Source: Ruania alkalisoli
GTDB taxonomy: Bacteria; Actinomycetota; Actinomycetes; Actinomycetales; Beutenbergiaceae
Direction: 5' to 3'
Length of the DNA: 64,000 nt
NCBI RefSeq assembly: GCF_014960965.1
Contig: NZ_CP063169.1
Span: forward strand, 1,335,581-1,399,580
Below, piece by piece: positions 1 to 64,000 of the stretch (positions are counted from its first letter, which is position 1; the number at the start of each line of letters is the position of its first letter). The notes beneath the pieces were generated by a model, which did not search any database, was not told the DNA's origin, and saw only the letters and a list, made by a program, of their open reading frames with translations. Both the position numbers and the translations under genes were made by a program.

Positions 1-104
1 AAGCGGTGGACGTGGTCGTGCGCGCCAACCGTAGCCGGCGCCGTGAGGAGATGGCCGCCGCTGCCGAGGCGGCCGCTCGCGCCGGAGCCGGTGGGCCGGA
101 GTAG
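1..104 (+). CDS. 3' end of an unidentified gene (partial)
   Basis: Frame 3 is open from the window start to a TAG at 102-104 and gives about 33 residues: a short hydrophobic stretch (AVDVVV), an arginine-rich segment and an alanine-rich tail. The tail looks like a disordered C-terminus. The stop lies only 3 bases before the start of the next gene, so the two are probably co-transcribed. No domain is visible and I do not assign a function. Confidence 0.5.
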   Translation, partial: AVDVVVRANRSRRREEMAAAAEAAARAGAGGPE

Positions 105-107
105 CCC

Positions 108-374
108 GTGTGGATCACCTGGGTCAGCTGGCTGCTGCTCGGTGTTTGCGCACTCGTCGCGGTGGTCGCGGCCGCCGTCTCCAGCGGGCGCTGGCCGGTC
201 ACGATGGGCGATCCCTACCCCGGTGACCGGGAGAATCCGGACCCGTTCGTGGACCATGTGATGGAGTCCCGCGTCACACCTGACATAGAATGGGTACCGA
301 AGAGCTCCACACCAGGTCGCGCGGGGGATGACACGCCCGCGACCGGCGCGGGCGCATCACGCGAGGAAGAATAA
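108..374 (+). CDS. small single-pass membrane protein, unknown function
   Basis: This 88-residue protein starts at GTG 108, three bases after the preceding stop. Residues 3-25 form one hydrophobic helix (WVSWLLLGVCALVAVVAAAV). The rest is polar, rich in Pro, Asp and Glu, and probably cytoplasmic and disordered. In many actinobacteria the gene before DUF3117 is a small membrane protein with a DivIVA-type tail, but I do not see the DivIVA motif here, so I leave the function open. It lies 12 bases upstream of the DUF3117 gene and is probably in one operon with it. Confidence 0.6.
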   Translation: MWITWVSWLLLGVCALVAVVAAAVSSGRWPVTMGDPYPGDRENPDPFVDHVMESRVTPDIEWVPKSSTPGRAGDDTPATGAGASREEE

Positions 375-386
375 GGGAGAACCCCC

Positions 387-554
387 ATGGCCGCCATGAA
401 GCCCAGAACCGGTGACGGACCTCTCGAGGTCACCAAGGAGGGCCGTGGGATCATCATGCGCGTGCCGCTCGAAGGTGGTGGTCGCCTCGTGGTCGAGCTC
501 AAGCCGAACGAGGCCGACGAGCTGAGCGCTGCACTCACCGCCGTCGCCGGCTGA
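387..554 (+). CDS. DUF3117 domain protein
   Basis: The gene encodes 55 residues beginning MAAMKPRTGDGPLEVTKEG and containing the segment GRGIIMRVPLEGGGRLVVEL, the typical full-length sequence of the DUF3117 family, which is found almost only in Actinobacteria. Its function is unknown; the fold is expected to be a small beta-rich protein. A good ribosome site (AAGGGAGA, 373-380) sits 6 bases before the ATG. The next gene (leucyl aminopeptidase) starts 2 bases after this stop, so the two are translationally linked. Confidence 0.93.
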   Translation: MAAMKPRTGDGPLEVTKEGRGIIMRVPLEGGGRLVVELKPNEADELSAALTAVAG

Positions 555-556
555 GG

Positions 557-2077
557 ATGCCTCACCCCCCAACAGCCACCACCGGACCATCTGCCCTCAC
601 CCGGCAGCAGCTGATCGACTGGGGCGATCAGGCCACACTGGCGTTCGCTGTCGCCCCTGAAGATCACGACGGCGGAGCTCAGCCGGGCGTGCGACTCGCC
701 GAGGTGCCGGGGTATGGGACCGATCTGGCAGCCTGGGCTGCCGAGGCCGGTGCGAGCGGCGTGGCGGGTGAGTCCGTCACGGTCACGCTGCCGTCGATGC
801 CCGTCTGGGACGGGCTGCCCCGGCGCCTGGTGTTCCTCGGCATCGGTGACGGATCGCCGCGGTCTGCTCGTCGGGCCGGTGCTGCACTTGCGCGCAGTAC
901 GCGGGGACGGGAGCACGTGGTTCTCGCCATCGGCGATCTGATGACGGGTGAAGCTCTGACGGCCGTCGTCGAAGGCGTGCAGCTTGGTGCTTACGTGCCG
1001 CCCTACGTCGGTAGCCGTGAGCAACCGGCACCGGTCGGCCAGGTCACGATCTGCTCTGCAGCGAGCAATGACGTTCCGCGTGCGGTGGACGACGGGTGCG
1101 TCGCCGCCGAGACCACACTCGTCAGCCGCCGGCTTGCAGCGGCACCCTCGAACATCAAGTCGCCGCAGTGGCTGGCCGATCAGGCTGTCGAGCTGGGCCG
1201 CGAGAACGGGCTGCGGGTGCACGTCCGGGACGAGCGCTGGCTGGCCGAGCACGGTCTCATCGGGATTCTCGCCGTCGGAGCCGGATCGGTGTCGCCGCCG
1301 CGGCTGGTCACCGTGGAGCACCCCGGATCCGGGACTGATCGTGCGCCGGTGGTCCTGGTGGGGAAGGGGATCACCTTTGACACCGGGGGACTCTCGCTGA
1401 AGCCACGCGAGGCGATGATCCCGATGAAGACTGATATGGCCGGTGCGGCCTCGGTTCTCGGTGCGGTGCTGGGTGCCGCCAGTTCCGGTCTGCCGGTCCG
1501 GGTGATCGGGGTGTTGCCGCTGGCCGAGAATGCGATCGGCGCCTCGTCCTACCGCCCCAGCGACGTGATCACCATGGTCGACGGCACCACCGTGGAGATC
1601 GGCAACACCGACGCCGAGGGACGTATGGTGCTCGCGGACGCGATGGCCTGGGCGCGCGCCGAGTATCAGCCGTCCACTCTCGTGGACGTGGCGACACTGA
1701 CCGGGGCCGCGAGCCTCGGCCTCGGCAAGCGCCACGCCGCCCTGTACGCGACCGACGACGCTCTCCGGCAGGAACTGGAAGCAGCGGCTGTGCGCTCGGG
1801 AGAACAGGTGTGGGCCATGCCCTTGGTGGAGGAGTACCGCAGCGCTCTGGAGTCGAGCGTCGCCGACCTCTCCCACATTGCCACCGACCCGAAGGTCGGT
1901 GGCGGCTCGATCACAGCCGCCCTGTTCCTGCAGCATTTCGCCGGAGACCAGCCGTGGGCGCACCTGGACATTGCAGGGCCGGCCAGAGCAGCCGCGAATG
2001 AGCACGAGGTCAGTCAGGGTGCCACCGGGTTTGGAGCGCGGTTGCTGCTGCGCTGGCTGCAGGCGTTGGACTGGTAG
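557..2077 (+). CDS. pepA: leucyl aminopeptidase, M17 family
   Basis: This 506-residue cytoplasmic metallo-exopeptidase removes N-terminal Leu and other residues from peptides and forms hexamers with two metal ions per active site. The C-terminal catalytic domain is intact. The metal ligands and catalytic residues fall at the same numbers as in E. coli PepA: K270 and D275 (GKGITFD), K282, D293 (MKTDMAG), and D352, E354 and R356 in the family signature NTDAEGR (350-356). The N-terminal about 170 residues form the less conserved macro-like domain. The start ATG follows the DUF3117 stop by 2 bases. The gene converges with the MFS exporter downstream. Confidence 0.95.
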   Translation: MPHPPTATTGPSALTRQQLIDWGDQATLAFAVAPEDHDGGAQPGVRLAEVPGYGTDLAAWAAEAGASGVAGESVTVTLPSMPVWDGLPRRLVFLGIGDGSPRSARRAGAALARSTRGREHVVLAIGDLMTGEALTAVVEGVQLGAYVPPYVGSREQPAPVGQVTICSAASNDVPRAVDDGCVAAETTLVSRRLAAAPSNIKSPQWLADQAVELGRENGLRVHVRDERWLAEHGLIGILAVGAGSVSPPRLVTVEHPGSGTDRAPVVLVGKGITFDTGGLSLKPREAMIPMKTDMAGAASVLGAVLGAASSGLPVRVIGVLPLAENAIGASSYRPSDVITMVDGTTVEIGNTDAEGRMVLADAMAWARAEYQPSTLVDVATLTGAASLGLGKRHAALYATDDALRQELEAAAVRSGEQVWAMPLVEEYRSALESSVADLSHIATDPKVGGGSITAALFLQHFAGDQPWAHLDIAGPARAAANEHEVSQGATGFGARLLLRWLQALDW

Positions 2078-2120
2078 GTCGCCTCACGTCCTGCCGGGCA
2101 GCGCCACGTCTTTTCACCGA

Positions 2121-2200
2121 GGCCGGCTGCTCAGGGCCGGCTGCTCAGGGCCGGCTGCTTCGGGTCGGCTGTTCAGTGCTCGCCGTTCAGTGCTCGGCGG
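2121..2200. repeat. 14-bp imperfect tandem repeat across the MFS stop codon
   Basis: Five consecutive 14-base units can be read: two identical copies of GGCCGGCTGCTCAG (2121-2148), then GGCCGGCTGCTTCG, GGTCGGCTGTTCAG and TGCTCGCCGTTCAG, followed by a partial sixth unit. The array starts in the convergent gap between pepA and the MFS gene and runs over the MFS stop (2187-2189). It looks like a small minisatellite that grew outward from the gene end. Confidence 0.8.
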
Positions 2201-3680
2201 CGACCGGTGCGTCCGACTCCTCGGGCTTGGTGATGAAGAAGGCCAGCACCACGGCGACCGCGGCGATGCATCCGGCGATGAAGAACGCGTTCTGGGCACC
2301 GGGTGCGCCGGCTTCGGCCACGGACAGCCCCTCGGCCTGCCCTGCGTGCAGTGCGGTGGAGTAGACCGAGATCAGCAGCGCGGTCCCCGCCGCTCCAGCG
2401 ACCTGCTGCAACGTGTTCAGCGCCGCGGAGCCGTGCGAGTAGAGCGAGCGTTCGAGCGAGCCCAGAGAAGCAGAGAACAGGGGAGTGAACGAACCGGCCA
2501 GGCCCAGCGACATGGCGATCTGCGTACACACCAGCAACGCCACCGGCGTCTGCAGGTCAGCGCTCGAGTACACGAACATCGCGGCCGTGATCAGGATCGT
2601 TCCGGGTACCAGCAAGGTGCGGGGACCACGCGCGTCGTAGATGCGCCCCATGAGGGGGCCGAGCAGTCCCATGATGACCGAACCCGGCAGGAGCACCAGA
2701 CCCGACTGGGTCGCGCCCAGCCCGACCACATTCTGCAGATATTGCGGAAGTAGCGAGAACGTGCCGAACATCGACAGCGCCACGATCGACATGATGATGA
2801 CCGCGATGACGTAGTTGCGTGAGGTGAATACCCGCAGGTCGAGCAGTGCGGCACTGCGGCGCTGCAGAGCGAGTTGGCGCCAGACGAAGATGCCGAGGAA
2901 CACCACGCCCGCGGCGACGGCGGACCAGGGGAGGGCGTCGCCGCCGTTCGATGCACCGCCCGTCTCACCACCGTGCCCACCACCGAGTTGGCTCAGGCCG
3001 TACACGATGCCTCCGAAGGCGAGAGCGGAGAGCACGATGGAGACCACGTCGATCGGGGCTCGGTTGGTGACCCCGAGGTTGGTGAGCCAGCGCGCACCCA
3101 GCGTCATCGCGACCAGTGCGATGGGCAGAACGATCCCGAACAGCCATCGCCACCCGAGGCTGTCGAGCACGACACCTGAGAGTGTTGGTCCGATCGCCGG
3201 GGCCAGCGCGATGACCATCCCGACACGTCCCATCATGCGGCCGCGGGACTGTGCAGGCACCACGTTCATGATGGTCGTCATCAGGAGCGGCAGCATGATG
3301 CCGGTACCGGCAGCCTGGACCACCCGGCCGGCGAGAAGGGTGATGAAACCCGGTGCGACGAGGCAGATCGTGGTCCCCAGCACGAACGACGTGATCGCTG
3401 CCAGGAAGATCTGTCTCGTGGTGAACCGCTGGATCAGGAATCCGGTCGTCGGGATCACCACGGCCATCGTCAGCATGAAGGCGCTCGTGAGCCACTGACC
3501 CTGCTCTGGCGGGATGCCGAGACTCCGGTTCAGCTCCGGGATGGCGATGGCCATCGTGGTCTCGTTGAGGATGGCCACGAACGCTGCCGCCAACAGCAGC
3601 CAGATCACCTTCATGCCTGCGGGGTCGATCTCCTCAGCCCGGCTCGGCTGGGCAGGCACAGTTGTTATATCAGCATTCAC
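2187..3680 (-). CDS. MFS multidrug exporter, DHA2 (EmrB/QacA-like) type
   Basis: A polytopic membrane protein of about 497 residues with the 14-helix pattern of drug:proton antiporters of the DHA2 branch. The first helix has the sequence LAAAFVAILNETTMAIAIPEL, and the typical WLTSAFMLTMAV motif follows. Later come GRMMGR, the motif-A-like loop, and an antiporter-like motif C region (VIALAPAIGPTLSGVVLD). I choose GTG 3680 because GGAG lies 7 bases upstream; an upstream in-frame GTG at 3722 has no ribosome site. It probably exports hydrophobic drugs or a metabolite; the substrate is unknown and no regulator lies beside it. A 14-bp tandem repeat overlaps its 3' end. Confidence 0.9.
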   Translation of the reverse strand: MNADITTVPAQPSRAEEIDPAGMKVIWLLLAAAFVAILNETTMAIAIPELNRSLGIPPEQGQWLTSAFMLTMAVVIPTTGFLIQRFTTRQIFLAAITSFVLGTTICLVAPGFITLLAGRVVQAAGTGIMLPLLMTTIMNVVPAQSRGRMMGRVGMVIALAPAIGPTLSGVVLDSLGWRWLFGIVLPIALVAMTLGARWLTNLGVTNRAPIDVVSIVLSALAFGGIVYGLSQLGGGHGGETGGASNGGDALPWSAVAAGVVFLGIFVWRQLALQRRSAALLDLRVFTSRNYVIAVIIMSIVALSMFGTFSLLPQYLQNVVGLGATQSGLVLLPGSVIMGLLGPLMGRIYDARGPRTLLVPGTILITAAMFVYSSADLQTPVALLVCTQIAMSLGLAGSFTPLFSASLGSLERSLYSHGSAALNTLQQVAGAAGTALLISVYSTALHAGQAEGLSVAEAGAPGAQNAFFIAGCIAAVAVVLAFFITKPEESDAPVAAEH

Positions 3681-3835
3681 AGGATGGCTCCGCAGCAGAA
3701 GAGGGACCGAGGCAGGCGGCACAGGGGGACTGCGGCGGTGAAAGGCCCCCGCAGGCAGTCAGTTCATCCTAACGAGGGCATGCACGTGAATATTTCGAGC
3801 CGGGTGGTCCTGGGCCCATCCCCGAGCGTGTGAGA

Positions 3836-3867
3836 GGTTCCGCCAGCAGGTTTCGACTGGCGGAACC
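3836..3867 (-). terminator. hairpin terminator after the O-methyltransferase gene
   Basis: A perfect 11-bp inverted repeat (3836-3846 with 3857-3867, arm GGTTCCGCCAG) around a 10-base loop lies 2 bases beyond the O-methyltransferase stop. There is no T-run, as is common for actinobacterial terminators. It separates the gene from the MFS exporter on the same strand. Confidence 0.75.
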
Positions 3868-3869
3868 GC

Positions 3870-4502
3870 CTAGCGCAGTACCGCTACGAGCAGCCCGTCA
3901 CCCACCGGCAGCAGGCTCGGCAGGAGACGCTCGTCCTCGCGGATCCGGCGCCCGAGCTCGCGCATCGCGACAGTCTGTTCGTCGCGCCGGGCCGGGTCGG
4001 CCACCCGGTCGTGCCACAGTGCGTCCGTGACGGCGAGGATCCCGCCGGTGCGCAGCATCCGGATCGCCTGATCGGCGTCGTCGGATGCCTCGGCGGGGTC
4101 GCCGTCGATCACGACCATGTCATAGGCAGAGTCCGCCAGCCGGGGAAGGACGTCGAGGGCCCGGCCGGAGATGGTGCGCGTGCGCGTGGAGCGCACCTGC
4201 GCGGTAGCGAACGCCTCCTTCGCGGCGCGTTGGTGCTCCACCTCGACGTCGATCGTGGTCAGCACGCCGTCGGCCGCCATACCCTCGAGCAGCCACAGGC
4301 CCGAGACCCCGGTCCCGGTTCCAACCTCGGCCACCGCATGCGCCTTCGCCGCCGCCGCGAGCATGCGCAGCGCCGCACCGGTCCCTGGCGAGACGGGCGT
4401 GACGCCCAACTCCTCGGCACGCCCGCGGGCGGCCTGGATCGGTTCGGCCTCGACGAGGAAGTCCTCGGTGTAGGCCCAACTCTGGGCCTTGTCGGCAGCG
4501 AT
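3870..4502 (-). CDS. SAM-dependent O-methyltransferase (Rv1220c-like), probable AUC start
   Basis: A class I methyltransferase of the small O-methyltransferase family (PF01596). The SAM-binding loop is AVAEVGTGTGVSGLWLLEGM, and the motif DMVVIDGDP follows. The gene is divergent from sigE, the same arrangement as Rv1220c/sigE in mycobacteria; the natural substrate is not known. The start is unusual. The reading frame has no ATG, GTG or TTG near the conserved N-terminus, but an ATC at 4502-4500 stands 6 bases after a perfect GGAGG and is followed by AADKAQSWAYTEDF, the N-terminus I expect for this family. This gives 210 residues, the usual length. The nearest upstream in-frame ATG (4643) would add a 47-residue Arg/Pro-rich extension. 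The alternative is a base change or sequencing error of ATG to ATC. Confidence 0.85.
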   Translation of the reverse strand: MAADKAQSWAYTEDFLVEAEPIQAARGRAEELGVTPVSPGTGAALRMLAAAAKAHAVAEVGTGTGVSGLWLLEGMAADGVLTTIDVEVEHQRAAKEAFATAQVRSTRTRTISGRALDVLPRLADSAYDMVVIDGDPAEASDDADQAIRMLRTGGILAVTDALWHDRVADPARRDEQTVAMRELGRRIREDERLLPSLLPVGDGLLVAVLR

Positions 4503-4713
4503 GGTGGGCCTCCAGGGTGTGCGGCGAGAGCAGCGGACGGGTGTCCCGATGGTAGCGCCGAGGAGCCGTACGGGCCGGGAGGCGCCCAGTACGGGCCTGA
4601 ACAAGGGTCCCGGAGGGCAGCTCAGGTAGGGAACCGGGCGCATGACAGGGGAGTCGGGGCCGCCTGGCGTTCTCAGGAAGTTCCCAGGTTGCCAACGTAC
4701 GATGGGTACCGTC

Positions 4714-5343
4714 ATGGACACCACATCGCCGCTGCCCACCGCCGACCACCTGGCCTCAGACGCCGGGCGCGCCGACGGGCTCTGGCAGCCGCCCACCTGG
4801 GAGCAGATCGTCCGCGACAACTCCGACCGGGTGTTCCGGCTGGCGTACCGCCTGACCGGCAATCGCGCTGACGCCGAAGACCTCACGCAGGAAGTGTTCG
4901 TGCGGGTGTTCCGGTCGCTGAACTCCTACTCGCCCGGCACGTTCGAGGGATGGTTGCACCGCATCACCACGAACCTGTTCCTCGATGGGCAGCGCCGGAA
5001 GAAGCGGATCAGGTTCGATGCGCTGGGACCGGCCGCCGAACGTGTGCCGGCCTCCGGCGAGTCCGGGTCTCCGGAGCGACGATTCGAGCACGATCACCTC
5101 GACTCCGACATCCAAGCCGCACTGGACGGGATGAAGCCGCAATACCGGGCAGCTGTCGTGCTCTGTGACATCGAGGGCCTCTCCTACGAGGAGATCGCCG
5201 CCGTCCTGGATGTCTCGATGGGAACGGTCCGGTCGCGGATCCACCGCGGTCGGGCCCAGTTGCGCAAGGCGCTGGCTCACCGAGCCCCGAGTCCGCGTGC
5301 CGGCGAATCTGCGCCCGTGCTCCGCCCGGAGGGCGCCCTGTGA
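4714..5343 (+). CDS. sigE: ECF sigma factor, SigE family
   Basis: This RNA polymerase sigma factor has about 209 residues. Region 2 ([21 protein letters not shown] and the DNA-melting segment after it) binds the core and the -10 element. Region 4 ([20 protein letters not shown]) is the helix-turn-helix for the -35 element. It is followed with a 4-base GTGA overlap by a zinc anti-sigma gene and then HtrA, the typical SigE envelope-stress unit of actinobacteria. In-frame ATGs exist at 4702 and 4714. I prefer 4714, because a -10-like TACGAT at 4698-4703 would make a nearly leaderless mRNA; 4702 would overlap that box. Confidence 0.9.
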
Positions 5344-6233
5344 GCCATCTGGGTCCCCTCGTCTCACCCTTCGTCGACGGTCAGCTCACGCCCACCAGAG
5401 CGGCGCGTGCACAGCAGCACCTGTCCGACTGCGCGGCGTGCCGTGCCCAGGTGGAGGCGGAGCGCACTTGCCGGGACACAGCACGGTCCGCTCAGGCCAT
5501 CCCGGCCAGCCCCGATCTGACCGAACGTCTGCTGGCTCTGAGCATCCCGGGCAGCACCTCCGGCCGGTTCGCCGGTCCCGGTGAGGTGGAACGTGCGGTA
5601 CGCAGCACCCGGCTGCGGGTGCTCTCCGGCGCCGTCGCCTCGGTGGGGGTCTTCGTCGTGGCGCTGTTCGTCCTCGGTGGTCAGCAGCGTTCGGTCGATG
5701 ACCTGACGGCGATGGTTCCTCAACTCAAGGATCCAGCGGTGCTCGCCGGAAGCCAAGTCTCCAGTGCCGTGGGGTCCTCCGGCGCCGCCGGGATCTCTGC
5801 TCCAGGCCGTGAGCAGCTCTCCGGGACCGTCTTGGACTGGATGGCGGCGGCCGGCTGGTCCGCCCCGGATCGGCTCCCAACCGGGATGCGGGTGGAGAAC
5901 ATCGCAGTGTTCGATGATCCCGATGCCGGAGCCCCCGTTCTGCAACTCGACATCGCCGGTGACGCAGGTGTGGTCCATGTGACAGAGCAGCACGGAGTGC
6001 TCGACCCAGCCATGACCGCAGCCCTGGAACCGGTGATCATCGGTGGTCACGAGGTGTTCCACGTCGCAGGCGACTGGTGGGTTGCGCAGTGCGGCGGATC
6101 GGTAGTCGCGGTCTCCTCGGGCGAGGACCCGACCGCGGCTCACGCGCTCATCGCCGAGTTGGGCGACGGTGAGTCCCCGGGTGTGGTGGATCGTCTCACC
6201 AACGGTCTGCAGGTTCTGCTGGCCGGATCGTGA
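5340..6233 (+). CDS. zinc-containing anti-sigma factor for SigE (RseA-like)
   Basis: The 297-residue protein starts with a zf-HC2 domain carrying the ZAS motif H27-x3-C31-x2-C34 ([10 protein letters not shown]). This domain would clamp the sigma factor in the cytoplasm and respond to redox or proteolysis. One transmembrane helix follows near residues 93-113 ([16 protein letters not shown]), then an extracytoplasmic sensor region of about 180 residues without a domain I recognise. It overlaps sigE by 4 bases and the HtrA gene by 4 bases, so expression is translationally coupled. The downstream protease is a candidate partner for regulated cleavage; that is inference. Confidence 0.88.
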
Positions 6234-7468
6234 CCTGGCACCCACCCGAGCCGCCGCGCGGATCCACCACATCGGTGGGTTCGCCAGACACGGCTGCCTT
6301 CACCCCGGAGCTACCAGCAGCACCTGCCGCACCGGGTGTCTCGTCGCGGTCAGAGGCGTTCAGCACTGTCCCCGCTCGCCGTCGGCGTGGCGTGCCCGGA
6401 GGGATGGTCGCACTGCTGATGCTCCTGAGCCTGCTCATCGGACTGATCGCCGGGGCCATCGGGGGCGCCAGGCTGATGACGCCACCCGACGCGAGCCTGC
6501 CTGACCCGAGCGGATCGTCGGCGCCCCCGGACCGGGAGCTCACGGAGGGATCGGTCGCCGCGATCGCAGCGGACGTGCTACCCAGTACCGTCTACATCCG
6601 TACCCGTACCGGGGGTGCCGGTGGCTCGGGCAGCGGATTCGTGCTGCGTGAGGACGGCTACATCGTGACCAACTATCATGTGATCACCACTGCCGAGCAG
6701 GTGACCGTGGTGCTCTCCGACGGTAACCAGGTGGAGGCCGATGTCGTCGGTTCGACCGTGGACTACGACCTCGCTGTCCTGCATGTGGACGTCGATGGCC
6801 TGGAGCCGCTGGTGCTCGGTGACTCCGATGCCCTGCGGGTCGGTGACCCAGTGGTGGCGATCGGTGCACCACTCGGTCTGGAAGGCACAGTGACCGCGGG
6901 GATCGTCAGCGCGCTGAACCGGCCGGTCAGCGTGCCGGGCGAGGAAGGCGCCTCCTTCCTCAACGCCATCCAGACCGACGCCGCGATCAACCCTGGCAAC
7001 TCCGGCGGCCCGCTCGTCAACGCCGCTGGGGAGGTGATCGGAGTGAATTCCGCGATCGCCTCGACAGCCAGCTCACCCACGGCCGCCGGCAGTGTCGGCC
7101 TGGGCTTTGCCATCCCCAGCACGCAGGTGCGCCGGACGGCCGAGCAACTCATCGAGTCCGGTACCGCGACGTACCCCATCATCGGGGCCACCTTGGACGG
7201 CCAATACCAGGGCGAGGGGGTGCAGGTCCTGCCGGAGGGCTCCGACGCCGATCTTCCGCCGCTGGTGCCGGGCGGTCCCGCAGAGCAAGCTGGGCTGGAA
7301 CCCGGTGACGTGATCGTCGCCATCGACTCCGAGCCGGTGACCTCTGCCGATGAGCTGATCGTGAAGATCCGGGCACACGCTCCCGGTGACGTGGTCACGT
7401 TGACTGTCCGTGAGGACGGTTCCGACCGTGACGTGGAGGTCACCCTCGGGGAGCAGGAGAGCGAGTGA
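6230..7468 (+). CDS. membrane-anchored HtrA/DegP-like serine protease with PDZ domain
   Basis: A 412-residue protein: a disordered N-terminus, one anchor helix near residues 55-80 (MVALLMLLSLLIGLIAGAI), a trypsin-like domain and one C-terminal PDZ domain (about 335-405, GLEPGDVIVAIDSEPV). The catalytic triad is complete: H150 (NYHVIT), D180 (YDLAVL) and S258 in the motif NPGNSGGP. It acts outside the membrane on misfolded proteins and completes the SigE envelope-stress operon. It starts at GTG 6230, overlapping the anti-sigma stop by 4 bases. Confidence 0.95.
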   Translation: MTWHPPEPPRGSTTSVGSPDTAAFTPELPAAPAAPGVSSRSEAFSTVPARRRRGVPGGMVALLMLLSLLIGLIAGAIGGARLMTPPDASLPDPSGSSAPPDRELTEGSVAAIAADVLPSTVYIRTRTGGAGGSGSGFVLREDGYIVTNYHVITTAEQVTVVLSDGNQVEADVVGSTVDYDLAVLHVDVDGLEPLVLGDSDALRVGDPVVAIGAPLGLEGTVTAGIVSALNRPVSVPGEEGASFLNAIQTDAAINPGNSGGPLVNAAGEVIGVNSAIASTASSPTAAGSVGLGFAIPSTQVRRTAEQLIESGTATYPIIGATLDGQYQGEGVQVLPEGSDADLPPLVPGGPAEQAGLEPGDVIVAIDSEPVTSADELIVKIRAHAPGDVVTLTVREDGSDRDVEVTLGEQESE

Positions 7469-7504
7469 TTCATCGCGCATGCACCGGGCACAGGTTCGCT
7501 GAGG

Positions 7505-7518
7505 CTAGGCTGCTCCTG
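7505..7518 (+). promoter_or_regulatory. -10 box for a probable leaderless tatB mRNA
   Basis: TAGGCT at 7505-7510 is placed 7 bases before GTG 7518, so transcription should begin at or next to the start codon. No ribosome site precedes this GTG. Confidence 0.55.
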
Positions 7519-8033
7519 TGCAGATGAACGTCGAGGAGCTCCTGATCATCGCAGTGGTTGCGGTGATCCTGATCGGTCCTCAGCATCTGCCCAAGTACGC
7601 CGAACAGCTCGCACGGCTGGTGCGTACGCTGCGTGACATGGCGCGGGGAGCCACCGAGTCGATCCGTGAGGAGCTCGGACCGGACGCCGACCTGGACTTC
7701 AGCAAGCTCGACCCACGCCAGTACGACCCGCGGCGGATCGTCCGGGATGCGCTGCTGGATGAGGTGAATCCCAACGGGTCCCGGACCAAGCCCAGCGGAA
7801 CGGGAACCCGGAACCGGTCGGCGTCCAACGCCGGTCGAGCGGCCAGTGGCGCAGCCGCGGCGACGTCGACGGCCACTCGCACGAAGGACGAGACCGACGA
7901 CGCGACAGATCCCATTGACGACGGTCAGGCGACCACGGCATCCGATGCAGCCGCCGAGAACGATGCCGGTACCGACGCGGTCGTCGAGAATCCACTCGCC
8001 AACGGTGCCCCATTCGACGACGAGGCAACCTGA
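7518..8033 (+). CDS. tatB: Sec-independent protein translocase subunit TatB
   Basis: A 171-residue protein with the TatB layout: a short hydrophobic N-terminal helix (ELLIIAVVAVILIGPQHLPK, with the conserved GP hinge), an amphipathic helix (about 25-60) and a long acidic, low-complexity tail. It helps recruit folded twin-arginine substrates at the membrane. Its place after the sigE-HtrA unit is conserved in actinobacteria, and the Mrp gene converges on it. An in-frame ATG at 7524 is an alternative start. Confidence 0.9.
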   Translation: MQMNVEELLIIAVVAVILIGPQHLPKYAEQLARLVRTLRDMARGATESIREELGPDADLDFSKLDPRQYDPRRIVRDALLDEVNPNGSRTKPSGTGTRNRSASNAGRAASGAAAATSTATRTKDETDDATDPIDDGQATTASDAAAENDAGTDAVVENPLANGAPFDDEAT

Positions 8034-8067
8034 GCCGAGCCGACGGTCGGCCTGGTTGATCTGAGTC

Positions 8068-9210
8068 TCAGCCCACGGGTGAGATCGCGAGCTTGCGCCC
8101 GGCGAGGCCGCGCTGGCGAGTCCCGAGCGTGCGGGCCACGTCACGCAGCACGATCGCGGCCTCCGAGTCGTCGTCAGAGGTGACCAGCGGGGCTCCCGAA
8201 TCCCCGCCCTCACGCAGTGCCACCTCCAGCGGCACCTGCCCCAGGAGGGGAACCTCGGCGCCGAGGGTCTCCGAGAGCTGGTCGGCGACCCGCTGGCCCC
8301 CACCGGCGCCGAAGACCTCCAAGCGGGAACCGTCCTGCTGCACCATCCAGGACATGTTCTCGATCACTCCGGCCACTCGCTGCTTGGTGGCCTGCGCCAT
8401 CGAACCCGCCCGCTCGGCCACCTCCGCGGCGGCGAGCTGTGGTGTGGTGACGACCAGCAGCTCAGCGTCCGGCAGCAACTGCGCCACCGAGATGGCGATG
8501 TCGCCTGTGCCCGGGGGCAGATCGAGCAGCAGCACGTCCAGGTCGCCCCAGAACACGTCCGCCAGGAACTGCTGCAACGCCCGGTGCAGCATGGGGCCAC
8601 GCCAGACGACGGCGCGACCGGGCTCGGTGAACATCCCGATCGAGATGACCTTCACGTCTCCGGCCACCGGCGGGAGGATCATGTCGTCCACCTTGGTGGG
8701 CGGCAGCTCCACCCCGAGCATCCGGGGCAGGGAGAAGCCGTACACATCCGCGTCCAGCACGCCCACCTTGAGACCGTCGGCGGCCATCGCAGCGGCAAGG
8801 TTCGCCGTCACGGTGGACTTGCCGACCCCGCCCTTGCCGGAGGCCACGGCGTAGACCTTGGTGAGGTTGTCCGGCTGTGAGAAGGGGATCACCGGCTCGG
8901 CCATCCCGCCACGGAGCTTGGTGCGCAGGGCAGTGCGTTCGTCGTCCGTCATGACGGTCATGCTCACCTCGGTGCGCGTGACACCCTCGACGGCGTTGGA
9001 CGCGTTGGTGACGTCCCGCGTGATGGTCTCGCGCAGTGGGCAGCCGGACGTCGTCAGGGCGATCGTGACCTGAACCGCCGCACCCGCATCGCCCTCCTCG
9101 AGCACGACGACGTCGCGCACCATGTCGAGGTCGGTGATCGGCCGCCGGATCTCCGGGTCGAGCACCGAGGTCATGGCTTCGCGGACGCGTGCGATGAGCG
9201 CTTCAGACAT
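8068..9210 (-). CDS. mrp: Mrp/NBP35-type iron-sulfur carrier ATPase
   Basis: A 380-residue protein with an N-terminal MIP18/DUF59 domain (about 1-90, with the motif TSGCPL) and a P-loop ATPase domain. The deviant Walker A is YAVASGKGGVGKSTV, followed by the switch segment VGVLDADVYGFSLP and later LLDLPPGTGD. The family assembles and transfers Fe-S clusters in the cytoplasm. The paired cysteines CxxC that bridge clusters in some homologues are not evident here. A TAGACT box sits 6 bases before the ATG, suggesting a leaderless mRNA. Confidence 0.92.
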   Translation of the reverse strand: MSEALIARVREAMTSVLDPEIRRPITDLDMVRDVVVLEEGDAGAAVQVTIALTTSGCPLRETITRDVTNASNAVEGVTRTEVSMTVMTDDERTALRTKLRGGMAEPVIPFSQPDNLTKVYAVASGKGGVGKSTVTANLAAAMAADGLKVGVLDADVYGFSLPRMLGVELPPTKVDDMILPPVAGDVKVISIGMFTEPGRAVVWRGPMLHRALQQFLADVFWGDLDVLLLDLPPGTGDIAISVAQLLPDAELLVVTTPQLAAAEVAERAGSMAQATKQRVAGVIENMSWMVQQDGSRLEVFGAGGGQRVADQLSETLGAEVPLLGQVPLEVALREGGDSGAPLVTSDDDSEAAIVLRDVARTLGTRQRGLAGRKLAISPVG

Positions 9211-9219
9211 GTCTCGAGT

Positions 9220-9810
9220 CTACGTCCGCGACTCGCTGCCGCCGTCCGCGGGTGTGGTCCCGGATACACCGTGGGACGTGGTCTCGCCCGGGGGTTGCTT
9301 GCCTGAGCCCGCCGGCTGCTCGTCCAGGGCGGGGACCTCTCGCTCGGCCTGCAGCTCCTCCAGCAGGCTGCGCAGTTCGCTGCGCACGAAGTCGCGGGTG
9401 GCGACGTCGTTCAGTGCCAACCGGAGAGAGGCCATCTCCCGCGCCAGGAACTCGGTGTCGGCGAGATTGCGTTCGGCCCGCTGCCGGTCCTGCTCGGCCG
9501 TGACCCTGTCGCGGTCGGTCTGCCGGTCCTGTGCCAGCAGGATCAGCGGTGCCGCGTAGGACGCCTGGAGCGAGAGCATCAGGGTGAGGAGGGTGAAGTT
9601 CAGCGCCCGTGGGTCGAACTGGAGCGACTCCGGTGCCAGCGAGTTCCATGCCAGCCACGTTCCGCAGAACAGCGTCATGTACAGCAGGAACCGCGGTGTT
9701 CCCATGAATGTGGCGATCGCCTCAGCGGCCTTGCCGAACGCGTCCTTGTTCCTGCGGCGGGGGAACAGGCGGCGCCGGTTCGTCCGTGGCGTGTCGAGAC
9801 GATCAGACAC
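9220..9810 (-). CDS. DUF1003 membrane protein
   Basis: This 196-residue protein has an Arg-rich N-terminus and two transmembrane helices (about 38-55 and 70-95) containing the DUF1003 signature LTLMLSLQASYAAPLILLAQ. A coiled-coil-like acidic region follows, then a disordered tail. Function is unknown; the family is often found beside Mg-transporter-like genes. It overlaps the upstream MgtE_N-CBS gene by 8 bases and ends just before mrp, so the three are likely one transcription unit. Confidence 0.9.
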   Translation of the reverse strand: MSDRLDTPRTNRRRLFPRRRNKDAFGKAAEAIATFMGTPRFLLYMTLFCGTWLAWNSLAPESLQFDPRALNFTLLTLMLSLQASYAAPLILLAQDRQTDRDRVTAEQDRQRAERNLADTEFLAREMASLRLALNDVATRDFVRSELRSLLEELQAEREVPALDEQPAGSGKQPPGETTSHGVSGTTPADGGSESRT

Positions 9811-11086
9811 CGTTGCCCCCCATCGCCGCGTCGGTCACCTCGTCGTCGGCCTCCCGCCAGTCCTCAGGGAGCAGGTGGTCGAGCACATCGTCAACGCTGA
9901 CGGCGCCGAGCAGCCGGCGCTGTTCGTCCACCACGGGCAGTGCTGTCAGGTTGTAGGTGGCCAGCAGCCGCGTGATCCGGCCGATCGGCGCTTGCGGGCC
10001 GACGGCTTCGATGTCCTTGTCCAGCAGGCCACCGATCGCCTCGTGCGGCGGCTCACGCAGCATCCGTTGCAGATGGATCACGCCGAGCAGCTTCCCGGTC
10101 GGGGTCTCCTGCGGCGGGCGGGTGACGAAGATCATCGCCGCCAGGGCGGGGGTGACGTCCTGGCGGCGCGCGTGTGCCAGAGCCGTTGCCACCGACGCTT
10201 CGGGTCCGAGCATCACCGGTTCGGTCGTCATCAGACCACCGGCGGTGTTGTCGTCGTAGACCAGCAGCCGGCGCACGTCCTCGGCCTCGTCCGGCTCCAT
10301 CAGATCCAGCAGTTCACTCGCCTTGTGCGTCGGGAGTTCGGCGATCAGGTCAGCCGCATCATCGGGCTGCATCTCGTCGAGCACCTGTGCTGCGCGCTGA
10401 GCGGCAAGGGCGGAGAGGATAGCCACCCGGTCGTCGTCACCGAGCTCTTCGAGGACATCGGCCAGCCGTTCGTCAGGCAACGCCGATGCCACCTCGATGC
10501 GTCGTCGTTCGGGCAGGTCGTGCACCACATCCGCGAGATCAGCGGGTTTGAGATCGTCCATCGTCGCGAGCAGGGCCGTCGCGCCCTGCTGCGCCGCTGA
10601 GGGCGCCAGCCCCGTGATGTCGTTGACGTCGATCACCGACGTGTGCCCACGCCCGAAGAAGCGGCGACCAGTGCCGGGCCGTTCGTCCCGGACGAACAGC
10701 TTGGTCACCAGCCAGTCGCGGTTGCGCTGCTGCTCCAAGCCGACGTCCTGAATGGTGACCTCCCCACTGCCGTCCCGCAGCGAGACCACGCGGTCGAGCA
10801 GCTGCCCCATCACGAGGGTCTCGGCCGCACGCCGCTGGAACCGGCGCAGGTTCAGCAGCCCGTTCGTGATGACGGCGCCCGGATCGATCGCCGTCACCCG
10901 GGAGAGCGGAAGGAACACCCGGCGTTTACCGGGGACCTCCACGACGAGCCCGACGGCGCGGGGTGCTTGGCGTACCCGCAGCAGCACCACCACATCGTGC
11001 ACCCGGCCCACACGGTCCCCGAGGGGGTCGAAGACGCCGATCCCGGCGAGCCGGGCGACGAAGATCCGCGTGGTGGTCGTGCTCAC
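9803..11086 (-). CDS. MgtE_N and CBS-pair protein lacking the transport channel
   Basis: A 427-residue soluble protein. It begins with a PRC-barrel-like domain, continues with an MgtE_N superhelical domain (LADVVHDLPERRRIEVASAL, repeated LADVLEELGDDD-type helices), and ends with a pair of CBS domains (GLMTTEPVMLGPEASV and LPVVDEQRRLLGAV). True MgtE transporters continue into five transmembrane helices; these are absent and the gene ends after the CBS pair. It may sense Mg2+ or nucleotides for a partner; the co-transcribed DUF1003 membrane protein is the obvious candidate. A TAGGCT box (11094-11099) lies 7 bases before GTG 11086. Confidence 0.88.
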   Translation of the reverse strand: MSTTTTRIFVARLAGIGVFDPLGDRVGRVHDVVVLLRVRQAPRAVGLVVEVPGKRRVFLPLSRVTAIDPGAVITNGLLNLRRFQRRAAETLVMGQLLDRVVSLRDGSGEVTIQDVGLEQQRNRDWLVTKLFVRDERPGTGRRFFGRGHTSVIDVNDITGLAPSAAQQGATALLATMDDLKPADLADVVHDLPERRRIEVASALPDERLADVLEELGDDDRVAILSALAAQRAAQVLDEMQPDDAADLIAELPTHKASELLDLMEPDEAEDVRRLLVYDDNTAGGLMTTEPVMLGPEASVATALAHARRQDVTPALAAMIFVTRPPQETPTGKLLGVIHLQRMLREPPHEAIGGLLDKDIEAVGPQAPIGRITRLLATYNLTALPVVDEQRRLLGAVSVDDVLDHLLPEDWREADDEVTDAAMGGNGV

Positions 11087-11210
11087 AGTGGTCAGCCTAT
11101 GTCAGCGGGGCCCCGCATGGGCAGATGGGCGAGGCGCGTGAACGCTGGAGTTTGACCCGACGGTGACGTTATGGATGACACGGCCGTTACTGGTGGGGGA
11201 CAATTGCCCC

Positions 11211-11720
11211 ATGCCAGCTATGAATCCGACCGACCCGCGGGCCGGGATGCAGCCGCGCGGTGAAGAGATCGCCACCTACGACAGCTACCTCGAGGCCCAG
11301 CGTGCGGTCGACTTCCTCGCGGACCGCGAGTTCCAGGTGAGTGCCGTGACCATCGTCGGCACCGACCTGAAGATGGTGGAGCGGATCACGGGCCGGCGCA
11401 CCTACCCGAACGTCGCGCTGCGGGGCGCGGCTTCTGGTGCCTACTTCGGTTTCTTCATCGGCATCCTGCTGTATCTCTTCGGTGGGGACCTTGTGACGGC
11501 GCTGCTTCCGGCGCTGTTGCTCGGCGCCGGGGCGGGGATGCTGTTCGCCGTGATTGCCTATGCGATGTCCGGCGGCAAGCGTGACTTCACCTCCACCTCT
11601 CAGGTGGTGGCAGGATCCTTCGCGATCCTGTGCCTCGCAGAGAAGGCGTCCGCGGCCCGCGAGCTGCTCGGAACGCTGGCGCAGGAGCGTGGCGCCGAGC
11701 CGCCCTCCTTCGGCAGCTGA
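11211..11720 (+). CDS. general stress protein 17M-like membrane protein
   Basis: 169 residues. The N-terminus (EEIATYDSYLEAQRAVDFLADREF and on to about residue 50) is the YflT/GS17M-type alpha-beta domain. Two glycine-rich transmembrane helices follow (AYFGFFIGILLYLF and LLLGAGAGMLFAVIAYAM). The cellular role is unknown; homologues are stress-induced. I start at ATG 11211; GACAAT at 11199-11204 stands 6 bases before it, so the mRNA may be leaderless. It diverges from the MgtE_N-CBS gene. Confidence 0.85.
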   Translation: MPAMNPTDPRAGMQPRGEEIATYDSYLEAQRAVDFLADREFQVSAVTIVGTDLKMVERITGRRTYPNVALRGAASGAYFGFFIGILLYLFGGDLVTALLPALLLGAGAGMLFAVIAYAMSGGKRDFTSTSQVVAGSFAILCLAEKASAARELLGTLAQERGAEPPSFGS

Positions 11721-11787
11721 CGACGGACCCAGAACTGACGACTGACCCGGTTGCGGTCGACGAGCCGGCATCACCGCTCGCGGACGA

Positions 11788-13251
11788 TCACCCCACCCGC
11801 TCGGCCACCAGGAACCCACCGGCGTCGAGCACCTCGGTGAACACGCTTCCGGGGAACTTCGCAGTCGCGTAGGCGACCACGTCCTGCGGAGGATCCTGGC
11901 CGTAGACACCGGAGCCTGTGTGCACGACGACGTAGTCGACCGGATCGGGACCCACGGCTGCGCTGACGTTGCCCACCCAGTACACCGTGGTGCGGGGCGC
12001 TAGATAGGCCATGAGCGTGATGTCGGTGGCGACGCTCGCCCCGTCAGGGATCGCCGCGAGTACCTGCTCGGCGCCCGCGACGTCGGCCGAGTCACGGTAA
12101 TAGCCGGCATCGGCGAGCCGCCACAGCGGGAACTGGGTGGTGATGGCCACCGCCAGTGCCAGCAGGCCCGCACCGATCGCCGCGGCGTAGCGCCGCCATC
12201 TCAGGACCAGCAGCGCATCGACGGTGGCGCACAGCACCACCGGCATCAGGATCGCTGAATAGTGCCAGTCGGTGCTCCAGTGGAACGGCACGTCCGAGCT
12301 CAGGCGCCACGCGAAGGTGGGCAGCGTGATCAGCGCGAGCGGGCTGCGCAGGGCGAGGAACGCCGTCGGCAGGAACACCATGACCACCAGGCTCGCCTTC
12401 GCGCCCGCACCGGTGAACAAGGTCCCGACGGCGGCACCCGGGTCAGCAAGTAGCGTCGCCACGATCGAATCGTCGGCGTAGTCCCACACCCCGTCCGGGT
12501 TCAGGGCCGGGAGGATCACCTGCGTGACCAGCACGAACGCCCCCACCCCACCGACGGCGGTTACCAGACCGAGCCGACGTGATCCACGCAGCGCGGCGAC
12601 CACGCCCACCATCGCCACCGTCAGGCCGAGATCCTCCTTGATTCCCAGCAACGGCAACGCCCACAGCACGGCCGCCCGATGGTCGCGCCGCACCAGCGCC
12701 GCGCAGCTGGCGGTCAGGAAGGGGAGTGCGAGTGCGATCTCGTGGAACTGGGACGCCACGGCGCTCTGCAGCCCCCACGAGAGTCCGTACGCGAGACCGA
12801 TGAGTGAACCGGCACCTACTCCCAGGTGCCGGACCGTGCACCCGGTGAGCACGGCCGCTGAGATCCCGATCAGCACGTTCTGCAGCACCAGCAGGGTCAG
12901 CCCGGAGGGTGCGACGGCGTAGAAGGGAGCCAGGAGCGCCAGGAGCGGGTGAAAGTGATCGCCGAGGAGCATGAACCCCTCACCCTTGATCGGGACGATC
13001 GGACTGCGCACCTCCGCATAGGCGCGCAGCAGCTGGGTGAAGATGCCCAGGTCCCAGGAGGGTGACTCGAAGCGTGCCCACTGCCGTACCGAGAACAGCA
13101 CATACACGGCGCTGGTGAGTACACCCACGGCCGCCGCGGTCAGCAGGCGCGGGCGGCCACGTACTCCGCCCCACCGGCCCCCGGGCTCGGGTGAGGTGAT
13201 CTCGTCGGCGGAAGGGCCGCCGTCGGGGAGGGCAGGTTCGGTGTCCGGCAC
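11788..13251 (-). CDS. DUF2079 polytopic membrane protein
   Basis: About 487 residues with roughly ten hydrophobic segments, a long cytoplasmic N-terminus and a C-terminal soluble part. Characteristic DUF2079 segments are WDLGIFTQLLRAYA near the N-terminus and GDHFHPLLALLAPFY. The family resembles GT-C membrane glycosyltransferases, but its substrate is unknown. I choose GTG 13251, which falls 4 bases after the pepP stop on the same strand. The ribosome site is weak, so translational coupling to pepP is likely. Confidence 0.85.
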   Translation of the reverse strand: MPDTEPALPDGGPSADEITSPEPGGRWGGVRGRPRLLTAAAVGVLTSAVYVLFSVRQWARFESPSWDLGIFTQLLRAYAEVRSPIVPIKGEGFMLLGDHFHPLLALLAPFYAVAPSGLTLLVLQNVLIGISAAVLTGCTVRHLGVGAGSLIGLAYGLSWGLQSAVASQFHEIALALPFLTASCAALVRRDHRAAVLWALPLLGIKEDLGLTVAMVGVVAALRGSRRLGLVTAVGGVGAFVLVTQVILPALNPDGVWDYADDSIVATLLADPGAAVGTLFTGAGAKASLVVMVFLPTAFLALRSPLALITLPTFAWRLSSDVPFHWSTDWHYSAILMPVVLCATVDALLVLRWRRYAAAIGAGLLALAVAITTQFPLWRLADAGYYRDSADVAGAEQVLAAIPDGASVATDITLMAYLAPRTTVYWVGNVSAAVGPDPVDYVVVHTGSGVYGQDPPQDVVAYATAKFPGSVFTEVLDAGGFLVAERVG

Positions 13252-13255
13252 GTGC

Positions 13256-14818
13256 TCAGGAACGCAACGAGGCCATCCAGGCCTCCACCTCATCGGACCG
13301 CCGGGGCAGAGCTGCGGAGAGATTCTCCACACCGGTGGCGGTGACCAGCACGTCGTCCTCGATGCGGACCCCGATCCCGCGGTTCTCCGGCGGAACTGCC
13401 TCGTCGTCGGCCTTGAAGTACAGGCCCGGTTCGATCGTGAAGACCATCCCTGGCACCAGCTCGGCATCGAGGTACATCTCGCGGCGAGCCTGGGCGCAGT
13501 CGTGCACGTCGAGGCCGAGATGGTGACTCGTCCCGTGCGGCATCCACCGGCGGTGCTGTTGCCCATCCGGGGTGAGTGCTTCCTCGGCGCTGACCGGGAG
13601 CAGGCCCCACTCGGCGAGCCGGTGCGCCAGCACGGTCACGGCGGCTGTGTGCACGTCGCGGAACTTCAGGCCAGGCTTCGCGGCGGCGAACGCCGCGTCG
13701 GCGGCATCGAGCACGGCCTGGTAGATCCGGCGCTGGACGTCGGTGAAGGTACCGTCGACCGGCAGAGTGCGGGTGACGTCGGCGGTGTAGAGGGAATCGA
13801 CCTCCACACCGGCATCGACGAGGACCAGCTCACCGGAGCGCACCGGACCGTCGTTGCGGATCCAGTGCAGGGTGGTGGCGTGGTCCCCGGCGGCGGCGAT
13901 GGTGTCGTAGCCGGTGCCATTGCCCTCCTCCCGGGCGCGGGCGCCGAATGCTCCCTCGATCACACGCTCGCCGCGGCGGTGCCCGGTGGCGCGAGGGAGC
14001 GCTCGGACGATGTCGGCGAAACCCTCGATGGTGGCGTTCACGGCGAGCCGGAGCTCGTTGACCTCCCACTCGTCCTTGACCAGCCGCAGCTCGGAGAGTG
14101 CCTCAGCAAGAGCAGCGTCCTCGGCGGCTCGCGCCTCGACGACCTCGGCACCGGTCTCCTGCCCCGTGGCCGCACGTACGGACTCGACGAGGGCGGTCAC
14201 GGCCTCGTCCGCCTCCGGGACCACCCGCAGGCGGACCTGACCGGCGTCCTTGGCGAGAGCGTCGCCGAGCTCGTCGATGTGTGCGCAGCGTATGCCAGTC
14301 CGAGCTTCCAGCTCCTCCAGCGTCGGCCGGGCACCGACCCAGAACTCCCCGTAGCGGGCGTCAGCGTAGAACTCCTCGGTGTCACGGGCCGCGAGCGGGC
14401 GGAAGTACAGGACGGCCTCGTGGCCGCCGCCTAGCTCCGGGTGCAGGACGAGGACGGCGTCCGGTTCTTCGTCCGTGCCCAGACCGGTCAGGTGCGCGAA
14501 GGCCGAGTGGGGGCGGAACCGGTAGTCGGTGTCATTCGAGCGGACCTTCAGCGGCCCGGCTGGGAGCACCAGCCGGTCACCGGGGAAGAGGTCGCTGAGC
14601 CGTTCCCGGCGGCCCTGGGCATGGTCGGCGACACCAGCCCGGGAGGGCGAGTCGCGGCGACGGGGTGCCCAGTCGGAGGCGATGAAGGCGCGGAAAGCGT
14701 CCGAGCTCGGGCGCTGGGATCGGTTCGAGCCTCGATCGGCGAGCTGTTGCCCGGTGCTGCCCTGCTCGTCGCGCCCGCTCGGTTCGGTGGGCGTGGTGAC
14801 GTCCTCGGAAGAGACCAT
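13256..14818 (-). CDS. pepP: Xaa-Pro aminopeptidase, M24B family
   Basis: A 520-residue metallopeptidase that removes an N-terminal residue preceding proline. After a disordered stretch of about 60 residues comes the AMP_N domain (about 75-215), then the pita-bread catalytic domain. Metal ligands are visible: D335 in LVDAGVEVDS and the Asp in YTADVTR, the His in HGTSHHLGLDVHD, the Glu in IEPGLYF and the Glu in GVRIEDD. The start ATG 14818 gives the usual length. The gene diverges from the PHP-domain gene. Confidence 0.93.
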   Translation of the reverse strand: MVSSEDVTTPTEPSGRDEQGSTGQQLADRGSNRSQRPSSDAFRAFIASDWAPRRRDSPSRAGVADHAQGRRERLSDLFPGDRLVLPAGPLKVRSNDTDYRFRPHSAFAHLTGLGTDEEPDAVLVLHPELGGGHEAVLYFRPLAARDTEEFYADARYGEFWVGARPTLEELEARTGIRCAHIDELGDALAKDAGQVRLRVVPEADEAVTALVESVRAATGQETGAEVVEARAAEDAALAEALSELRLVKDEWEVNELRLAVNATIEGFADIVRALPRATGHRRGERVIEGAFGARAREEGNGTGYDTIAAAGDHATTLHWIRNDGPVRSGELVLVDAGVEVDSLYTADVTRTLPVDGTFTDVQRRIYQAVLDAADAAFAAAKPGLKFRDVHTAAVTVLAHRLAEWGLLPVSAEEALTPDGQQHRRWMPHGTSHHLGLDVHDCAQARREMYLDAELVPGMVFTIEPGLYFKADDEAVPPENRGIGVRIEDDVLVTATGVENLSAALPRRSDEVEAWMASLRS

Positions 14819-14917
14819 GCACCCATGATCGCAAACCCCGGCGCACGATGCGGATCGGCGCCGGCACGATGGGCCGGGCACCCGGCGGTTGTGCCTGCGT
14901 CTCGTATGCTGAACAGC

Positions 14918-15760
14918 GTGCGCATCGATCTCCACACGCATTCGCGCGTGTCCGACGGAACCTCCGCGCCCGCCGATCTGCTGGCTGAGGCCGCGACCGC
15001 CGGGCTCGACGTGGTGGCCCTGACCGACCACGACACCACCGCCGGGTGGGATGAGGCGGCGGCCGCGGTGCCGGAGACGGGAGTGGGGCTGCTGCGCGGT
15101 GCCGAGATCTCCTGTACGGCAGGAGGAATCAGCGTGCACCTGCTCAGCTATCTGCACGACCCCGGCGACGCTCCCCTCGCCGCCGAGCTCGAACGTTCGC
15201 GTACGTCCCGGGACGGCAGGGCCCGGGCCATCGTGGACCGGCTCACCGACGACTTCGACATTTCGTGGGAGGACGTCGCCGCCCAGGCGGCTGACGGGGC
15301 CACTCTCGGCCGCCCGCACATCGCCGACGCGCTCGTGGCAGCCGGTGTGGTGCCGGACCGGTCGGCCGCCTTCGCCTCGATCCTGGCGCCGTCGAGTCGC
15401 TACTACGTGCGCTACCACGCCCCGGACGCCGTCGAGGCGGTCCGGATGGTGCGGGCAGCGGGTGGAGTGCCGGTGTTCGCGCACCCGCGAGCGAGTGTGC
15501 GGGGGCGGATCGTCGCCGACGACGTCGTGCGTGAGATGGCGGATGCGGGGCTGGCCGGCCTGGAGGTCGACCACCGCGACCACACCGGTGCCGACCGGGC
15601 CCGGTTGCGGGCGCTCGCCGGTGAGCTGGGACTGTTCGTCACCGGGGCGAGCGACTACCACGGAGTCGGCAAGCCGAACCGCCTGGGGGAGGAGACGTCG
15701 TCGGAAGCCGTGCTTGATGCGATTGCGGCCGCTGGATCGCTGGGGGTGCTGTTCCCGTGA
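14918..15760 (+). CDS. PHP-domain metal-dependent phosphoesterase
   Basis: About 280 residues of the PHP superfamily. Metal-binding motifs are in order: HTHSRVSDG, LTDHDTTAGW, an AEISC motif, PHIADAL, FAHPR and GASDYHG. The family includes RNase AM/TrpH-like enzymes that hydrolyse 5' phosphates or small nucleotides. GTG 14918 stands 7 bases after TATGCT (14905-14910), which points to a leaderless mRNA; an in-frame ATG at 14906 lies within that box and is less likely. It overlaps marC by 4 bases. Confidence 0.9.
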   Translation: MRIDLHTHSRVSDGTSAPADLLAEAATAGLDVVALTDHDTTAGWDEAAAAVPETGVGLLRGAEISCTAGGISVHLLSYLHDPGDAPLAAELERSRTSRDGRARAIVDRLTDDFDISWEDVAAQAADGATLGRPHIADALVAAGVVPDRSAAFASILAPSSRYYVRYHAPDAVEAVRMVRAAGGVPVFAHPRASVRGRIVADDVVREMADAGLAGLEVDHRDHTGADRARLRALAGELGLFVTGASDYHGVGKPNRLGEETSSEAVLDAIAAAGSLGVLFP

Positions 15761-16374
15761 GCGCAGTGATCGACGGGACCTTGTTCGCCACCACGTTCCT
15801 GACGTTGTTCGTGATCATGGACCCGCCCGGGACGGTGCCGGTCTTTCTGGCGTTGACATCCACTATGACCGCCAAACAGCGCGCGAAGGCGGCGCTTCAG
15901 GCGGTGAGCGTGGCGTTCGGGGTGATCGTGGTGTTCATGCTGTTCGGCCAGCACCTGCTGAACTTCCTGCACATCTCGGTGCCGGCGCTGCAGGCCTCAG
16001 GCGGTTTGTTGCTACTCCTGGTGGCGATGGACCTGCTTACCGGTAAGACCGAGGAACCGACGCCGTCGGGAAAGGTGAACGTGGCACTGGTTCCGCTGGG
16101 GACGCCGTTGCTGGCCGGCCCGGGTGCGATCGTCGCCGCGATGCTCGCGGTCCAGGGGTCCGAGGGCAGTGCGGCTGAGTGGGCCGCGATCGTGGCCGCG
16201 ATCGTGGCCGTGCACCTCTGCCTGTTCCTGGCCATGCGGTTCGCCGGCATCATCCACCGGGTGCTGGGTGAGGGAGGCACCATCTTGGTGACGAGGATCG
16301 CGGGCCTGCTGCTGGCGGCCATCGCGGTGCAACTCATCGCCGATGCGGTGCGGGCGTTCGTGCTGGCGGGCTGA
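15757..16374 (+). CDS. MarC-family integral membrane protein
   Basis: 205 residues with six hydrophobic helices. The MarC/UPF0056 signatures are the early segment LFVIMDPPGTVPVFLAL and the later segment LVPLGTPLLAGPGAI. Despite the name, a role in multiple antibiotic resistance was not upheld; the function is unknown. GTG 15757 overlaps the PHP gene stop by 4 bases. A very long hairpin terminator follows. Confidence 0.93.
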   Translation: MSAVIDGTLFATTFLTLFVIMDPPGTVPVFLALTSTMTAKQRAKAALQAVSVAFGVIVVFMLFGQHLLNFLHISVPALQASGGLLLLLVAMDLLTGKTEEPTPSGKVNVALVPLGTPLLAGPGAIVAAMLAVQGSEGSAAEWAAIVAAIVAVHLCLFLAMRFAGIIHRVLGEGGTILVTRIAGLLLAAIAVQLIADAVRAFVLAG

Positions 16375-16428
16375 AGCCCTCGGGGTGGGTCCTCGCTGAG
16401 GTCATCGCTACCGTCGGCATGGTTGTCC

Positions 16429-16478
16429 GGGTGAGGTTGTCGTCGATACTGGCGCCAGGATCGACGACAACCTCACCC
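16429..16478. terminator. 50-base near-perfect palindrome, bidirectional terminator
   Basis: The arms 16429-16447 and 16460-16478 are perfect 19-base complements (core GTGAGGTTGTCGTCGAT). The 12-base centre contains another perfect palindrome, CTGGCGCCAG, so nearly all 50 bases pair. It lies between the convergent marC and helicase genes and can serve both strands. No T-run is present. Confidence 0.85.
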
Positions 16479-16497
16479 ACGTGATGCTGGGATCGTG

Positions 16498-18093
<1,596 letters not shown>

Positions 18094-18311
18094 GGATGTG
18101 AACCTGTTCGCTTCTCGGTGGATCGCGCCGCACGCCTGCGCCCACGCTGCGCGGGGCGGACGAGTCTCACCTGGTCGTGGTAGCCGATCGCAGAATGTCA
18201 GTGCCAGCCGTGCTGGCGAATATCGCGTGATCTACCTGTTCGGGCGACCGGGCAACCGTGTACGCCATCCATGCTACTGCCTGGGTGGGCCGATCCCGCC
18301 GTTGGTGTGCG

Positions 18312-19049
18312 CTACACCTCCTTCCGTGCTGCTGGTGTGCGTCGCACGCCGACGGCGATCAGATATCCCAGGGTCCAGAACTCGCCCACGGTGGCGGGCA
18401 CGGTGAGCAGACCAGCGAGCGTGCCTGCTCCCGGCAGGAGATAGGCCACGAACGCACTCAGCAGGTAGCCCGCGCCACCGACCAACAGCGTCCAGCCGAG
18501 CGGGGCCGGCAGCCAACCCGAGGTGAGGACCAGGTGGCCCATCGGGATCAGCCAGAGGCCGAAGAACGGGGTGCCTGCACTCCAGAAGTGGTCGGCGATG
18601 ACATAGGAGAGCTGCACCGTCCCGGCGGGATCCCCGGCGATTGCGCTCCCCGGGTCTGCGGCCACTGAGGCTGCAGTGGCCAGCAGAGTGGCGCTTCCCA
18701 TGATCGCTACGGCGTTCATCAGCCCGAAAACTGCGAGCGCGGCCGCGGCGAACGGGCTCATAGTCCGGAAGAGGCGATAGAACCACACAGCGGTGAGCGT
18801 CTGGGCGATGACAGCGCCCATTTCCAAGGCGACACCGAATCGGGTGAGGACAGAGTGTGCGTTCAGGTTCGCCAGCGTGGCAGCAGCATCGTCGGGGACG
18901 AACAGCTGGCTGCGGATCGCCAGGAAGCCCAGCATCCCCGTCACGCCGAGGCCCAGGTAGAGCAGCCCGGTGATGCGTGCCGTCCGGACGCGCGTGCGCT
19001 GCTCGTCGGCCTCGTTCGTGCCCAGGGCGGGCGGTGTGGTCGTGGTCAT
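18312..19049 (-). CDS. DUF4386-like membrane protein, TetR-controlled
   Basis: 245 residues with about six transmembrane helices (first: ITGLLYLGLGVTGMLGFLAI). The pattern and length match DUF4386 proteins, whose function is unknown. The gene diverges from a TetR regulator, and the 104-base gap contains two copies of a TTACG-N-CGTAA-type palindrome, so it is most likely the regulator's target. The ribosome site is CAGGAG, 8 bases before the ATG. Confidence 0.8.
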   Translation of the reverse strand: MTTTTPPALGTNEADEQRTRVRTARITGLLYLGLGVTGMLGFLAIRSQLFVPDDAAATLANLNAHSVLTRFGVALEMGAVIAQTLTAVWFYRLFRTMSPFAAAALAVFGLMNAVAIMGSATLLATAASVAADPGSAIAGDPAGTVQLSYVIADHFWSAGTPFFGLWLIPMGHLVLTSGWLPAPLGWTLLVGGAGYLLSAFVAYLLPGAGTLAGLLTVPATVGEFWTLGYLIAVGVRRTPAARKEV

Positions 19050-19069
19050 GGCGATCTCCTGTCGTGGTT

Positions 19070-19101
19070 CTTACGCCGTAAGGCAACCATACGACGTAAG
19101 G
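19070..19101. promoter_or_regulatory. two TetR operator-like palindromes
   Basis: CTTACGCCGTAAG (19070-19082) and CCATACGACGTAAGG (19087-19101) are related palindromes with 17-base centre-to-centre spacing between the divergent DUF4386 and TetR genes. Such paired sites are typical for TetR autoregulation together with control of a divergent gene. Confidence 0.75.
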
Positions 19102-19153
19102 TTCGTCAACAATGGTCTGAGGAGTCATTGACCGCGACAGCCAAGGAGGACGG

Positions 19154-19861
19154 ATGAGCGACGGGAAAGCGCGCGCACCACTGAGCCGCGACCGGGTGCT
19201 GTCCGCGGCTCTGAGGATCGCCGATGTCGACGGGTTGCCGGCGGTGACCATGCGCCGGGTTGCCGGCGACCTGGAGGTCGAGGCGATGTCTCTCTATCAC
19301 CACGTGCGGAACAAGGAGGAACTGCTGGACGGGCTGGTGGAGTCCGTCGTCGGAGAGGTTCTGACGGAGGTCGGTCTCGCCGAGGCGGCCGCGTCACCGG
19401 CGAGTGAGGACTGGCACGCTTCCCTCAGGCGGCGGTGCCTGATCGCGCGCACCGTCATGGTGCGTCACTCGTGGGCGCCCGGGCTGATCGGGTCGCGGCC
19501 GACGATCCCGGCGCCGCTCTACCTGTACTTCGAGGAGATTCTTGCCGTACTGGTCGGTGGCGGCTTCACCTACCACCTGGCGCACCAGGCGTTGCACAGC
19601 CTGGGGAGTATGGCGCTCGGTTTCGCGCAGGAGCTGTTCAATCCCGCCGACTCAGGCGGGCAGGTCGACGAGGGGGCCGCCGAGGCCGACCTCGCGGCGA
19701 TGGCCGAACGCCTCCCGCACCTGACGACGATGGTGGCCGCCGAACTGCACGATCACGATGAGGATCCGCTCGGCTGGTGCGACTCGCAGCGCGAGTTCGA
19801 GTTCACCCTCGACCTGTTGCTGGACGGGCTCGCCCGCCAACTCCAGGCGGATTCAGTATGA
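19154..19861 (+). CDS. TetR-family transcriptional repressor
   Basis: 235 residues. The N-terminal helix-turn-helix (about 10-56: ALRIADVDGLPAVTMRRVAG and LYHHVRNKEELLDGL) is canonical. The C-terminal ligand domain resembles the TetR_C type (FNPADSGGQVDE, then acidic helices). A strong ribosome site, AAGGAGG, is 5 bases before the ATG. It probably represses itself and the divergent membrane protein through the two palindromes in the gap. The inducer is unknown. Confidence 0.9.
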   Translation: MSDGKARAPLSRDRVLSAALRIADVDGLPAVTMRRVAGDLEVEAMSLYHHVRNKEELLDGLVESVVGEVLTEVGLAEAAASPASEDWHASLRRRCLIARTVMVRHSWAPGLIGSRPTIPAPLYLYFEEILAVLVGGGFTYHLAHQALHSLGSMALGFAQELFNPADSGGQVDEGAAEADLAAMAERLPHLTTMVAAELHDHDEDPLGWCDSQREFEFTLDLLLDGLARQLQADSV

Positions 19862-19878
19862 AGTTCCGACGGCGAGTA

Positions 19879-20121
19879 TCAGATGGCGCCGAAGCCCACC
19901 GGCCGCGGCGTGGGCGCTCCGATCTCGACGAATCCGAGGGAGGTGACCGGCACGACAACCCGGCGCCCCTTGGCGTCGGTGAGGTCCAGGACGGCTGAGG
20001 AGTCGCCGTCGGCGGCCTTGTCGAGTGCCTCGTTGACGGCAGCCACGATGGCATCCGCGTCATCGGAGACCTCCAGGGCCAGCTCGCGGTTGATGTGCTT
20101 GACGCCGATGGTGATGTCCAC
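19879..20121 (-). CDS. DUF3107 domain protein (TB9.4-like)
   Basis: 80 residues (DITIGVKHINRELALEVSDD at the N-terminus and GFVEIGAPTPRPVGFG at the C-terminus) covering the whole DUF3107 family, which is restricted to Actinobacteria and of unknown function. The start is GTG 20121 with GGAGAG just upstream. It is divergent from the DUF3152 gene, and a TACGAT box on the minus strand (20198-20203) could be its -10. M. tuberculosis has the same neighbourhood (Rv3208A, Rv3207c). Confidence 0.92.
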   Translation of the reverse strand: MDITIGVKHINRELALEVSDDADAIVAAVNEALDKAADGDSSAVLDLTDAKGRRVVVPVTSLGFVEIGAPTPRPVGFGAI

Positions 20122-20229
20122 GTTCTCTCCGTGCTCTGTCGGGATGTCCCGCGACGGCAGGCCGCGGGACGGTGATTGGTTCGCTTCTGTGCACCATCGT
20201 ATGTCCCTCGAAGATGAGACGATGGACTC

Positions 20230-21087
20230 ATGCGCCTCCCGCGTTCCCTTCGCCTCCTCGCGGCTCTGACCGCTATGGGTGTGGTGGCGCTCGGTGTGAT
20301 GCTCATGGCGCAGGTGGCCGCACACGCACCGCAGATGGACCAGCCCGTTGTCATACGTGCCGACGACGCCAGCCGGAGCCAGCAGCGGCCCCCGGCCCCG
20401 GCCCCGGCGCCCACGCTCGCCGGGCCCTCGTCCGATGGTGTCCCGATCGACCCCGCTCAGCCGGATCCCATCCAGCCGGACCCGGTTCCTGAAACTCCCC
20501 CGGCCCTCACCGCCGCCGAGCGAGCAGATCGGGAGGCGGGCGTCCTCGACCGCGAGGTCCCGGCTGCGGGCTCAGGCGAACTGATCATCGTCTCAGGCGC
20601 GGACGACGCACCGCAGGAAGCCGAGCGAACCATCGACGTGCGGGTCGAGGTGGAGGAGGGCCTGGCCATCGATGCCGAGGTGTTCGGCGACTTCGTCATG
20701 ACGACTCTCAATGATCCCCGTGGGTGGGGGCACCAGGGTGATCTGGTCTTCGCCCGCACCGACGGTGAGGCGGACATGCGGGTGGTGCTGGCCTCTCCCG
20801 AACTCACCGACCGGATGTGTGCACCGTTGCGCACGGTGGGGGAGTACTCCTGCGGGCGGGAGGGCCACGCGGTGCTCAACGCCGTCCGGTGGGCGAACGC
20901 GACCGATGCCTTCCTCGCCGAGGCGACCATCACCGACTACCGGCACTACCTGGTCACCCATGAGGTCGGACACCTGCTCGGGCACCAGCATCGGGACTGT
21001 CCTGCTGCGGGCGACGTCGCCCATGTCATGCAGCAGCAGACGATCTCACTGCAAGGATGCCAGCCGAACGGATGGGTCGCCCCCTGA
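20230..21087 (+). CDS. DUF3152 secreted zinc-metallopeptidase-like protein
   Basis: 285 residues. An N-terminal hydrophobic segment (about 8-28) is a signal peptide or anchor. A Pro-rich linker (about 45-90) leads to the DUF3152 domain. That domain carries an extended zinc motif, HEVGHLLGHQH, as in the metzincin-like peptidases, and cysteines that may form disulfides (MCAPLRTVGEYSCGRE, HRDC, LQGC). The substrate is unknown. A GACGAT box lies 6 bases before the ATG. The neighbourhood equals that of Rv3207c. Confidence 0.9.
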   Translation: MRLPRSLRLLAALTAMGVVALGVMLMAQVAAHAPQMDQPVVIRADDASRSQQRPPAPAPAPTLAGPSSDGVPIDPAQPDPIQPDPVPETPPALTAAERADREAGVLDREVPAAGSGELIIVSGADDAPQEAERTIDVRVEVEEGLAIDAEVFGDFVMTTLNDPRGWGHQGDLVFARTDGEADMRVVLASPELTDRMCAPLRTVGEYSCGREGHAVLNAVRWANATDAFLAEATITDYRHYLVTHEVGHLLGHQHRDCPAAGDVAHVMQQQTISLQGCQPNGWVAP

Positions 21088-21123
21088 TTCACCGATGTCG
21101 GTGGGGCATGATGTGATCGTCTC

Positions 21124-24100
21124 GTGCCTTCGACCACTGCCTTCGTCACGCGCCTCAGCGACGCGGCTGAGGCCGCGCGTCAGGCCATCCGGGCTGGGGG
21201 GCACCACGTGGTGCACGGTGCACCAGGTTCGGGGAAGAGCACGACGGCGGCTCTCACCCTGACCGACTGGGTCACCGAGGGCCGGGGTGAGGCGGTGCTG
21301 CTCGTCCCGACGCGGCGGCGTGCAGCGCAGGTGCGAGACGAGATCGCGTCCCGGCTGCAGCGGACCACGGGTTCAGTCCTGGTTCGGACGCCTGCGTCAC
21401 TGGCGTTCGCGATCCTGCGGCTGCGGGCCAGCCACCTCGGGGAACCGCCACCCACCCTGGTCACCGGACCGGAGCAGGACCAGATCCTCGCCGACCTGCT
21501 GGCCGGCCATGCCGTCGGTGACGGGGCGCCGATCGACTGGCCCGCGTCGATCGGTGCGGAGACTCTCGGTCTGCGTGCCTTCCGGCACGAGTTGCGAGAT
21601 CTGCTCATGCGCGCAGCGGAGGCGGGACTCGACGGCGACGGACTCGCCGCATGGGGTGAGCACTACGGACGGCCCGAGTGGCGCGCGGCCGGGCAGCTGC
21701 TGACCGAGTACACCCAGGTTCTGACCCTCGGACAGACCACACCTGACCGTGGCGCGCGCTATGACGCCGCCACCATCGTCGACGAGGCGGTGATCGCGCT
21801 GCGCACGTGGGCTCAGGCCGTGCCGGAGGCGCCCCGGCCCAGGTGGTCGCTGGTCCTGCACGACGACTACCAGGACGCCACCCTGGCCACTGCGCGGCTG
21901 CTGGACACGTTTGCCGAGGATGGCAGCCAGATCGCGGTGCTCGGAGACCCGGACCTGGCTGTTCAGCAGTTCCGGGGCGGAGTGCCGGCGTTGCTGCACA
22001 CCGCCACGTTGCCGCCTGGGCAGGACGGCGCGTGGGGAGCACAGGCGCATGTGCTGGACCAGGTATGGCGGCACCCGGCTCCGATCCGCAACGCCCTGAT
22101 CACCTTGACCGAGCCGTTGCCCGTCATGGGCGAGACACGACGGCGGCGCGCCCCGGCCGAGGATGGGCCCGCCCGGGTCGGGGCGGTTCTGGTGGCTAGT
22201 GAGGCGCAGCAGGTCGCCTACATCGCTCGCCATCTGCGAGAGAAGCACGTGCACGATGGCGTGCCCTGGTCGCAGATGGCAGTGATCGTGCGGTCGGGAT
22301 CGCTGGTCGGCGCCGTACGGCGGGGGCTACGCACGGCCGGGGTTCCGCTCGCGATGGCCACCGCGGACCGGCCTTTGCGTGAAGAACCGGCAGTGCGACC
22401 GCTACTCGTCGCGCTGCGTTGCGCGATCGCCGCGGAGGTGGCGCCCCAGGATGCGGCGGCGCTCCTCACGTCCCCGCTCGGTGGTCTTGACGCCGTCGGG
22501 GTGCGGGCATTGCGGCGTGCCCTCCGGCACCAGGAGCGCTCCGACGGCGGGGGCCGGCTCTCGGAGGATCTGCTCAGCGACCTGTTCTCTCCTGTGGTGC
22601 AGCCTGACGGGGGCAGTGAGGTGGCAGTGGAGTCCGCCGACCCGGTGAGTGCACTTCCGGAGCGGCTGGCCCGTGGCGTGCGCTCCGTGCTGCGAGTGCT
22701 GACCGCTGGGGCTGAGGAACTCGCCCGAGACGGTGCCACCGTGGAGACGGTGCTCTGGGAGATCTGGGACGCCACCGGGCTCGCGTCCGCGTGGCAGCGG
22801 CGGGCGTTGGCAGGCGGTTCCGGAGGGGATCGGGCGGACACCGATCTCGACGCGGTGATGGCGCTCTTCCGTGCGGCGGAACAGTTCGTCGACCGCAGCA
22901 CGCTCGCCTCGCCGGCGAAGTTCCTCGAACACCTCGCAGCTCAGGACTTCCCAGCGGATACGTTGGCTGCGCACGGAGACGCCGGTGACGCGGTGGCCGT
23001 GCACACACCGGCGGGAGCAGCCGGCGGCGAGTGGGATGTGGTGGTGGTGGCCGGGGTGCAGGATGACACCTGGCCGGACCTGCGGATCCGGGACACGCTC
23101 CTGGGGGCGGCGCAGCTGGCCGATATCGCCACCGAACGCCACGTGGCGACCACTGATCGTGCCGGACGGGCCGAGGTGGATGCCTTCCGCCGGGCTCGTC
23201 GTGAGGTCTACGAGGGTGAGCTGCGCACATTCGTGTCCGCGTGCTCACGAGCTCGTCGGGATCTTCTGGTCACGGCCGTGCTCGATACCGATGCCCGGCC
23301 GTCGGTGTTCGTGGAGACGTTGCTGCCCGACGATGAGGAACTCCCCGCTGTGACGCCGGTGGCGGCTCCGTTGGACCTGCGCGGGCTGGTCGGGCGACTG
23401 CGGGGTGAGTTGCGACCCGCGCTGGCCGGGGCGGGAGATGCTGGTCACGATGTGCCCAGTGGTGATGTGCTCGGTCGTGATGTGTCCAGTGGCGATGTGC
23501 TCAGTGACGTGGGCGCTGACCGCCGCGTGCGTGCGGCGGCCGCGCTGCTCTCACATCTAGCCGAACACCACGTTCATGGAGCCGACCCGGGGCAGTGGCC
23601 CACCTTCCGTAGTCCCAGCACGACCAGTCCGCTGTGGGAAGAGGGGGAGCCTGTGACGGTCTCGCCCTCCACTCTCGAGGACGTGACCACCTGCCCCCTG
23701 CGGTGGGCACTGACCCGGCACGGTGGACGCCCAGGCGACTCCGCCGCGCAAGGTCTGGGCAACCTGGTGCACGAGATCGCTGCCCAGCATCCGCGCGGTA
23801 GTGAGCCGGAGCTGCTGGCGGCACTTGCCGAGCGCTGGCACGAGCTCGATCTAGGAGATGGATGGGTCGCACGCCGCGAGCGAGAGCGAGGCGAGGACAT
23901 CATGCGCAAACTGGCCCAGTACATCGCCGAACGGGCCGACCGGCCGGTAGCCGCCGAGGTCGAGTTCTCGGTCGACCTCGATGATGGCGGCGTGCGGCTG
24001 CGCGGGCGTGTCGACAGGGTCGAGCACACCTCGACCGGTCTACGGATCGTCGACCTCAAGACCGGTAAGACGCCAGTGTCCAAGCCGGAGGCTGAACGTC

Positions 24101-24459
24101 ATCCGCAACTGGGCAGCTACCAGGTTGCCGTCCAGCACGGTGCTTTCGCGGCACTGGCCGCCGAGTCGTCGCCGGGCGCGTCAGAACCTGGCGCGGACGA
24201 GGGCGGCGTCGATAGTGAGGGAGCCTCCGACGGTGCTGCGCTGGTCTACCTCGGCGCCGGGACCAAGAAGGTCTCGCAGCGGGAGCAGCGGCCGCTCGCG
24301 GAAGACCCGGAACCGGGATGGGCCGAGGAGACGGTCTTGTCCGGAGCCGCTGCGATGGCTGCCGCGACCTTCGAGGCCCGGCCGAACCCCCGCTGCCGGA
24401 TCTGCCCGGTGCGGACGTCCTGCCCGGCACAGCAGAATGGCGGGAGGCTCCAGCTGTGA
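21124..24459 (+). CDS. adnA: AdnA subunit of the AdnAB helicase-nuclease
   Basis: 1111 residues, starting at GTG 21124. It is the first subunit of the actinobacterial counterpart of RecBCD/AddAB for double-strand break resection. It has a UvrD-like motor with Walker A (GAPGSGKST, K38) and a motif II that reads HDDYQD (246-251), so the usual DE pair is DD. A C-terminal RecB-like nuclease has D964 and D977-L-K979 (VDLKTG). Four cysteines (C857, C1091, C1094, C1100) match the AddB-type 4Fe-4S arrangement. A 30-bp coding repeat lies at 23449-23508. It overlaps adnB by 4 bases. Confidence 0.92.
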   Translation: MPSTTAFVTRLSDAAEAARQAIRAGGHHVVHGAPGSGKSTTAALTLTDWVTEGRGEAVLLVPTRRRAAQVRDEIASRLQRTTGSVLVRTPASLAFAILRLRASHLGEPPPTLVTGPEQDQILADLLAGHAVGDGAPIDWPASIGAETLGLRAFRHELRDLLMRAAEAGLDGDGLAAWGEHYGRPEWRAAGQLLTEYTQVLTLGQTTPDRGARYDAATIVDEAVIALRTWAQAVPEAPRPRWSLVLHDDYQDATLATARLLDTFAEDGSQIAVLGDPDLAVQQFRGGVPALLHTATLPPGQDGAWGAQAHVLDQVWRHPAPIRNALITLTEPLPVMGETRRRRAPAEDGPARVGAVLVASEAQQVAYIARHLREKHVHDGVPWSQMAVIVRSGSLVGAVRRGLRTAGVPLAMATADRPLREEPAVRPLLVALRCAIAAEVAPQDAAALLTSPLGGLDAVGVRALRRALRHQERSDGGGRLSEDLLSDLFSPVVQPDGGSEVAVESADPVSALPERLARGVRSVLRVLTAGAEELARDGATVETVLWEIWDATGLASAWQRRALAGGSGGDRADTDLDAVMALFRAAEQFVDRSTLASPAKFLEHLAAQDFPADTLAAHGDAGDAVAVHTPAGAAGGEWDVVVVAGVQDDTWPDLRIRDTLLGAAQLADIATERHVATTDRAGRAEVDAFRRARREVYEGELRTFVSACSRARRDLLVTAVLDTDARPSVFVETLLPDDEELPAVTPVAAPLDLRGLVGRLRGELRPALAGAGDAGHDVPSGDVLGRDVSSGDVLSDVGADRRVRAAAALLSHLAEHHVHGADPGQWPTFRSPSTTSPLWEEGEPVTVSPSTLEDVTTCPLRWALTRHGGRPGDSAAQGLGNLVHEIAAQHPRGSEPELLAALAERWHELDLGDGWVARRERERGEDIMRKLAQYIAERADRPVAAEVEFSVDLDDGGVRLRGRVDRVEHTSTGLRIVDLKTGKTPVSKPEAERHPQLGSYQVAVQHGAFAALAAESSPGASEPGADEGGVDSEGASDGAALVYLGAGTKKVSQREQRPLAEDPEPGWAEETVLSGAAAMAAATFEARPNPRCRICPVRTSCPAQQNGGRLQL

Positions 24460-27400
24460 GCATCGTGTGGACCGCAGCACGGATCGCCGAGACGCTCGGG
24501 CAGCCGCCGCCGACCGATGAGCAGCAGGCGGTGATCGAGGCGGGCCTCGATCCCATGCTCGTCGTGGCAGGAGCAGGGTCAGGTAAGACCGAGACGATGG
24601 CCTCCCGCGTCGTGTACCTGGTGGCCAACGGCATCACTGCACCGGGAGAGATCCTGGGGCTGACGTTCACCAGGAAGGCTGCCGCCGAGCTGTCAGCGCG
24701 GATCCGTTCGCGGTTGCGACGGCTGCAGCGGGCCGGGGTGACGATCGGGGATTCGGTGGCTGACCGGCCCAGGATCGCGACCTACAACTCCTATGCGGCG
24801 GCGATCGTCGCTGATCATGCCCTGCGCATCGGCGTGGATCCGGATGCCACCTTGATCGGTGACGCCGGGCGCTACCAGCTCGCCGAGGTGGTCGTGAACA
24901 CCTGGGGCGGGAACATCGAGACGCCTTCGGCGGTGACCACCGTGATCGATGCTGTGGCGGCCGTCGCAGCGGAGCTCTCTGAGCATGGTCGAAGCCCGCG
25001 CGAAGCGGCGGAGGAGATGCGGCGGATCCTGGTCGAGGTCAGCGAGAAGGAGATCGAGCCCGGATCGCGATCGAAGGGTCCGCTGGAATCCGCCCGCAAG
25101 CTCCTCACCTCGCTTCACACCAGAGTGCAGCTGATGGATCTGGTCGAGGCATTCATCGACCGCAAGAGAACCGATGGTGTGGTCGACTTCGGTGACCAGG
25201 TCCGCATCGCTGCGACTGTGGCGATGCAGGTGCCCGACGTCGGCGCCGCTGAGCGGTCCCGCTACCGGGTGGTGCTCCTGGACGAGTACCAGGACACCTC
25301 CGTCGCTCAGGTCCAACTGTTGCGCGCGTTGTTCGCCGAGGGGCACCCCGTGACCGCCGTCGGGGATCCGAACCAGGCGATCTATGGATGGCGCGGGGCT
25401 GCGGCCGGAACCCTGCTCGACTTCCCTGACGCCTTTCCGGCCGCTGATGGCGAACCGGCCCGGACCGCGCATCTGTCCACCGCGTGGCGCAACGACCTCG
25501 CGGTGCTGCGTGCCGCGAACGTCGTAGCAGGCCCGCTACGGACGGGCGGTGTGGTCGAGCTGCGTCCCCGACCGGGCGCCGGCGACGGCGCCGTGCACGC
25601 CCGCTATCCCGAGACGGCCGTCGAGGAGGCGGCGACCGTCGCTGACTTCATGCGCCGGCACTGGCGACCGGATTCCTCTGCTGCTGTGCTGTGCCGACGA
25701 CGGGTGCAGTTCCCGGTGATCGAGCGTGCGCTACGGGAGGTGGGACTGCCCTGCCAGGTGGTCGGCCTGGCCGGGTTGCTCTCCACTGCCGAGGTTGCGG
25801 ATGTGCGTGCCGCACTGCAGGTGGCCCACGATCCCGCCCGCGGCGACGCGCTGATGCGCCTGCTCACCGGGCCGAGTGTGAATCTGGGAGCCACCGACCT
25901 GCGGGTGCTCGCCGAGTGGTCCCGGGCCCAGGCGCGCGCCTGGGCGCAGGAAGGCGACATCGAGGACCCCCTCGTCGGGGCCGATATCGGCAGCGGTGCA
26001 CTGTGGGAGACCAGCGCCCGCCAGCAGGCAGCCACCCAGCGCTCGGAAGCCGATCGGAGGAGCGTCTCCGACGAGAAGGCTGAGGTCCTCGAACCGGTGG
26101 AGCTAGCCAGTCTTGTGGAGGCCATCGACCGGCTGCCTCCGCACTCGTGGCGCACCGGGCAGGGTCGATCGCTGAGCAGTGTTGCCCGCGATCGGCTGAG
26201 CCGGCTCGCGGATCAGATTCGGCACGTCCGCTCGCTGACCCACCTCGCCGTCCCTGAGCTGGTGACGGCCACTGAGCAGGCCCTCGATCTCGACATCGAG
26301 GTGCTCGCGACCAGCGGCGGTTCCGCCGGCCACGCGCGCCGCCATCTGGACGCATTCACAGCGGCGGCCGCGGAGTTCGCCCACAGCACCGATGCTCCGA
26401 GCCTTGGGGCCTTCCTGACGTATCTGGACGTCGCTGAGGACGAGGAGCGTGGACTGGAGGTGGAGGAGGCTGAGCCCGATCCGCACGCCATCCAGGTGAT
26501 GACCGTGCACGCCGCCAAGGGCTTGGAGTGGGACACGGTGGCCGTCGTGGGGATGAATGTGGGCGACTTTCCATCGTTCACCCCGCCTCCGGCACCGAAC
26601 AAGCCGTACACAGGCAGCGGGTGGCTCACCGGGATCGCCTCCCTGCCGTACTCCCTGCGCGGAGACCACGCGTCGCTACCCGAACTCGACCTGGCTGCCC
26701 CCGCGACACACTCCGGAGTCGAGGAAGCCATCGCCGAGTTTCGATTGGCCGAGGGGCAGCGCCTGCTGAACGAGGAACGGCGGCTCGCCTACGTCGCGCT
26801 CACGCGTGCGCGCCACCACCTCCTGCTCACGGGCTCCTTCTGGGGTGAGCGCAAGACAGTCAACCGTCCGTCGCCGTTCCTGGAGGAGGTGCTCGCTGTG
26901 GGGCTGGCGCACACCGGTGGCGCGTGGCCGGCGACCAGCGCGCATGAGACGAACCCGGCCGAGGACGATGTCACCGCGGTCTCCTGGCCGGCTCCGCCGT
27001 CCCGGACGGGCGAGTGGCGGCTGCGGTGGTGGGACTCCCTGGCACCGGGGCGCGATGGCGCGGACGACGTGCCCGGATCGCTGCCTACCGACGTGCAGCA
27101 ATGGTGGCGCGAGGCCGAGTTGCTGCTGGCCGAGCGGGAGCGAAACCGGAACCTCACCACGGAGCCGCCGGCACACCTGTCCGCGTCCGCGGTGGTGTCC
27201 CTCGCCCAGGACGCCGAGGCGTTCCGCCGCGCCCGCCGCCGCCCCGTTCCCCTCCGGCCGAGCGTGCACGCGCGCCGCGGTACCCGGTTCCATGCCTGGG
27301 TGGAGCAGTACTTCGGCAGCCGCGCCCTGATCGACTGGGAGTCGTTGCCCGGGGCCGAGGACGAGGATGGATCCGCCGACGATGCTGCTCTGGCCGAGAT

Positions 27401-27764
27401 GCAGCGGGCCTTCCTCGCCAGCGAGTGGGCGAGCCGCACCCCGGTGGACGTCGAGGTCGACATCGAGACGCCCGTGCAAGGGGTGATGATCCGGTGTCGG
27501 ATCGATGCGGTGTTCGCAGAAGGAAACGGGGTCCACATCGTCGACTGGAAGACCGGCTCTCCGCCACGCGACCCGGAGTCCACGCGGGCGCGGCAGATGC
27601 AGCTCGCCCTGTACCGGATCGCATGGTCCCGGCTGCATCACGTGCCGCTGACGGAGGTCCGCGCCTCGTTCTACTACGTGGCTGAGGGTGTCACCATCAG
27701 CGGCGATGACCTGGGCGAGGAAGACGTCACTGCTGTGCTCGGCGGGCTCTCGATCCCGTCGTGA
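24456..27764 (+). CDS. adnB: AdnB subunit of the AdnAB helicase-nuclease
   Basis: 1102 residues from GTG 24456, chosen because GGGAGG lies 8 bases upstream and the start overlaps the adnA stop. The motor is canonical: Walker A VVAGAGSGKTET with K44, motif II LLDEYQDTS with D276-E277, GDPNQAIYGWRG, and VHAAKGLEWD near residue 685. The C-terminal nuclease has D1017 and D1030-W-K1032 (IVDWKTG). In mycobacteria AdnB is the leading motor, which agrees with the intact motif II here compared with AdnA. Length equals the mycobacterial protein (about 1100). Confidence 0.93.
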   Translation: MSIVWTAARIAETLGQPPPTDEQQAVIEAGLDPMLVVAGAGSGKTETMASRVVYLVANGITAPGEILGLTFTRKAAAELSARIRSRLRRLQRAGVTIGDSVADRPRIATYNSYAAAIVADHALRIGVDPDATLIGDAGRYQLAEVVVNTWGGNIETPSAVTTVIDAVAAVAAELSEHGRSPREAAEEMRRILVEVSEKEIEPGSRSKGPLESARKLLTSLHTRVQLMDLVEAFIDRKRTDGVVDFGDQVRIAATVAMQVPDVGAAERSRYRVVLLDEYQDTSVAQVQLLRALFAEGHPVTAVGDPNQAIYGWRGAAAGTLLDFPDAFPAADGEPARTAHLSTAWRNDLAVLRAANVVAGPLRTGGVVELRPRPGAGDGAVHARYPETAVEEAATVADFMRRHWRPDSSAAVLCRRRVQFPVIERALREVGLPCQVVGLAGLLSTAEVADVRAALQVAHDPARGDALMRLLTGPSVNLGATDLRVLAEWSRAQARAWAQEGDIEDPLVGADIGSGALWETSARQQAATQRSEADRRSVSDEKAEVLEPVELASLVEAIDRLPPHSWRTGQGRSLSSVARDRLSRLADQIRHVRSLTHLAVPELVTATEQALDLDIEVLATSGGSAGHARRHLDAFTAAAAEFAHSTDAPSLGAFLTYLDVAEDEERGLEVEEAEPDPHAIQVMTVHAAKGLEWDTVAVVGMNVGDFPSFTPPPAPNKPYTGSGWLTGIASLPYSLRGDHASLPELDLAAPATHSGVEEAIAEFRLAEGQRLLNEERRLAYVALTRARHHLLLTGSFWGERKTVNRPSPFLEEVLAVGLAHTGGAWPATSAHETNPAEDDVTAVSWPAPPSRTGEWRLRWWDSLAPGRDGADDVPGSLPTDVQQWWREAELLLAERERNRNLTTEPPAHLSASAVVSLAQDAEAFRRARRRPVPLRPSVHARRGTRFHAWVEQYFGSRALIDWESLPGAEDEDGSADDAALAEMQRAFLASEWASRTPVDVEVDIETPVQGVMIRCRIDAVFAEGNGVHIVDWKTGSPPRDPESTRARQMQLALYRIAWSRLHHVPLTEVRASFYYVAEGVTISGDDLGEEDVTAVLGGLSIPS

Positions 27765-27793
27765 GTGAGGTCACGTTCGTATTCGGGAATGTC

Positions 27794-27807
27794 ATTGAAT
27801 AGTCAAT
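27794..27807. promoter_or_regulatory. ATTGA-N4-TCAAT palindrome before the nitroreductase gene
   Basis: A palindrome with 5-base arms (ATTGA, TCAAT) around ATAG stands 13 bases before the start of the nitroreductase gene, in an AT-richer patch. The size suits a MarR- or HxlR-type operator. No such regulator is encoded next to it. Confidence 0.45.
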
Positions 27808-27820
27808 AGTTCGCGCCAGT

Positions 27821-28447
27821 ATGAGCATCGATACGACGACCCGACCCTTTCCGCACCTCAGCGTCGAGGCCGAGACGGCCGACAGGCTCTTCCTCGAGGC
27901 TCGCACAGCCCGGGAGTTCGCGGCTGCCGACGTCGCAGACGAGCAGGTTCGAGCCGTCTACGACCTGGTCAAGTACGGCCCCACAGCCATGAATACGGTG
28001 CCCATGCGACTTCTGGTGGTGCGCAGCGAGCAGGCGCGGGAGCGTCTGGTCGCCCACATGGCCGAGGGCAACAGGGAACGCGTCGTCGCCGCGCCATTGA
28101 GCATCGTTGTGGCCTACGACCCTGCTTTTCACGAGCACATGGACCGCCTGTTTCCGCACGTACCCGGCATGCGCGACAAGCTTGCCGGCAATCCTGAACA
28201 GCGGTCTGCCATGGCCCGCGACAACGCACTGCTCCAGGCCGGGTACCTCATCGTCGGCCTACGCGCGGCCGGGCTCGCGACCGGCCCGATGAACGGGATG
28301 GATCACGCCGGCATCGACGGTGAGTTCTTCGCAGAGAACGGGTGGAGATCTCTCATGGTCGTCAACGTCGGGCCCACCGAGGGATCGGGTACCTCTCATC
28401 CGCGTGGTGAGCGATTGAGCTTCGACGAAGCCAGTCAGACCGTCTGA
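27821..28447 (+). CDS. nitroreductase-family protein, RutE/HadB-like
   Basis: 208 residues of the FMN-dependent nitroreductase fold. RutE-type features are KYGPTAMNTVPMRLLVV near residues 48-65 and the later segment GMDHAGIDGEFF, which fits malonic semialdehyde reductase-like enzymes. It would reduce an aldehyde or enone with NADPH. No pyrimidine-degradation (rut) genes are nearby, so the physiological substrate is open. It is set apart from adnB by a 56-base gap with an operator-like palindrome. Confidence 0.82.
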   Translation: MSIDTTTRPFPHLSVEAETADRLFLEARTAREFAAADVADEQVRAVYDLVKYGPTAMNTVPMRLLVVRSEQARERLVAHMAEGNRERVVAAPLSIVVAYDPAFHEHMDRLFPHVPGMRDKLAGNPEQRSAMARDNALLQAGYLIVGLRAAGLATGPMNGMDHAGIDGEFFAENGWRSLMVVNVGPTEGSGTSHPRGERLSFDEASQTV

Positions 28448-28499
28448 GCATCTCAGCTCTGCCTGGCCCAGGTGTGGTGCCGACGATGAAAGCGGAGCG

Positions 28500-29732
28500 T
28501 CAGGTCAGCGGAGGAAGGTGCACGGTCGGCGTTTCGTCGTCTCCCCGCCTGGCCGGGCGTTCGTCACCCACCCGGATCGCCCCACCCGCAGGTCCGGGCG
28601 GCTCGTGGCGCTCCTCACGCAGCGCCCGAATCTCGCTCAGATCCCCGGTCTCGGCATCGTCGCCGACCAGCACGCCGGCTCGATGGCCGGCCGAGTCACG
28701 GACGTTGGACGCATCGTCGCGGTCGTCCTCGTTCCACTCTTCACCGTTGCTCCACTCTTCACCGTCGATCGGCTCGGCTAGGACAGGCTCCAGATGGCCT
28801 ATCGGGGGAGCGTCGGCGACATCCTCCTCGAGCTGGCGCAGCATCTCGATCGCCTCATCGATCACCCGGCCGTCCCGGGCGCGTACTCCGTACATCAGCC
28901 AGCGCACCAGAGCGAGCTCACCGGCCAGGACCGCACGGTCGGCGAGGTGGTCATCACCGCGCTCGGTGCGCGCCAGGGAGTAGGCCTCAAGGATGGAGTC
29001 CAGCGACTCCTCCGGTGCGGCTGCCAGCAGCCACGCCAGGTCGTCGGCCGGGTCGGCCACCCGGGCGTCCGACCAGTCGAGGATCGCGACGACGTCACCT
29101 TCGGCCACCAGGACATGCTCGGCAGCCAGGTCACCGTGCACCGGCGTGGCCCGGAAGCGCCACAACGTCACGTTCTCCAGCGCATGCTCCCACCGCCGTA
29201 GCAATGCCGAGGGCACGTACCCGGTCTTGGCGGCCTCGTCGACCTCGGAGAGCCGGCGGCGCCGGTAGGAGTCGGCGTCGTAGACCGGCAACCCGGCTTC
29301 CCCCACGACCGTGGCATCGAGCTCGTGCAAAGAGGCGAGCGCGCGCCCGACCTGCGCCGCCAGTCCAGGGCCGGGGCGGAGTGAAGCGAGATCGAGGGGC
29401 GTGCCCTGCAACTGGGGATAGACCATCGCCCGTCCCCCCTCGGGCAGAGGCGCAAAGCCTGCCGGGCGCGGAACATCGAAGCTCAAGACACCGCCATCCA
29501 CGGCCGTAGCCAGCTGCCTCAGGAGCGACACCTCTCCCTCCAGGGCGGCACCGGCGGAGGCCCGGCGCGGGGCGCGCACGATCCAGCGGCGGCGGGAGGC
29601 GTCCAGCACGCCGACGACATCGAAGTCCGCACCCGGGTTGCGCGGTGGCCGTGTGGCGACGATGTCCAGGCCCGGGATCGCGACGGTCGCGAGTGCAGCG
29701 AGGGCGAGTGGGGAACGAGGAGTCGCGGACAC
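28500..29732 (-). CDS. aminoglycoside/macrolide phosphotransferase-like kinase with long acidic tail
   Basis: 410 residues. Residues 1-290 have the APH fold: a catalytic loop VHGDLAAEHVLV and a metal motif ILDWSDARVADPADDLAWL, the spacing seen in macrolide 2'-kinases and related proteins. The substrate cannot be told from sequence. The last about 110 residues are acidic and low-complexity, with a duplicated GEEWSN/GEEWNE from an 18-bp repeat. GTG 29732 stands 6 bases after TACCGT on the minus strand, so the mRNA may be leaderless. It diverges from nudC. Confidence 0.82.
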   Translation of the reverse strand: MSATPRSPLALAALATVAIPGLDIVATRPPRNPGADFDVVGVLDASRRRWIVRAPRRASAGAALEGEVSLLRQLATAVDGGVLSFDVPRPAGFAPLPEGGRAMVYPQLQGTPLDLASLRPGPGLAAQVGRALASLHELDATVVGEAGLPVYDADSYRRRRLSEVDEAAKTGYVPSALLRRWEHALENVTLWRFRATPVHGDLAAEHVLVAEGDVVAILDWSDARVADPADDLAWLLAAAPEESLDSILEAYSLARTERGDDHLADRAVLAGELALVRWLMYGVRARDGRVIDEAIEMLRQLEEDVADAPPIGHLEPVLAEPIDGEEWSNGEEWNEDDRDDASNVRDSAGHRAGVLVGDDAETGDLSEIRALREERHEPPGPAGGAIRVGDERPARRGDDETPTVHLPPLT

Positions 29733-29815
29733 ATGCTTACGGTAGGCCAGGCAGGCACGGTGGGCTGGTTGATCGTCGGCGCGTTGCCCGATCTGCGGTG
29801 TGCGAGGCTGACGGC

Positions 29816-30736
29816 ATGGATTCCGATCTGCTTCCCCTGGCCCGGCCCGGCATCGATCGCGACGCCCGCCAGCGCGGGAGGGCCGAGCTGATCGGTGAAC
29901 TCCGTGCGCAGGCCGGCACCCGGGTAGTGCATGTGCGTGAGGGCCGTGTGGCTGCCACCAGCCAGCCCGACGGCGACCCTCGCCTGGTCCTGGACGTGGC
30001 GGCCACCGACCGGTCGTTGTGGCTCTATCTCGGTCGGGACGAGGAGGCTGCCTATCTCGCAGCCGTGGAGGAGGCGTCGGAGCAGACTTCCCGCCGCACC
30101 GATGACCCGCAGGGCGCCAGCAGTGCCAACTACCTCAGCATCCGCGATGTCGGGTGGCAGCTCTCTGGCCGGGACGCCGCGCTGGCAGCGACGGCACTGG
30201 CCCTGGCGAACTGGCATGCGACCCACCGGTTCTGTCCGCGTTGCGGCACAGCCACCGAGATCATCGACGCCGGGTGGGTGCGCCGGTGCCCAGTCGACTC
30301 CTCGCAGCACTTCCCGCGCACGGATCCGGCGGTGATCATGGCGATCACCGATCCCGACGATCGTTTGCTGCTCGGGCACGCGACGCACTGGCCCGAAGGC
30401 CAGTACTCGGTACCGGCTGGGTTCGTCGAGCCGGGCGAGTCGCTCGAGGCGGCAGTCCGGCGCGAGGTACACGAGGAGACGGCGGTGCGGGTGGACGAGG
30501 TCACCTATCGGGCCAGTCAGCCGTGGCCGTTTCCCGCATCCCTGATGCTGGGTTTCCGCGGTCGCACGCAGGACCGTGAACCCGCCCCGGACGGCGTCGA
30601 GATCAGCGCCGCCCAGTTCGTGACCCGGGATGAGGTCACGCGGGCGTGCGCGAACGGATCGATGCGACTGCCGCGCCCGACCTCGATCGCATGCAGCCTC
30701 ATCGAGGAGTGGTTCGGCCGGCCGCTGCCGCGGTAG
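29816..30736 (+). CDS. nudC: NAD(+) diphosphatase, Nudix family (NudC)
   Basis: 306 residues. A zinc ribbon (FCPRCG and later CPVD) precedes the Nudix box GFVEPGESLEAAVRREVHEE. The NudC-specific motif SQPWPFPAS, which sets NADH specificity, follows. It hydrolyses NAD(H) to NMN(H) and AMP and may remove NAD caps from RNA. ATG 29816 lies 6 bases after GAGGCT. It sits between AdnAB and the mycoredoxin/uvrD2 genes as in M. tuberculosis (Rv3199c). Confidence 0.94.
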   Translation: MDSDLLPLARPGIDRDARQRGRAELIGELRAQAGTRVVHVREGRVAATSQPDGDPRLVLDVAATDRSLWLYLGRDEEAAYLAAVEEASEQTSRRTDDPQGASSANYLSIRDVGWQLSGRDAALAATALALANWHATHRFCPRCGTATEIIDAGWVRRCPVDSSQHFPRTDPAVIMAITDPDDRLLLGHATHWPEGQYSVPAGFVEPGESLEAAVRREVHEETAVRVDEVTYRASQPWPFPASLMLGFRGRTQDREPAPDGVEISAAQFVTRDEVTRACANGSMRLPRPTSIACSLIEEWFGRPLPR

Positions 30737-30742
30737 CCACCG

Positions 30743-31000
30743 TCATGGCGCCAGTCGGGCGGTGACCTCTGCCAGTGACGGATTGGTCGCCGCCGTGCCG
30801 TCCGGGAAGACGACCGTGGGCACCGTCCGGTTTCCGCCGTTGACCTGCTCGACGTACGCGGCCGCCTCCGGGACCTCCTCGATGTTCACCTCGGTGAACG
30901 CGATTCCGGAACGGGTGAGCTGGCCCTTGAGACGATGGCAGTAGCCGCACCAGGTCGTGCTGTACATCAGGACGCTGCCGGCTTCAGGCGTGGTGGTCAT
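30743..31000 (-). CDS. mycoredoxin-like glutaredoxin
   Basis: 85 residues with a thioredoxin fold. The active site is TTWCGYCHRLKG (CxxC), with the cis-proline segment GNRTVPTVVF. Proteins of this type (mycoredoxin-1, Rv3198A) reduce mycothiol mixed disulfides in actinobacteria. The gene converges with nudC, 6 bases apart, and diverges from uvrD2. Confidence 0.92.
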   Translation of the reverse strand: MTTTPEAGSVLMYSTTWCGYCHRLKGQLTRSGIAFTEVNIEEVPEAAAYVEQVNGGNRTVPTVVFPDGTAATNPSLAEVTARLAP

Positions 31001-31116
31001 AGCCGGAGCAACCCCGGCACCGGCTGGGTTGTTCCTGCCGATGCCGACCGATGCCTACCGATGCCGTTGTGGACCGGTCACGTCGCTGTCGGTCCCGGCT
31101 GTCACAATCGACAGCG

Positions 31117-33150
31117 ATGACAGACCCGGACCAGCTCCTCGAGGCACTCGACCCCGACCAGCGCGCCGTGGCCGAGCAGCTCACCGGCCCGGTGTGCGTG
31201 CTCGCGGGCGCCGGCACGGGCAAGACCCGAGCGGTCACCTACCGGATCGCGCACGGAGTGCACTCCGGGGTGTACAACCCACAGACCGTGCTCGCCGTCA
31301 CCTTCACCGCCCGAGCGGCGGGGGAGATGCGCACCCGGCTGCGCGATCTCGGGGTGCCGGGTGTGCAGGCTCGCACATTCCACGCGGCCGCGCTTCGTCA
31401 GCTCTCCTACTTCTGGCCCAGTGCGATCGGCGGGGGCGTACCGCGGATCATGGAGCACAAGGCCCCACTGATCGGTGAGGCTGCCGGACGTCTTGGTCTC
31501 TCGGTGGACCGGCTGGCCATCCGTGACCTCGCCGCCGAGGTCGAGTGGGCGAAGGTCTCGCTGGTGACCGCTGACGACTACCCGCGGGCCGCCGCCGCGA
31601 CTGACCGTAGCGGGGTGGCCGGATTCGATCCCACGACCATCGCGCGGCTGTTGTCGGTCTACGAGGACGCCAAGACCGACCGGAACGTCATCGACTTCGA
31701 AGACGTCCTGCTGCTGACTGTCGGCATTCTGGCAGAGCGTGCCGACGTCGCCGAGAGGGTCCGCCGCCAGTACCGGCACTTCGTCGTCGATGAGTTCCAG
31801 GATGTCTCCCCGCTCCAGCACCGGCTGCTCGAGCTCTGGCTCGGCGGACGGGATGACTTGTGCGTGGTCGGTGACGCGGCTCAGACGATCTACTCCTTCA
31901 CCGGTGCCACCCCCCGGTACCTCACGGACTTCTCACGCCGGTACCCGGAGGCGACCGTGGTACGCCTGGTGCGCGACTACCGGTCCACGCCGCAGGTGGT
32001 CTCCCTCGCCAACTCCGTCCTCGCCGGTGCCGGCCGATTCCGGTCGGCAGCCTCGGTGGAACTGCAGGCGCAGCGACCCTCCGGTCCCGCGGTGCGATTC
32101 GTGGCGCACGACGACGATGAGGCCGAAGCGAGCGCGGTTGCGGCTCGGGCGGCCGAGCTGATCCGCAGCGGCGTTCCCGCCGCCGAGATCGCTGTGCTCT
32201 ACCGCACCAATGGGCAGTCAGAAGCGTACGAGCAGGCGCTGAGCCGTGCCGGGATCGGCTACTTGGTGCGAGGGGGCGAACGGTTCTTCTCACGAAAAGA
32301 GGTGCGTGACGCCGTCGTGCTGCTGCGCGGGGCGGTGCGCAGCCAGGGTGAGACGCCGCTGCCGGACGCAGTACGTGACGTGCTCACCAGCGCCGGCTGG
32401 GCACCGGAGGCCCCTGCAGCACGTGGAGCAGTCCGGGAGCGATGGGAGTCGCTCAACGCGCTCGTGCAGCTGGCCGATGACCTCTACGCCGCGAGGCAGG
32501 CTGACATGGGTGAGCTCGTCGCCGAACTCACCGAACGCGCCGCCGCCCAGCATGCCCCGACCGTCGACGGCGTCACCCTGGCCTCGTTCCATGCCGCGAA
32601 GGGGTTGGAATGGGACGCGGTCTTCCTCGTCGGAGTCTCGGACGGGCTCCTGCCGATCTCCATGGCCGAGACCGAGGACGCCGTCGCAGAGGAGCGGCGG
32701 CTGCTCTATGTCGGGATCACGCGCGCCCGCGAGCACCTCGAGCTCTCGTTCGCCCGATCACGCAACGCCGGCGGACGAGGCACCCGCAGACCCTCACGGT
32801 TCCTCGATGGCATCTGGCCCAGCGATGAGCGACCTGCGCGTCGTCGCCGGGGTAAGGCAGCCCGTGCCGAGGCGCTCGCCTCCTCACTGACGCTGGAAGA
32901 CGCTGACCCGGAGGTGTTCGACCGGCTCCGGACCTGGCGAGCCGCGACGGCGCAGAGTCTGGACAGGCCCGCGTTCACGGTGCTGCACGACAGCACACTC
33001 GTCGCGATCGCCGCTGCCCGGCCCACGCATATGCGTCAGCTCGCGATCTTGCGGGGAATCGGCCCCACCAAACTCGAGGCGTATGGCGCCGAGATTCTCG
33101 CCGTCGTCCGCGACGATGGAGGATCCGAGGGCCCCGGCGACGGGGCCTGA
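31117..33150 (+). CDS. uvrD2: UvrD2-type superfamily I DNA helicase with HRDC domain, no tetracysteine motif
   Basis: 677 residues. The motor has Walker A (AGAGTGKTR, K36), motif II (VVDEFQD, D225-E226), GDAAQTIYSFTGA and FHAAKGLEWD. A C-terminal HRDC domain spans about residues 600-670 (PAFTVLHDSTLVAIAAARP). Mycobacterial UvrD2 has four zinc-binding cysteines between motor and HRDC. Here that linker (WPSDERPARRRRGKAARAEA and on) contains none. ATG 31117 lies 8 bases after CACAAT, without a ribosome site. Confidence 0.92.
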   Translation: MTDPDQLLEALDPDQRAVAEQLTGPVCVLAGAGTGKTRAVTYRIAHGVHSGVYNPQTVLAVTFTARAAGEMRTRLRDLGVPGVQARTFHAAALRQLSYFWPSAIGGGVPRIMEHKAPLIGEAAGRLGLSVDRLAIRDLAAEVEWAKVSLVTADDYPRAAAATDRSGVAGFDPTTIARLLSVYEDAKTDRNVIDFEDVLLLTVGILAERADVAERVRRQYRHFVVDEFQDVSPLQHRLLELWLGGRDDLCVVGDAAQTIYSFTGATPRYLTDFSRRYPEATVVRLVRDYRSTPQVVSLANSVLAGAGRFRSAASVELQAQRPSGPAVRFVAHDDDEAEASAVAARAAELIRSGVPAAEIAVLYRTNGQSEAYEQALSRAGIGYLVRGGERFFSRKEVRDAVVLLRGAVRSQGETPLPDAVRDVLTSAGWAPEAPAARGAVRERWESLNALVQLADDLYAARQADMGELVAELTERAAAQHAPTVDGVTLASFHAAKGLEWDAVFLVGVSDGLLPISMAETEDAVAEERRLLYVGITRAREHLELSFARSRNAGGRGTRRPSRFLDGIWPSDERPARRRRGKAARAEALASSLTLEDADPEVFDRLRTWRAATAQSLDRPAFTVLHDSTLVAIAAARPTHMRQLAILRGIGPTKLEAYGAEILAVVRDDGGSEGPGDGA

Positions 33151-33211
33151 GAAAGAAATCTGAAGAAACTTCGAAAAAAGACTTGGGCGTTCGTGGATGG
33201 CGTCGTAGTCT
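33149..33211 (+). promoter_or_regulatory. whiB7 promoter with A-rich WhiB7-type element
   Basis: TTGGGC (33183-33188), a 17-base spacer and TAGTCT (33206-33211) form a good promoter. Directly upstream is an A-rich stretch (GAAAAAAGAC and several AGAAA runs from 33149), conspicuous in this GC-rich window. In mycobacteria WhiB7 binds SigA and an AT-rich motif just upstream of the -35 to activate its own gene; this site has that layout. Confidence 0.8.
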
Positions 33212-33287
33212 GAATCCCGTTCCGAGACAGCAGAGCCGTCGCCTAGCCAGCGAGAAGCGGTTCCCGAGGCCTGAGGAGGTGAGCGCA

Positions 33288-33464
33288 GTGGAGATGAAGA
33301 ACCTGATCAGCACGTCGGCGATCAACGCCCGGTCTGGCAGCACCTGCGCGCTCACCATGGCGCGCTTGCGTGCTGCTGCCGGCGTGATCGGCGGGAGCAG
33401 CACCGATATCGGTGCCAACTCCCTCGGCGCGCCCGCCCCCGGCTCCGTCCCGGATCTGAACTGA
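33288..33464 (+). CDS. whiB7 leader peptide (upstream ORF)
   Basis: A 58-codon ORF lies in the whiB7 leader. GAGGAGG (33273-33279) stands 8 bases before GTG 33288; an in-frame ATG at 33294 is less well spaced. The peptide (MEMKNLISTSAINARSGSTC at its start) resembles no domain. Its stop (33462-33464) lies 20 bases before a terminator hairpin and well before whiB7. In mycobacteria and Streptomyces, translation of such an upstream ORF controls whether transcription passes the terminator; inhibited translation gives read-through. Confidence 0.75.
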   Translation: MEMKNLISTSAINARSGSTCALTMARLRAAAGVIGGSSTDIGANSLGAPAPGSVPDLN

Positions 33465-33484
33465 CACCACTCCTGTCGCAGATC

Positions 33485-33516
33485 AGGCCGCGGAGCCCAG
33501 CACGGGTCCGCGGCCT
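33485..33516 (+). terminator. attenuator terminator in the whiB7 leader
   Basis: A perfect 10-bp stem (AGGCCGCGGA 33485-33494 with TCCGCGGCCT 33507-33516) with further CCC/GGG pairing in the loop is followed by a T/C-rich tail (TTACTCGTTCCT). It stands between the leader ORF and whiB7, the position of the conditional terminator of the whiB7 attenuation system. Confidence 0.8.
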
Positions 33517-33596
33517 TACTCGTTCCTCGAGGTCCACCTCGGCGAGTGAAGCCCGGTCCCATTCCCGGCTCACCCACCATGCCTCAGGAGCATCTC

Positions 33597-33965
33597 GTGC
33601 AGTACACCTCAGTTCTCGACCATCTGACCCGTGGTGGTTCGGCGACTGGCTGGAACTTCCCCTCCACTTCCGTCGATCTGACAGCCACCGACGACCAACC
33701 CCTGCCCTGCCAGGACGCCTCCACGCAGGACCTCTGGTTCGCTGAGCGCACTGACGAGGTCGAGCGGGCCAAGGCCTTGTGTGCCTCCTGCCCGCTCAAG
33801 GCCGAATGCCTCGCCGGCGCGGTGCAGCGGCGTGAGCCGTGGGGGGTCTGGGGTGGGGAGGTCTTCGTCGACGGGGAGATCGTGGCGCGCAAGCGTGGCC
33901 GCGGCCGCCCCCGCAAGAACGACCAGCTCGCGCCGTCCGCCTCACGCAGCACCTCCGCTGCGTGA
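33597..33965 (+). CDS. whiB7: WhiB7-type transcriptional activator
   Basis: About 122 residues from GTG 33597, chosen because CAGGAG lies 6 bases upstream; in-frame starts at 33546 and 33579 lack this. The four iron-sulfur cysteines are C38, C62, C65 and C71. The signature EPWGVWGGE follows, and the AT-hook KRGRGRPRK (99-107) marks WhiB7 among Wbl proteins. It binds the sigma factor and AT-rich DNA to switch on intrinsic antibiotic-resistance genes. Its place after uvrD2 is the same as in mycobacteria. An N-terminal extension of about 30 residues is longer than in M. tuberculosis. Confidence 0.93.
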   Translation: MQYTSVLDHLTRGGSATGWNFPSTSVDLTATDDQPLPCQDASTQDLWFAERTDEVERAKALCASCPLKAECLAGAVQRREPWGVWGGEVFVDGEIVARKRGRGRPRKNDQLAPSASRSTSAA

Positions 33966-33969
33966 GGCG
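33938..33969 (+). terminator. hairpin overlapping the whiB7 stop codon
   Basis: Perfect 13-base arms (CGCCTCACGCAGC at 33938-33950, complement at 33957-33969) with a 6-base loop. The whiB7 TGA (33963-33965) lies within the right arm, so the last codons and the terminator share sequence. Confidence 0.7.
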
Positions 33970-34061
33970 GGCCGCCGCGTCCTCATGGGCGCTGGGGGCG
34001 GCCCCACAGCTCGGGGGTAGCTGCCTGCGGCTGGCGGGCAACCCTCGCCCACGCCGGGTGC

Positions 34062-35063
34062 TCAATCGTGGGCTCGCACCAGCGTCGCGGACGTGCAGCC
34101 GCATTCGGGATGCGGGTGCCACCGGCGCTCGACCGGGACCGGCTCCCACGCCGTCAGTTCCAACGTCGATCCGTCGACCAGGACCTTGCGACCATCCGCG
34201 TGCGCGAGCAGCATCTGCGCCGCCAGCGCCGCACCAGCCCAGGCCAGCGACGTCTCCGGGCCAGCAGGCACCCGGGCTGCGGCCTGCGTGGCCACCGCGG
34301 GCCAACGGTCGTCGTGCTCACACCGGTAGAGATCCAGGCACCGCGTACAGACGCTCAGACCTGGCCGTACCAACGGCCCGACCGTGAGTCCTAGCTCTCC
34401 GACGACGACGCACAGGTGCGTGACGTCCTCTCGCATCAGCGCTCGCACCGGAACCGGGTCCACGACATCCCGGTGCACCAGCACCACGAGATCAGGCCGG
34501 ACGCCCTCCGGCGCACTCACCCGCAGGTGGGGTGCGGCCGTACGAAGGATCGACAGTGCTACACGCTCGCGCGGATGGCCGACATCCCGCGGATGATAGA
34601 GACCGGGTGAGACGTCCTCAGGCCGGACCCGCCCGCCGTCGCGCACGAGGACGGTGCCGACACCGGCCTCGGCGGCGATCAGTGCCAAGCGCAGCCCGAG
34701 GCGGTCCATCCCGCGCACCTCCACCACCGTGCCGGAGCGGTCGGCGGGTCGCTCGACACCGCAGACCGCTGCCCGATGCCAGTACGCAGCGTCCGGACCT
34801 ACGTCGCAGCCATGGGGCCGGTCGGTGAGGAGATTCGCGCTCCGCAGCCGCTCCACCAGACGCTGGATCTGCCGACTTGGCAACCCCAGCTGGTTGCCAC
34901 GCTCGCGCAGGATCGACGCGTCGAGGGCACGGGGGACCTCCTCGACAAGTCGTTGCTCAGCATCGCTCAACCCCTCCAGCACGATGGCGCAGCGCGGATC
35001 GATGCCCAGCTGGCTCACCCCCGGCTGCCGCCAGAACACTTCGAAGCCCGGTCGTAGTCGCAT
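34062..35063 (-). CDS. ThiF/E1-like protein (TOMM leader-peptide-binding type), orphan
   Basis: 333 residues from ATG 35063 (ribosome site GGAGG upstream). The N-terminal third (about 1-95) is a winged-helix-like region. The remainder resembles a ThiF/E1 Rossmann domain, but the nucleotide loop is degenerate (EVRGMDRLGLRLALIAAEAG). Zinc-binding cysteines are present (CTRCLDLYRC and later CGC). Similar proteins are annotated as TOMM cyclodehydratase partners and occur at this locus in many actinobacteria (Rv3196-like). No YcaO or precursor peptide is visible nearby, so the role is unknown. It diverges from the YgjP-like gene. Confidence 0.72.
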   Translation of the reverse strand: MRLRPGFEVFWRQPGVSQLGIDPRCAIVLEGLSDAEQRLVEEVPRALDASILRERGNQLGLPSRQIQRLVERLRSANLLTDRPHGCDVGPDAAYWHRAAVCGVERPADRSGTVVEVRGMDRLGLRLALIAAEAGVGTVLVRDGGRVRPEDVSPGLYHPRDVGHPRERVALSILRTAAPHLRVSAPEGVRPDLVVLVHRDVVDPVPVRALMREDVTHLCVVVGELGLTVGPLVRPGLSVCTRCLDLYRCEHDDRWPAVATQAAARVPAGPETSLAWAGAALAAQMLLAHADGRKVLVDGSTLELTAWEPVPVERRWHPHPECGCTSATLVRAHD

Positions 35064-35165
35064 CCTCGTCCTCCTCGCTGCGAGCGTTCCACACGAGGAA
35101 CGACCGCGAAGGCTTCTGACCCGAACCTGTGGATAAACGGGGAGGTGCTGTGCCAGGCTGGCGAT

Positions 35166-35693
35166 GTGAGAGGTCGTGAGCAGGCGCGCGTTGTCGACGG
35201 CGTCACCGTCCTGGTGCGACGCAGCAGCCGACGGCGTAAGACCGTCTCCGCCTACCGGGAGCACGGTCGCACGGTTGTCGCCATCCCCGGCCGGTTCAGC
35301 CGGGCCGAGGAAGAAGCCTGGGTGCGCCGGATGCTCGCCCGCCTGGCCGCAGGCGATCGCCGTCGGTGCCCAGACGAGGACGCCCTGACCCGACGTGCTC
35401 GTGAGCTTGCCGAGCGATACCTGGATGAACGTGCCGTCCCTACCTCGGTGACCTGGGTCGACAACCAGGGCTCACGGTGGGGGTCCTGCACCCCGGACTC
35501 CGGCACGATCCGGATCTCCGACCGCGTGCAGGGCATGCCCGGGTGGGTGCTCGACTACGTGCTCTTGCACGAACTGGCCCACCTGATCGAAGCCGGGCAC
35601 GACGAGAACTTCTGGGCACTGCTCGAGCGGTACCCGAAGACCGAACGCGCCCGCGGATTCCTCCTCGGCGTCACCCACACCGAGGAGAACTGA
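35166..35693 (+). CDS. YgjP-like zinc metallopeptidase (M48-type)
   Basis: About 175 residues. The motif NQGSRWGSCTPDSGTIRIS and the zinc site HELAHLIEAGHDENFW (HExxH with a third ligand downstream) identify the YgjP/DUF45 family of small cytoplasmic metallohydrolases. The substrate is unknown. I choose GTG 35166, 6 bases after CAGGCT; an earlier in-frame GTG at 35145 would precede that box. Confidence 0.88.
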   Translation: MRGREQARVVDGVTVLVRRSSRRRKTVSAYREHGRTVVAIPGRFSRAEEEAWVRRMLARLAAGDRRRCPDEDALTRRARELAERYLDERAVPTSVTWVDNQGSRWGSCTPDSGTIRISDRVQGMPGWVLDYVLLHELAHLIEAGHDENFWALLERYPKTERARGFLLGVTHTEEN

Positions 35694-35817
35694 ACTCGCC
35701 GGGGGACGTGGGCGGGCCTGTCGTCACCTGGTCACCTGACACAGGCTTGACAGTCTGCCCTACCGCAGAACCTGGCTGACGGTGTGTCGCTCTGCCGGGA
35801 GGGGGTCAGACGGTCGT

Positions 35818-37260
35818 TCAACGCTGGTCTGGGTCGCCCTCGCCGCTGCGGTGGTCCGGATCGCCACTGTCGTCGGGGTGATCCCGTGCCGGCGGGCTCT
35901 GCTCCGGCCGGTCCTCCCCGTCGAGCATGGCGGCCAGGGCCGCATCCATCTCGGAGTCGGCGATCGCCTCCGCCGCGCGCTTGGTGAGGAATTCCCCTGG
36001 TGCGTCCAGATCGGTATCGGTTGGGAACACGTCCGGGTGGGACCACAGCCGGTCCCGACCCTCGACGCCCTGTTCGCGTGCCACCAGCCCCCACAGCGTG
36101 GCCGCATCTCGGGCACGGCGCGGGCGCAACTCAAGACCGACCAGAGAACGGAAGGTGTCCTCTGCGGGGCCGCCGGCCGCGCGCCGTCGGCGAAGCATCT
36201 CCCGCAGCGGGACGGCGTGCGGCAGGTGCGGGGCGACGGCGGCGGCCGTCACCTCCTCCACCCAGCCCTCGACGAGCGCGAGTGCCGTCTCGAGTCGCAG
36301 GAGTGCACGCTCCTGTGCCGGAGTGCGCTGCGGGGAGAAGATGCCGCCCGAGAGCGCGTCCCGCAACTGCTGCATATCTGTCGGGTCGATACTTCGAACT
36401 GCCTCCTCCATCTGCTCGAGGTCGATCTCGATGTTGCGGGCGTACTCCTCGACGGCACCGAACAGATGAGAGCGCAGCCACGGCACGTGGGTGAACAGGC
36501 GGGCATGGGCCGCCTCCCGGACGGCGAGGAAGTGCCACACCTCGTCCTCCGGAGCGTCCAGCCCGTCCGCGAAGGCGCTCACGTTCGCCGGCACCAGCAG
36601 TAGCCCCGGTTCGGTCAGCAGCGGAAGACCGACATCGGTGCCCCCAAAGACCTCCCTCGCGAGCGTTCCTGCTCCCTGCCCCACCTGCATCGCGAAACTT
36701 GCGGCACCGAGGGTGCGCATCATGCCTGACAGGTCGAGCCCGGCCATCGGCATCGCCGCCCCAGGTCCGTCCTGGCCGGCGTCGAGGGTAGTCGCCAGCG
36801 CCTCGGCCACCGATGTTCCGACCGGCTCGGCCACCGCCCGCCAGGTAGGCAACGTGCGCTCGACCCACTCCGCACGTGAGGCCGCGACGGCCTTACCCCC
36901 CGACGGCGGTAGTTCTGTCGCCACATCCAGCCACAGGTCGGCCACCGACAGGGCCGTCCGTACCCGCTCCGCGTCGGCGGCGCTGACGCTGGCATCGCCG
37001 CCGGCGTGGGCGGCCTGACGTGCGACGTCCTTGGCCATCCGCCAGTGACTGTCGGAGTCGTTGCCCGAGGCCATCAGCTGTTGCATCTGTGCCATCGCAG
37101 CCTGCACCTGCGCAGGATCGGTTGGCATCCCGGCTCCGGCGAGCTGCGCCGGATCGATCCCGCTCGCCTCGAACGCTCGCATCGCCTCCTCGGCGCCCTC
37201 GGCCCCCAGCAACTGCTCGAGCATCCGGCGTAGCTGTTCCCGCGCGTTCTCGTCGGCCAT
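35818..37260 (-). CDS. zincin-like DUF2342 protein (Rv3195-like)
   Basis: 480 residues, largely helical. The conserved core FLAVREAAHARLFTHVPWLR takes the place of the HExxH motif of zincins. Here the first His is R248, followed by E249 and H252 (REAAH), so catalysis in the usual way is doubtful. The N-terminus (1-70) is a Glu/Met-rich helical segment; the C-terminus is an acidic Asp/Pro tail. The function is unknown. It is divergent from the PDZ-Lon gene, as in mycobacteria (Rv3195/Rv3194c). Confidence 0.85.
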   Translation of the reverse strand: MADENAREQLRRMLEQLLGAEGAEEAMRAFEASGIDPAQLAGAGMPTDPAQVQAAMAQMQQLMASGNDSDSHWRMAKDVARQAAHAGGDASVSAADAERVRTALSVADLWLDVATELPPSGGKAVAASRAEWVERTLPTWRAVAEPVGTSVAEALATTLDAGQDGPGAAMPMAGLDLSGMMRTLGAASFAMQVGQGAGTLAREVFGGTDVGLPLLTEPGLLLVPANVSAFADGLDAPEDEVWHFLAVREAAHARLFTHVPWLRSHLFGAVEEYARNIEIDLEQMEEAVRSIDPTDMQQLRDALSGGIFSPQRTPAQERALLRLETALALVEGWVEEVTAAAVAPHLPHAVPLREMLRRRRAAGGPAEDTFRSLVGLELRPRRARDAATLWGLVAREQGVEGRDRLWSHPDVFPTDTDLDAPGEFLTKRAAEAIADSEMDAALAAMLDGEDRPEQSPPARDHPDDSGDPDHRSGEGDPDQR

Positions 37261-37366
37261 GCCTCACGGTAACCACACCGCGCTGCATGCGGCACCGTCG
37301 ATATGGTGCCTTTCGCTCAGGGCGCACCCGCCGACAGTGGGTGATCGACAGGGGATGATGGGGGAC

Positions 37367-38464
37367 ATGTCTGCCACACCAGCCCCTGATCGACCGCGTG
37401 TACTGGATCGGATCGGGACGCGATCGATCACGATGACGATCTCCGGGTTCGCCACGCTCGGACTGCTGTTGCTCATGCTTCTCACGCCGGTGCCGTATGC
37501 GGTGCAGGGTGCCGGCCCCACGTTCGACGCACTCGGCGCACTCGAGGAGACCGAGCTGATCACCGTCTCCGGCGCGCAGACGTACCCGACGAGTGGGCAG
37601 CTGCTGCTGACCACGGTGACCACCGCCGGCGGGCCAGGTTTCCCTGTCGATGCCGGAAGCGTGGTGCGGGGGTGGTTAGACCCGGGACGCCGGGTGCTGC
37701 CCGTCGAAGCTGTGATCGATCCGGACGTGACCGCCGAGGAGCAGGACCGGCTCGCCCAGCAGCAGATGAGTTCATCGCAGGAGAACGCAACCGTCGCAGC
37801 CCTGACCGCCCTCGGGTACGACGTGCCGGCCGAGCTGACCATCGTCGGGGCAGATCCGCAGCTGGGCGCGGACGGGATCGTGCGTGAGGGGGATATGCTC
37901 ACCGGCATCGCTGTGGGATCGGAGCGCACCACCGTGACCACCTATCAGCAGCTCGCGGAGGTGCTCGCTGCGACGCCGGGTGGAACGCCGGTCCTGCTCG
38001 AGGTCGACCGGGACGGGGAGAGCACGGATCTGGAGATCGTCACCACCGGCAACGGGGACGGCGGCAGCGTGCTTGGAGTGTTCCTCGACGCCGAGTTCAG
38101 CTATCCGATCGACGTGCAGATCCAGATCGACAACGTCGGTGGCCCGAGCGCCGGCACCATGTTCGCGCTCGGGATCATCGACGAGCTCACCCCGGGGGAG
38201 ATGACCGGGGGGCATGTGGTGGCCGGCACCGGCACCATCAGCCTGGAGGGCACGGTCGGTCCGATCGGCGGGATCACGTTGAAGATGTACGCCGCCGAAC
38301 GCGACGGCGCTGAGTACTTCCTGGCTCCAGCCGCCAACTGCGGTGAGGCTGTCGAGGACATCCCTGACGGCCTCCACGTGGTCAGCGTGAGCACACTGGA
38401 GGAGGCGAGGGACGCCGTCGAGGCCATCGGTGACGGTCAGACGGACGGCCTACCCTCCTGTTGA
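37367..38464 (+). CDS. membrane-anchored PDZ and Lon-type serine protease
   Basis: 365 residues. An N-terminal helix (about 23-45, ISGFATLGLLLLMLLTPVPYA) anchors it; the rest is outside the membrane. A PDZ domain (about 145-225) precedes an S16 Lon proteolytic domain with the catalytic Ser in NVGGPSAGTMFALG and the Lys in GPIGGITLKMYAA. This YlbL-type protease takes part in envelope or division-protein turnover in other bacteria. ATGs at 37355, 37358 and 37367 are in frame; I take the last, 4 bases after GGGGG. A 27-bp hairpin begins at its stop codon. Confidence 0.9.
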   Translation: MSATPAPDRPRVLDRIGTRSITMTISGFATLGLLLLMLLTPVPYAVQGAGPTFDALGALEETELITVSGAQTYPTSGQLLLTTVTTAGGPGFPVDAGSVVRGWLDPGRRVLPVEAVIDPDVTAEEQDRLAQQQMSSSQENATVAALTALGYDVPAELTIVGADPQLGADGIVREGDMLTGIAVGSERTTVTTYQQLAEVLAATPGGTPVLLEVDRDGESTDLEIVTTGNGDGGSVLGVFLDAEFSYPIDVQIQIDNVGGPSAGTMFALGIIDELTPGEMTGGHVVAGTGTISLEGTVGPIGGITLKMYAAERDGAEYFLAPAANCGEAVEDIPDGLHVVSVSTLEEARDAVEAIGDGQTDGLPSC

Positions 38465-38522
38465 CGGAATCGCTCGTCGATCTGGCGGCTGGAGCGCCGC
38501 CAGATCGACGAGCGATTCCGTC
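38463..38522. terminator. 27-bp perfect hairpin, bidirectional terminator
   Basis: The arms 38463-38489 and 38496-38522 are perfectly complementary over 27 bases around the 6-base loop TGGAGC. It fills the gap between the convergent PDZ-Lon and PPA1309-like genes and even includes the last base(s) of the PDZ-Lon stop. It shares the octamer-like core CTCGTCGAT/GTCGTCGAT with the hairpin at 16429-16478. Confidence 0.85.
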
Positions 38523-38525
38523 CCG

Positions 38526-39062
38526 CTAGGCGAGTGTGGCCGAGAGCGCCTGCGCGAGGCCCGGTACCGCGTCCGGGCCGCCACCGACGGCGTCATCGGA
38601 GTCATTCGCTCGCGATCGCAGGGCGCACCAGGTCTCCCCGGTGCGCAGCACCCCGACGGCGATGCGGACGTCCTGCCGTGCGGGGTGGGCCATCAGGAAG
38701 GCGAGCCCTTCGTCCGGGTCCTGCGGCATCTGCGCTTCCGCCTCCGGTGGCACGACCATGCGCTCGACCACGATCGCTGCACCGTCGACAGTCTCCGGCC
38801 ACGCCAGCTGGGCCAGCAGATCCTCGAGAGTTCCGGCCTCCGGCAGACCGTCCTGCTCGATCGAGGTGAGGTGTTCGGGATCCTCGCCGGCTCCGGCGGG
38901 GAGCTCGTGGACCAACTGGGGGCTGGTGGTGAGGATCTGGCTGGTCCGCACCAGCGAGAACACGGCGATCTCGGAATCCCAGCCACGGCCTGCGACGTGC
39001 CGTTCGATCTCGGTCGTGGCCACGGCGAGGGAGCGGGTACGTGCGCTCAGCTCAGACGTCAT
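38526..39062 (-). CDS. PPA1309-family protein, unknown function
   Basis: 178 residues from ATG 39062 (TSELSARTRSLAVATTEIER at the N-terminus). A segment GWDSEIAVFSLVRT and a late segment DEGLAFLMAHPARQDVRIAVG are typical of the actinobacterial family found next to UPF0182 genes. It appears soluble and the function is unknown. It diverges from the UPF0182 gene. Confidence 0.8.
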   Translation of the reverse strand: MTSELSARTRSLAVATTEIERHVAGRGWDSEIAVFSLVRTSQILTTSPQLVHELPAGAGEDPEHLTSIEQDGLPEAGTLEDLLAQLAWPETVDGAAIVVERMVVPPEAEAQMPQDPDEGLAFLMAHPARQDVRIAVGVLRTGETWCALRSRANDSDDAVGGGPDAVPGLAQALSATLA

Positions 39063-39214
39063 GGTCACATGGTCGCAGCCGGGCGCAGGTATGCGAAACT
39101 TCATGGACGGCTCATGCGTTGGTAGCAGTGAGGGTCCGTACGTGGTCGTGCCCGGCCGCCCCGGTTCCTCACGCCGAGCCGACCGACTCCGACGACGACC
39201 ACGAGGTGTAGTTC

Positions 39215-42200
39215 GTGTCATCCGCCGCAAGCCGACCCACAGCCCCTACCGGGGCACGCCGCCGTGGACCGCTCCTGCCCACTCTGCTGGTCATCGCCGG
39301 CATCGTGGTGGCATTCCTGATCCTGGCCCGGTTCTGGACCGAATGGCTGTGGTTCGAGCAGCTCGGTTTCAGCCAGGTCATCCGGACCGAGTGGCTCAGC
39401 AGGGCAATTCTGTTCGTCATCGCCTTCCTGGTGATGGGCGGCGCCCTCTGGATCAACCTGCGGCTCGCGTACCGCAACCGCCCGATGTACGTGCCGACGA
39501 CGCCACAGCAGCAGGACCTTGACCGCTACCGCGAAGCGTTCGAGCCGCTGCGCCGGGTGGTCTTCACCGGTGGGCCGATCGTCGCAGGCTTCTTCGCAGG
39601 CTCCGCTGCTACGGCGCAGTGGCAGAACGCCCTGCTGGCGTTCAACGGCAACGCCTGGGGTTCGGCTGACCCGCAGCACGGGATCGACCTGTCGTTCTAC
39701 GTCTTCGTGCTCCCGTTCGTGCGGTTCATCGTCTCGTTCCTGATGACCACGGCGATCATCACCGCGATCGCGACGATCTTCACCCACTACCTCTACGGAG
39801 CGCTGCAGCCAGCTGGGAACGGCGAGCGGATCACCCGTGCGGCGCGGATCCACACGGCCGTTCTCGCCGCTGTCATTGTCGCGATGATCGCCGCCAACTA
39901 CTGGCTGGACAGGTACTCGATCCTGTCCAATCAGGGCGATCGGTTCGACGGCGCCTCCTTCACCGACATCAACGCTGTCCTTCCCGCGAAGGCGATCCTG
40001 GCCGCCGTGGCGGTGTTCGTCGCGCTGCTGTTCGTGTGGACCGGGGTTCGCGGCAACTGGCGACTGCCGGCCGTCGGTGTGGCGCTCATGGTGGTGTCCG
40101 GGATCCTCGTCGGCGGTGCCTACCCGGCGATCGTGCAGTCGGTGCGAGTCAACCCGAACGCGCAGTCCCTGGAGGCCGAGTACATCCAGCGCAATATCGA
40201 AGCCACCTATGACGCCTACGGCCTGGATAGCGTCGAGGTGGAGCGGTACGAGGCGAACACCGTGGCTGAGGCCGGTGCGTTGCGTGAAGACGCCGACTCA
40301 ACGGCCAGCATCCGCCTGCTCGACCCCAATATCGTCTCCCCGACATTCCGGCAGCTCCAGCAGAACCGGCAGTACTACGACTTCCGCGAAACGCTGTCGG
40401 TGGACCGCTATGACGTTGACGGCCAGAGCACGGACACCGTGATCGCCGTCCGAGAACTCAACCTCGAAGGATCGCAGGAGCGCACCTGGGTCAACGACCA
40501 CACCGTGTTCACGCACGGCTTCGGCGTCGTCGCCGCACAGGGAAACACCATCTCTTCGGACGGTCGGCCGGAGTTCATGGAGCGAGGTATCCCCAGCACG
40601 GGAGTGCTCGGTGAGTACGAGCCGCGGATCTACTTCAGCCCCAACTCCCCGGACTACTCGATCGTGGGTGCCCCGGAGGGTACCCCGCCGTGGGAGCTGG
40701 ACTACCCGGACGACGCGGCGCCCAACGGGCAGGTCAACACGACCTTCAGCGGCGACGGTGGCCCTGCGATCGGGGGCTTCTTCAACAAGCTCCTCTACGC
40801 TGCCCGTTTCGGTAGCGAGCAGATCCTGTTCTCCGACCGGGTGACCGACGAGTCGCAGATCCTGTACTACCGCGACCCGGTCGAGCGTGTCTCGCGGGTC
40901 GCGCCGTTCCTGACCACCGAGGGCTCGACCTACCCGGCTGTCGTGGACGCCAACGACGACGGGATGGGTGAGGTCGTCTGGGTCGTGGACGCCTACACCA
41001 CGTCGAACGAGTACCCCTATTCGGCCCGGCAGGAGCTGGAGTCGGCCATCACCGATTCCCTCACGGAGTCCGAGCAGCTCGCGGCGGTGGCACTGCCGGA
41101 GTACATCAACTACATCCGCAACTCCGTCAAGGCAGTGGTCAACGCCTATGACGGTTCGGTGACCCTGTATGCGTGGGATCCGGAGGATCCGGTGCTGCAG
41201 ACGTGGATGGACATCTTCCCCGGTTCGATCCGCCCCATGGAGGAGATCAACGGGGACCTGATGAGCCACCTGCGCTATCCGGAGGACCTGTTCAAGGTCC
41301 AGCGCGAACTGCTCACCGAGTACCACGTGACCGACGCCGCGACGTTCTACACCGGTGGTGACTTCTGGCGGATTCCGGACGACCCGGCGCAGGCCGATGT
41401 GCCGCAGCCGCCGTACTACCTCACGTTGGCCATGCCCGGGCAGGAGCAGGCGAACTTCTCGCTCACCTCCTCGTTCATCATCGACAGTGACGAACGGAAC
41501 GTGCTGACCGGGTTCATGGCGGTCAACGCGGAACCGGGTGAGACTGCCGGGGAGATCTCTGAGGACTACGGCACGATCACGTTGCTGGAACTGCCGCGTG
41601 ACGTGACCGTGCCCGGCCCAGGGCAGGTGCAGAACAACTTCGACTCCGATACCGCAGCGGCGAACGAGCTGAACATTCTCAGCCGCGGCGGGTCGCAGGT
41701 GCTCCCGGGCAACCTGCTCACTCTGCCTGTCGGCGGCGGTGTGTTGTACGTACAGCCGGTGTACGTCCAATCCACCGGTGGAACCCAGTTCCCACTACTG
41801 CGGCGCGTGCTCGTGGCATTCGGTGATGAGATCGGGTTCGCCCAGACCTTGGACGAGGCGCTCGACCAGGTCTTCGAGGGCGACTCCGGAGCGAATGCAG
41901 GTGACGCCGAGGTCGAACCGGAGCCTGACGGTACCGATGGCGGCACAGATGACGGGTCCGGCGACGGAACCGATGACGGGTCCGGTGACATCCCCGCCGA
42001 CGCGCAGCAGCGTCTCAATGCGGCGCTCGCCGAGGCCGGGCAGGCGATCGAGGACTCCAACGCCGCGCTCGCCAATAGCGACTGGACCGCCTACGGCGAA
42101 GCCCAGGATCGCTTGCAGGCCGCGTTGGAGGATGCCATCGCTGCTGAGGCCGAGATCAGCGGCGAAGCTCCTGCCGATGCTCCGACGGACGAACCGGCCG

Positions 42201-42220
42201 ACGAACCCGCGGACGGCTGA
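39215..42220 (+). CDS. UPF0182 large membrane protein
   Basis: 1001 residues. Seven transmembrane helices occupy about residues 20-300 (first: LLPTLLVIAGIVVAFLILAR). A very large extracytoplasmic region follows with family segments such as EAEYIQRNIEATYDAYGL, NRQYYDF and NYIRNSVKAVVNAYDGSV. The last about 110 residues are acidic and repetitive (GTDDGSGD duplicated), then a helical stretch, which is longer than the conserved family. The function is unknown. The homologue is Rv3193c. GTG 39215 has CGAGGTG upstream. Confidence 0.92.
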   Translation: MSSAASRPTAPTGARRRGPLLPTLLVIAGIVVAFLILARFWTEWLWFEQLGFSQVIRTEWLSRAILFVIAFLVMGGALWINLRLAYRNRPMYVPTTPQQQDLDRYREAFEPLRRVVFTGGPIVAGFFAGSAATAQWQNALLAFNGNAWGSADPQHGIDLSFYVFVLPFVRFIVSFLMTTAIITAIATIFTHYLYGALQPAGNGERITRAARIHTAVLAAVIVAMIAANYWLDRYSILSNQGDRFDGASFTDINAVLPAKAILAAVAVFVALLFVWTGVRGNWRLPAVGVALMVVSGILVGGAYPAIVQSVRVNPNAQSLEAEYIQRNIEATYDAYGLDSVEVERYEANTVAEAGALREDADSTASIRLLDPNIVSPTFRQLQQNRQYYDFRETLSVDRYDVDGQSTDTVIAVRELNLEGSQERTWVNDHTVFTHGFGVVAAQGNTISSDGRPEFMERGIPSTGVLGEYEPRIYFSPNSPDYSIVGAPEGTPPWELDYPDDAAPNGQVNTTFSGDGGPAIGGFFNKLLYAARFGSEQILFSDRVTDESQILYYRDPVERVSRVAPFLTTEGSTYPAVVDANDDGMGEVVWVVDAYTTSNEYPYSARQELESAITDSLTESEQLAAVALPEYINYIRNSVKAVVNAYDGSVTLYAWDPEDPVLQTWMDIFPGSIRPMEEINGDLMSHLRYPEDLFKVQRELLTEYHVTDAATFYTGGDFWRIPDDPAQADVPQPPYYLTLAMPGQEQANFSLTSSFIIDSDERNVLTGFMAVNAEPGETAGEISEDYGTITLLELPRDVTVPGPGQVQNNFDSDTAAANELNILSRGGSQVLPGNLLTLPVGGGVLYVQPVYVQSTGGTQFPLLRRVLVAFGDEIGFAQTLDEALDQVFEGDSGANAGDAEVEPEPDGTDGGTDDGSGDGTDDGSGDIPADAQQRLNAALAEAGQAIEDSNAALANSDWTAYGEAQDRLQAALEDAIAAEAEISGEAPADAPTDEPADEPADG

Positions 42221-42235
42221 TCCCACCCCGCCGAA

Positions 42236-42282
42236 CGCTGAGTTGCTCGGGGTTCTCGCATGAGATGCCGAGCAACTCAGCG
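42236..42282 (+). terminator. hairpin after the UPF0182 gene
   Basis: Perfect 15-base arms (CGCTGAGTTGCTCGG 42236-42250, complement 42268-42282) enclose a 17-base loop that contains a smaller hairpin (TCTC/GAGA). It lies 16 bases after the stop and before the tRNA gene. Confidence 0.8.
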
Positions 42283-42365
42283 CTCGACGGCGAACTGGTG
42301 TGATCGGGCATACACCGGCAGGATTTGATCCCCCTCGGTTCGCCCCGTAGAGTGGTGTTCACCGA

Positions 42366-42442
42366 CGCGGGGTGGAGCAGTTCGGTAGCTCGCCGGGCTC
42401 ATAACCCGGAGGTCGGAGGTTCAAATCCTCCCCCCGCCACCA
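42366..42442 (+). tRNA. initiator tRNA-fMet (CAT)
   Basis: 77 bases form a full cloverleaf with anticodon CAT (GGGCTCATAACCC). Initiator marks are present: three consecutive G-C pairs in the anticodon stem (GGG/CCC) and an unpaired first position. The acceptor is C1 opposite C72, where E. coli has C1-A72. The T arm GGAGGTTCAAATCCTCC is intact, and the CCA end is encoded (42440-42442). Confidence 0.95.
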
Positions 42443-42447
42443 GAACA

Positions 42448-42479
42448 CGAAGGCCCCGATCTACGGATCGGGGCCTTCG
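42448..42479. terminator. 14-bp hairpin after the initiator tRNA
   Basis: Perfect arms CGAAGGCCCCGATC (42448-42461) and complement (42466-42479) with a TACG tetraloop follow the tRNA by 5 bases. The structure is symmetric and can also stop minus-strand transcription leaving the alditol oxidase gene. Confidence 0.9.
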
Positions 42480-42532
42480 TCGTACTCGTCCAGAGTCGCG
42501 CCCATGTCGGGCGTCGTCGCATCCGACCAGGC

Positions 42533-43762
42533 TCACCTGCCCAGGACGACGCGCTCCAGGAAGTCGTTGGAGAACTTGCCCTCTGGGTCGTAGCGGCTCA
42601 CCAGTGACCGGAAGTCACCGATGCGCGGGTACATGCCGGCAATCCGATCGGGGTCCATCGTGAACCACTTGCCCCAGTGCGGACGTGCTTCCAGCTCGGC
42701 GAGTGCTTCCTCGATCTTGCCCAGCAGTGCCCGCACCTTGCCCGGCTCCGGATGCAGCGTGAAATGGATCGCCACGGTGTCCCGCCCGTAGGAGCCCGAC
42801 AGCCACAGCTCGTCAGCGGCCACGGTGCGGATCTCGCAGGTCTGCAGCAGTGGCGCGATGATCGGTCCCAGTTCACGCAACGCCTCGAACGCCGCCACCG
42901 CCTGGTGGCGCGGCAGCAGGTACTCGGCCTGGATCTCCCGCCCGCTGCTCGGAGTGAACCCCATCTTGAAGTGCGGCAGCCGGTCCTGCCACGGCCCGGG
43001 CTCACCGAGTTGCTCGGTGCAGTTCACGGGATCGCGGCCAGCCGGATGGGCCTTGCGCACGGCCGCCTTGCCTACTGGCAGCCCCGCCTCGCCCTCGCGA
43101 CTCTTCAGCCATACACTCACCGTCGGTTCGTTCCAACGGGTGAAGATGCTCACGCTGTAGGCCGCCGAGGTGAGGGCATCGAAATCGGTGAGTACGTACT
43201 CCCACGGCACCTCGTCGACGACGTACTGCGCCACCTCGTAGGTCGGTTCCACACGCAGGGTCACCGTGGTCAGCACTCCGAGTGCCCCTAGGTGCACCAC
43301 GGCGCCGAGGAAGTCATCGTCTTCGGCGGTCAGAATCTGCAGCTCACCATCGGCGTCGATGAGCTCGAGTCCGACCACCTCGGCGGCCAGGCTGCCCACG
43401 CGGTCGCCGGATCCGTGAGTTCCGGTTCCGATCGCTCCGGCTACGGCGATATGCGGTAGTGAGGCCATGGCCCCGAGTGCCCAGCCCGCCCGGTGTAGTT
43501 CGGTGGCGAGGTCGCCGTAGCGCGTGCCGGCGCTCACGGTGACCGTGTGATCCTCGCTGTTGACGTGCACGGTACGCGGCAGCGCTTCCATGCTGATGAG
43601 CTCGCCGGGGGAGTCCGGCAAGTCGTGGAAGGAGTGCCGTGACCCCAGGGCCCGGATCTTCGGCGTTTCGGCCACGATCCGGCGCACCGCGTTCAGCGTG
43701 TCCGGCTGGTGGATCGTCGTGGCCCGGTAGGTGTAGGAGCCGGCCCAGTTCTCTTCGGTCAT
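42533..43762 (-). CDS. alditol/xylitol oxidase-like FAD enzyme (AldO family)
   Basis: 409 residues. The FAD-binding domain carries GSRHSF with H43 at the position of the histidine that binds FAD covalently in Streptomyces AldO. Further matches are MASLPHIAVAGAIGTGTHGSG, NCTEQLGEPGPW, LQTCEIRTVAADELWLS and the end segment ARPHWGKWFTMD. Such enzymes oxidise the C1 alcohol of alditols to aldehydes and reduce O2 to H2O2. ATG 43762 has GAGGACGTGAG upstream. It closes the minus-strand gene chain from 50248, 28 bases behind the previous gene. Confidence 0.88.
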   Translation of the reverse strand: MTEENWAGSYTYRATTIHQPDTLNAVRRIVAETPKIRALGSRHSFHDLPDSPGELISMEALPRTVHVNSEDHTVTVSAGTRYGDLATELHRAGWALGAMASLPHIAVAGAIGTGTHGSGDRVGSLAAEVVGLELIDADGELQILTAEDDDFLGAVVHLGALGVLTTVTLRVEPTYEVAQYVVDEVPWEYVLTDFDALTSAAYSVSIFTRWNEPTVSVWLKSREGEAGLPVGKAAVRKAHPAGRDPVNCTEQLGEPGPWQDRLPHFKMGFTPSSGREIQAEYLLPRHQAVAAFEALRELGPIIAPLLQTCEIRTVAADELWLSGSYGRDTVAIHFTLHPEPGKVRALLGKIEEALAELEARPHWGKWFTMDPDRIAGMYPRIGDFRSLVSRYDPEGKFSNDFLERVVLGR

Positions 43763-43790
43763 CTCACGTCCTCGTCTCAAGCGCGCACCG

Positions 43791-44459
43791 TCAGTCTTCC
43801 AGTCTCGACCACGTCCACGTCTCGTCGACATGGCTGGTGGATCGCTCGGCTGCAAGTTCAGCGCGTTCGCGGCGGTGCAGCGCCCGTCCGGTCGAGGCGA
43901 TCACGACCAGGCCCACGCCGATCACGACCAGGCTGGGCCATGCAGGGCCATCGACCTCTACCATCGCCAGTGCACCGCACGCCTGGGCCACGGCCTGCGC
44001 TGCGAGCGCCGGTGCCACTCCCGCACGAAGCGCCGCCAGCTCCACCGTTGCCTTCGGTCCCAGGTCGCCGGCGCGGCGGCACAGATGCACCATGAGGTGC
44101 AGTCCTGCGAGCACGACGGCGGTGCGTACCATCTCCGGCGTGCCCAGCATGGTCTCGGCGTCAGCCGGGTGCGTCACCTGGTACACGGCCACTGCCAGCA
44201 CACCGATGGCGGGCACGGGCCCGTGCGGTACCACGGCGACCACGACGGCCAGCAGCGCGGCGATGACCAGGGTGGCTGCGCCGTCGGCGATCACCACGCC
44301 GACCACGGCCAGGGCCGCAGCCGCCAGCACCCGCAACGTCCATGCGGGCACGGCGGTCCCGGTACGTACCAGCACCACGGGATCGGGGCGTTGCCGCGGC
44401 TCTCGGGCCGCTGTGAACCAGTCGAGCACGGCGCCAGAGTGAGTGCCATCGTTGGTCAC
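43791..44459 (-). CDS. membrane protein of the MoxR-DUF58 cluster, unknown
   Basis: 222 residues from GTG 44459, whose GTGA overlaps the DUF58 stop. There are about five hydrophobic segments (for example LAAAALAVVGVVIADGAATL) and a short charged tail. No domain is recognised. In related clusters a transglutaminase-type membrane protein often follows DUF58; this protein is far shorter and lacks such a domain. Confidence 0.7.
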   Translation of the reverse strand: MTNDGTHSGAVLDWFTAAREPRQRPDPVVLVRTGTAVPAWTLRVLAAAALAVVGVVIADGAATLVIAALLAVVVAVVPHGPVPAIGVLAVAVYQVTHPADAETMLGTPEMVRTAVVLAGLHLMVHLCRRAGDLGPKATVELAALRAGVAPALAAQAVAQACGALAMVEVDGPAWPSLVVIGVGLVVIASTGRALHRRERAELAAERSTSHVDETWTWSRLED

Positions 44460-45790
44460 CGGCGCCACCTCCTCGGTCGCACGAGCAGCCGCCATGTGGC
44501 CGCGACCTCATGCGCGGTGCCCCGCTCGTGTGTCCAGTGCACTACCTCGACGTCCGCCCGGCGTAGCCGTTCCAGCCGCAGCGTGCGCTCCAGCCGCACC
44601 AACCGGAAGGCTGCGAGTGCATTCGCATCCAGGGTGCCGGTGCGCAGTGACGGCAGAGTGTCCACAGCGATCAGCCGGTGGCCCTGGGCGCGCCACTGCT
44701 GGGCCACGCGTGCGGCCTCGTCGTCGAGGAAAGTGGAGAACAGCACCACCAGGGCGCCTGCGGGGACCTGGGGAGCGCGCACCCGGGTGCTGGGGAAGCT
44801 CTCCGGTGCGATCCGCGCCAGCCGGCTCGTGATCCGGTCCAGGTGACGGCGTCCGCCAGCTGGTGGAACGGGTCGTCGCCGGAGCCCCAGGTCGTCCAGG
44901 CCCACCCGGTCCCCGGCCGCCACCACTGCACGGGCGACAGCCGTGGCCGCCTCGCGGGCCACGTCGAGCGAGATCGCCTCGTCCACGGCCGCCACCCGCC
45001 CGCCGCCCCAGGTGGACACGTCCGGCCCGACGGCGTCCCGCGAGTCGACCACCAGTATCACCGTTGCGTCGGCGGTGGCGAAGGTGCGCCGGGTGTAGAG
45101 GCTGTCCAGTCGTCCGGTGCGGGGGTCGTAGGATCGGCGCGCGGTGACGCGCCAGTCGATCCGTCGCAGCCGGTCGCCGGGCACGAACGGGTGCACGTCT
45201 CGCACGTCGTCGCCGTCCCCGCCGCGCCGGGAGGTGTGCGGTCCGGTCAGGCCCTGCAGCCGCGGGGGCAGTGGTAGCCCGGCCAGCTCGCGGGAAGCCG
45301 GGTAGACGACGACTGGGATCGGGCCGCACTGATGCACGTGCGTGTGCGTGATGGAATCGAAGCCGGACAGCACATGGTCGGTACGGAAGAGGTGGTTGAT
45401 GCCGGTCCGGGCCGTGGTCACTTCCACTGGGACCTGCCGCGGGCTGTCAGCGGCGAGCAACGCCTCGTTCGAACGGTGACCGGGGGAGGAGACCCGGACT
45501 CGTACCGTCTCGGCTCCGGGCGGGGGCGCAAGCATGATGGTTCCGGCGACTGTGCCTGCCTCCAGCAGGCCAGTGGCCCGCTCGATGGTCACCCGGCCGG
45601 GCGCCGTCGGGCCGGTGAACCAGCCCCAGGCGAAGGTGAGCAGGAACGGAACTCCGATCGCTGCCACCTCCGGCCGGCCGACGAGCAGACCCAGCACGAG
45701 CGCCAGGGCACCTGCCGCAGCGCACGTCAGCGCGGCCGTCCCCGTGGCGAGCCCGGGCTGTGCGGGGCGAGCGCCGGGCCGTTCGCTCAC
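44456..45790 (-). CDS. DUF58 domain protein
   Basis: 444 residues from GTG 45790, overlapping the MoxR stop by 4 bases. Two N-terminal transmembrane helices (about 15-55) are followed by a beta-rich segment and the DUF58 signature VHPFVPGDRLRRIDWRVTAR. A von Willebrand A-like part (VILVVDSRDAV) comes after it. DUF58 proteins act with MoxR AAA ATPases; the target is unknown. Confidence 0.9.
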   Translation of the reverse strand: MSERPGARPAQPGLATGTAALTCAAAGALALVLGLLVGRPEVAAIGVPFLLTFAWGWFTGPTAPGRVTIERATGLLEAGTVAGTIMLAPPPGAETVRVRVSSPGHRSNEALLAADSPRQVPVEVTTARTGINHLFRTDHVLSGFDSITHTHVHQCGPIPVVVYPASRELAGLPLPPRLQGLTGPHTSRRGGDGDDVRDVHPFVPGDRLRRIDWRVTARRSYDPRTGRLDSLYTRRTFATADATVILVVDSRDAVGPDVSTWGGGRVAAVDEAISLDVAREAATAVARAVVAAGDRVGLDDLGLRRRPVPPAGGRRHLDRITSRLARIAPESFPSTRVRAPQVPAGALVVLFSTFLDDEAARVAQQWRAQGHRLIAVDTLPSLRTGTLDANALAAFRLVRLERTLRLERLRRADVEVVHWTHERGTAHEVAATWRLLVRPRRWRR

Positions 45791-46782
45791 GCGTGCGCGG
45801 ACCGGCCGGCGGTCGCGGCCGGGCTCGGAACCTGGTCGAGGAGCTCGGCGACCACATCGGCCCCGGTGGTCGCGGCCGCCCAGGCAGCCGGGGTGAGCGT
45901 GAGGCGGTGGGCCAGCGCCGCCACCGCTACCGTCTTGACGTCCTCCGGGGTGACGTACTCGCGCCCGTCCAGCACCGCGAGCGCCCGGGCCACCAGCAGC
46001 AACGCCTGCGATCCCCGGGGCGAGGCGCCGACCTCCACCGCAGGGTGTGCTCGTGTGGCTGCCGCAAGGTCCACGCAGTAGCGCACCACGTCCGGATCCA
46101 CGTCGACCGCCTCCACCCCCGCCTGCATGGCACGCACGGTCTCCGGCGTGGTCACCTGACGTACGCTCGCCCGCTCGCTGCGGCGCGCCAGCCGGCGTGT
46201 CAGCACGTCGGCTTCCGCCTCGGCAGGCAGGTGCCCGACGGCCAAACGCACCATGAAGCGGTCCAGCTGTGCCTCCGGCAGCGGATAGGTGCCCTCGTAC
46301 TCGACAGGATTGGACGTGGCGAGCACGTGGAAGGGAGCAGGCAAGGGGAAGCTCGTGCCTTCGACCGTGACCTGCCGCTCGGCCATGGCTTCCAGCAGTG
46401 CGGACTGAGTCTTGGGTGCGGTGCGGTTGATCTCGTCTGCGAGGAAGAGACCGGTGAACACCGGTCCCGGGCGGAACGTGAACTGGGCCTGGCCGGGGTC
46501 GTAGGCGTAGGAGCCGGTGATGTCCGCAGGCAGTAGGTCGGGGGTGCACTGCAGGCGGGCGAACTCCAGTCCGAGCGCCTGTGAGAGGCAGCGGGCGGCG
46601 AGAGTCTTGCCCAGGCCAGGAACGTCCTCGAAGAGCACGTGGCCACTGGCGAGGATCGTCGCCAGGGCGGTGCGCAGCGGCCCAGCCATGCCCACGACGG
46701 CGGTGCTCACCTCCGCGAGCACGTCTCCGCCCAGCCGGGCGACCTCGGGGACGGAGATCGGGCAGGTCTCGGTCTGGCTCAT
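45787..46782 (-). CDS. MoxR-family AAA+ ATPase
   Basis: 331 residues. Walker A is EDVPGLGKTLAARCL, Walker B is GLFLADEINRT, sensor 1 is ATSNPVEYEGTYPLPEAQLD, and the C-terminal lid contains ASPRGSQALLLVARALAVL. MoxR proteins are chaperone-like ATPases that work with VWA/DUF58 partners encoded alongside. It overlaps both neighbours by 4 bases. Confidence 0.94.
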   Translation of the reverse strand: MSQTETCPISVPEVARLGGDVLAEVSTAVVGMAGPLRTALATILASGHVLFEDVPGLGKTLAARCLSQALGLEFARLQCTPDLLPADITGSYAYDPGQAQFTFRPGPVFTGLFLADEINRTAPKTQSALLEAMAERQVTVEGTSFPLPAPFHVLATSNPVEYEGTYPLPEAQLDRFMVRLAVGHLPAEAEADVLTRRLARRSERASVRQVTTPETVRAMQAGVEAVDVDPDVVRYCVDLAAATRAHPAVEVGASPRGSQALLLVARALAVLDGREYVTPEDVKTVAVAALAHRLTLTPAAWAAATTGADVVAELLDQVPSPAATAGRSAHA

Positions 46783-47294
46783 CGTGTCTCTTTCGGTGTG
46801 GGGTGCAGCAACGCTTCGGCCGCGACTATGGCGTTCTCAGCCGCGGCACGGGTGGGTGGGGGGACCTGCTCGGGAGCGTCCAGCCACTGGGCGATCTCGG
46901 GCCCGAAGATCTGCTCAGCGGTGCGGCGGCGCTGATGCTCGGTCAGCTCGAGCACGTCGGTGAGGGTGCGGTGCAGGCGGTCGGCGCCAGTGCTCGAGAG
47001 GCGCCCTCGTGAGGCCAGCATCCAGGTGAGACTGGAGACGTCCCGGCGTGCGCCGTCGCGGCGACCGTACGGGAGAACAGGCCAGGGGGAGCGGGCCGCG
47101 AAGGGCAACCATCCGGTGAGCAGGGCAACGGCGGCCACGCATGCGCTCAGCAGGAGTGCCCGTGGCAGGTCGACCCCGATGCCCCAGGACGCGGCAGTGA
47201 GCCCAGCGGCTGCCACCAGCCACCATCCACGGCGCCGGTAGCGACTCACGGTGCTGGCAGAACGTGTGCCTGTGGTTCCCAGGGCTTGGCTCAT
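46779..47294 (-). CDS. small membrane protein of the MoxR cluster, unknown
   Basis: 171 residues. Two close hydrophobic helices (about 24-65) precede a soluble helical C-terminus (LEHQRRR-like segment ELTEHQRRRTAEQIFGPE). No domain is recognised. ATGA overlaps couple it to the DUF4129 gene before and MoxR after. Confidence 0.75.
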   Translation of the reverse strand: MSQALGTTGTRSASTVSRYRRRGWWLVAAAGLTAASWGIGVDLPRALLLSACVAAVALLTGWLPFAARSPWPVLPYGRRDGARRDVSSLTWMLASRGRLSSTGADRLHRTLTDVLELTEHQRRRTAEQIFGPEIAQWLDAPEQVPPPTRAAAENAIVAAEALLHPTPKETR

Positions 47295-48088
47295 GTGTGC
47301 GCTCCCGGTGCCGTGCCCGGTGGTGTGGCCGGCCCGGCATCCACGGAGGCTGGTGCGGGCCAGCTTTCGGTGATCTGCGTCAGGGCTGCCGCGGCGGCGC
47401 GTACCTCGGCTGTGCCCGGGGCCCGAGTGGAGAAGCGCGCCTGGTGGTACAGACCCAGCAGCGAGGTCACAGCCGCCTCATCGGCGCCGGTACGCGCGAG
47501 GACCGAGGTCGTGAACTCCGTGGGGGTCTGAGCCGGGCGACGGTGGACGCCTGTGGCCTCCGCTGCCTCCTCCAGGGCGAGCCACGCGGCCACGATCGCA
47601 TCCCGCGGCGGCCCGGCCTGCTCCAGCTGCGTCACTGCCGCCTGCGCTCCCCGGTGCAGTGCCGGGATATCGGGCTCGTTCTCGACGGCCCTGGTGCCGG
47701 CGAGAGTGGCAGGTGGCTCCGGCTCCGGAGGGTGCGGACGGCGCCACCACAGCACCCATCGCACCAGGAGCGCGAGCAGGACCAGCGCCAGCACGCCGGC
47801 GCCCACCCACAGCAGCCAGCCGAGGTCCGGTGTGGGTAGATCGGAGTCGAGCGGCGGCGGTGTCGCGGTCGCGGTCGCGGTGGGCAGGTCCATGGTCGGC
47901 CTGGCCGGCGGAGGGCTGGGAGTCTCCTGACCGGCGTCGAAACGGGGCGTGAGCTGCCACGGGCCGGCGACGGCCGCCGCCAGAACCGCCGCGGACACCA
48001 GCACCCCGACGGCAGCGGTACGCGCGAAGGCACCTCGTGGACGCCGCATCGGGCCAGTGAGATCGAACCCGGAGGAATCAGGGGCCAC
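47291..48088 (-). CDS. DUF4129 membrane protein
   Basis: 265 residues. One N-terminal helix (about 24-43), a Pro/Thr-rich outside loop, and a second helix (about 90-115, GWLLWVGAGVLALVLLALLV). The C-terminal cytoplasmic domain matches DUF4129 (VTQLEQAGPPRDAIVAAWLA, RRPAQTPTEFTTSVL, LLGLYHQARFS). It is a regular companion of MoxR/DUF58. GTG 48088 starts 4 bases after the dfrA stop. Confidence 0.85.
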   Translation of the reverse strand: MAPDSSGFDLTGPMRRPRGAFARTAAVGVLVSAAVLAAAVAGPWQLTPRFDAGQETPSPPPARPTMDLPTATATATPPPLDSDLPTPDLGWLLWVGAGVLALVLLALLVRWVLWWRRPHPPEPEPPATLAGTRAVENEPDIPALHRGAQAAVTQLEQAGPPRDAIVAAWLALEEAAEATGVHRRPAQTPTEFTTSVLARTGADEAAVTSLLGLYHQARFSTRAPGTAEVRAAAAALTQITESWPAPASVDAGPATPPGTAPGAHT

Positions 48089-48092
48089 GGTG

Positions 48093-48569
48093 TCAGCGGC
48101 GGTAGGTGACGATCCGGAACCGGATCCCGGTGCGGCTGGTCTGCCAAGGTCCGTGCTCGGCCACCCACTGTGCTCCGATCACTGGGGCGTAGGTGTCTCC
48201 CTCGACGACCAGGTCGATCTCGGTGACCACGAGCACATCGGCGGCGCCGATCGCCTGTTCGTACACCTGGCCGCCGCCGCAGATCCAGGCGTCCTCCTGT
48301 GCCACCAGGGCGAGTGCTTCGTCGAGTGTTCCGACCACCTCGGCCCCCTCGGCCCGGTACTGCGGGTTGCGGGTGAGGACGATGTTGCGCCGGCCGGGCA
48401 GCGGGCGGAACCTCTCCGGCAGCGACTCCCACTGCTTGCGCCCCATCACGACCGCGTCACCGGACGTGGACTCGCGGAAGTGACGCAGGTCTTCCGGCAG
48501 GTGCCACGGCAGGTCCTCATTCTTGCCGATCACCCGGTCGTGAGCCTGAGCCCAGATCATCCCCAGCAT
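48093..48569 (-). CDS. dfrA: dihydrofolate reductase
   Basis: 158 residues, the normal length. The active-site segment is MIWAQAHDRVIGKNEDLPWHLPED, shown in part by LPWHLPEDLRHF. The NADPH site is VVMGRKQWESLP, and WICGGGQVYEQAI completes the fold. It reduces dihydrofolate to tetrahydrofolate, the cofactor used by the ThyA encoded 49 bases upstream. ATG 48569 has AGGGGG 5 bases before it. Confidence 0.96.
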   Translation of the reverse strand: MLGMIWAQAHDRVIGKNEDLPWHLPEDLRHFRESTSGDAVVMGRKQWESLPERFRPLPGRRNIVLTRNPQYRAEGAEVVGTLDEALALVAQEDAWICGGGQVYEQAIGAADVLVVTEIDLVVEGDTYAPVIGAQWVAEHGPWQTSRTGIRFRIVTYRR

Positions 48570-48618
48570 CGGTTCCCCCTCCGGTCGCGCCTGCCGCTCA
48601 TCTTTGGCACCTCCTCGT

Positions 48619-49488
48619 TCACACGGCCACGGGCGCCTTGATGGCCGGGTGGTGGGCGTAGTCGAGCACGTCAACGTCGTCGTAGGTGTAGGAGAACAGG
48701 TCCGTGGCCCGGTGCAAGCGCAGCGCCGGGAACGGGTAAGGCGCCCGGGTGAGTTGCTCGCGCACCTGGGCGATGTGGTTGTCGTAGATGTGGCAGTCGC
48801 CGCCGGTCCAGACGAACTCGCCCGGCTCCAGATCGGTCTGCTGGGCCACCATGTGCGTGAGCAGAGCGTAGGAGGCGATGTTGAAAGGGACTCCGAGGAA
48901 CAGGTCGGCGCTGCGCTGGTAGAGCTGGCAGGACAGGCGCCCATCGGCGACGTAGAACTGGAACAGCGTGTGGCACGGCGCGAGAGCCATCTTGTCCAGT
49001 TCGGCGACGTTCCAGGCCGAGACCAGCATGCGGCGCGAGTCCGGCTGCTCGCGCAACTGGCGAAGCACTCCGGCGAGCTGGTCGATGTGCCCGCCGTCGG
49101 GGGTGGGCCAGGAACGCCACTGCACCCCGTAGATGGGCCCCAGCTCGCCGTCGGCGTCGGCCCATTCGTCCCAGATCTTCACGCCGTGTTCGCGCAGGTA
49201 GGCGGTGTTGGACTCTCCGCGCAGGAACCACAGCAACTCGTGCACCACTGATTTCAGGTGGACCCGTTTGGTGGTGATCAGCGGGAACCCGCGGGAGAGG
49301 TCGTAGCGTAGCTGGCGCGCGAAAACTGAACGGGTCCCCGTCCCGGTCCGGTCCGACTTGGGGGTGCCGGCGGCGAGGACGTGCGCCAGCAGGTCCTCGT
49401 ACTGGGTGTCGGGTGCGACGAGGTTGCCAGGCGCGGCAGGTGTGGCCGCAGCCTCCGGCGCCGGCGAGGAATCTGGTATCTGTGGCAT
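48619..49488 (-). CDS. thyA: thymidylate synthase
   Basis: 289 residues, about 25 longer than E. coli ThyA because of a Pro/Ala-rich N-terminus. The catalytic Cys is C172 in [13 protein letters not shown]. The folate and dUMP sites are visible in [32 protein letters not shown] and [12 protein letters not shown]. It methylates dUMP to dTMP. ATG 49488 has AAGGAG upstream. It lies in tandem with dfrA. Confidence 0.96.
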
Positions 49489-49501
49489 GGCTGCTCCTTG
49501 G

Positions 49502-50248
49502 TCAGTCTCCGGCGGGTCGGGGCTGGTCGGACCGCTCGACCAGCTGGGACGCGTCGCTGAACAGGTCCGACTGGCCGGAGGCGAGTGCGAGTCCGCTGTG
49601 CTCAAGACCGCGGCCGAACTCCGCCGGTGCTGGGCCGAAGGCGGCATCCAGTCCCTCGATGAGGCTCTTGCCCATCACGCGGCCGCCGATGTAGCCGATC
49701 GCGGCGCCGATCCCGAACGGCAGCAGCCGCCCGAGCATCACCGAACTGCTCTTGGTCACCACAGCCTTGGCCATCCTGCCCCGCAGTGTCTTGTTCACCG
49801 TCTTGACCGTGGCGACCGGCAGCCGGGTGAGCAGCACCTGCGCCCAGGTCGCCGTGGACAGGCCGAGCTGGTGCTCGAGCAGCTCGGGCCCGTTCTCGCC
49901 CAGCAGCGTGGTCAGCAGCAGCGCCCGGCGGCGGGAGACGTCGTCGGTGGCGATCCCGTGCACCTCCGCGACGGCCAGGCACAGGGCGGCCGATGCTGCC
50001 ATGAACGCTGCCACCTGACCGGCGGTCAGGGTCAACGCGACTCCGGTCCCGACGACGGGGAAGGCTGCCACCGCCCCGACGGCACCGCCCGACGCACTGA
50101 CAGCCAGCAGGTAGCGGCGCTTGAGTAGCTCGATCAGCTCGGTGGGCGTGGCGTCGGGATGGGTGGCCCGCAGATCGTCGACGTAGCGGCGCACCTGGGA
50201 GGACGGGATGGTGGTCGCGGTGTCGATCAGGTCGTGGAGGCGGGCCAT
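49502..50248 (-). CDS. glycine-rich membrane-associated protein, unknown
   Basis: 248 residues. After a helical N-terminus comes a glycine/alanine-rich hydrophobic hairpin ([20 protein letters not shown] and [14 protein letters not shown]), then a second one with glycine-zipper spacing ([21 protein letters not shown]). No domain is recognised; the pattern resembles EcsC-like proteins only loosely. TAGGCT stands 6 bases before the ATG, so this gene probably starts the operon that continues into thyA 13 bases later. Confidence 0.72.
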
Positions 50249-50309
50249 GGCTTCAGCCTACGGGTATCGGCGATCTACGGTAGCGTCGCCGCTCGCGTGG
50301 ATATGACGG

Positions 50310-53300
50310 TCAACTGTTGTCGGCCAGCGTGGCCCGCAACTGCCCGGCGGCCGCCGTCAGTGTGGTTCCGTCCGCGCCTACGGTGTCAGCCAGACTGATG
50401 AACCGCTCCAACGCGTGGGCTGCCTGCGTCCACCTTTCGGCGCTCGCGTGGCGCTCAGCGGTGTCGAGTTGGGCGGTCAGCCGAGCCTGCTCCGCCGTGG
50501 TCAACGACCCCGCCGACACCAACTCGTCGAGCTCCGCGTGGAGCGTCTGGAAGGTCGGTGGTGCAGGCTCCGGCTCCTCGGCAGGCACGAGCCACAGGCT
50601 GCGGAACTCTGTGGAGTCCTTCTCATTGGCGATGCCGTCACCCCAGCGGTACCAGCCTGCACGTCCCGCGCCGTCGTTCTCGTTGAGCACCACACTCACC
50701 GAGATCAAACCGTCCTCGGACCGGGCAGGCGCCAGGTACTCCCACGGGAGGGCCACCTCATAGGTCGTGGTGGCGGTGGTCTCGTCTCGGGCCACGGCGA
50801 GGTCGATCCCGCTCAGGTCGGCATCGTTGTGGTCGGCCGCCAGCCAGCGGAACACCTCCGGGCCGGTGTCGGTGAGCGCGAAGCCGAGTTCGGACCACCC
50901 GGTGGTGTTCGGTTCGCCCGGCGCCCCGGCACCGACGGCCAGCTGGAGTGAGTCGCCGCTCCAGATGGCGTCATCGTGCGCCGGTTGATGGTGGACATCG
51001 TCGTCAATCTCGGCGGTGAGGTACAGCGAGTCCTCGTCCCAGGTGAACCACAGTCGGCCGCCCAGATCCTCCGCGCCCGTCCAGTCGGTCGAAGGCGGAA
51101 CACCGTCGGTGCCCAGCTCGATCGCGGGCGTTGCGCCGACGGCCGCGTCCATGGCGCCGTCGACGGTGAGCGCGTGGGACTGCGCGTGTGTCAGTGCGCC
51201 GACAGGGTAGACCGGGCCGTGGGTGCTGATGCGGTATCCGTCCGCGGTCTCCACTGTGGCGCTCCACGTGGTGCCGTCGGTCAGCGCTGACAGATCCACC
51301 TCTTCGATCACCCGTTCACCAGGGGTGAGGGCACCACCTTCCAAGAATGCTCCGGACTCGCCCGTGCCCTCGATCTGCCAGGTGACGTTCGCGAGGGAGG
51401 CTTCTTGAGTCGATCGGTTCCCCACGCTCAATCGCAGCACGCTCAGTCCATCCTCGGCGATCGCATGCGATCCCTCGATGCCCAGTGGCTCTGCCACGTC
51501 CAGCGGCGCGGCGAGGATCCCGACGTCCTGCCCACCGACTCGCAACGTTGCGAGCACATCACGCTGCCCGACGACGTCCCTTGCGGGAGCTGTGACCGGA
51601 ACGGACGCGGAGTCACCAGCCGGCACCGATGCGGAGTAGGTCGTGCCCTCGATCACGAGATCCACCTGGGTGGGCGCAGCACCATCGGTGTTGTCCACTA
51701 CCCACTCGCCGGCGGTCGGGGAGCCGATGAAGCCTTGCTCGAAGGTGAGGGTGTGGGCGTCGGAGAGTGTGACGGCTCCGGTGTCCCCGCTGAGATAGAC
51801 CGGGTCTCGGGTGACCGACAGGGTGACCTCACCGGAGGCATCGGGGGTGAGTACCTGCTCGCGGCCCATCATCGTGGTGACCGTCACCGGACCGCTTGCG
51901 GCCACTGCGATCGTTCTCGGCGTGAGAGACCACACCACCTGCGTGCGGTCTGCTCCGCTGCCTGCATCGAACGTGACCACGTTCGTGTTCGTTCCGAGTT
52001 TCTCGTGGCCGGTCTGCTCGAGTCCATTCACCTGCCGCATGTACACCGCGCTCGCAACGTAGGCGGGCTTCGGTACGTAGGAGCCTTCCGGTGCGCCGAC
52101 GAACTCGACCAGTCCGAACCCGTCCTCGACGTCGGACGCGTCGTTCCCCTTCTCCATGAGGTTGTAGATGACGTGGTGGTCGATATCGGCCGCCGCCGCG
52201 AGCGCTTGCGCGCGAACGGTCACGCTGGCCTGAATCTCGGGAGTGACCGCATTGCCGGCATCACCGGTGGGCCATCCTTGTTCGGAGATGTTCAGCGGAA
52301 GCACCGGGCCGTAGGAGTCCATCAGATCGCGCAGTGCAGCAATGGATCCCATGGCGTCTTCCGGGCCGCGTGGGTAGACGTAGGGATGGATGGACACTTC
52401 ATCCATGTAGTTCAGGGCGCCGAGCGCGAAGAGATCGTCGAACCAGTCGAGCGGTACGTGAACGGTGGCCGCGCCGATCACCACGGCGTCCGGGTTCTCG
52501 GCCTTGATCGCCGTGTAGGTGGCTTCGAGGAGAGCGAAGTAGGTGTCCGCACGGGAGTCTGCCGGGCCTGGGCGCCCGAATCCACCGTTCCATTCGTTCC
52601 ACACCTCGAAGGTGACGCGATCGACGCCGAAGTCGCGGACCGCTTGCGCTGAGTACTCGGCGAAGGCGGCGATCCCCTCCGGGGTGGTCGGTGGCAGGGC
52701 AGACTCGTAGTTCCCGTTGCCAAACCCGAGGATCATCTGCAGATCGGTGCCCTGTTGTTCGAGCACGGGCGCATAGGACTCGACGACGCCGGGCCACTCG
52801 ATCACCCCGGGCTGGACCTCGGAATCAACCCACAACACGCTGTCGCGCACCATGCCGTATCCGGCCGTGGTGATCAGCGGTGCGATCTCGGTGTCCCAGC
52901 CGGCGGAGAAGTGAGTGGCGATCCCGTACTGATCTGATCGCTGGCCGACCCACGGGTCGAGGATGCCCACGGTGGTTCGGTTCTCGACGGTCGAGCCATC
53001 ACCGGTGGTCCCGGTCAGCTCGACGTCGTACCAGCCCGGCTCATCGAGGTCCAGCGTGATCGTGCCCTGCAGAGCCGCAGCTGTTCCGGAACCGGTGTCG
53101 ACGACGTTGCCACCGAAGTCCCGCACGATCCACGCGATGTCCTCCGCTTCGGACACGTAGTCGAAGGCGACGATGTCGCCCGTGGTGAACACATTCCCCA
53201 GAGTGGTCGGTTCGATCGCGATGTCGGGCAGTGTCACCTCAAGGGCTGCGGCATCCAGCTCAAAGGACGCCGGATGGTCGCGATCGAGGATCTGGTAGCC

Positions 53301-54872
53301 GAGGACGAGGATCCGCACCTCTTCGAGCAGACCGTGGAATACGCCGTCGTCGGCGCCGCCGAAGTGCAGGTAGGAGTCTCCCGCGGTGAAGTCATCGATC
53401 ACCACTTCGCGCCAGCTCCCGTCGGCGGTCAGCGACACCCGTTGCTGATGCCATTGGTTCGAGGTGTCCTTGAATCGGATCAGGACGGCGTTCAGATCGT
53501 CTGTGCGGATCTGGGCCCGGAATCGTTCGGCGTCCACGGCAAAGCCGCCGCGGCTCAGGCGGTAGGTCCCGTACGGGTCGGAAATCTGCGTCTCGACACG
53601 CAACGCGCCGGACCCGGCAGCGGCATCGGTCGTCACAGACTCGACGGAGCCGACGGCAGTGGTGGAGCCACGGCCCCACCACTGGTCCAGGCTGCCGGAT
53701 TCGAACTCCCCGAGGACATGCGGCACGCCGATCGGCTCGGGAGATGCGTCGTTCACTGTGACGGATACAGCGTCGAGCCATGCCACCACACTCTGGCTCG
53801 GATCGATGGCGTCGGTACCGACCACGATCACGGATACTGCCGTGAGTGGAGCGTGCCACGCGCCGTCGTTCGCGCCACCAAAGTGCAGGTAGTCGGCTCC
53901 GGAGGTGAATGAACCGATCTCGAACTCGTGCCACGCGTTGTCTGCGGGCAGATCGAGACGCTGTTGGTGCCACTGCCCGGTGGCGTCCTGGACGCGGAAC
54001 CGCAGTGCCGTCAGGTGCTCGGACCGTGCTGCCAGCGATACCGCCGTCGCGTCGAGGTTCAGGCCGCTGCGCACGCCGGTCAGCCACCCGCCGTTGCTGA
54101 CATCGACGTCGTACCGCAGGCCCATGGTGCCGGAGGGCGCATCTGTCACTGCGGGGGTGATGGCCCCCTCAGCGCCCTGAGACGGGCTCGCAGTCCAGGC
54201 GTCCAGCCCTTCAAAGTCCCCGACGACGACCTCCCCGTCCGCGGTGGTCACAGTCACCGCATCGATCTGGACCACGGCGGCAGTGGTGGCGTCGAGTACC
54301 CCGGAGTTCTCGACGATCACGGCGACGGCCGTCAGTGCGCCATGCCAGACGCCGTCGTTGGCCCCACCGAAATGCAGATAACCGTCACCCGAGGTGAAAT
54401 CGGTGACGGAGATCTCCTGCCACGTCGCACCGGCTCCGGTGGCGATGGACTGCTGATGCCACTGTCCGGTGGAGTCCTTGCCGCGCACGATGATGTGTTC
54501 GAGGTGCTCGGAACGCAGGCCGAACGTCAGTGCCGTGGCGTCGAGCGCGAGGTCCGCTCGGGTGGTGGTGACCCATCCACCCGCGGCGAGATCTGCGTCG
54601 ATCTGCAGGGCACCAGATCCAGCGACCGCATCCGTCAGCACGGGGGCCATCGAGCCCACTGCACCGTGCGACTGCGACTGCGACCATCCCTGGAGTGCCT
54701 CGAAGTCCCCGACGACCACTGGGTTCTCATCGGCAGTTGCCGGTGGAGCAGGAGCCAGCAACGCCAGACCGAGCGCCAGCACCAGAACGAGGGCGGCCGG
54801 TAGGTGGCGATTGCTCGGTCGTGGGCGAGGGTGCGCGGCTGCGCGCGGGTGCCGGTAGGGCATGGTCTCCAT
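50310..54872 (-). CDS. secreted multimodular clan GH-A glycosidase with three tandem modules
   Basis: 1520 residues from ATG 54872 (GAGGAG 7 bases upstream). A signal peptide ends near residue 47 (ATADEN). Three related modules of about 165 residues follow (about 52-215, 216-385, 387-560), each with GDFE/GEFE near the start and WHQQ plus YLHFGGAxDGxxH later. Next come a beta-sandwich-like part and a TIM barrel from about 655. E760 (FEVWNEWN) fits the acid/base and E864 (NISEQGWPTG) the nucleophile of a retaining clan GH-A enzyme, near GH39/GH5/GH42; the family is not certain. A CBM9-like domain (about 1240-1430) and a FIMAH-like C-terminus end the protein. No cell-wall anchor motif is seen. 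Confidence 0.85.
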   Translation of the reverse strand: METMPYRHPRAAAHPRPRPSNRHLPAALVLVLALGLALLAPAPPATADENPVVVGDFEALQGWSQSQSHGAVGSMAPVLTDAVAGSGALQIDADLAAGGWVTTTRADLALDATALTFGLRSEHLEHIIVRGKDSTGQWHQQSIATGAGATWQEISVTDFTSGDGYLHFGGANDGVWHGALTAVAVIVENSGVLDATTAAVVQIDAVTVTTADGEVVVGDFEGLDAWTASPSQGAEGAITPAVTDAPSGTMGLRYDVDVSNGGWLTGVRSGLNLDATAVSLAARSEHLTALRFRVQDATGQWHQQRLDLPADNAWHEFEIGSFTSGADYLHFGGANDGAWHAPLTAVSVIVVGTDAIDPSQSVVAWLDAVSVTVNDASPEPIGVPHVLGEFESGSLDQWWGRGSTTAVGSVESVTTDAAAGSGALRVETQISDPYGTYRLSRGGFAVDAERFRAQIRTDDLNAVLIRFKDTSNQWHQQRVSLTADGSWREVVIDDFTAGDSYLHFGGADDGVFHGLLEEVRILVLGYQILDRDHPASFELDAAALEVTLPDIAIEPTTLGNVFTTGDIVAFDYVSEAEDIAWIVRDFGGNVVDTGSGTAAALQGTITLDLDEPGWYDVELTGTTGDGSTVENRTTVGILDPWVGQRSDQYGIATHFSAGWDTEIAPLITTAGYGMVRDSVLWVDSEVQPGVIEWPGVVESYAPVLEQQGTDLQMILGFGNGNYESALPPTTPEGIAAFAEYSAQAVRDFGVDRVTFEVWNEWNGGFGRPGPADSRADTYFALLEATYTAIKAENPDAVVIGAATVHVPLDWFDDLFALGALNYMDEVSIHPYVYPRGPEDAMGSIAALRDLMDSYGPVLPLNISEQGWPTGDAGNAVTPEIQASVTVRAQALAAAADIDHHVIYNLMEKGNDASDVEDGFGLVEFVGAPEGSYVPKPAYVASAVYMRQVNGLEQTGHEKLGTNTNVVTFDAGSGADRTQVVWSLTPRTIAVAASGPVTVTTMMGREQVLTPDASGEVTLSVTRDPVYLSGDTGAVTLSDAHTLTFEQGFIGSPTAGEWVVDNTDGAAPTQVDLVIEGTTYSASVPAGDSASVPVTAPARDVVGQRDVLATLRVGGQDVGILAAPLDVAEPLGIEGSHAIAEDGLSVLRLSVGNRSTQEASLANVTWQIEGTGESGAFLEGGALTPGERVIEEVDLSALTDGTTWSATVETADGYRISTHGPVYPVGALTHAQSHALTVDGAMDAAVGATPAIELGTDGVPPSTDWTGAEDLGGRLWFTWDEDSLYLTAEIDDDVHHQPAHDDAIWSGDSLQLAVGAGAPGEPNTTGWSELGFALTDTGPEVFRWLAADHNDADLSGIDLAVARDETTATTTYEVALPWEYLAPARSEDGLISVSVVLNENDGAGRAGWYRWGDGIANEKDSTEFRSLWLVPAEEPEPAPPTFQTLHAELDELVSAGSLTTAEQARLTAQLDTAERHASAERWTQAAHALERFISLADTVGADGTTLTAAAGQLRATLADNS

Positions 54873-54954
54873 GGCGAGGCTCCTCGTTGAGCGGGTCCAC
54901 CGGTTCGCCGGTGGTCAGGAAGGATGATGCGGCGCGATCGCAAAGTGATCGCGA

Positions 54955-55010
54955 AGCGCAACTGCTTGCGCAACGGACTCAGAATGTCGGTAGAAGAGCC
55001 CTCGTGTCAA
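54955..55010 (-). promoter_or_regulatory. promoter and LacI operator of the glycosidase gene
   Basis: On the minus strand: TTGACA (55010-55005), 18 bases, CATTCT (54986-54981), 8 bases, then the operator TGCGCAAGCAGTTGCGCT (54972-54955). The same elements with the same spacings precede the binding-protein gene at 61528-61583. The operator sits at the expected transcription start, so binding of the adjacent LacI protein should block initiation. Confidence 0.8.
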
Positions 55011-55032
55011 GAAGGCGTGCGCCGATTGGTGG

Positions 55033-55050
55033 TGCGCAAGCATTGCCATC
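55033..55050. promoter_or_regulatory. second LacI half-operator in the divergent gap
   Basis: TGCGCAAG (55033-55040) repeats the conserved left arm of the operator; the right arm (55043-55050) is degenerate. It lies 69 bases upstream of the lacI-type gene and could take part in autoregulation or looping. Confidence 0.45.
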
Positions 55051-55101
55051 GCGGCGATGTGATGGGCTGCTGCGTGCCGTGCACTGCGGTAACGTGAGGT
55101 T

Positions 55102-56118
55102 ATGTCTCCCGCATCCCAGGTGACCCTGAGCGACGTGGCCTCGGTCGCCGGGGTCTCCCTTTCCACGGCGTCGCGCGCACTCCGCGGCGAGGGCCGTATC
55201 GCACAGGCGACCCGCGACCGGATTGTCGACGCGGCGCGTCGGCTGGATTTCCAGCCCAACATGCTGGCGCAGTCGTTCGCGAGCGGCCGATCTCGTACCG
55301 TCGGGATCCTCAGCCAGCGCGCTGTCGGCACCTTCTCGGCGCCGATCATCATCGGGGCGGTCCGGGAGCTCGGGCAGTCGGACAATGCCACGTTGCTCTA
55401 CGATGCGGACTTCAGCCTGCAGACGCTCACGTCGAACATTCGTAAGCTGCAGTCCCGCCGGATCGACGCCTTGCTGATGGTCGGCGACACACCGGACCGA
55501 GCCTTGCCGTCGGTGACGGATGCCTTCCCGGTCCCGGTCGCGTATGCGTTTCTCGGCACGACCGATCCCGATGATGCTGTGTTTCTGCCGGACTATGTGC
55601 AGGCTGGACGACTGGCAGGCGAGCATCTGCTGGAGATCGGTCGCACGCGGATCGCGCACATCTCGGCCGCACCGACGGAGGCCACCGTGCGGTTGCGTGA
55701 GCAAGGCGTCCGGGAGTCGTTGCAGGACGCGGATCTCGACCTGGTCGCGTCGCTGACCGAGGGAGGGACCTGGTCGCGACAGTGGGGAGTGCTGGCCGCC
55801 GAGCGACTGCTGGCCAGTGGCGTGGACGTGGACGCCATCTTCTGCGGGAATGACCAGATCGCGTTCGGTGCGATCGAGACACTACGGGCGCGCGGTCTGC
55901 GGGTCCCGGACGACGTCGCGATCGTCGGCATGGACAACTGGCCCGGTGTGATGCCTCATCAGGACGTCAATGGACTCACGACGGTGGACCCGCGGCTGAC
56001 CGAGCTTGGTGCCGCTGCGGCGGCCTATCTCACCGGTGGGCAGAGCGCCACGGGGGCGCAGGTGCAGCCGTGCTCCCTCATCATCGGCCAGTCGACCGTG
56101 CCTCCAGTCGCGGCGTAG
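55102..56118 (+). CDS. LacI-family transcriptional regulator
   Basis: 338 residues. The N-terminal helix-turn-helix and hinge (VTLSDVASVAGVSLSTASRA, then RRLDFQPNMLAQSFASGRS) precede a periplasmic-binding-protein-like sensor domain (HLLEIGRTRIAHISAAP, IFCGNDQIAFGAIE). It likely senses a sugar from the cluster. A TAACGT box is 6 bases before the ATG. Its natural sites are probably the matching palindromes before the glycosidase and binding-protein genes. It converges with the dehydratase gene, 5 bases apart. Confidence 0.93.
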   Translation: MSPASQVTLSDVASVAGVSLSTASRALRGEGRIAQATRDRIVDAARRLDFQPNMLAQSFASGRSRTVGILSQRAVGTFSAPIIIGAVRELGQSDNATLLYDADFSLQTLTSNIRKLQSRRIDALLMVGDTPDRALPSVTDAFPVPVAYAFLGTTDPDDAVFLPDYVQAGRLAGEHLLEIGRTRIAHISAAPTEATVRLREQGVRESLQDADLDLVASLTEGGTWSRQWGVLAAERLLASGVDVDAIFCGNDQIAFGAIETLRARGLRVPDDVAIVGMDNWPGVMPHQDVNGLTTVDPRLTELGAAAAAYLTGGQSATGAQVQPCSLIIGQSTVPPVAA

Positions 56119-56123
56119 GCGAC

Positions 56124-57278
56124 TCACCATTCGCCGTAACTACCATCACGGCGTTGCCAGATCGGTAGGGGAGTGTGTTCGGGTGCCGCGGCAGCCGCGC
56201 GGACCGCGGCCTCGTCGACCTCGACACCGAGTCCTGGTGCGAGCGGACGGCGTAAAGTGCCCTCGTGCACGTCGAACGCGCTGTGATCGACGAACCGGAG
56301 CAGCGGATTCCGACCGGGCTCGTGCAACTCCAACGGACACTCCTGCACCATCACCTCTGGAACAGCGAAACCCACCTGGACGCACGCTGCGAACGCGAGC
56401 GGACCGGTGGCACAGTGCGGTGCGAGCGCGACGTCATGGATCGAGGCGAGGGTCGCGATCCGCATGGCCTCGGAGATTCCGAAGCAATGGGAGAGATCGG
56501 GCTGGAGCACGGCGATACCCGACTCGATGCGCTGGGCGACCTCCCACCGGTCATAGAGCCGTTCACCGGTAGCAATCGGCACCGTGGTGGCTGCGCAGAG
56601 TGCGCCGAGCCGGTGCTGGTACTGGGGGGCTACCGGTTCCTCGACGAAGGCGAGTTGTAGCCCCTCGAGTTCGGCTAGCAGGCCGCGCGAACCCGGCAAC
56701 GAGAGACGACCGTGGAAGTCCACGGCGAGGAGCCGATCCGGGCCCACGCTCTCGTGCACCGCGGTGATCCGGTCCATCGTGTGCCGGATCCTCTCGGATG
56801 TCTCGGCGAACTCTCGCGGACCGTCCGGTGCTGTTTTGACCATGCGGTAGCCCGCCTCGGTCAGCTCGGTGGCCCGATCCCGGAGGGCAGAGATGTCCGA
56901 GCCGTGGCACGGGGCATAGAGCGGCAGTACGTCTCGTACCGGGCCTCCGAGGAGCTCGTGCACGGGGACTCCGAGCGCCTTCCCCGTCAGGTCCCACAGC
57001 GCCTGGTCGATTCCAGCGACGGCGGAGCCCAGTATCGGGCCACCGCGGTAGAAGCCTGATTTGTACATCCGCTGCCAGAGGCGCTCGATCTCGACGGGGG
57101 CGCCGATGAGGAGGTCGCGTAGCTGTGCGACGGCAGCGACGACTGTGTCCGCTCGGGCCTCGAGCACGGGTTCGCCCCAGCCGACCAGACCGTCGTCGGT
57201 GCTGACCTTGACGAAGGCGCACCGAGAGGAGACCACGAAGGTCTCCACGTCGACGATCCGCCGGCGACTCATGCTCAC
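56124..57278 (-). CDS. D-galactonate dehydratase-like enolase-superfamily enzyme
   Basis: 384 residues, similar along the whole length to E. coli DgoD. Common segments are DGLVGWGEPVLE, SGFYRGGPILGSAVAGIDQALWDL in part (GGPILGSAVAGIDQALWDL), and the metal/catalytic sites VDFHGR, FVEEPVAP, IATGERLYDR and LAPHCATGP. The His in DFHGR and the His in APHC correspond to the two catalytic bases. It should dehydrate a sugar acid to a 2-keto-3-deoxy acid; galactonate is the closest guess. GTG 57278 overlaps the epimerase stop by 4 bases. Confidence 0.85.
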   Translation of the reverse strand: MSMSRRRIVDVETFVVSSRCAFVKVSTDDGLVGWGEPVLEARADTVVAAVAQLRDLLIGAPVEIERLWQRMYKSGFYRGGPILGSAVAGIDQALWDLTGKALGVPVHELLGGPVRDVLPLYAPCHGSDISALRDRATELTEAGYRMVKTAPDGPREFAETSERIRHTMDRITAVHESVGPDRLLAVDFHGRLSLPGSRGLLAELEGLQLAFVEEPVAPQYQHRLGALCAATTVPIATGERLYDRWEVAQRIESGIAVLQPDLSHCFGISEAMRIATLASIHDVALAPHCATGPLAFAACVQVGFAVPEVMVQECPLELHEPGRNPLLRFVDHSAFDVHEGTLRRPLAPGLGVEVDEAAVRAAAAAPEHTPLPIWQRRDGSYGEW

Positions 57279-58195
57279 TGCTGTACCGCCTGACTGAGTT
57301 GTTCCGGACCGCAGTGTTCATGACCGAGGGCGTACCTCGCACGGAAGCCGAACAGCGATTCGGCGGGATCGAGATCCAGTGGAACGCTGGTGCCCGGGAA
57401 TGGTCGTGCTCGGCTCACCTGCGGCCAGTGCTTGTCCAGCAGGTCCTCGGTGGGGATCGGCACGTACGTGCTCGGAGCCGCCACGTAGACCACATGCGCT
57501 CCGCAAAGGCGTGGCTGCAGTGCTTCGATCGCAGCACGTCCCGCGTCGCGCGTCTCCAGGTAGGACCATAGGTCAGGGGCTCCTGATGCCGGATCGGCCG
57601 CCATGGGGCGTGTCATCTCTTCGAGCCTGCTGTCCAGTTCGGGCACGTCACCGAGCCCGCCTACCAGTGGGTACCGCAGGGCGACGACGTCGAAGCCGTA
57701 TCGCCGTTGTAGCGCTCGCGCCGTGCTCTCGTCGACCCACTTCGACATCGAGTACGGATCGGCTGCGTAGGTCACGGCATCAGCGTCCAGTGGCAGATAC
57801 TCGGGCGCAGCCCCCGGTACCGGGGTGAATCTCAAGCCGAGCGCGTTGACACTGCTGGCCAGGCTGATCCGGCGCACCCCGGCGGCGCCGGCGGCGTCGA
57901 GCACTGTGAACGTGGCCGAGGTATTGCCGACGAAGACCTGCTCCGGTGTGCCCAGACTGGGTGAGGCCAGAGCGGCCAGATGGATGACGGCGTCCACCTG
58001 GTCGAGCGCATCCTCGACCGTCCGGCGGTCCGATGCGCTGCCGACGACCACCCGGTCTGCGGTCAGATCTCCAGGATCGCTCAGCACCAGGGCGGTGGTC
58101 GCCACGGCCGTGTCGCGCAGATTCCACAGCACACTGCGGCCGATCATCCCCGCAGCTCCGGTGACCAGGATGCGTTCGACGCCCGGAATGCTCAT
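57275..58195 (-). CDS. NAD-dependent epimerase/dehydratase, extended SDR
   Basis: 306 residues. The NAD loop is LVTGAAGMIGRSVLW; the acid motif DAVIHLAALASP and the catalytic YSMSK with an upstream SSVNALG Ser follow. The size and pattern suit extended SDRs including uronate dehydrogenase-like enzymes, which would feed the neighbouring acid-sugar dehydratases, but this is inference. ATG 58195 overlaps the permease stop (ATGA). Confidence 0.85.
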   Translation of the reverse strand: MSIPGVERILVTGAAGMIGRSVLWNLRDTAVATTALVLSDPGDLTADRVVVGSASDRRTVEDALDQVDAVIHLAALASPSLGTPEQVFVGNTSATFTVLDAAGAAGVRRISLASSVNALGLRFTPVPGAAPEYLPLDADAVTYAADPYSMSKWVDESTARALQRRYGFDVVALRYPLVGGLGDVPELDSRLEEMTRPMAADPASGAPDLWSYLETRDAGRAAIEALQPRLCGAHVVYVAAPSTYVPIPTEDLLDKHWPQVSRARPFPGTSVPLDLDPAESLFGFRARYALGHEHCGPEQLSQAVQQ

Positions 58196-59127
58196 CCTTT
58201 CAACGCCCCCGCCTGGCCCGCCCCGCGAAGGAACTGCTTCTGGAATACCAGGAACAGCCCCACCGGGACGATCACCGAGATGAACATGCCGGCCATCATC
58301 AGCGAGGTCTCGGCGGTTTCCTGCAGGCGCGGCAGCGCTACAGAGAGGGGTTGTTTCGTCGGGTCCGGCAGGGCCAGCAACGGCCACAGGAAGTCCTTCC
58401 ACGCGGTGATGACGGTCAGCAGGGAGAGCACTCCGAGGATCGGTTTCGACAGAGGCAGCACGATGGCCACGAACACCCTCAGATGGCCGGCGCCATCGAT
58501 CCGTGCGGCCTCGAACAGCTCACGTGGCAGTGAGGTGAAGAAGCGTTGTGCCAGCAGGACGTTGAAGGCGTTCGCAGCTGAGGGCAGCCACACGGCCCAG
58601 AAGGTGTTCAGCAGGTTCACCCCGAGCACAGGCAGATCGAGGATGGTGAGGTACAGCGGTACGAGCGAGATCACTGCGGGGATGAACAACGTGGCGAGGA
58701 CGGCGGCCGAGATGATGGGCCCGTATCGAGGACGCAGGATCGCTAGGGCGTACCCGCCCGTGGTGGCGACCAGAATCCCGAAGAACCACGACCCAGCGGC
58801 CACCAGCACGGTGTTTCCCAGGTAGCGGGAGATCTCCACCCGGATCCACGCGTCGGCCAGGTTGTGCCATTGCACGCCACTGGGCCACCACTGCAACGGG
58901 GCAGCCAGGATGTCTTGGGAGGTGGATATCGCGGACTTCAGCAGCCACAGGAGGGGGCCGGCCGCCGAGATCAGGAGGCCGGCGATCACCACCACGTTCA
59001 GGATCAGGATCACAGTGCGCACACGAGGATCACGGCGGTCGTTGACGGAAAGGATGGTGCGCTCGGAGGCGCGGTCCTGCTTGCTCTCCTTCCGCCGGAG
59101 TTGACGTCGCGTTGAGGTCGAGGTCAT
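58192..59127 (-). CDS. ABC sugar permease, MalG type (CUT1)
   Basis: 311 residues with six transmembrane helices after a charged N-terminus. The EAA loop that docks the ATPase is FEAARIDGAGHLRVFVAIVL. It forms the membrane channel with the MalF-type partner encoded upstream, overlapping by 4 bases (ATGA). No ATPase gene is in the window. Confidence 0.93.
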   Translation of the reverse strand: MTSTSTRRQLRRKESKQDRASERTILSVNDRRDPRVRTVILILNVVVIAGLLISAAGPLLWLLKSAISTSQDILAAPLQWWPSGVQWHNLADAWIRVEISRYLGNTVLVAAGSWFFGILVATTGGYALAILRPRYGPIISAAVLATLFIPAVISLVPLYLTILDLPVLGVNLLNTFWAVWLPSAANAFNVLLAQRFFTSLPRELFEAARIDGAGHLRVFVAIVLPLSKPILGVLSLLTVITAWKDFLWPLLALPDPTKQPLSVALPRLQETAETSLMMAGMFISVIVPVGLFLVFQKQFLRGAGQAGALKG

Positions 59128-60104
59128 GTGGTGCTCCATCTGCGGGTGGCGCCGAGATACAGCGCAGAGAGAAGACCGAGCGCGATGGCGAGCAACAGCG
59201 AGAGTGCGGTGGCCTTGCCGTAGTCGCCTTGAACGAACGCGTAGCGATAGACCAGCATCAGGATGGTCACCGAACGATTCGCGGGCCCCCCGCCGGTCAT
59301 GATGTACGGCTCGGTGAAGAGCTGGAAGACGCCGATGAGCTGGAGGAGCAGCATGATCAGCATGACCGGCCGCATCTGCGGCAGAGTCACGTGCCACAGG
59401 CGTCGGAGCGGGTGGGCTCCGTCTACCTCGGCCGCCTCGTAGAGCTCGGTGTTGATCGACATCAGCGCTGCGAGGTAGATGACCGTGGCGGTCCCGAAGT
59501 TCGCCCAGGTGAGTTGCACGACGATGGCCGGGATGACCATTGCCGCGTCATTCAGCCAGGCGAATGGCCCGGCGCCGACCCAGGCTGCAATTGTGTTGAA
59601 CAGACCGCTCTCGCCGGGTGCATAGAAGAGCTTCCACAGCAATACTGCGACGACCGGCGGAATGATCACCGGCAGATACACCAGTGCTGATGCGAGGGCC
59701 CTGCTTCGGCGGAGTTCTCCGATCACCACGGCCATCAGGATCGGCACCGGGAAGCCGATCAGCACCGATAGCCCGACATACTGCACCGTGTTCCACACCG
59801 CAGTGCTGAGTAAGGGATCCGCCAGTACCCTCTGGAGGTTCTCCGCACCCACCCAGGTGGGCGGTGAGATCAGGTTGGTCCGTTGGAAGGTCATCACCAA
59901 CGCTCGGAGGATGGGCCACCAGGAGAAGACCCCGAAGCAGACCAGAAGGGGCACGAGGAAGAGGAGTGTGGTGAAGCGGCCGGACCGTAGCCACTGGGCG
60001 GCTGCGAGGGCCGGGCGCTGGTGCGTCCGTGAGGTCCTGACTTTCGTGGATCTGCGGTCGGGTGCGTGCTTGTCGCGATGGCGACGCTGGGTTGCGACGA
60101 TCAT
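59124..60104 (-). CDS. ABC sugar permease, MalF type (CUT1)
   Basis: 326 residues with six transmembrane helices (first: FTTLLFLVPLLVCFGVFSWW) after a basic N-terminus. The EAA loop reads YEAAEVDGAHPLRRLWHVTL. It pairs with the following MalG-type permease and the lipoprotein encoded 22 bases upstream. Confidence 0.93.
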   Translation of the reverse strand: MIVATQRRHRDKHAPDRRSTKVRTSRTHQRPALAAAQWLRSGRFTTLLFLVPLLVCFGVFSWWPILRALVMTFQRTNLISPPTWVGAENLQRVLADPLLSTAVWNTVQYVGLSVLIGFPVPILMAVVIGELRRSRALASALVYLPVIIPPVVAVLLWKLFYAPGESGLFNTIAAWVGAGPFAWLNDAAMVIPAIVVQLTWANFGTATVIYLAALMSINTELYEAAEVDGAHPLRRLWHVTLPQMRPVMLIMLLLQLIGVFQLFTEPYIMTGGGPANRSVTILMLVYRYAFVQGDYGKATALSLLLAIALGLLSALYLGATRRWSTT

Positions 60105-60126
60105 CTGATCTGTCCAGGTGCGTGGA

Positions 60127-61506
60127 TCAGCCCGCGGCGATCAGGTCGTTGATCTGGGTCTGAGCCTGCTCGAGCAAGGCGGCGATGTCCGCGTCCTCCT
60201 CGGTCAGGACGGACTGTACGACCGGGTCGAGTGCGGCGTACAGGTCCTGGCCCTTCACCGGAGGTTCGGGGACCAGAGTGATCTGGGGGACGTTGTCGAC
60301 GTACGGCGCGACGTTCTCCGCCGGTACGTTCACGTACGGCGCGATCCACTCACCGTAGGGCGCCATGACCTCCTCCGAGAGGATGGGCATGAGCGGGGGC
60401 GAAACGCTCAGGCCGTCCTCCGCGCGGGCAGAGGCCCACGACTCGGCCTGCTCCTGATCGGTGTACTGCGAGAAGTAGTACCAGTCCATCCACTGCACAC
60501 CGGCCGCGGTCTCGCCCTCGGATGCTGTTGCGGTCACGATGCTGATCGCTCCGCCACCAAGGTTGCCGACGGCACCCGGCTGCTGCGGGAGTACGGTCAC
60601 GCCGTAGTCGTCGACGTCCATCCCACGGTTGGCCACGACGTCGTTGATGATGTCGGCACCGTCCACGATCATGCCGACCTGTCCCGAAGCCAGGGCGTTG
60701 CGCGAGTCGTCCAGGCTCACGAGGAAGTTCGCGCCCATCGAATCGTCTTCCCAGCGAAGGGTGCGGTAGAACTCCAACGCCTCGGCGGTGGCCCCGTTGT
60801 CGGCGAACGTCGCACGGGCGTCGGTGCCGGTTCCCTCCTGGACCACATCGCCGAAAGCGTAGGAGAGAGTGGTCAGTACCCAGCCGCCGGTACTGGTCAT
60901 GGTCATCGGGACGAACCCGGCGGCGTCGGTGTTCGCCGTGATCTGTGCAGCGGCGGACCTGACCTCGTCCCAGGTGGCCGGAGGCTGGTCGGGGTCCAGC
61001 CCGGCGTCAGCGAACACGGCCCGGTTGTACACCAAGCCCATCGAGTATGCGGAGTACGGGACGCCGTAGACGTTCCCATCCGGGCCGGTGACCTGGTCCA
61101 TCACCGACTCGTTGATGGAGGAGAGGACCTCGCTCGCCGCGACATGGTCAGTCACGTCGGCGACCTGCTCGCGCTCGATCAAGGTCTGGATCTCTGTGAA
61201 CGGGATCGCCAGCACGGTCGGCGCGGTGCCCCCGGCGAGGAGCGCATTGAACGTCTCCACGTCGAACTTCGTCTCTACAGCCTCGACTGTGATGTCCGGG
61301 TGAGCCTCGTTGAAGGCTTCCACCTGCTCGAGCATCGCGTCCCGGCTGGCCTCGTTCTCGGTCGGCGGAAGGCCGCCGACGGTGATCGTCACATGCTCGT
61401 CCGAGCCAGCGGGATCTGCGGAATCGCCCGCAGAGCAGGCGGTCAGCAGAAGCCCGGTGGTCAATGCCGCAGCGATCGCTGCTGCAGCCCTGGGTGTCGT
61501 CGTCAT
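60127..61506 (-). CDS. ABC sugar-binding lipoprotein
   Basis: 459 residues from ATG 61506. A lipoprotein signal with lipobox LLTAC (Cys24) is followed by the mature extracellular binding protein of the CUT1 type (family SBP_bac_1): for example GKDQ-like segments are absent but FNEAHPDITVEAVETKF, GGTAPTVLAIPF and VYGVPYSAYSMGLVYNRAVF are typical. It would capture oligosaccharides for the two permeases. It is the first gene of its transcription unit and has a promoter with an embedded LacI operator. Confidence 0.93.
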   Translation of the reverse strand: MTTTPRAAAAIAAALTTGLLLTACSAGDSADPAGSDEHVTITVGGLPPTENEASRDAMLEQVEAFNEAHPDITVEAVETKFDVETFNALLAGGTAPTVLAIPFTEIQTLIEREQVADVTDHVAASEVLSSINESVMDQVTGPDGNVYGVPYSAYSMGLVYNRAVFADAGLDPDQPPATWDEVRSAAAQITANTDAAGFVPMTMTSTGGWVLTTLSYAFGDVVQEGTGTDARATFADNGATAEALEFYRTLRWEDDSMGANFLVSLDDSRNALASGQVGMIVDGADIINDVVANRGMDVDDYGVTVLPQQPGAVGNLGGGAISIVTATASEGETAAGVQWMDWYYFSQYTDQEQAESWASARAEDGLSVSPPLMPILSEEVMAPYGEWIAPYVNVPAENVAPYVDNVPQITLVPEPPVKGQDLYAALDPVVQSVLTEEDADIAALLEQAQTQINDLIAAG

Positions 61507-61527
61507 CGTCAAACCCTTCGAGAGTTG

Positions 61528-61583
61528 TGCGCAAGCACTTGCGCATTGGATCGAGAATCTCACGTTGTGCGTTGCTATGTCAA
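61528..61583 (-). promoter_or_regulatory. promoter and LacI operator of the ABC transporter operon
   Basis: On the minus strand: TTGACA (61583-61578), 18 bases, GATTCT (61559-61554), 8 bases, then the palindrome TGCGCAAGTGCTTGCGCA (61545-61528), 21 bases before the lipoprotein start. Arms of 8 bases are perfect. An extra half-site (TTGCGCAT) lies near 61605-61612, upstream of the -35, and might allow looping. Confidence 0.82.
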
Positions 61584-61675
61584 TGCGATCAACGTCCGGG
61601 CGCGATGCGCAACTAATCCCATCAGCGATGGCACGAGCTCGGTGTGGGCGCAGCGGCCGATGCGATCGTCAGTCG

Positions 61676-62989
61676 TCAACCGTCCCGGTGGTGGAGGGCG
61701 TGCGGTGTTCCCGGATCTGCAGGGACGGTAGCGCCTTCGGACCGGACGGCATCGCGCACAGCGTCAACGGAGACCGACGACGGATCGGCTTTCGAGACGA
61801 GACTGGCGTAAGCGCCGGCAGCTTGCCCCATACCCATACAGCTTGCTTGGACGCGGAAAGCGGAGTTCGCTTCGCGGTCTCCGCAGATCGACCGTCCCGC
61901 CACCACGACCCGGCGGCTGCCGACCGGCAACAGCGCGCCCAGCGGGATTGTCGGCACGACTCCGAACGCCAGTGATCGGCAATCAACTCCGTCACCATCG
62001 GGACGATGGATGTCGATTGGGAAGAAGCTGTAGCTGATCGCGTCCTCCCAGAGCCGGCCGTTGATGTAGTCGGCTCCGGTGATCCGCTCCTGTCCGACGA
62101 TCGTTGTGGTCTCGCGGATGCCTGTCTCCAAGGCAGCCCACTCGATCGAGACGTCTTCGAGCCCCGGCTGGGCTCTCAGAAAGGTCAGAATCCGGACGAG
62201 CGTGCGCCGACCCGCCACCTCGGCTGCGGTGCGCTCTGCGCTGGTCTGAGCCCTGATCCCGGTGACGTGAATGGCGTTCTGTCCCCGGTTGCGCAGGAAG
62301 CCGCGAAGCGGCGCGCGTGCGGTGTTGAAGTCCCGAGGGTCCAGCCGATGCTCGGCGACTGCCTCGTCATAGGCCAGGTCGAGTGCGTCGAGATCGAGAT
62401 CGTCGAAGTGATAGCCGCCCAGGCGCACCATGAGAGTCCCCGGCTGCAGATCCGAGCTCTCCTGGCGAGGGAGGCCGAGCTGGCCCACGACGTTTGCATC
62501 ACCCGTGGCGTCGACGACTGTGCGGGCATGCACAGTGCGCAGCCCTTCCTTGCTGCAGACCGTGACGCGCACACCGTCCTCGTCCTCCTGCACTCCGGCG
62601 AGCATCGCATGCAGAAGCAGCTCGACCCCGGCCTCGATCACCATCTCATCGAGCACGGCGGCGTAGATGACCGGCACCACCCGCACAGACAGCTCCCAGT
62701 GCGGCCGCTGCCACTGCGTGAAGTCCGGTAGTTGCGCACCAGCACGTTCGACCGCTCGGCTCACCGCGTCCCAGCCGATGCCGGTGATGATCTGCTCACC
62801 CCAGGCGTGGAACAGGCCCGGCATGTAGACCCCCGCGACGGTCGTGGTCCCACCCAGCGCCCCGTTCTTCTCGACCAGCAACGTCCGTGCGCCCATCCGC
62901 GCAGCCTGCACCGCAGCCGGATAGCCCGCCGGCCCGCCCCCGACGACCACGACGTCGTACTGGTCACCATCCCGGAGCTTTCCCATCAT
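61676..62989 (-). CDS. FAD-dependent oxidoreductase (FAD_oxidored type)
   Basis: 437 residues. The N-terminal FAD site is VVVVGGGPAGYPAAVQAARM, followed by LVEKNGALGGTTTVAGVY. A mid-part VDATGDANVVGQLG and a C-terminal segment VVAGRSICGDREANSAFRVQ (second FAD contact) complete the PF12831 pattern. Such proteins occur in sugar and aminosugar catabolic clusters but the reaction here is unknown. It lies upstream of the transporter operon and after the ManD-like gene on the same strand. Confidence 0.85.
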   Translation of the reverse strand: MMGKLRDGDQYDVVVVGGGPAGYPAAVQAARMGARTLLVEKNGALGGTTTVAGVYMPGLFHAWGEQIITGIGWDAVSRAVERAGAQLPDFTQWQRPHWELSVRVVPVIYAAVLDEMVIEAGVELLLHAMLAGVQEDEDGVRVTVCSKEGLRTVHARTVVDATGDANVVGQLGLPRQESSDLQPGTLMVRLGGYHFDDLDLDALDLAYDEAVAEHRLDPRDFNTARAPLRGFLRNRGQNAIHVTGIRAQTSAERTAAEVAGRRTLVRILTFLRAQPGLEDVSIEWAALETGIRETTTIVGQERITGADYINGRLWEDAISYSFFPIDIHRPDGDGVDCRSLAFGVVPTIPLGALLPVGSRRVVVAGRSICGDREANSAFRVQASCMGMGQAAGAYASLVSKADPSSVSVDAVRDAVRSEGATVPADPGTPHALHHRDG

Positions 62990-63130
62990 GTGTCCCTACT
63001 TCCTTGCCGTTGGACGGAGCAGTCCTCGCGTGGTTTGCCGGGAGAGCGCCGCGGACGCCGTCGGAGCGGCAACGGCGGTGGAACCGGCGTGATCGCTGTG
63101 TTTGCGGGGCAGGACGCTTGGTGATCGTCG

Positions 63131-64000
63131 TCAGGGTGCCAGCAGCGCGCCGTCGGGGCTGCGGACGCCAAGTGCCCACCTGTCGTGACTCGAATCTGTG
63201 GGCGGGAAGCGCGCCGCTAGCTCCTCGTCGAGATCGATGCCCCAGCCCGGGGTCTCGTGAGGTGCGAGGTGGCCTCGGGTGGGTGTGAGAGTGCCGGGGA
63301 ACACGTCGTGCACGGCCTGCGGGTAGACGTAGCACTCGAGGATCCCGAACGCAGGGCTGGTGACGTCGAGTGCGACGTTCGCAGCCACACCAACGGGTGA
63401 CACGTCGGGCGGCGAGTGCCATGCGGTCCGGATGCTGTGCAACTCGGCAAGCGCGACCAGCTTGCGCGCCTGACTCAACCCTCCGATCGCGCTGATGTGG
63501 CACCGCAGGTAGTCGACCGAGAGCGTGGTGACCAGGCGTGCGGCCTCGGTCAGGGACGTGCACAGCTCGCCTGCGGCGATCGGGATCGGGGCGGCCGTGC
63601 GTACTTCGTCCAGCCGTCCGAAGTGCTCGGGCGCGAGGACATCCTCCAGGTAGAGGAGGTGGTACGGCTCGAGGCGCCGGGCGAGCAGAATGGCCTCCTT
63701 CGGGTCGAGTCGCGAGTGCGCATCATGCAGAAGCTGTACCTGGTCGCCGAGAGTGTCCCGGGCCTGTTCGAAGAGCCGGGGGGTCGCATCGAGATACTGC
63801 CGGACATCCCAGCCGTCCGGATTGGGTGCATCTGGATAGCCGCCACCGACTCCTGGGTAGCCGTAGGATCCGAGCCCTGGCTGCGCTGACTGCAGTCGCA
63901 CGTGCTGCCAGCCAGCAGTGATGATCTCGGCCGCACGTTCAAGCGTCTCCTCCACGGTGGCGCCTGAGGCGTGCGTGTAGGTCGGCACCTGGGCGCGGAC
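63131..64000 (-). CDS. mannonate dehydratase/RspA-like enolase-superfamily enzyme (5' end cut)
   Basis: The last 289 codons are in the window; the frame stays open through 64000, so the N-terminal about 100 residues are missing. ManD-type segments are LHDAHSRLDPKEAILLARRL, YLEDVLAPEHFGRL, PIAAGELCTSL, ISAIGGLSQARKLVALA and AWHSPPDVSPVG. The family dehydrates mannonate or gluconate or has lost activity (RspA). Together with the DgoD-like gene it makes two acid-sugar dehydratases in one cluster. It is followed by a 141-base gap before the FAD oxidoreductase in which I see no feature. Confidence 0.85.
   Translation of the reverse strand, partial: VRAQVPTYTHASGATVEETLERAAEIITAGWQHVRLQSAQPGLGSYGYPGVGGGYPDAPNPDGWDVRQYLDATPRLFEQARDTLGDQVQLLHDAHSRLDPKEAILLARRLEPYHLLYLEDVLAPEHFGRLDEVRTAAPIPIAAGELCTSLTEAARLVTTLSVDYLRCHISAIGGLSQARKLVALAELHSIRTAWHSPPDVSPVGVAANVALDVTSPAFGILECYVYPQAVHDVFPGTLTPTRGHLAPHETPGWGIDLDEELAARFPPTDSSHDRWALGVRSPDGALLAP

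Follow-up and report, generated by a model that had tools for sequence, protein, structure and literature searches.

A probable ribosome-mediated attenuator of whiB7 in Ruania alkalisoli, with a recurrent +X+ motif in a drifting leader peptide

Intrinsic drug resistance in Actinobacteria is under the control of the regulator WhiB7. The whiB7 locus of Ruania alkalisoli raises the question of how the gene is switched: does its leader carry a terminator that translation of a short upstream ORF (uORF) can govern, and is that ORF built to respond to particular drugs? We analysed this leader in a stretch of 64,000 nucleotides (hereafter, the window) and in related loci. On comparative evidence from sequence, we consider it very probable that a ribosome-mediated transcription attenuator controls whiB7 in Ruania.

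All features described here lie on the forward strand. The whiB7 gene (33597–33965, 122 aa, stop TGA) has as its upstream neighbor a gene for a uvrD2-like helicase with an HRDC domain (31051–33150, assigned by domain match). As the earlier note had read, its product carries four Cys, GVWGG, and an AT-hook (RGRGRPRK), and it matches Pfam Whib at 1.9e-13. The best solved-structure match is ‘WhiB7’ 7kif (E 6.9e-26), which we take to be the M. tuberculosis protein, versus 1.7e-6 for the best other Wbl, and a search of 24 genomes of the family gave WhiB7 matches in every one. Judging from these matches, the gene is a conserved WhiB7 orthologue. Its start is most likely GTG 33597, preceded by a conserved AGGAG at 6 nt spacing, rather than ATG 33579, which has no Shine–Dalgarno (SD) sequence.

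The promoter is present as first read, with a −35 TTGGGC (33183–33188), a 17-nt spacer, and a −10 TAGTCT (33206–33211; whole element, 33183–33211). Just upstream, an A-rich block (33160–33182) is a candidate site of WhiB7 autoregulation, a role suggested by the WblC/WhiB7 promoters published in PMC7157823. In an alignment of relatives, inspection by eye found the A-rich block, TTGG, and TAnnnT in all 13 rows that hold sequence, the row of locus L018 being empty. The promoter is weak by consensus, and a generic sigma-70 scan returned no promoters. With the transcription start placed ~7 nt past the −10 and translation beginning at GTG 33597, the leader measures ~380 nt, in agreement with the length first proposed. 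Alignment of relatives also revealed a conserved 5′ leader element (33233–33263) with a nearly invariant core, GCCTAGCCAGC (33241–33251). It may form a stem-loop, which is unproven because RNAalifold gave no common pair on the alignment of this element (A3). A second genomic copy of GCCTAGCCAGC (L143) lies close to where two divergent ORFs begin, one of them glycosyltransferase-like by eye; no similar leader was seen there, and we judged the copy a chance occurrence. Among Rfam families in the window, tRNA alone reaches the gathering score, and the leader has no match.

The uORF (33288–33464) has a GTG start, 58 codons, and a TGA stop, and its SD sequence, AGGAGGTGA (33274–33282), ends 5 nt before the start, which bears out the 58-codon ORF with a strong ribosome site described earlier. 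ORFs of 55–59 codons, with SD, occupy the same place in 11 aligned Ruania-family loci, and the ORF is likely translated. The earlier note had called this leader ORF longer than usual; no real difference emerged, as leader ORFs in the whole set of relatives run from 29 to 113 codons (37 to 103 before a canonical terminator core, and up to 113 with a later sample). The rule-based uORF finder is doubtful in odd or non-orthologous loci (e.g., L014, L015, L060, L067, and L086). That the ORF encodes its own peptide sequence proved correct: in seven pairs, pN/pS of the uORF is 0.52–1.55, near or above 1 in four of the seven, versus 0.02–0.26 for whiB7, which does not drift. By this measure, drift of the leader peptide is almost neutral.

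A terminator hairpin (33485–33516) begins 20 nt after the uORF stop, where it had been placed before. Its predicted energy is −26.9 kcal/mol, versus −14.1 ± 2.9 for shuffled sequences (z −4.4; 0 of 200 equal it). In a MAFFT alignment of 29 loci, 27 of them distinct (A1), 96.9% of cells in the terminator helix are paired, with 22 double-change cells (6.3 in shuffles) and five pairs changed on both sides, a number reached by one of 500 shuffles. Sliding the register of the terminator or antiterminator left at most 51.2% of cells paired. Judging from the alignment, the terminator is strongly conserved in Ruania’s family. Its tail, TTACTCGTT, is U-poor, those of relatives vary between CATTTGTGT and TTTTTTGTT, and a generic terminator scan requiring five T in eight found no match.

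The 5′ arm of this hairpin (33485–33498) contains CGGAGCC (33491–33497), which pairs with GGCTCCG (33441–33447) near the uORF end, within Pro-Gly-Ser codons. Word, covariation, and folding tests mark the latter as the antiterminator strand. In A1, 95.4% of cells in the antiterminator helix are paired and 14 are double-change cells (5.0 in shuffles), while the numbers of double-change pairs (2) and pair types (5) did not exceed shuffles (318/500 and 500/500, respectively). Column 102 covaries both with column 35 in the antiterminator (24/27 paired) and with column 113 in the terminator (26/27 paired). Of 55 loci in four arm classes, 40 have a uORF tail that contains a sequence complementary to the arm of the same locus, as against 13.6 with permuted arms (p 5e-5) and 8.1 ± 2.5 under codon shuffling. 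In the R. albidiflava group, a synonymous GGC to GGT change accompanies G to A in the arm; in L010, GGT faces an arm that has not changed, giving a G-U pair. When the RNA was folded as it would stand before the 3′ arm is made, the arm core paired with the uORF tail more than in codon-shuffled versions (mean of 40 per locus) at all 57 loci (on average 5.98 versus 3.62 of 7 nt), and a fraction of 0.07 of the window’s own codon shuffles reached its value. The longest-run test was significant singly in 11 of 67 loci, the window (p 0.23) not among them. Duplex free energy between the uORF tail and the arm, compared with codon shuffles, reached p ≤ 0.05 in only 4 of 52 loci (mean z −0.34). This test was replaced by the run-length, word, covariation, and folding tests because it is too permissive in GC-rich RNA; the supporting tests were therefore chosen after one negative result, and all are reported. 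L018 was left out of the longest-run, arm-permutation, motif-frame, full-fold, and pre-3′-arm folding tests, and is an empty entry in the leader alignments and in the 45-leader motif count given below. Compensatory changes in the aligned leaders thus support both helices and, through covariation, the comparison identifies which nucleotides make up the switch. The earlier note had proposed the mycobacterial and Streptomyces mechanism here; the leader ORF and conditional terminator of that proposal are well supported by this covariation, and the antiterminator went unnoticed in that sequence-only reading.

From these observed parts, we infer the order of events, induction by drugs, and autoregulation as follows. 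In unstressed cells, ribosomes would reach the uORF stop and cover GGCTCCG, leaving the terminator 5′ arm free; the hairpin would then form and RNA polymerase would stop before whiB7. A ribosome-targeting drug or an amino-acid shortage that slows or stalls uORF translation upstream would expose GGCTCCG, which could pair with CGGAGCC once that arm is made, ahead of the hairpin 3′ arm. Termination would be delayed or skipped, whiB7 would be transcribed, and WhiB7 would raise its own promoter. Thermodynamics favors the terminator once it is complete (8.7 of 10 outer pairs in the window; over half of them in 52 of the 57 loci), and antitermination must therefore be kinetic or assisted.

The Ruania switch belongs to the known whiB7/wblC uORF attenuator type. 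Its mechanism was reportedly defined by Lee, Lee and Roe in 2022. The earlier note had stressed the location outside mycobacteria, which is not special; PMC10727445 already describes the whiB7 uORF attenuator as typical of actinobacteria. Like the Mycobacterium and Streptomyces attenuators (Dinan 2014, PMC4128351), the Ruania leader combines an orthologous gene, a promoter, ~350–380 nt of leader, a strong-SD uORF, a terminator right after it, and an antiterminator drawn from uORF and terminator sequence; it differs in the uORF peptide, the U-poor tail, and the extra 5′ element, and its antiterminator word is GGCTCCG/CGGAGCC versus GTCCGTGG/CCACGGAC in several mycobacterial loci in our set. A likeness also exists to the toiL uORF of E. 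coli topAI-yjhQ, in that one uORF answers several drug classes, as described in PMC12121999; toiL, compared here by description, precedes another gene in another organism. The Ruania leader can further be set beside amino-acid attenuators. In trp-type systems, the antiterminator and terminator are mutually exclusive and ribosome position chooses between them, as proposed here; unlike them, the Ruania leader has no single-amino-acid run and no protector hairpin was identified, and it would sense general translation or drugs.

A less certain element is Arg-Leu-Arg at codons 26–28 (33363–33371), ending 69 nt before the antiterminator strand, a candidate built-in stall for macrolide- or ketolide-bound ribosomes. 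The pattern +X+ (Arg/Lys-x-Arg/Lys) is the macrolide/ketolide arrest motif of ErmDL-type leader peptides (PMC8298421), which share with Ruania an Arg-Leu-Arg in a leader ORF before a resistance determinant, where a stall would refold the RNA. The ErmDL-type motif occupies codons 6–8 and controls translation of a methyltransferase, whereas in Ruania the output would be transcription termination before a regulator, and arrest is a candidate from the peptide motif. Of 45 representative leaders, 35 contain R.R, where shuffling predicts 13.7; in the later sample, 11 of 13 leaders contain it (6.2 expected). Among the 45, [RK][RK] (16 versus 20.3) and [RK]..[RK] (24 versus 19.7) are not enriched, and [RK]....[RK] is mildly so (27 versus 19.5). 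These counts are inflated because the leader peptides are related; the same test applied to WhiB7 itself gives z 5.9. The motif differs in position, lying at codons 14–15 in the R. albidiflava group and at codon 26 in the window’s group, and is kept in some relatives without a terminator core. Its enrichment points to a stall that is programmed to occur before the ribosome reaches the antiterminator.

The strongest rival, to which we give an even chance, is a general translation sensor alone: slowing anywhere in the uORF would trip the switch, and R-x-R would be no programmed arrest site, reflecting inheritance, tunnel charge, slow Arg codons, or arginine sensing. WhiB7/WblC does answer many drug classes and amino-acid starvation (PMC12121999; review PMC11550727), and the leader peptide drifts apart from the motif. 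Five leaders lack +X+ (L022, L074, L081, and L104 of the 45; L123 of the 13), and in L052, L092, L096 (of the 45), and L124 (later sample) the sole +X+ stands at the very ORF end, too late for exposing the antiterminator strand. Against this rival, the enrichment is specific to one spacing, its neighbors being flat; mycobacterial leaders and that of Cellulomonas terrae begin the motif with Lys instead of Arg (KHR, KRR); and other frames and the antisense strand of the leaders have no excess of the motif. The programmed-stall reading, which we advance tentatively and at somewhat less than even odds, would make whiB7/wblC leader peptides of Actinobacteria arrest peptides, i.e., a drifting ORF held to a movable +X+ macrolide/ketolide stall motif, usually upstream of the antiterminator and with a changeable read-out, acting as a programmed macrolide sensor and not only as a sensor of slow translation. 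Erythromycin or telithromycin should then arrest ribosomes at the Arg-x-Arg codons, which would explain a macrolide response across many families despite a non-conserved leader peptide. A drifting leader peptide that mostly keeps +X+ was not found in the literature searched; a 2025 paper states that antibiotic-induced stalling within the whiB7 uORF was not yet tested (PMC12121999).

The remaining rivals concern the switch itself. The hairpin could be a fixed partial terminator beside an incidental uORF, with whiB7 under promoter control, a reading favored by the recurrent WhiB7-type promoter with its A-rich block; covariation of the antiterminator word with the terminator arm across classes, together with the uORF and SD held in place in the 11 Ruania-family loci, makes this quite improbable. 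Mainly translational control, by stalling that refolds RNA at the whiB7 ribosome site or by reinitiation, draws on relatives among 19 hand-picked loci that keep the uORF without a canonical terminator core, where another read-out must therefore exist; in the window, ~69 nt separate the hairpin from the downstream whiB7 ribosome site, the terminator is strongly conserved across the family, and we rate this rival very improbable. A role for the 58-residue product as a small protein in its own right is scarcely credible: the ORF is likely translated, and Ruania loci retain its N-terminus and length, but the pN/pS values speak against such a role, neither Pfam nor NCBIfam gave a match to the product, and conservation of the C-terminal Pro-Gly-Ser is accounted for at the RNA level.

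The antiterminator is the part of the whiB7 leader that an earlier note, which had claimed a complete attenuation leader at 33149-33965, overlooked. GGCTCCG (33441-33447, Pro-Gly-Ser codons) is exactly complementary to CGGAGCC (33491-33497), which lies in the 5' arm (33485-33498) of the terminator hairpin. A ribosome at the stop of the leader ORF (uORF) would mask the antiterminator strand and let the terminator form, while a ribosome held upstream would leave it free to capture the 5' arm first. Every item that had been listed for the leader is present in the window sequence, including the uORF, from GTG 33288 to TGA 33464 with the ribosome site (SD) AGGAGGTGA, and the terminator hairpin (33485-33516), which scores -26.9 kcal/mol compared with -14.1 ± 2.9 in shuffles. 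One correction concerns the whiB7 start: ATG 33579, the start first proposed, lacks an SD, and GTG 33597, with AGGAG at 6 nt, is favored as the most likely start. The hairpin tail in the window is poor in U, and generic consensus scans recover neither the promoter nor the terminator of this leader; the A-rich block, TTGG, and TAnnnT of the promoter recur, by eye, in all 13 filled alignment rows. Lee, Lee and Roe 2022 is reportedly the paper defining whiB7/wblC attenuation. The available portions of four papers already describe the mechanism for whiB7/wblC (PMC10727445, PMC9618640, PMC11550727, PMC13393426), so the window attenuator belongs to a known type, and those of a fifth report conserved attenuation with a uORF and terminator in two mycobacteria (Dinan 2014, PMC4128351).

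Both helices show covariation in A1, a MAFFT alignment of 29 chosen loci from the Ruania family and neighboring families (Cellulomonas, Promicromonospora, and Sanguibacter types), built without structure information; this gives good support to the earlier proposal of attenuation by a leader ORF and conditional terminator. In A1, paired cells amount to 95.4% for the antiterminator helix, with 14 double-change cells versus 5.0 in shuffles, and to 96.9% for the terminator helix, with 22 versus 6.3; once the register of either helix is shifted by 1 to 3 columns, pairing does not exceed 51.2%. The antiterminator has two pairs with double changes, a number not above shuffles (318/500), and the number of pair types in A1 shows no excess over shuffles for either helix. 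Column 102, a C in the Ruania family, is T elsewhere in A1, and two columns track it: column 35 (G or A; unpaired in 3 of 27 rows) and column 113 (G or A; unpaired in 1 of 27). Such covariation of column 102 with two partners is expected if two mutually exclusive helices form a switch. L011-L013, the R. albidiflava group, encode Gly by GGT instead of GGC, and their arm is CGGAACC instead of CGGAGCC, a synonymous change matched by its RNA partner; in L010, GGT faces the unchanged arm, which gives a G-U pair. At the bulged position of the terminator, Ruania loci carry G and most other A1 loci A, and the antiterminator register is unchanged, as if the terminator 5' arm were bound by that register.

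The closest genomes belong to Ruania. A match to whiB7 was found in all eight genus genomes and all 24 family genomes searched. The gene order at the locus is a NUDIX hydrolase with a zinc ribbon (nudC-like), a glutaredoxin-like protein, a UvrD helicase with HRDC, and whiB7, matching the M. tuberculosis series Rv3199c to Rv3197A; this agreement supports whiB7 orthology. Second, more distant WhiB7-like genes (L014, L015, L032) occur in genomes G003, G007, and G009, and no comparable leader was called there. Nine duplicates or paralogues were excluded before 101 loci were scanned, and L094 (no motif match) and L020 (too little upstream DNA) were skipped. A rule-based uORF (at least 20 codons, SD of at least 4 bases) was called in 96 of the 101, some calls being doubtful, and a perfect stem of at least 8 bp, with its start between -10 and +60 nt relative to the uORF stop, in 67. 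The core C[AG][CT]GGA is found in 57 of these 67, 7 to 33 nt past the stop. Core-bearing leaders have ORFs of 37 to 103 codons in the first scan and of up to 113 in a later sample; the window's 58 codons are therefore ordinary, and the ‘longer leader ORF’ of the earlier note falls away. By the same rule, no uORF was called in 6 of 29 newly sampled loci (L137-L142), nor in L107. Other loci (L025-L031, L041, L055, L065, L068) have a uORF, mostly a strong SD, and R-x-R; without the canonical terminator core, they must use a different read-out.

Four arm classes (GGAGC, GGAGT, GGAAC, GGACC) cover 55 of the 57 core-bearing loci, and in 40 of these 55 the final 48 nt of the uORF contain the complement of the locus's own class; words of other classes appear at a rate of 0.073 per class and locus. 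With the arms permuted, own-class matches average 13.6 (maximum 27 in 20,000; p 5e-5), and with codons shuffled 8.1 ± 2.5, versus the 40 observed. The mostly mycobacterial class GGACC is weakest (5/13 with their own complement); several of its loci pair in a different register, GTCCGTGG with CCACGGAC. A duplex-energy test of this pairing picked out only 4/52 loci and a longest-run test 11/67 (mean 6.58 versus 5.25; window p 0.23); these less sensitive tests, negative or weak, caution against over-reading single loci. When transcripts were folded up to a point before the 3' arm emerges, pairing of the 7-nt arm core with the uORF tail exceeded the mean of 40 codon shuffles in 57/57 loci (average 5.98 versus 3.62), the window scoring 6.88 versus 4.56, a value reached by 0.07 of its shuffles. 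With the 3' arm included, the terminator is preferred, forming more than half its outer pairs in 52/57 loci (manual count) and 8.7/10 in the window, so the choice of the switch must be kinetic. As the loci share descent, all these counts are of non-independent events.

In seven Ruania-family pairs, pN/pS is 0.52-1.55 for the uORF versus 0.02-0.26 for whiB7. The peptide as a whole therefore drifts, which agrees with the earlier view that this leader has its own peptide sequence; of the conservation sought in relatives' leader ORFs, that of the hairpin stands and that of the whole peptide does not. What is kept is the start context, a length of 55-59 codons in the Ruania family, and Pro-Gly-Ser, whose retention is explained by RNA-level pairing of its codons; an Arg/Lys-x-Arg/Lys motif (+X+) is retained in most leaders. 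Among 45 representatives (similarity below 0.6; one entry, L018, empty), R.R occurs in 35 and [RK].[RK] in 40, versus 13.7 ± 2.9 and 20.2 ± 3.0 in residue shuffles, which ignore common descent. Neighboring spacings in these representatives are not enriched ([RK][RK] 16 versus 20.3; [RK]..[RK] 24 versus 19.7), and [RK]....[RK] is mildly so (27 versus 19.5; P 0.009). R.R is found in 49/61 leaders of a wider set versus 19.1 expected, an excess absent from frames +1 and +2 and the antisense of the same leaders. Pieces of upstream protein 60 residues long show a small R.R excess (88/122 versus 79.5), and WhiB7 itself gives 46/61 versus 24, through its AT-hook. The later sample, from a Kitasatospora query, comprised 23 leaders (19 unlike the first set; 13 representatives) called by one rule on SD, length, and terminator only, fixed after the peptides had been inspected; R.R occurs in 11/13 versus 6.2 (P 0.0065) and [RK].[RK] in 12/13 versus 8.2 (P 0.016), with spacings 1, 3, and 4 not enriched in these 13. 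Nineteen hand-picked leaders without the canonical terminator core have R.R in 16 versus 8.2, with 0/2,000 shuffles as high.

Several features speak in favor of selection on +X+: a near-neutral surrounding peptide, a free middle residue (P, V, L, A, E, H, R, and others), substitution by Lys (of the first Arg in mycobacterial leaders and Cellulomonas terrae), and a shifting site. In L006-L010, the window's group, the motif is found at codon 26; the R. albidiflava group has it at codons 14-15, and there the second site reads R-I-D-R or R-I-V-R; L016 and L017 carry both sites and L019 the first only. Eighteen nucleotides should fall outside the footprint of a stalled ribosome. Motif and antiterminator were both placed (pairing run of at least 6, no more than 40 nt from the stop) in 42 loci. 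In 34 of them, the last upstream motif ends at least 18 nt before the antiterminator strand, with 69 nt in the window; no motif lies upstream of the strand in seven (L022, L052, L074, L081, L092, L096, L112), and the distance in L100 is -7 nt. The sole motif is at the extreme ORF end in L052, L092, L096, and L124, all counted as hits, a position too late for a stall to free the antiterminator strand. According to the available part of one study, Arg/Lys-x-Arg/Lys is the main ketolide arrest motif, one of several for macrolides, and used by ErmDL-type leaders, and ErmDL stalls with erythromycin even without its RLR (PMC8298421). Excerpts of other papers state that whiB7 of M. abscessus is induced by erythromycin (PMC4974804) and that stalling inside the whiB7 uORF was not yet tested (PMC12121999); the literature matches listed, as far as their text was available, make no mention of +X+ in the whiB7 leader, and an earlier mention is possible. 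Because the motif may serve another role and ErmDL stalls without RLR, we place a programmed macrolide stall at +X+ in the whiB7 leader at somewhat short of an even chance.

A conserved 5' element at 33233-33263 has as its core (33241-33251) the nearly invariant 11-base GCCTAGCCAGC. In the Ruania family and related genera (Pseudactinotalea and Serinibacter types), this core or a near copy precedes the uORF start by 42-48 nt, also in some loci without the terminator core. The window's genome holds two copies, one in this leader, and 20 of the reversed pattern. The core may form the loop of a hairpin whose stems vary; no common base pair around it was found in the aligned loci. In Promicromonospora, Oerskovia, and Sanguibacter relatives (L040, L042, L045, L058, L064, L066, L070-L072, L080, L084, and L090), a similar place upstream of the uORF is occupied by another short hairpin-like sequence, with a GAGA or GAAA loop and varying complementary arms, e.g., GGCCGAGAGGCC. 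L045, L058, L064, and L066 have a second possible hairpin, GGTCCTG...CAGGA, past the terminator and ending just before the whiB7 ribosome site, which could add translational control.
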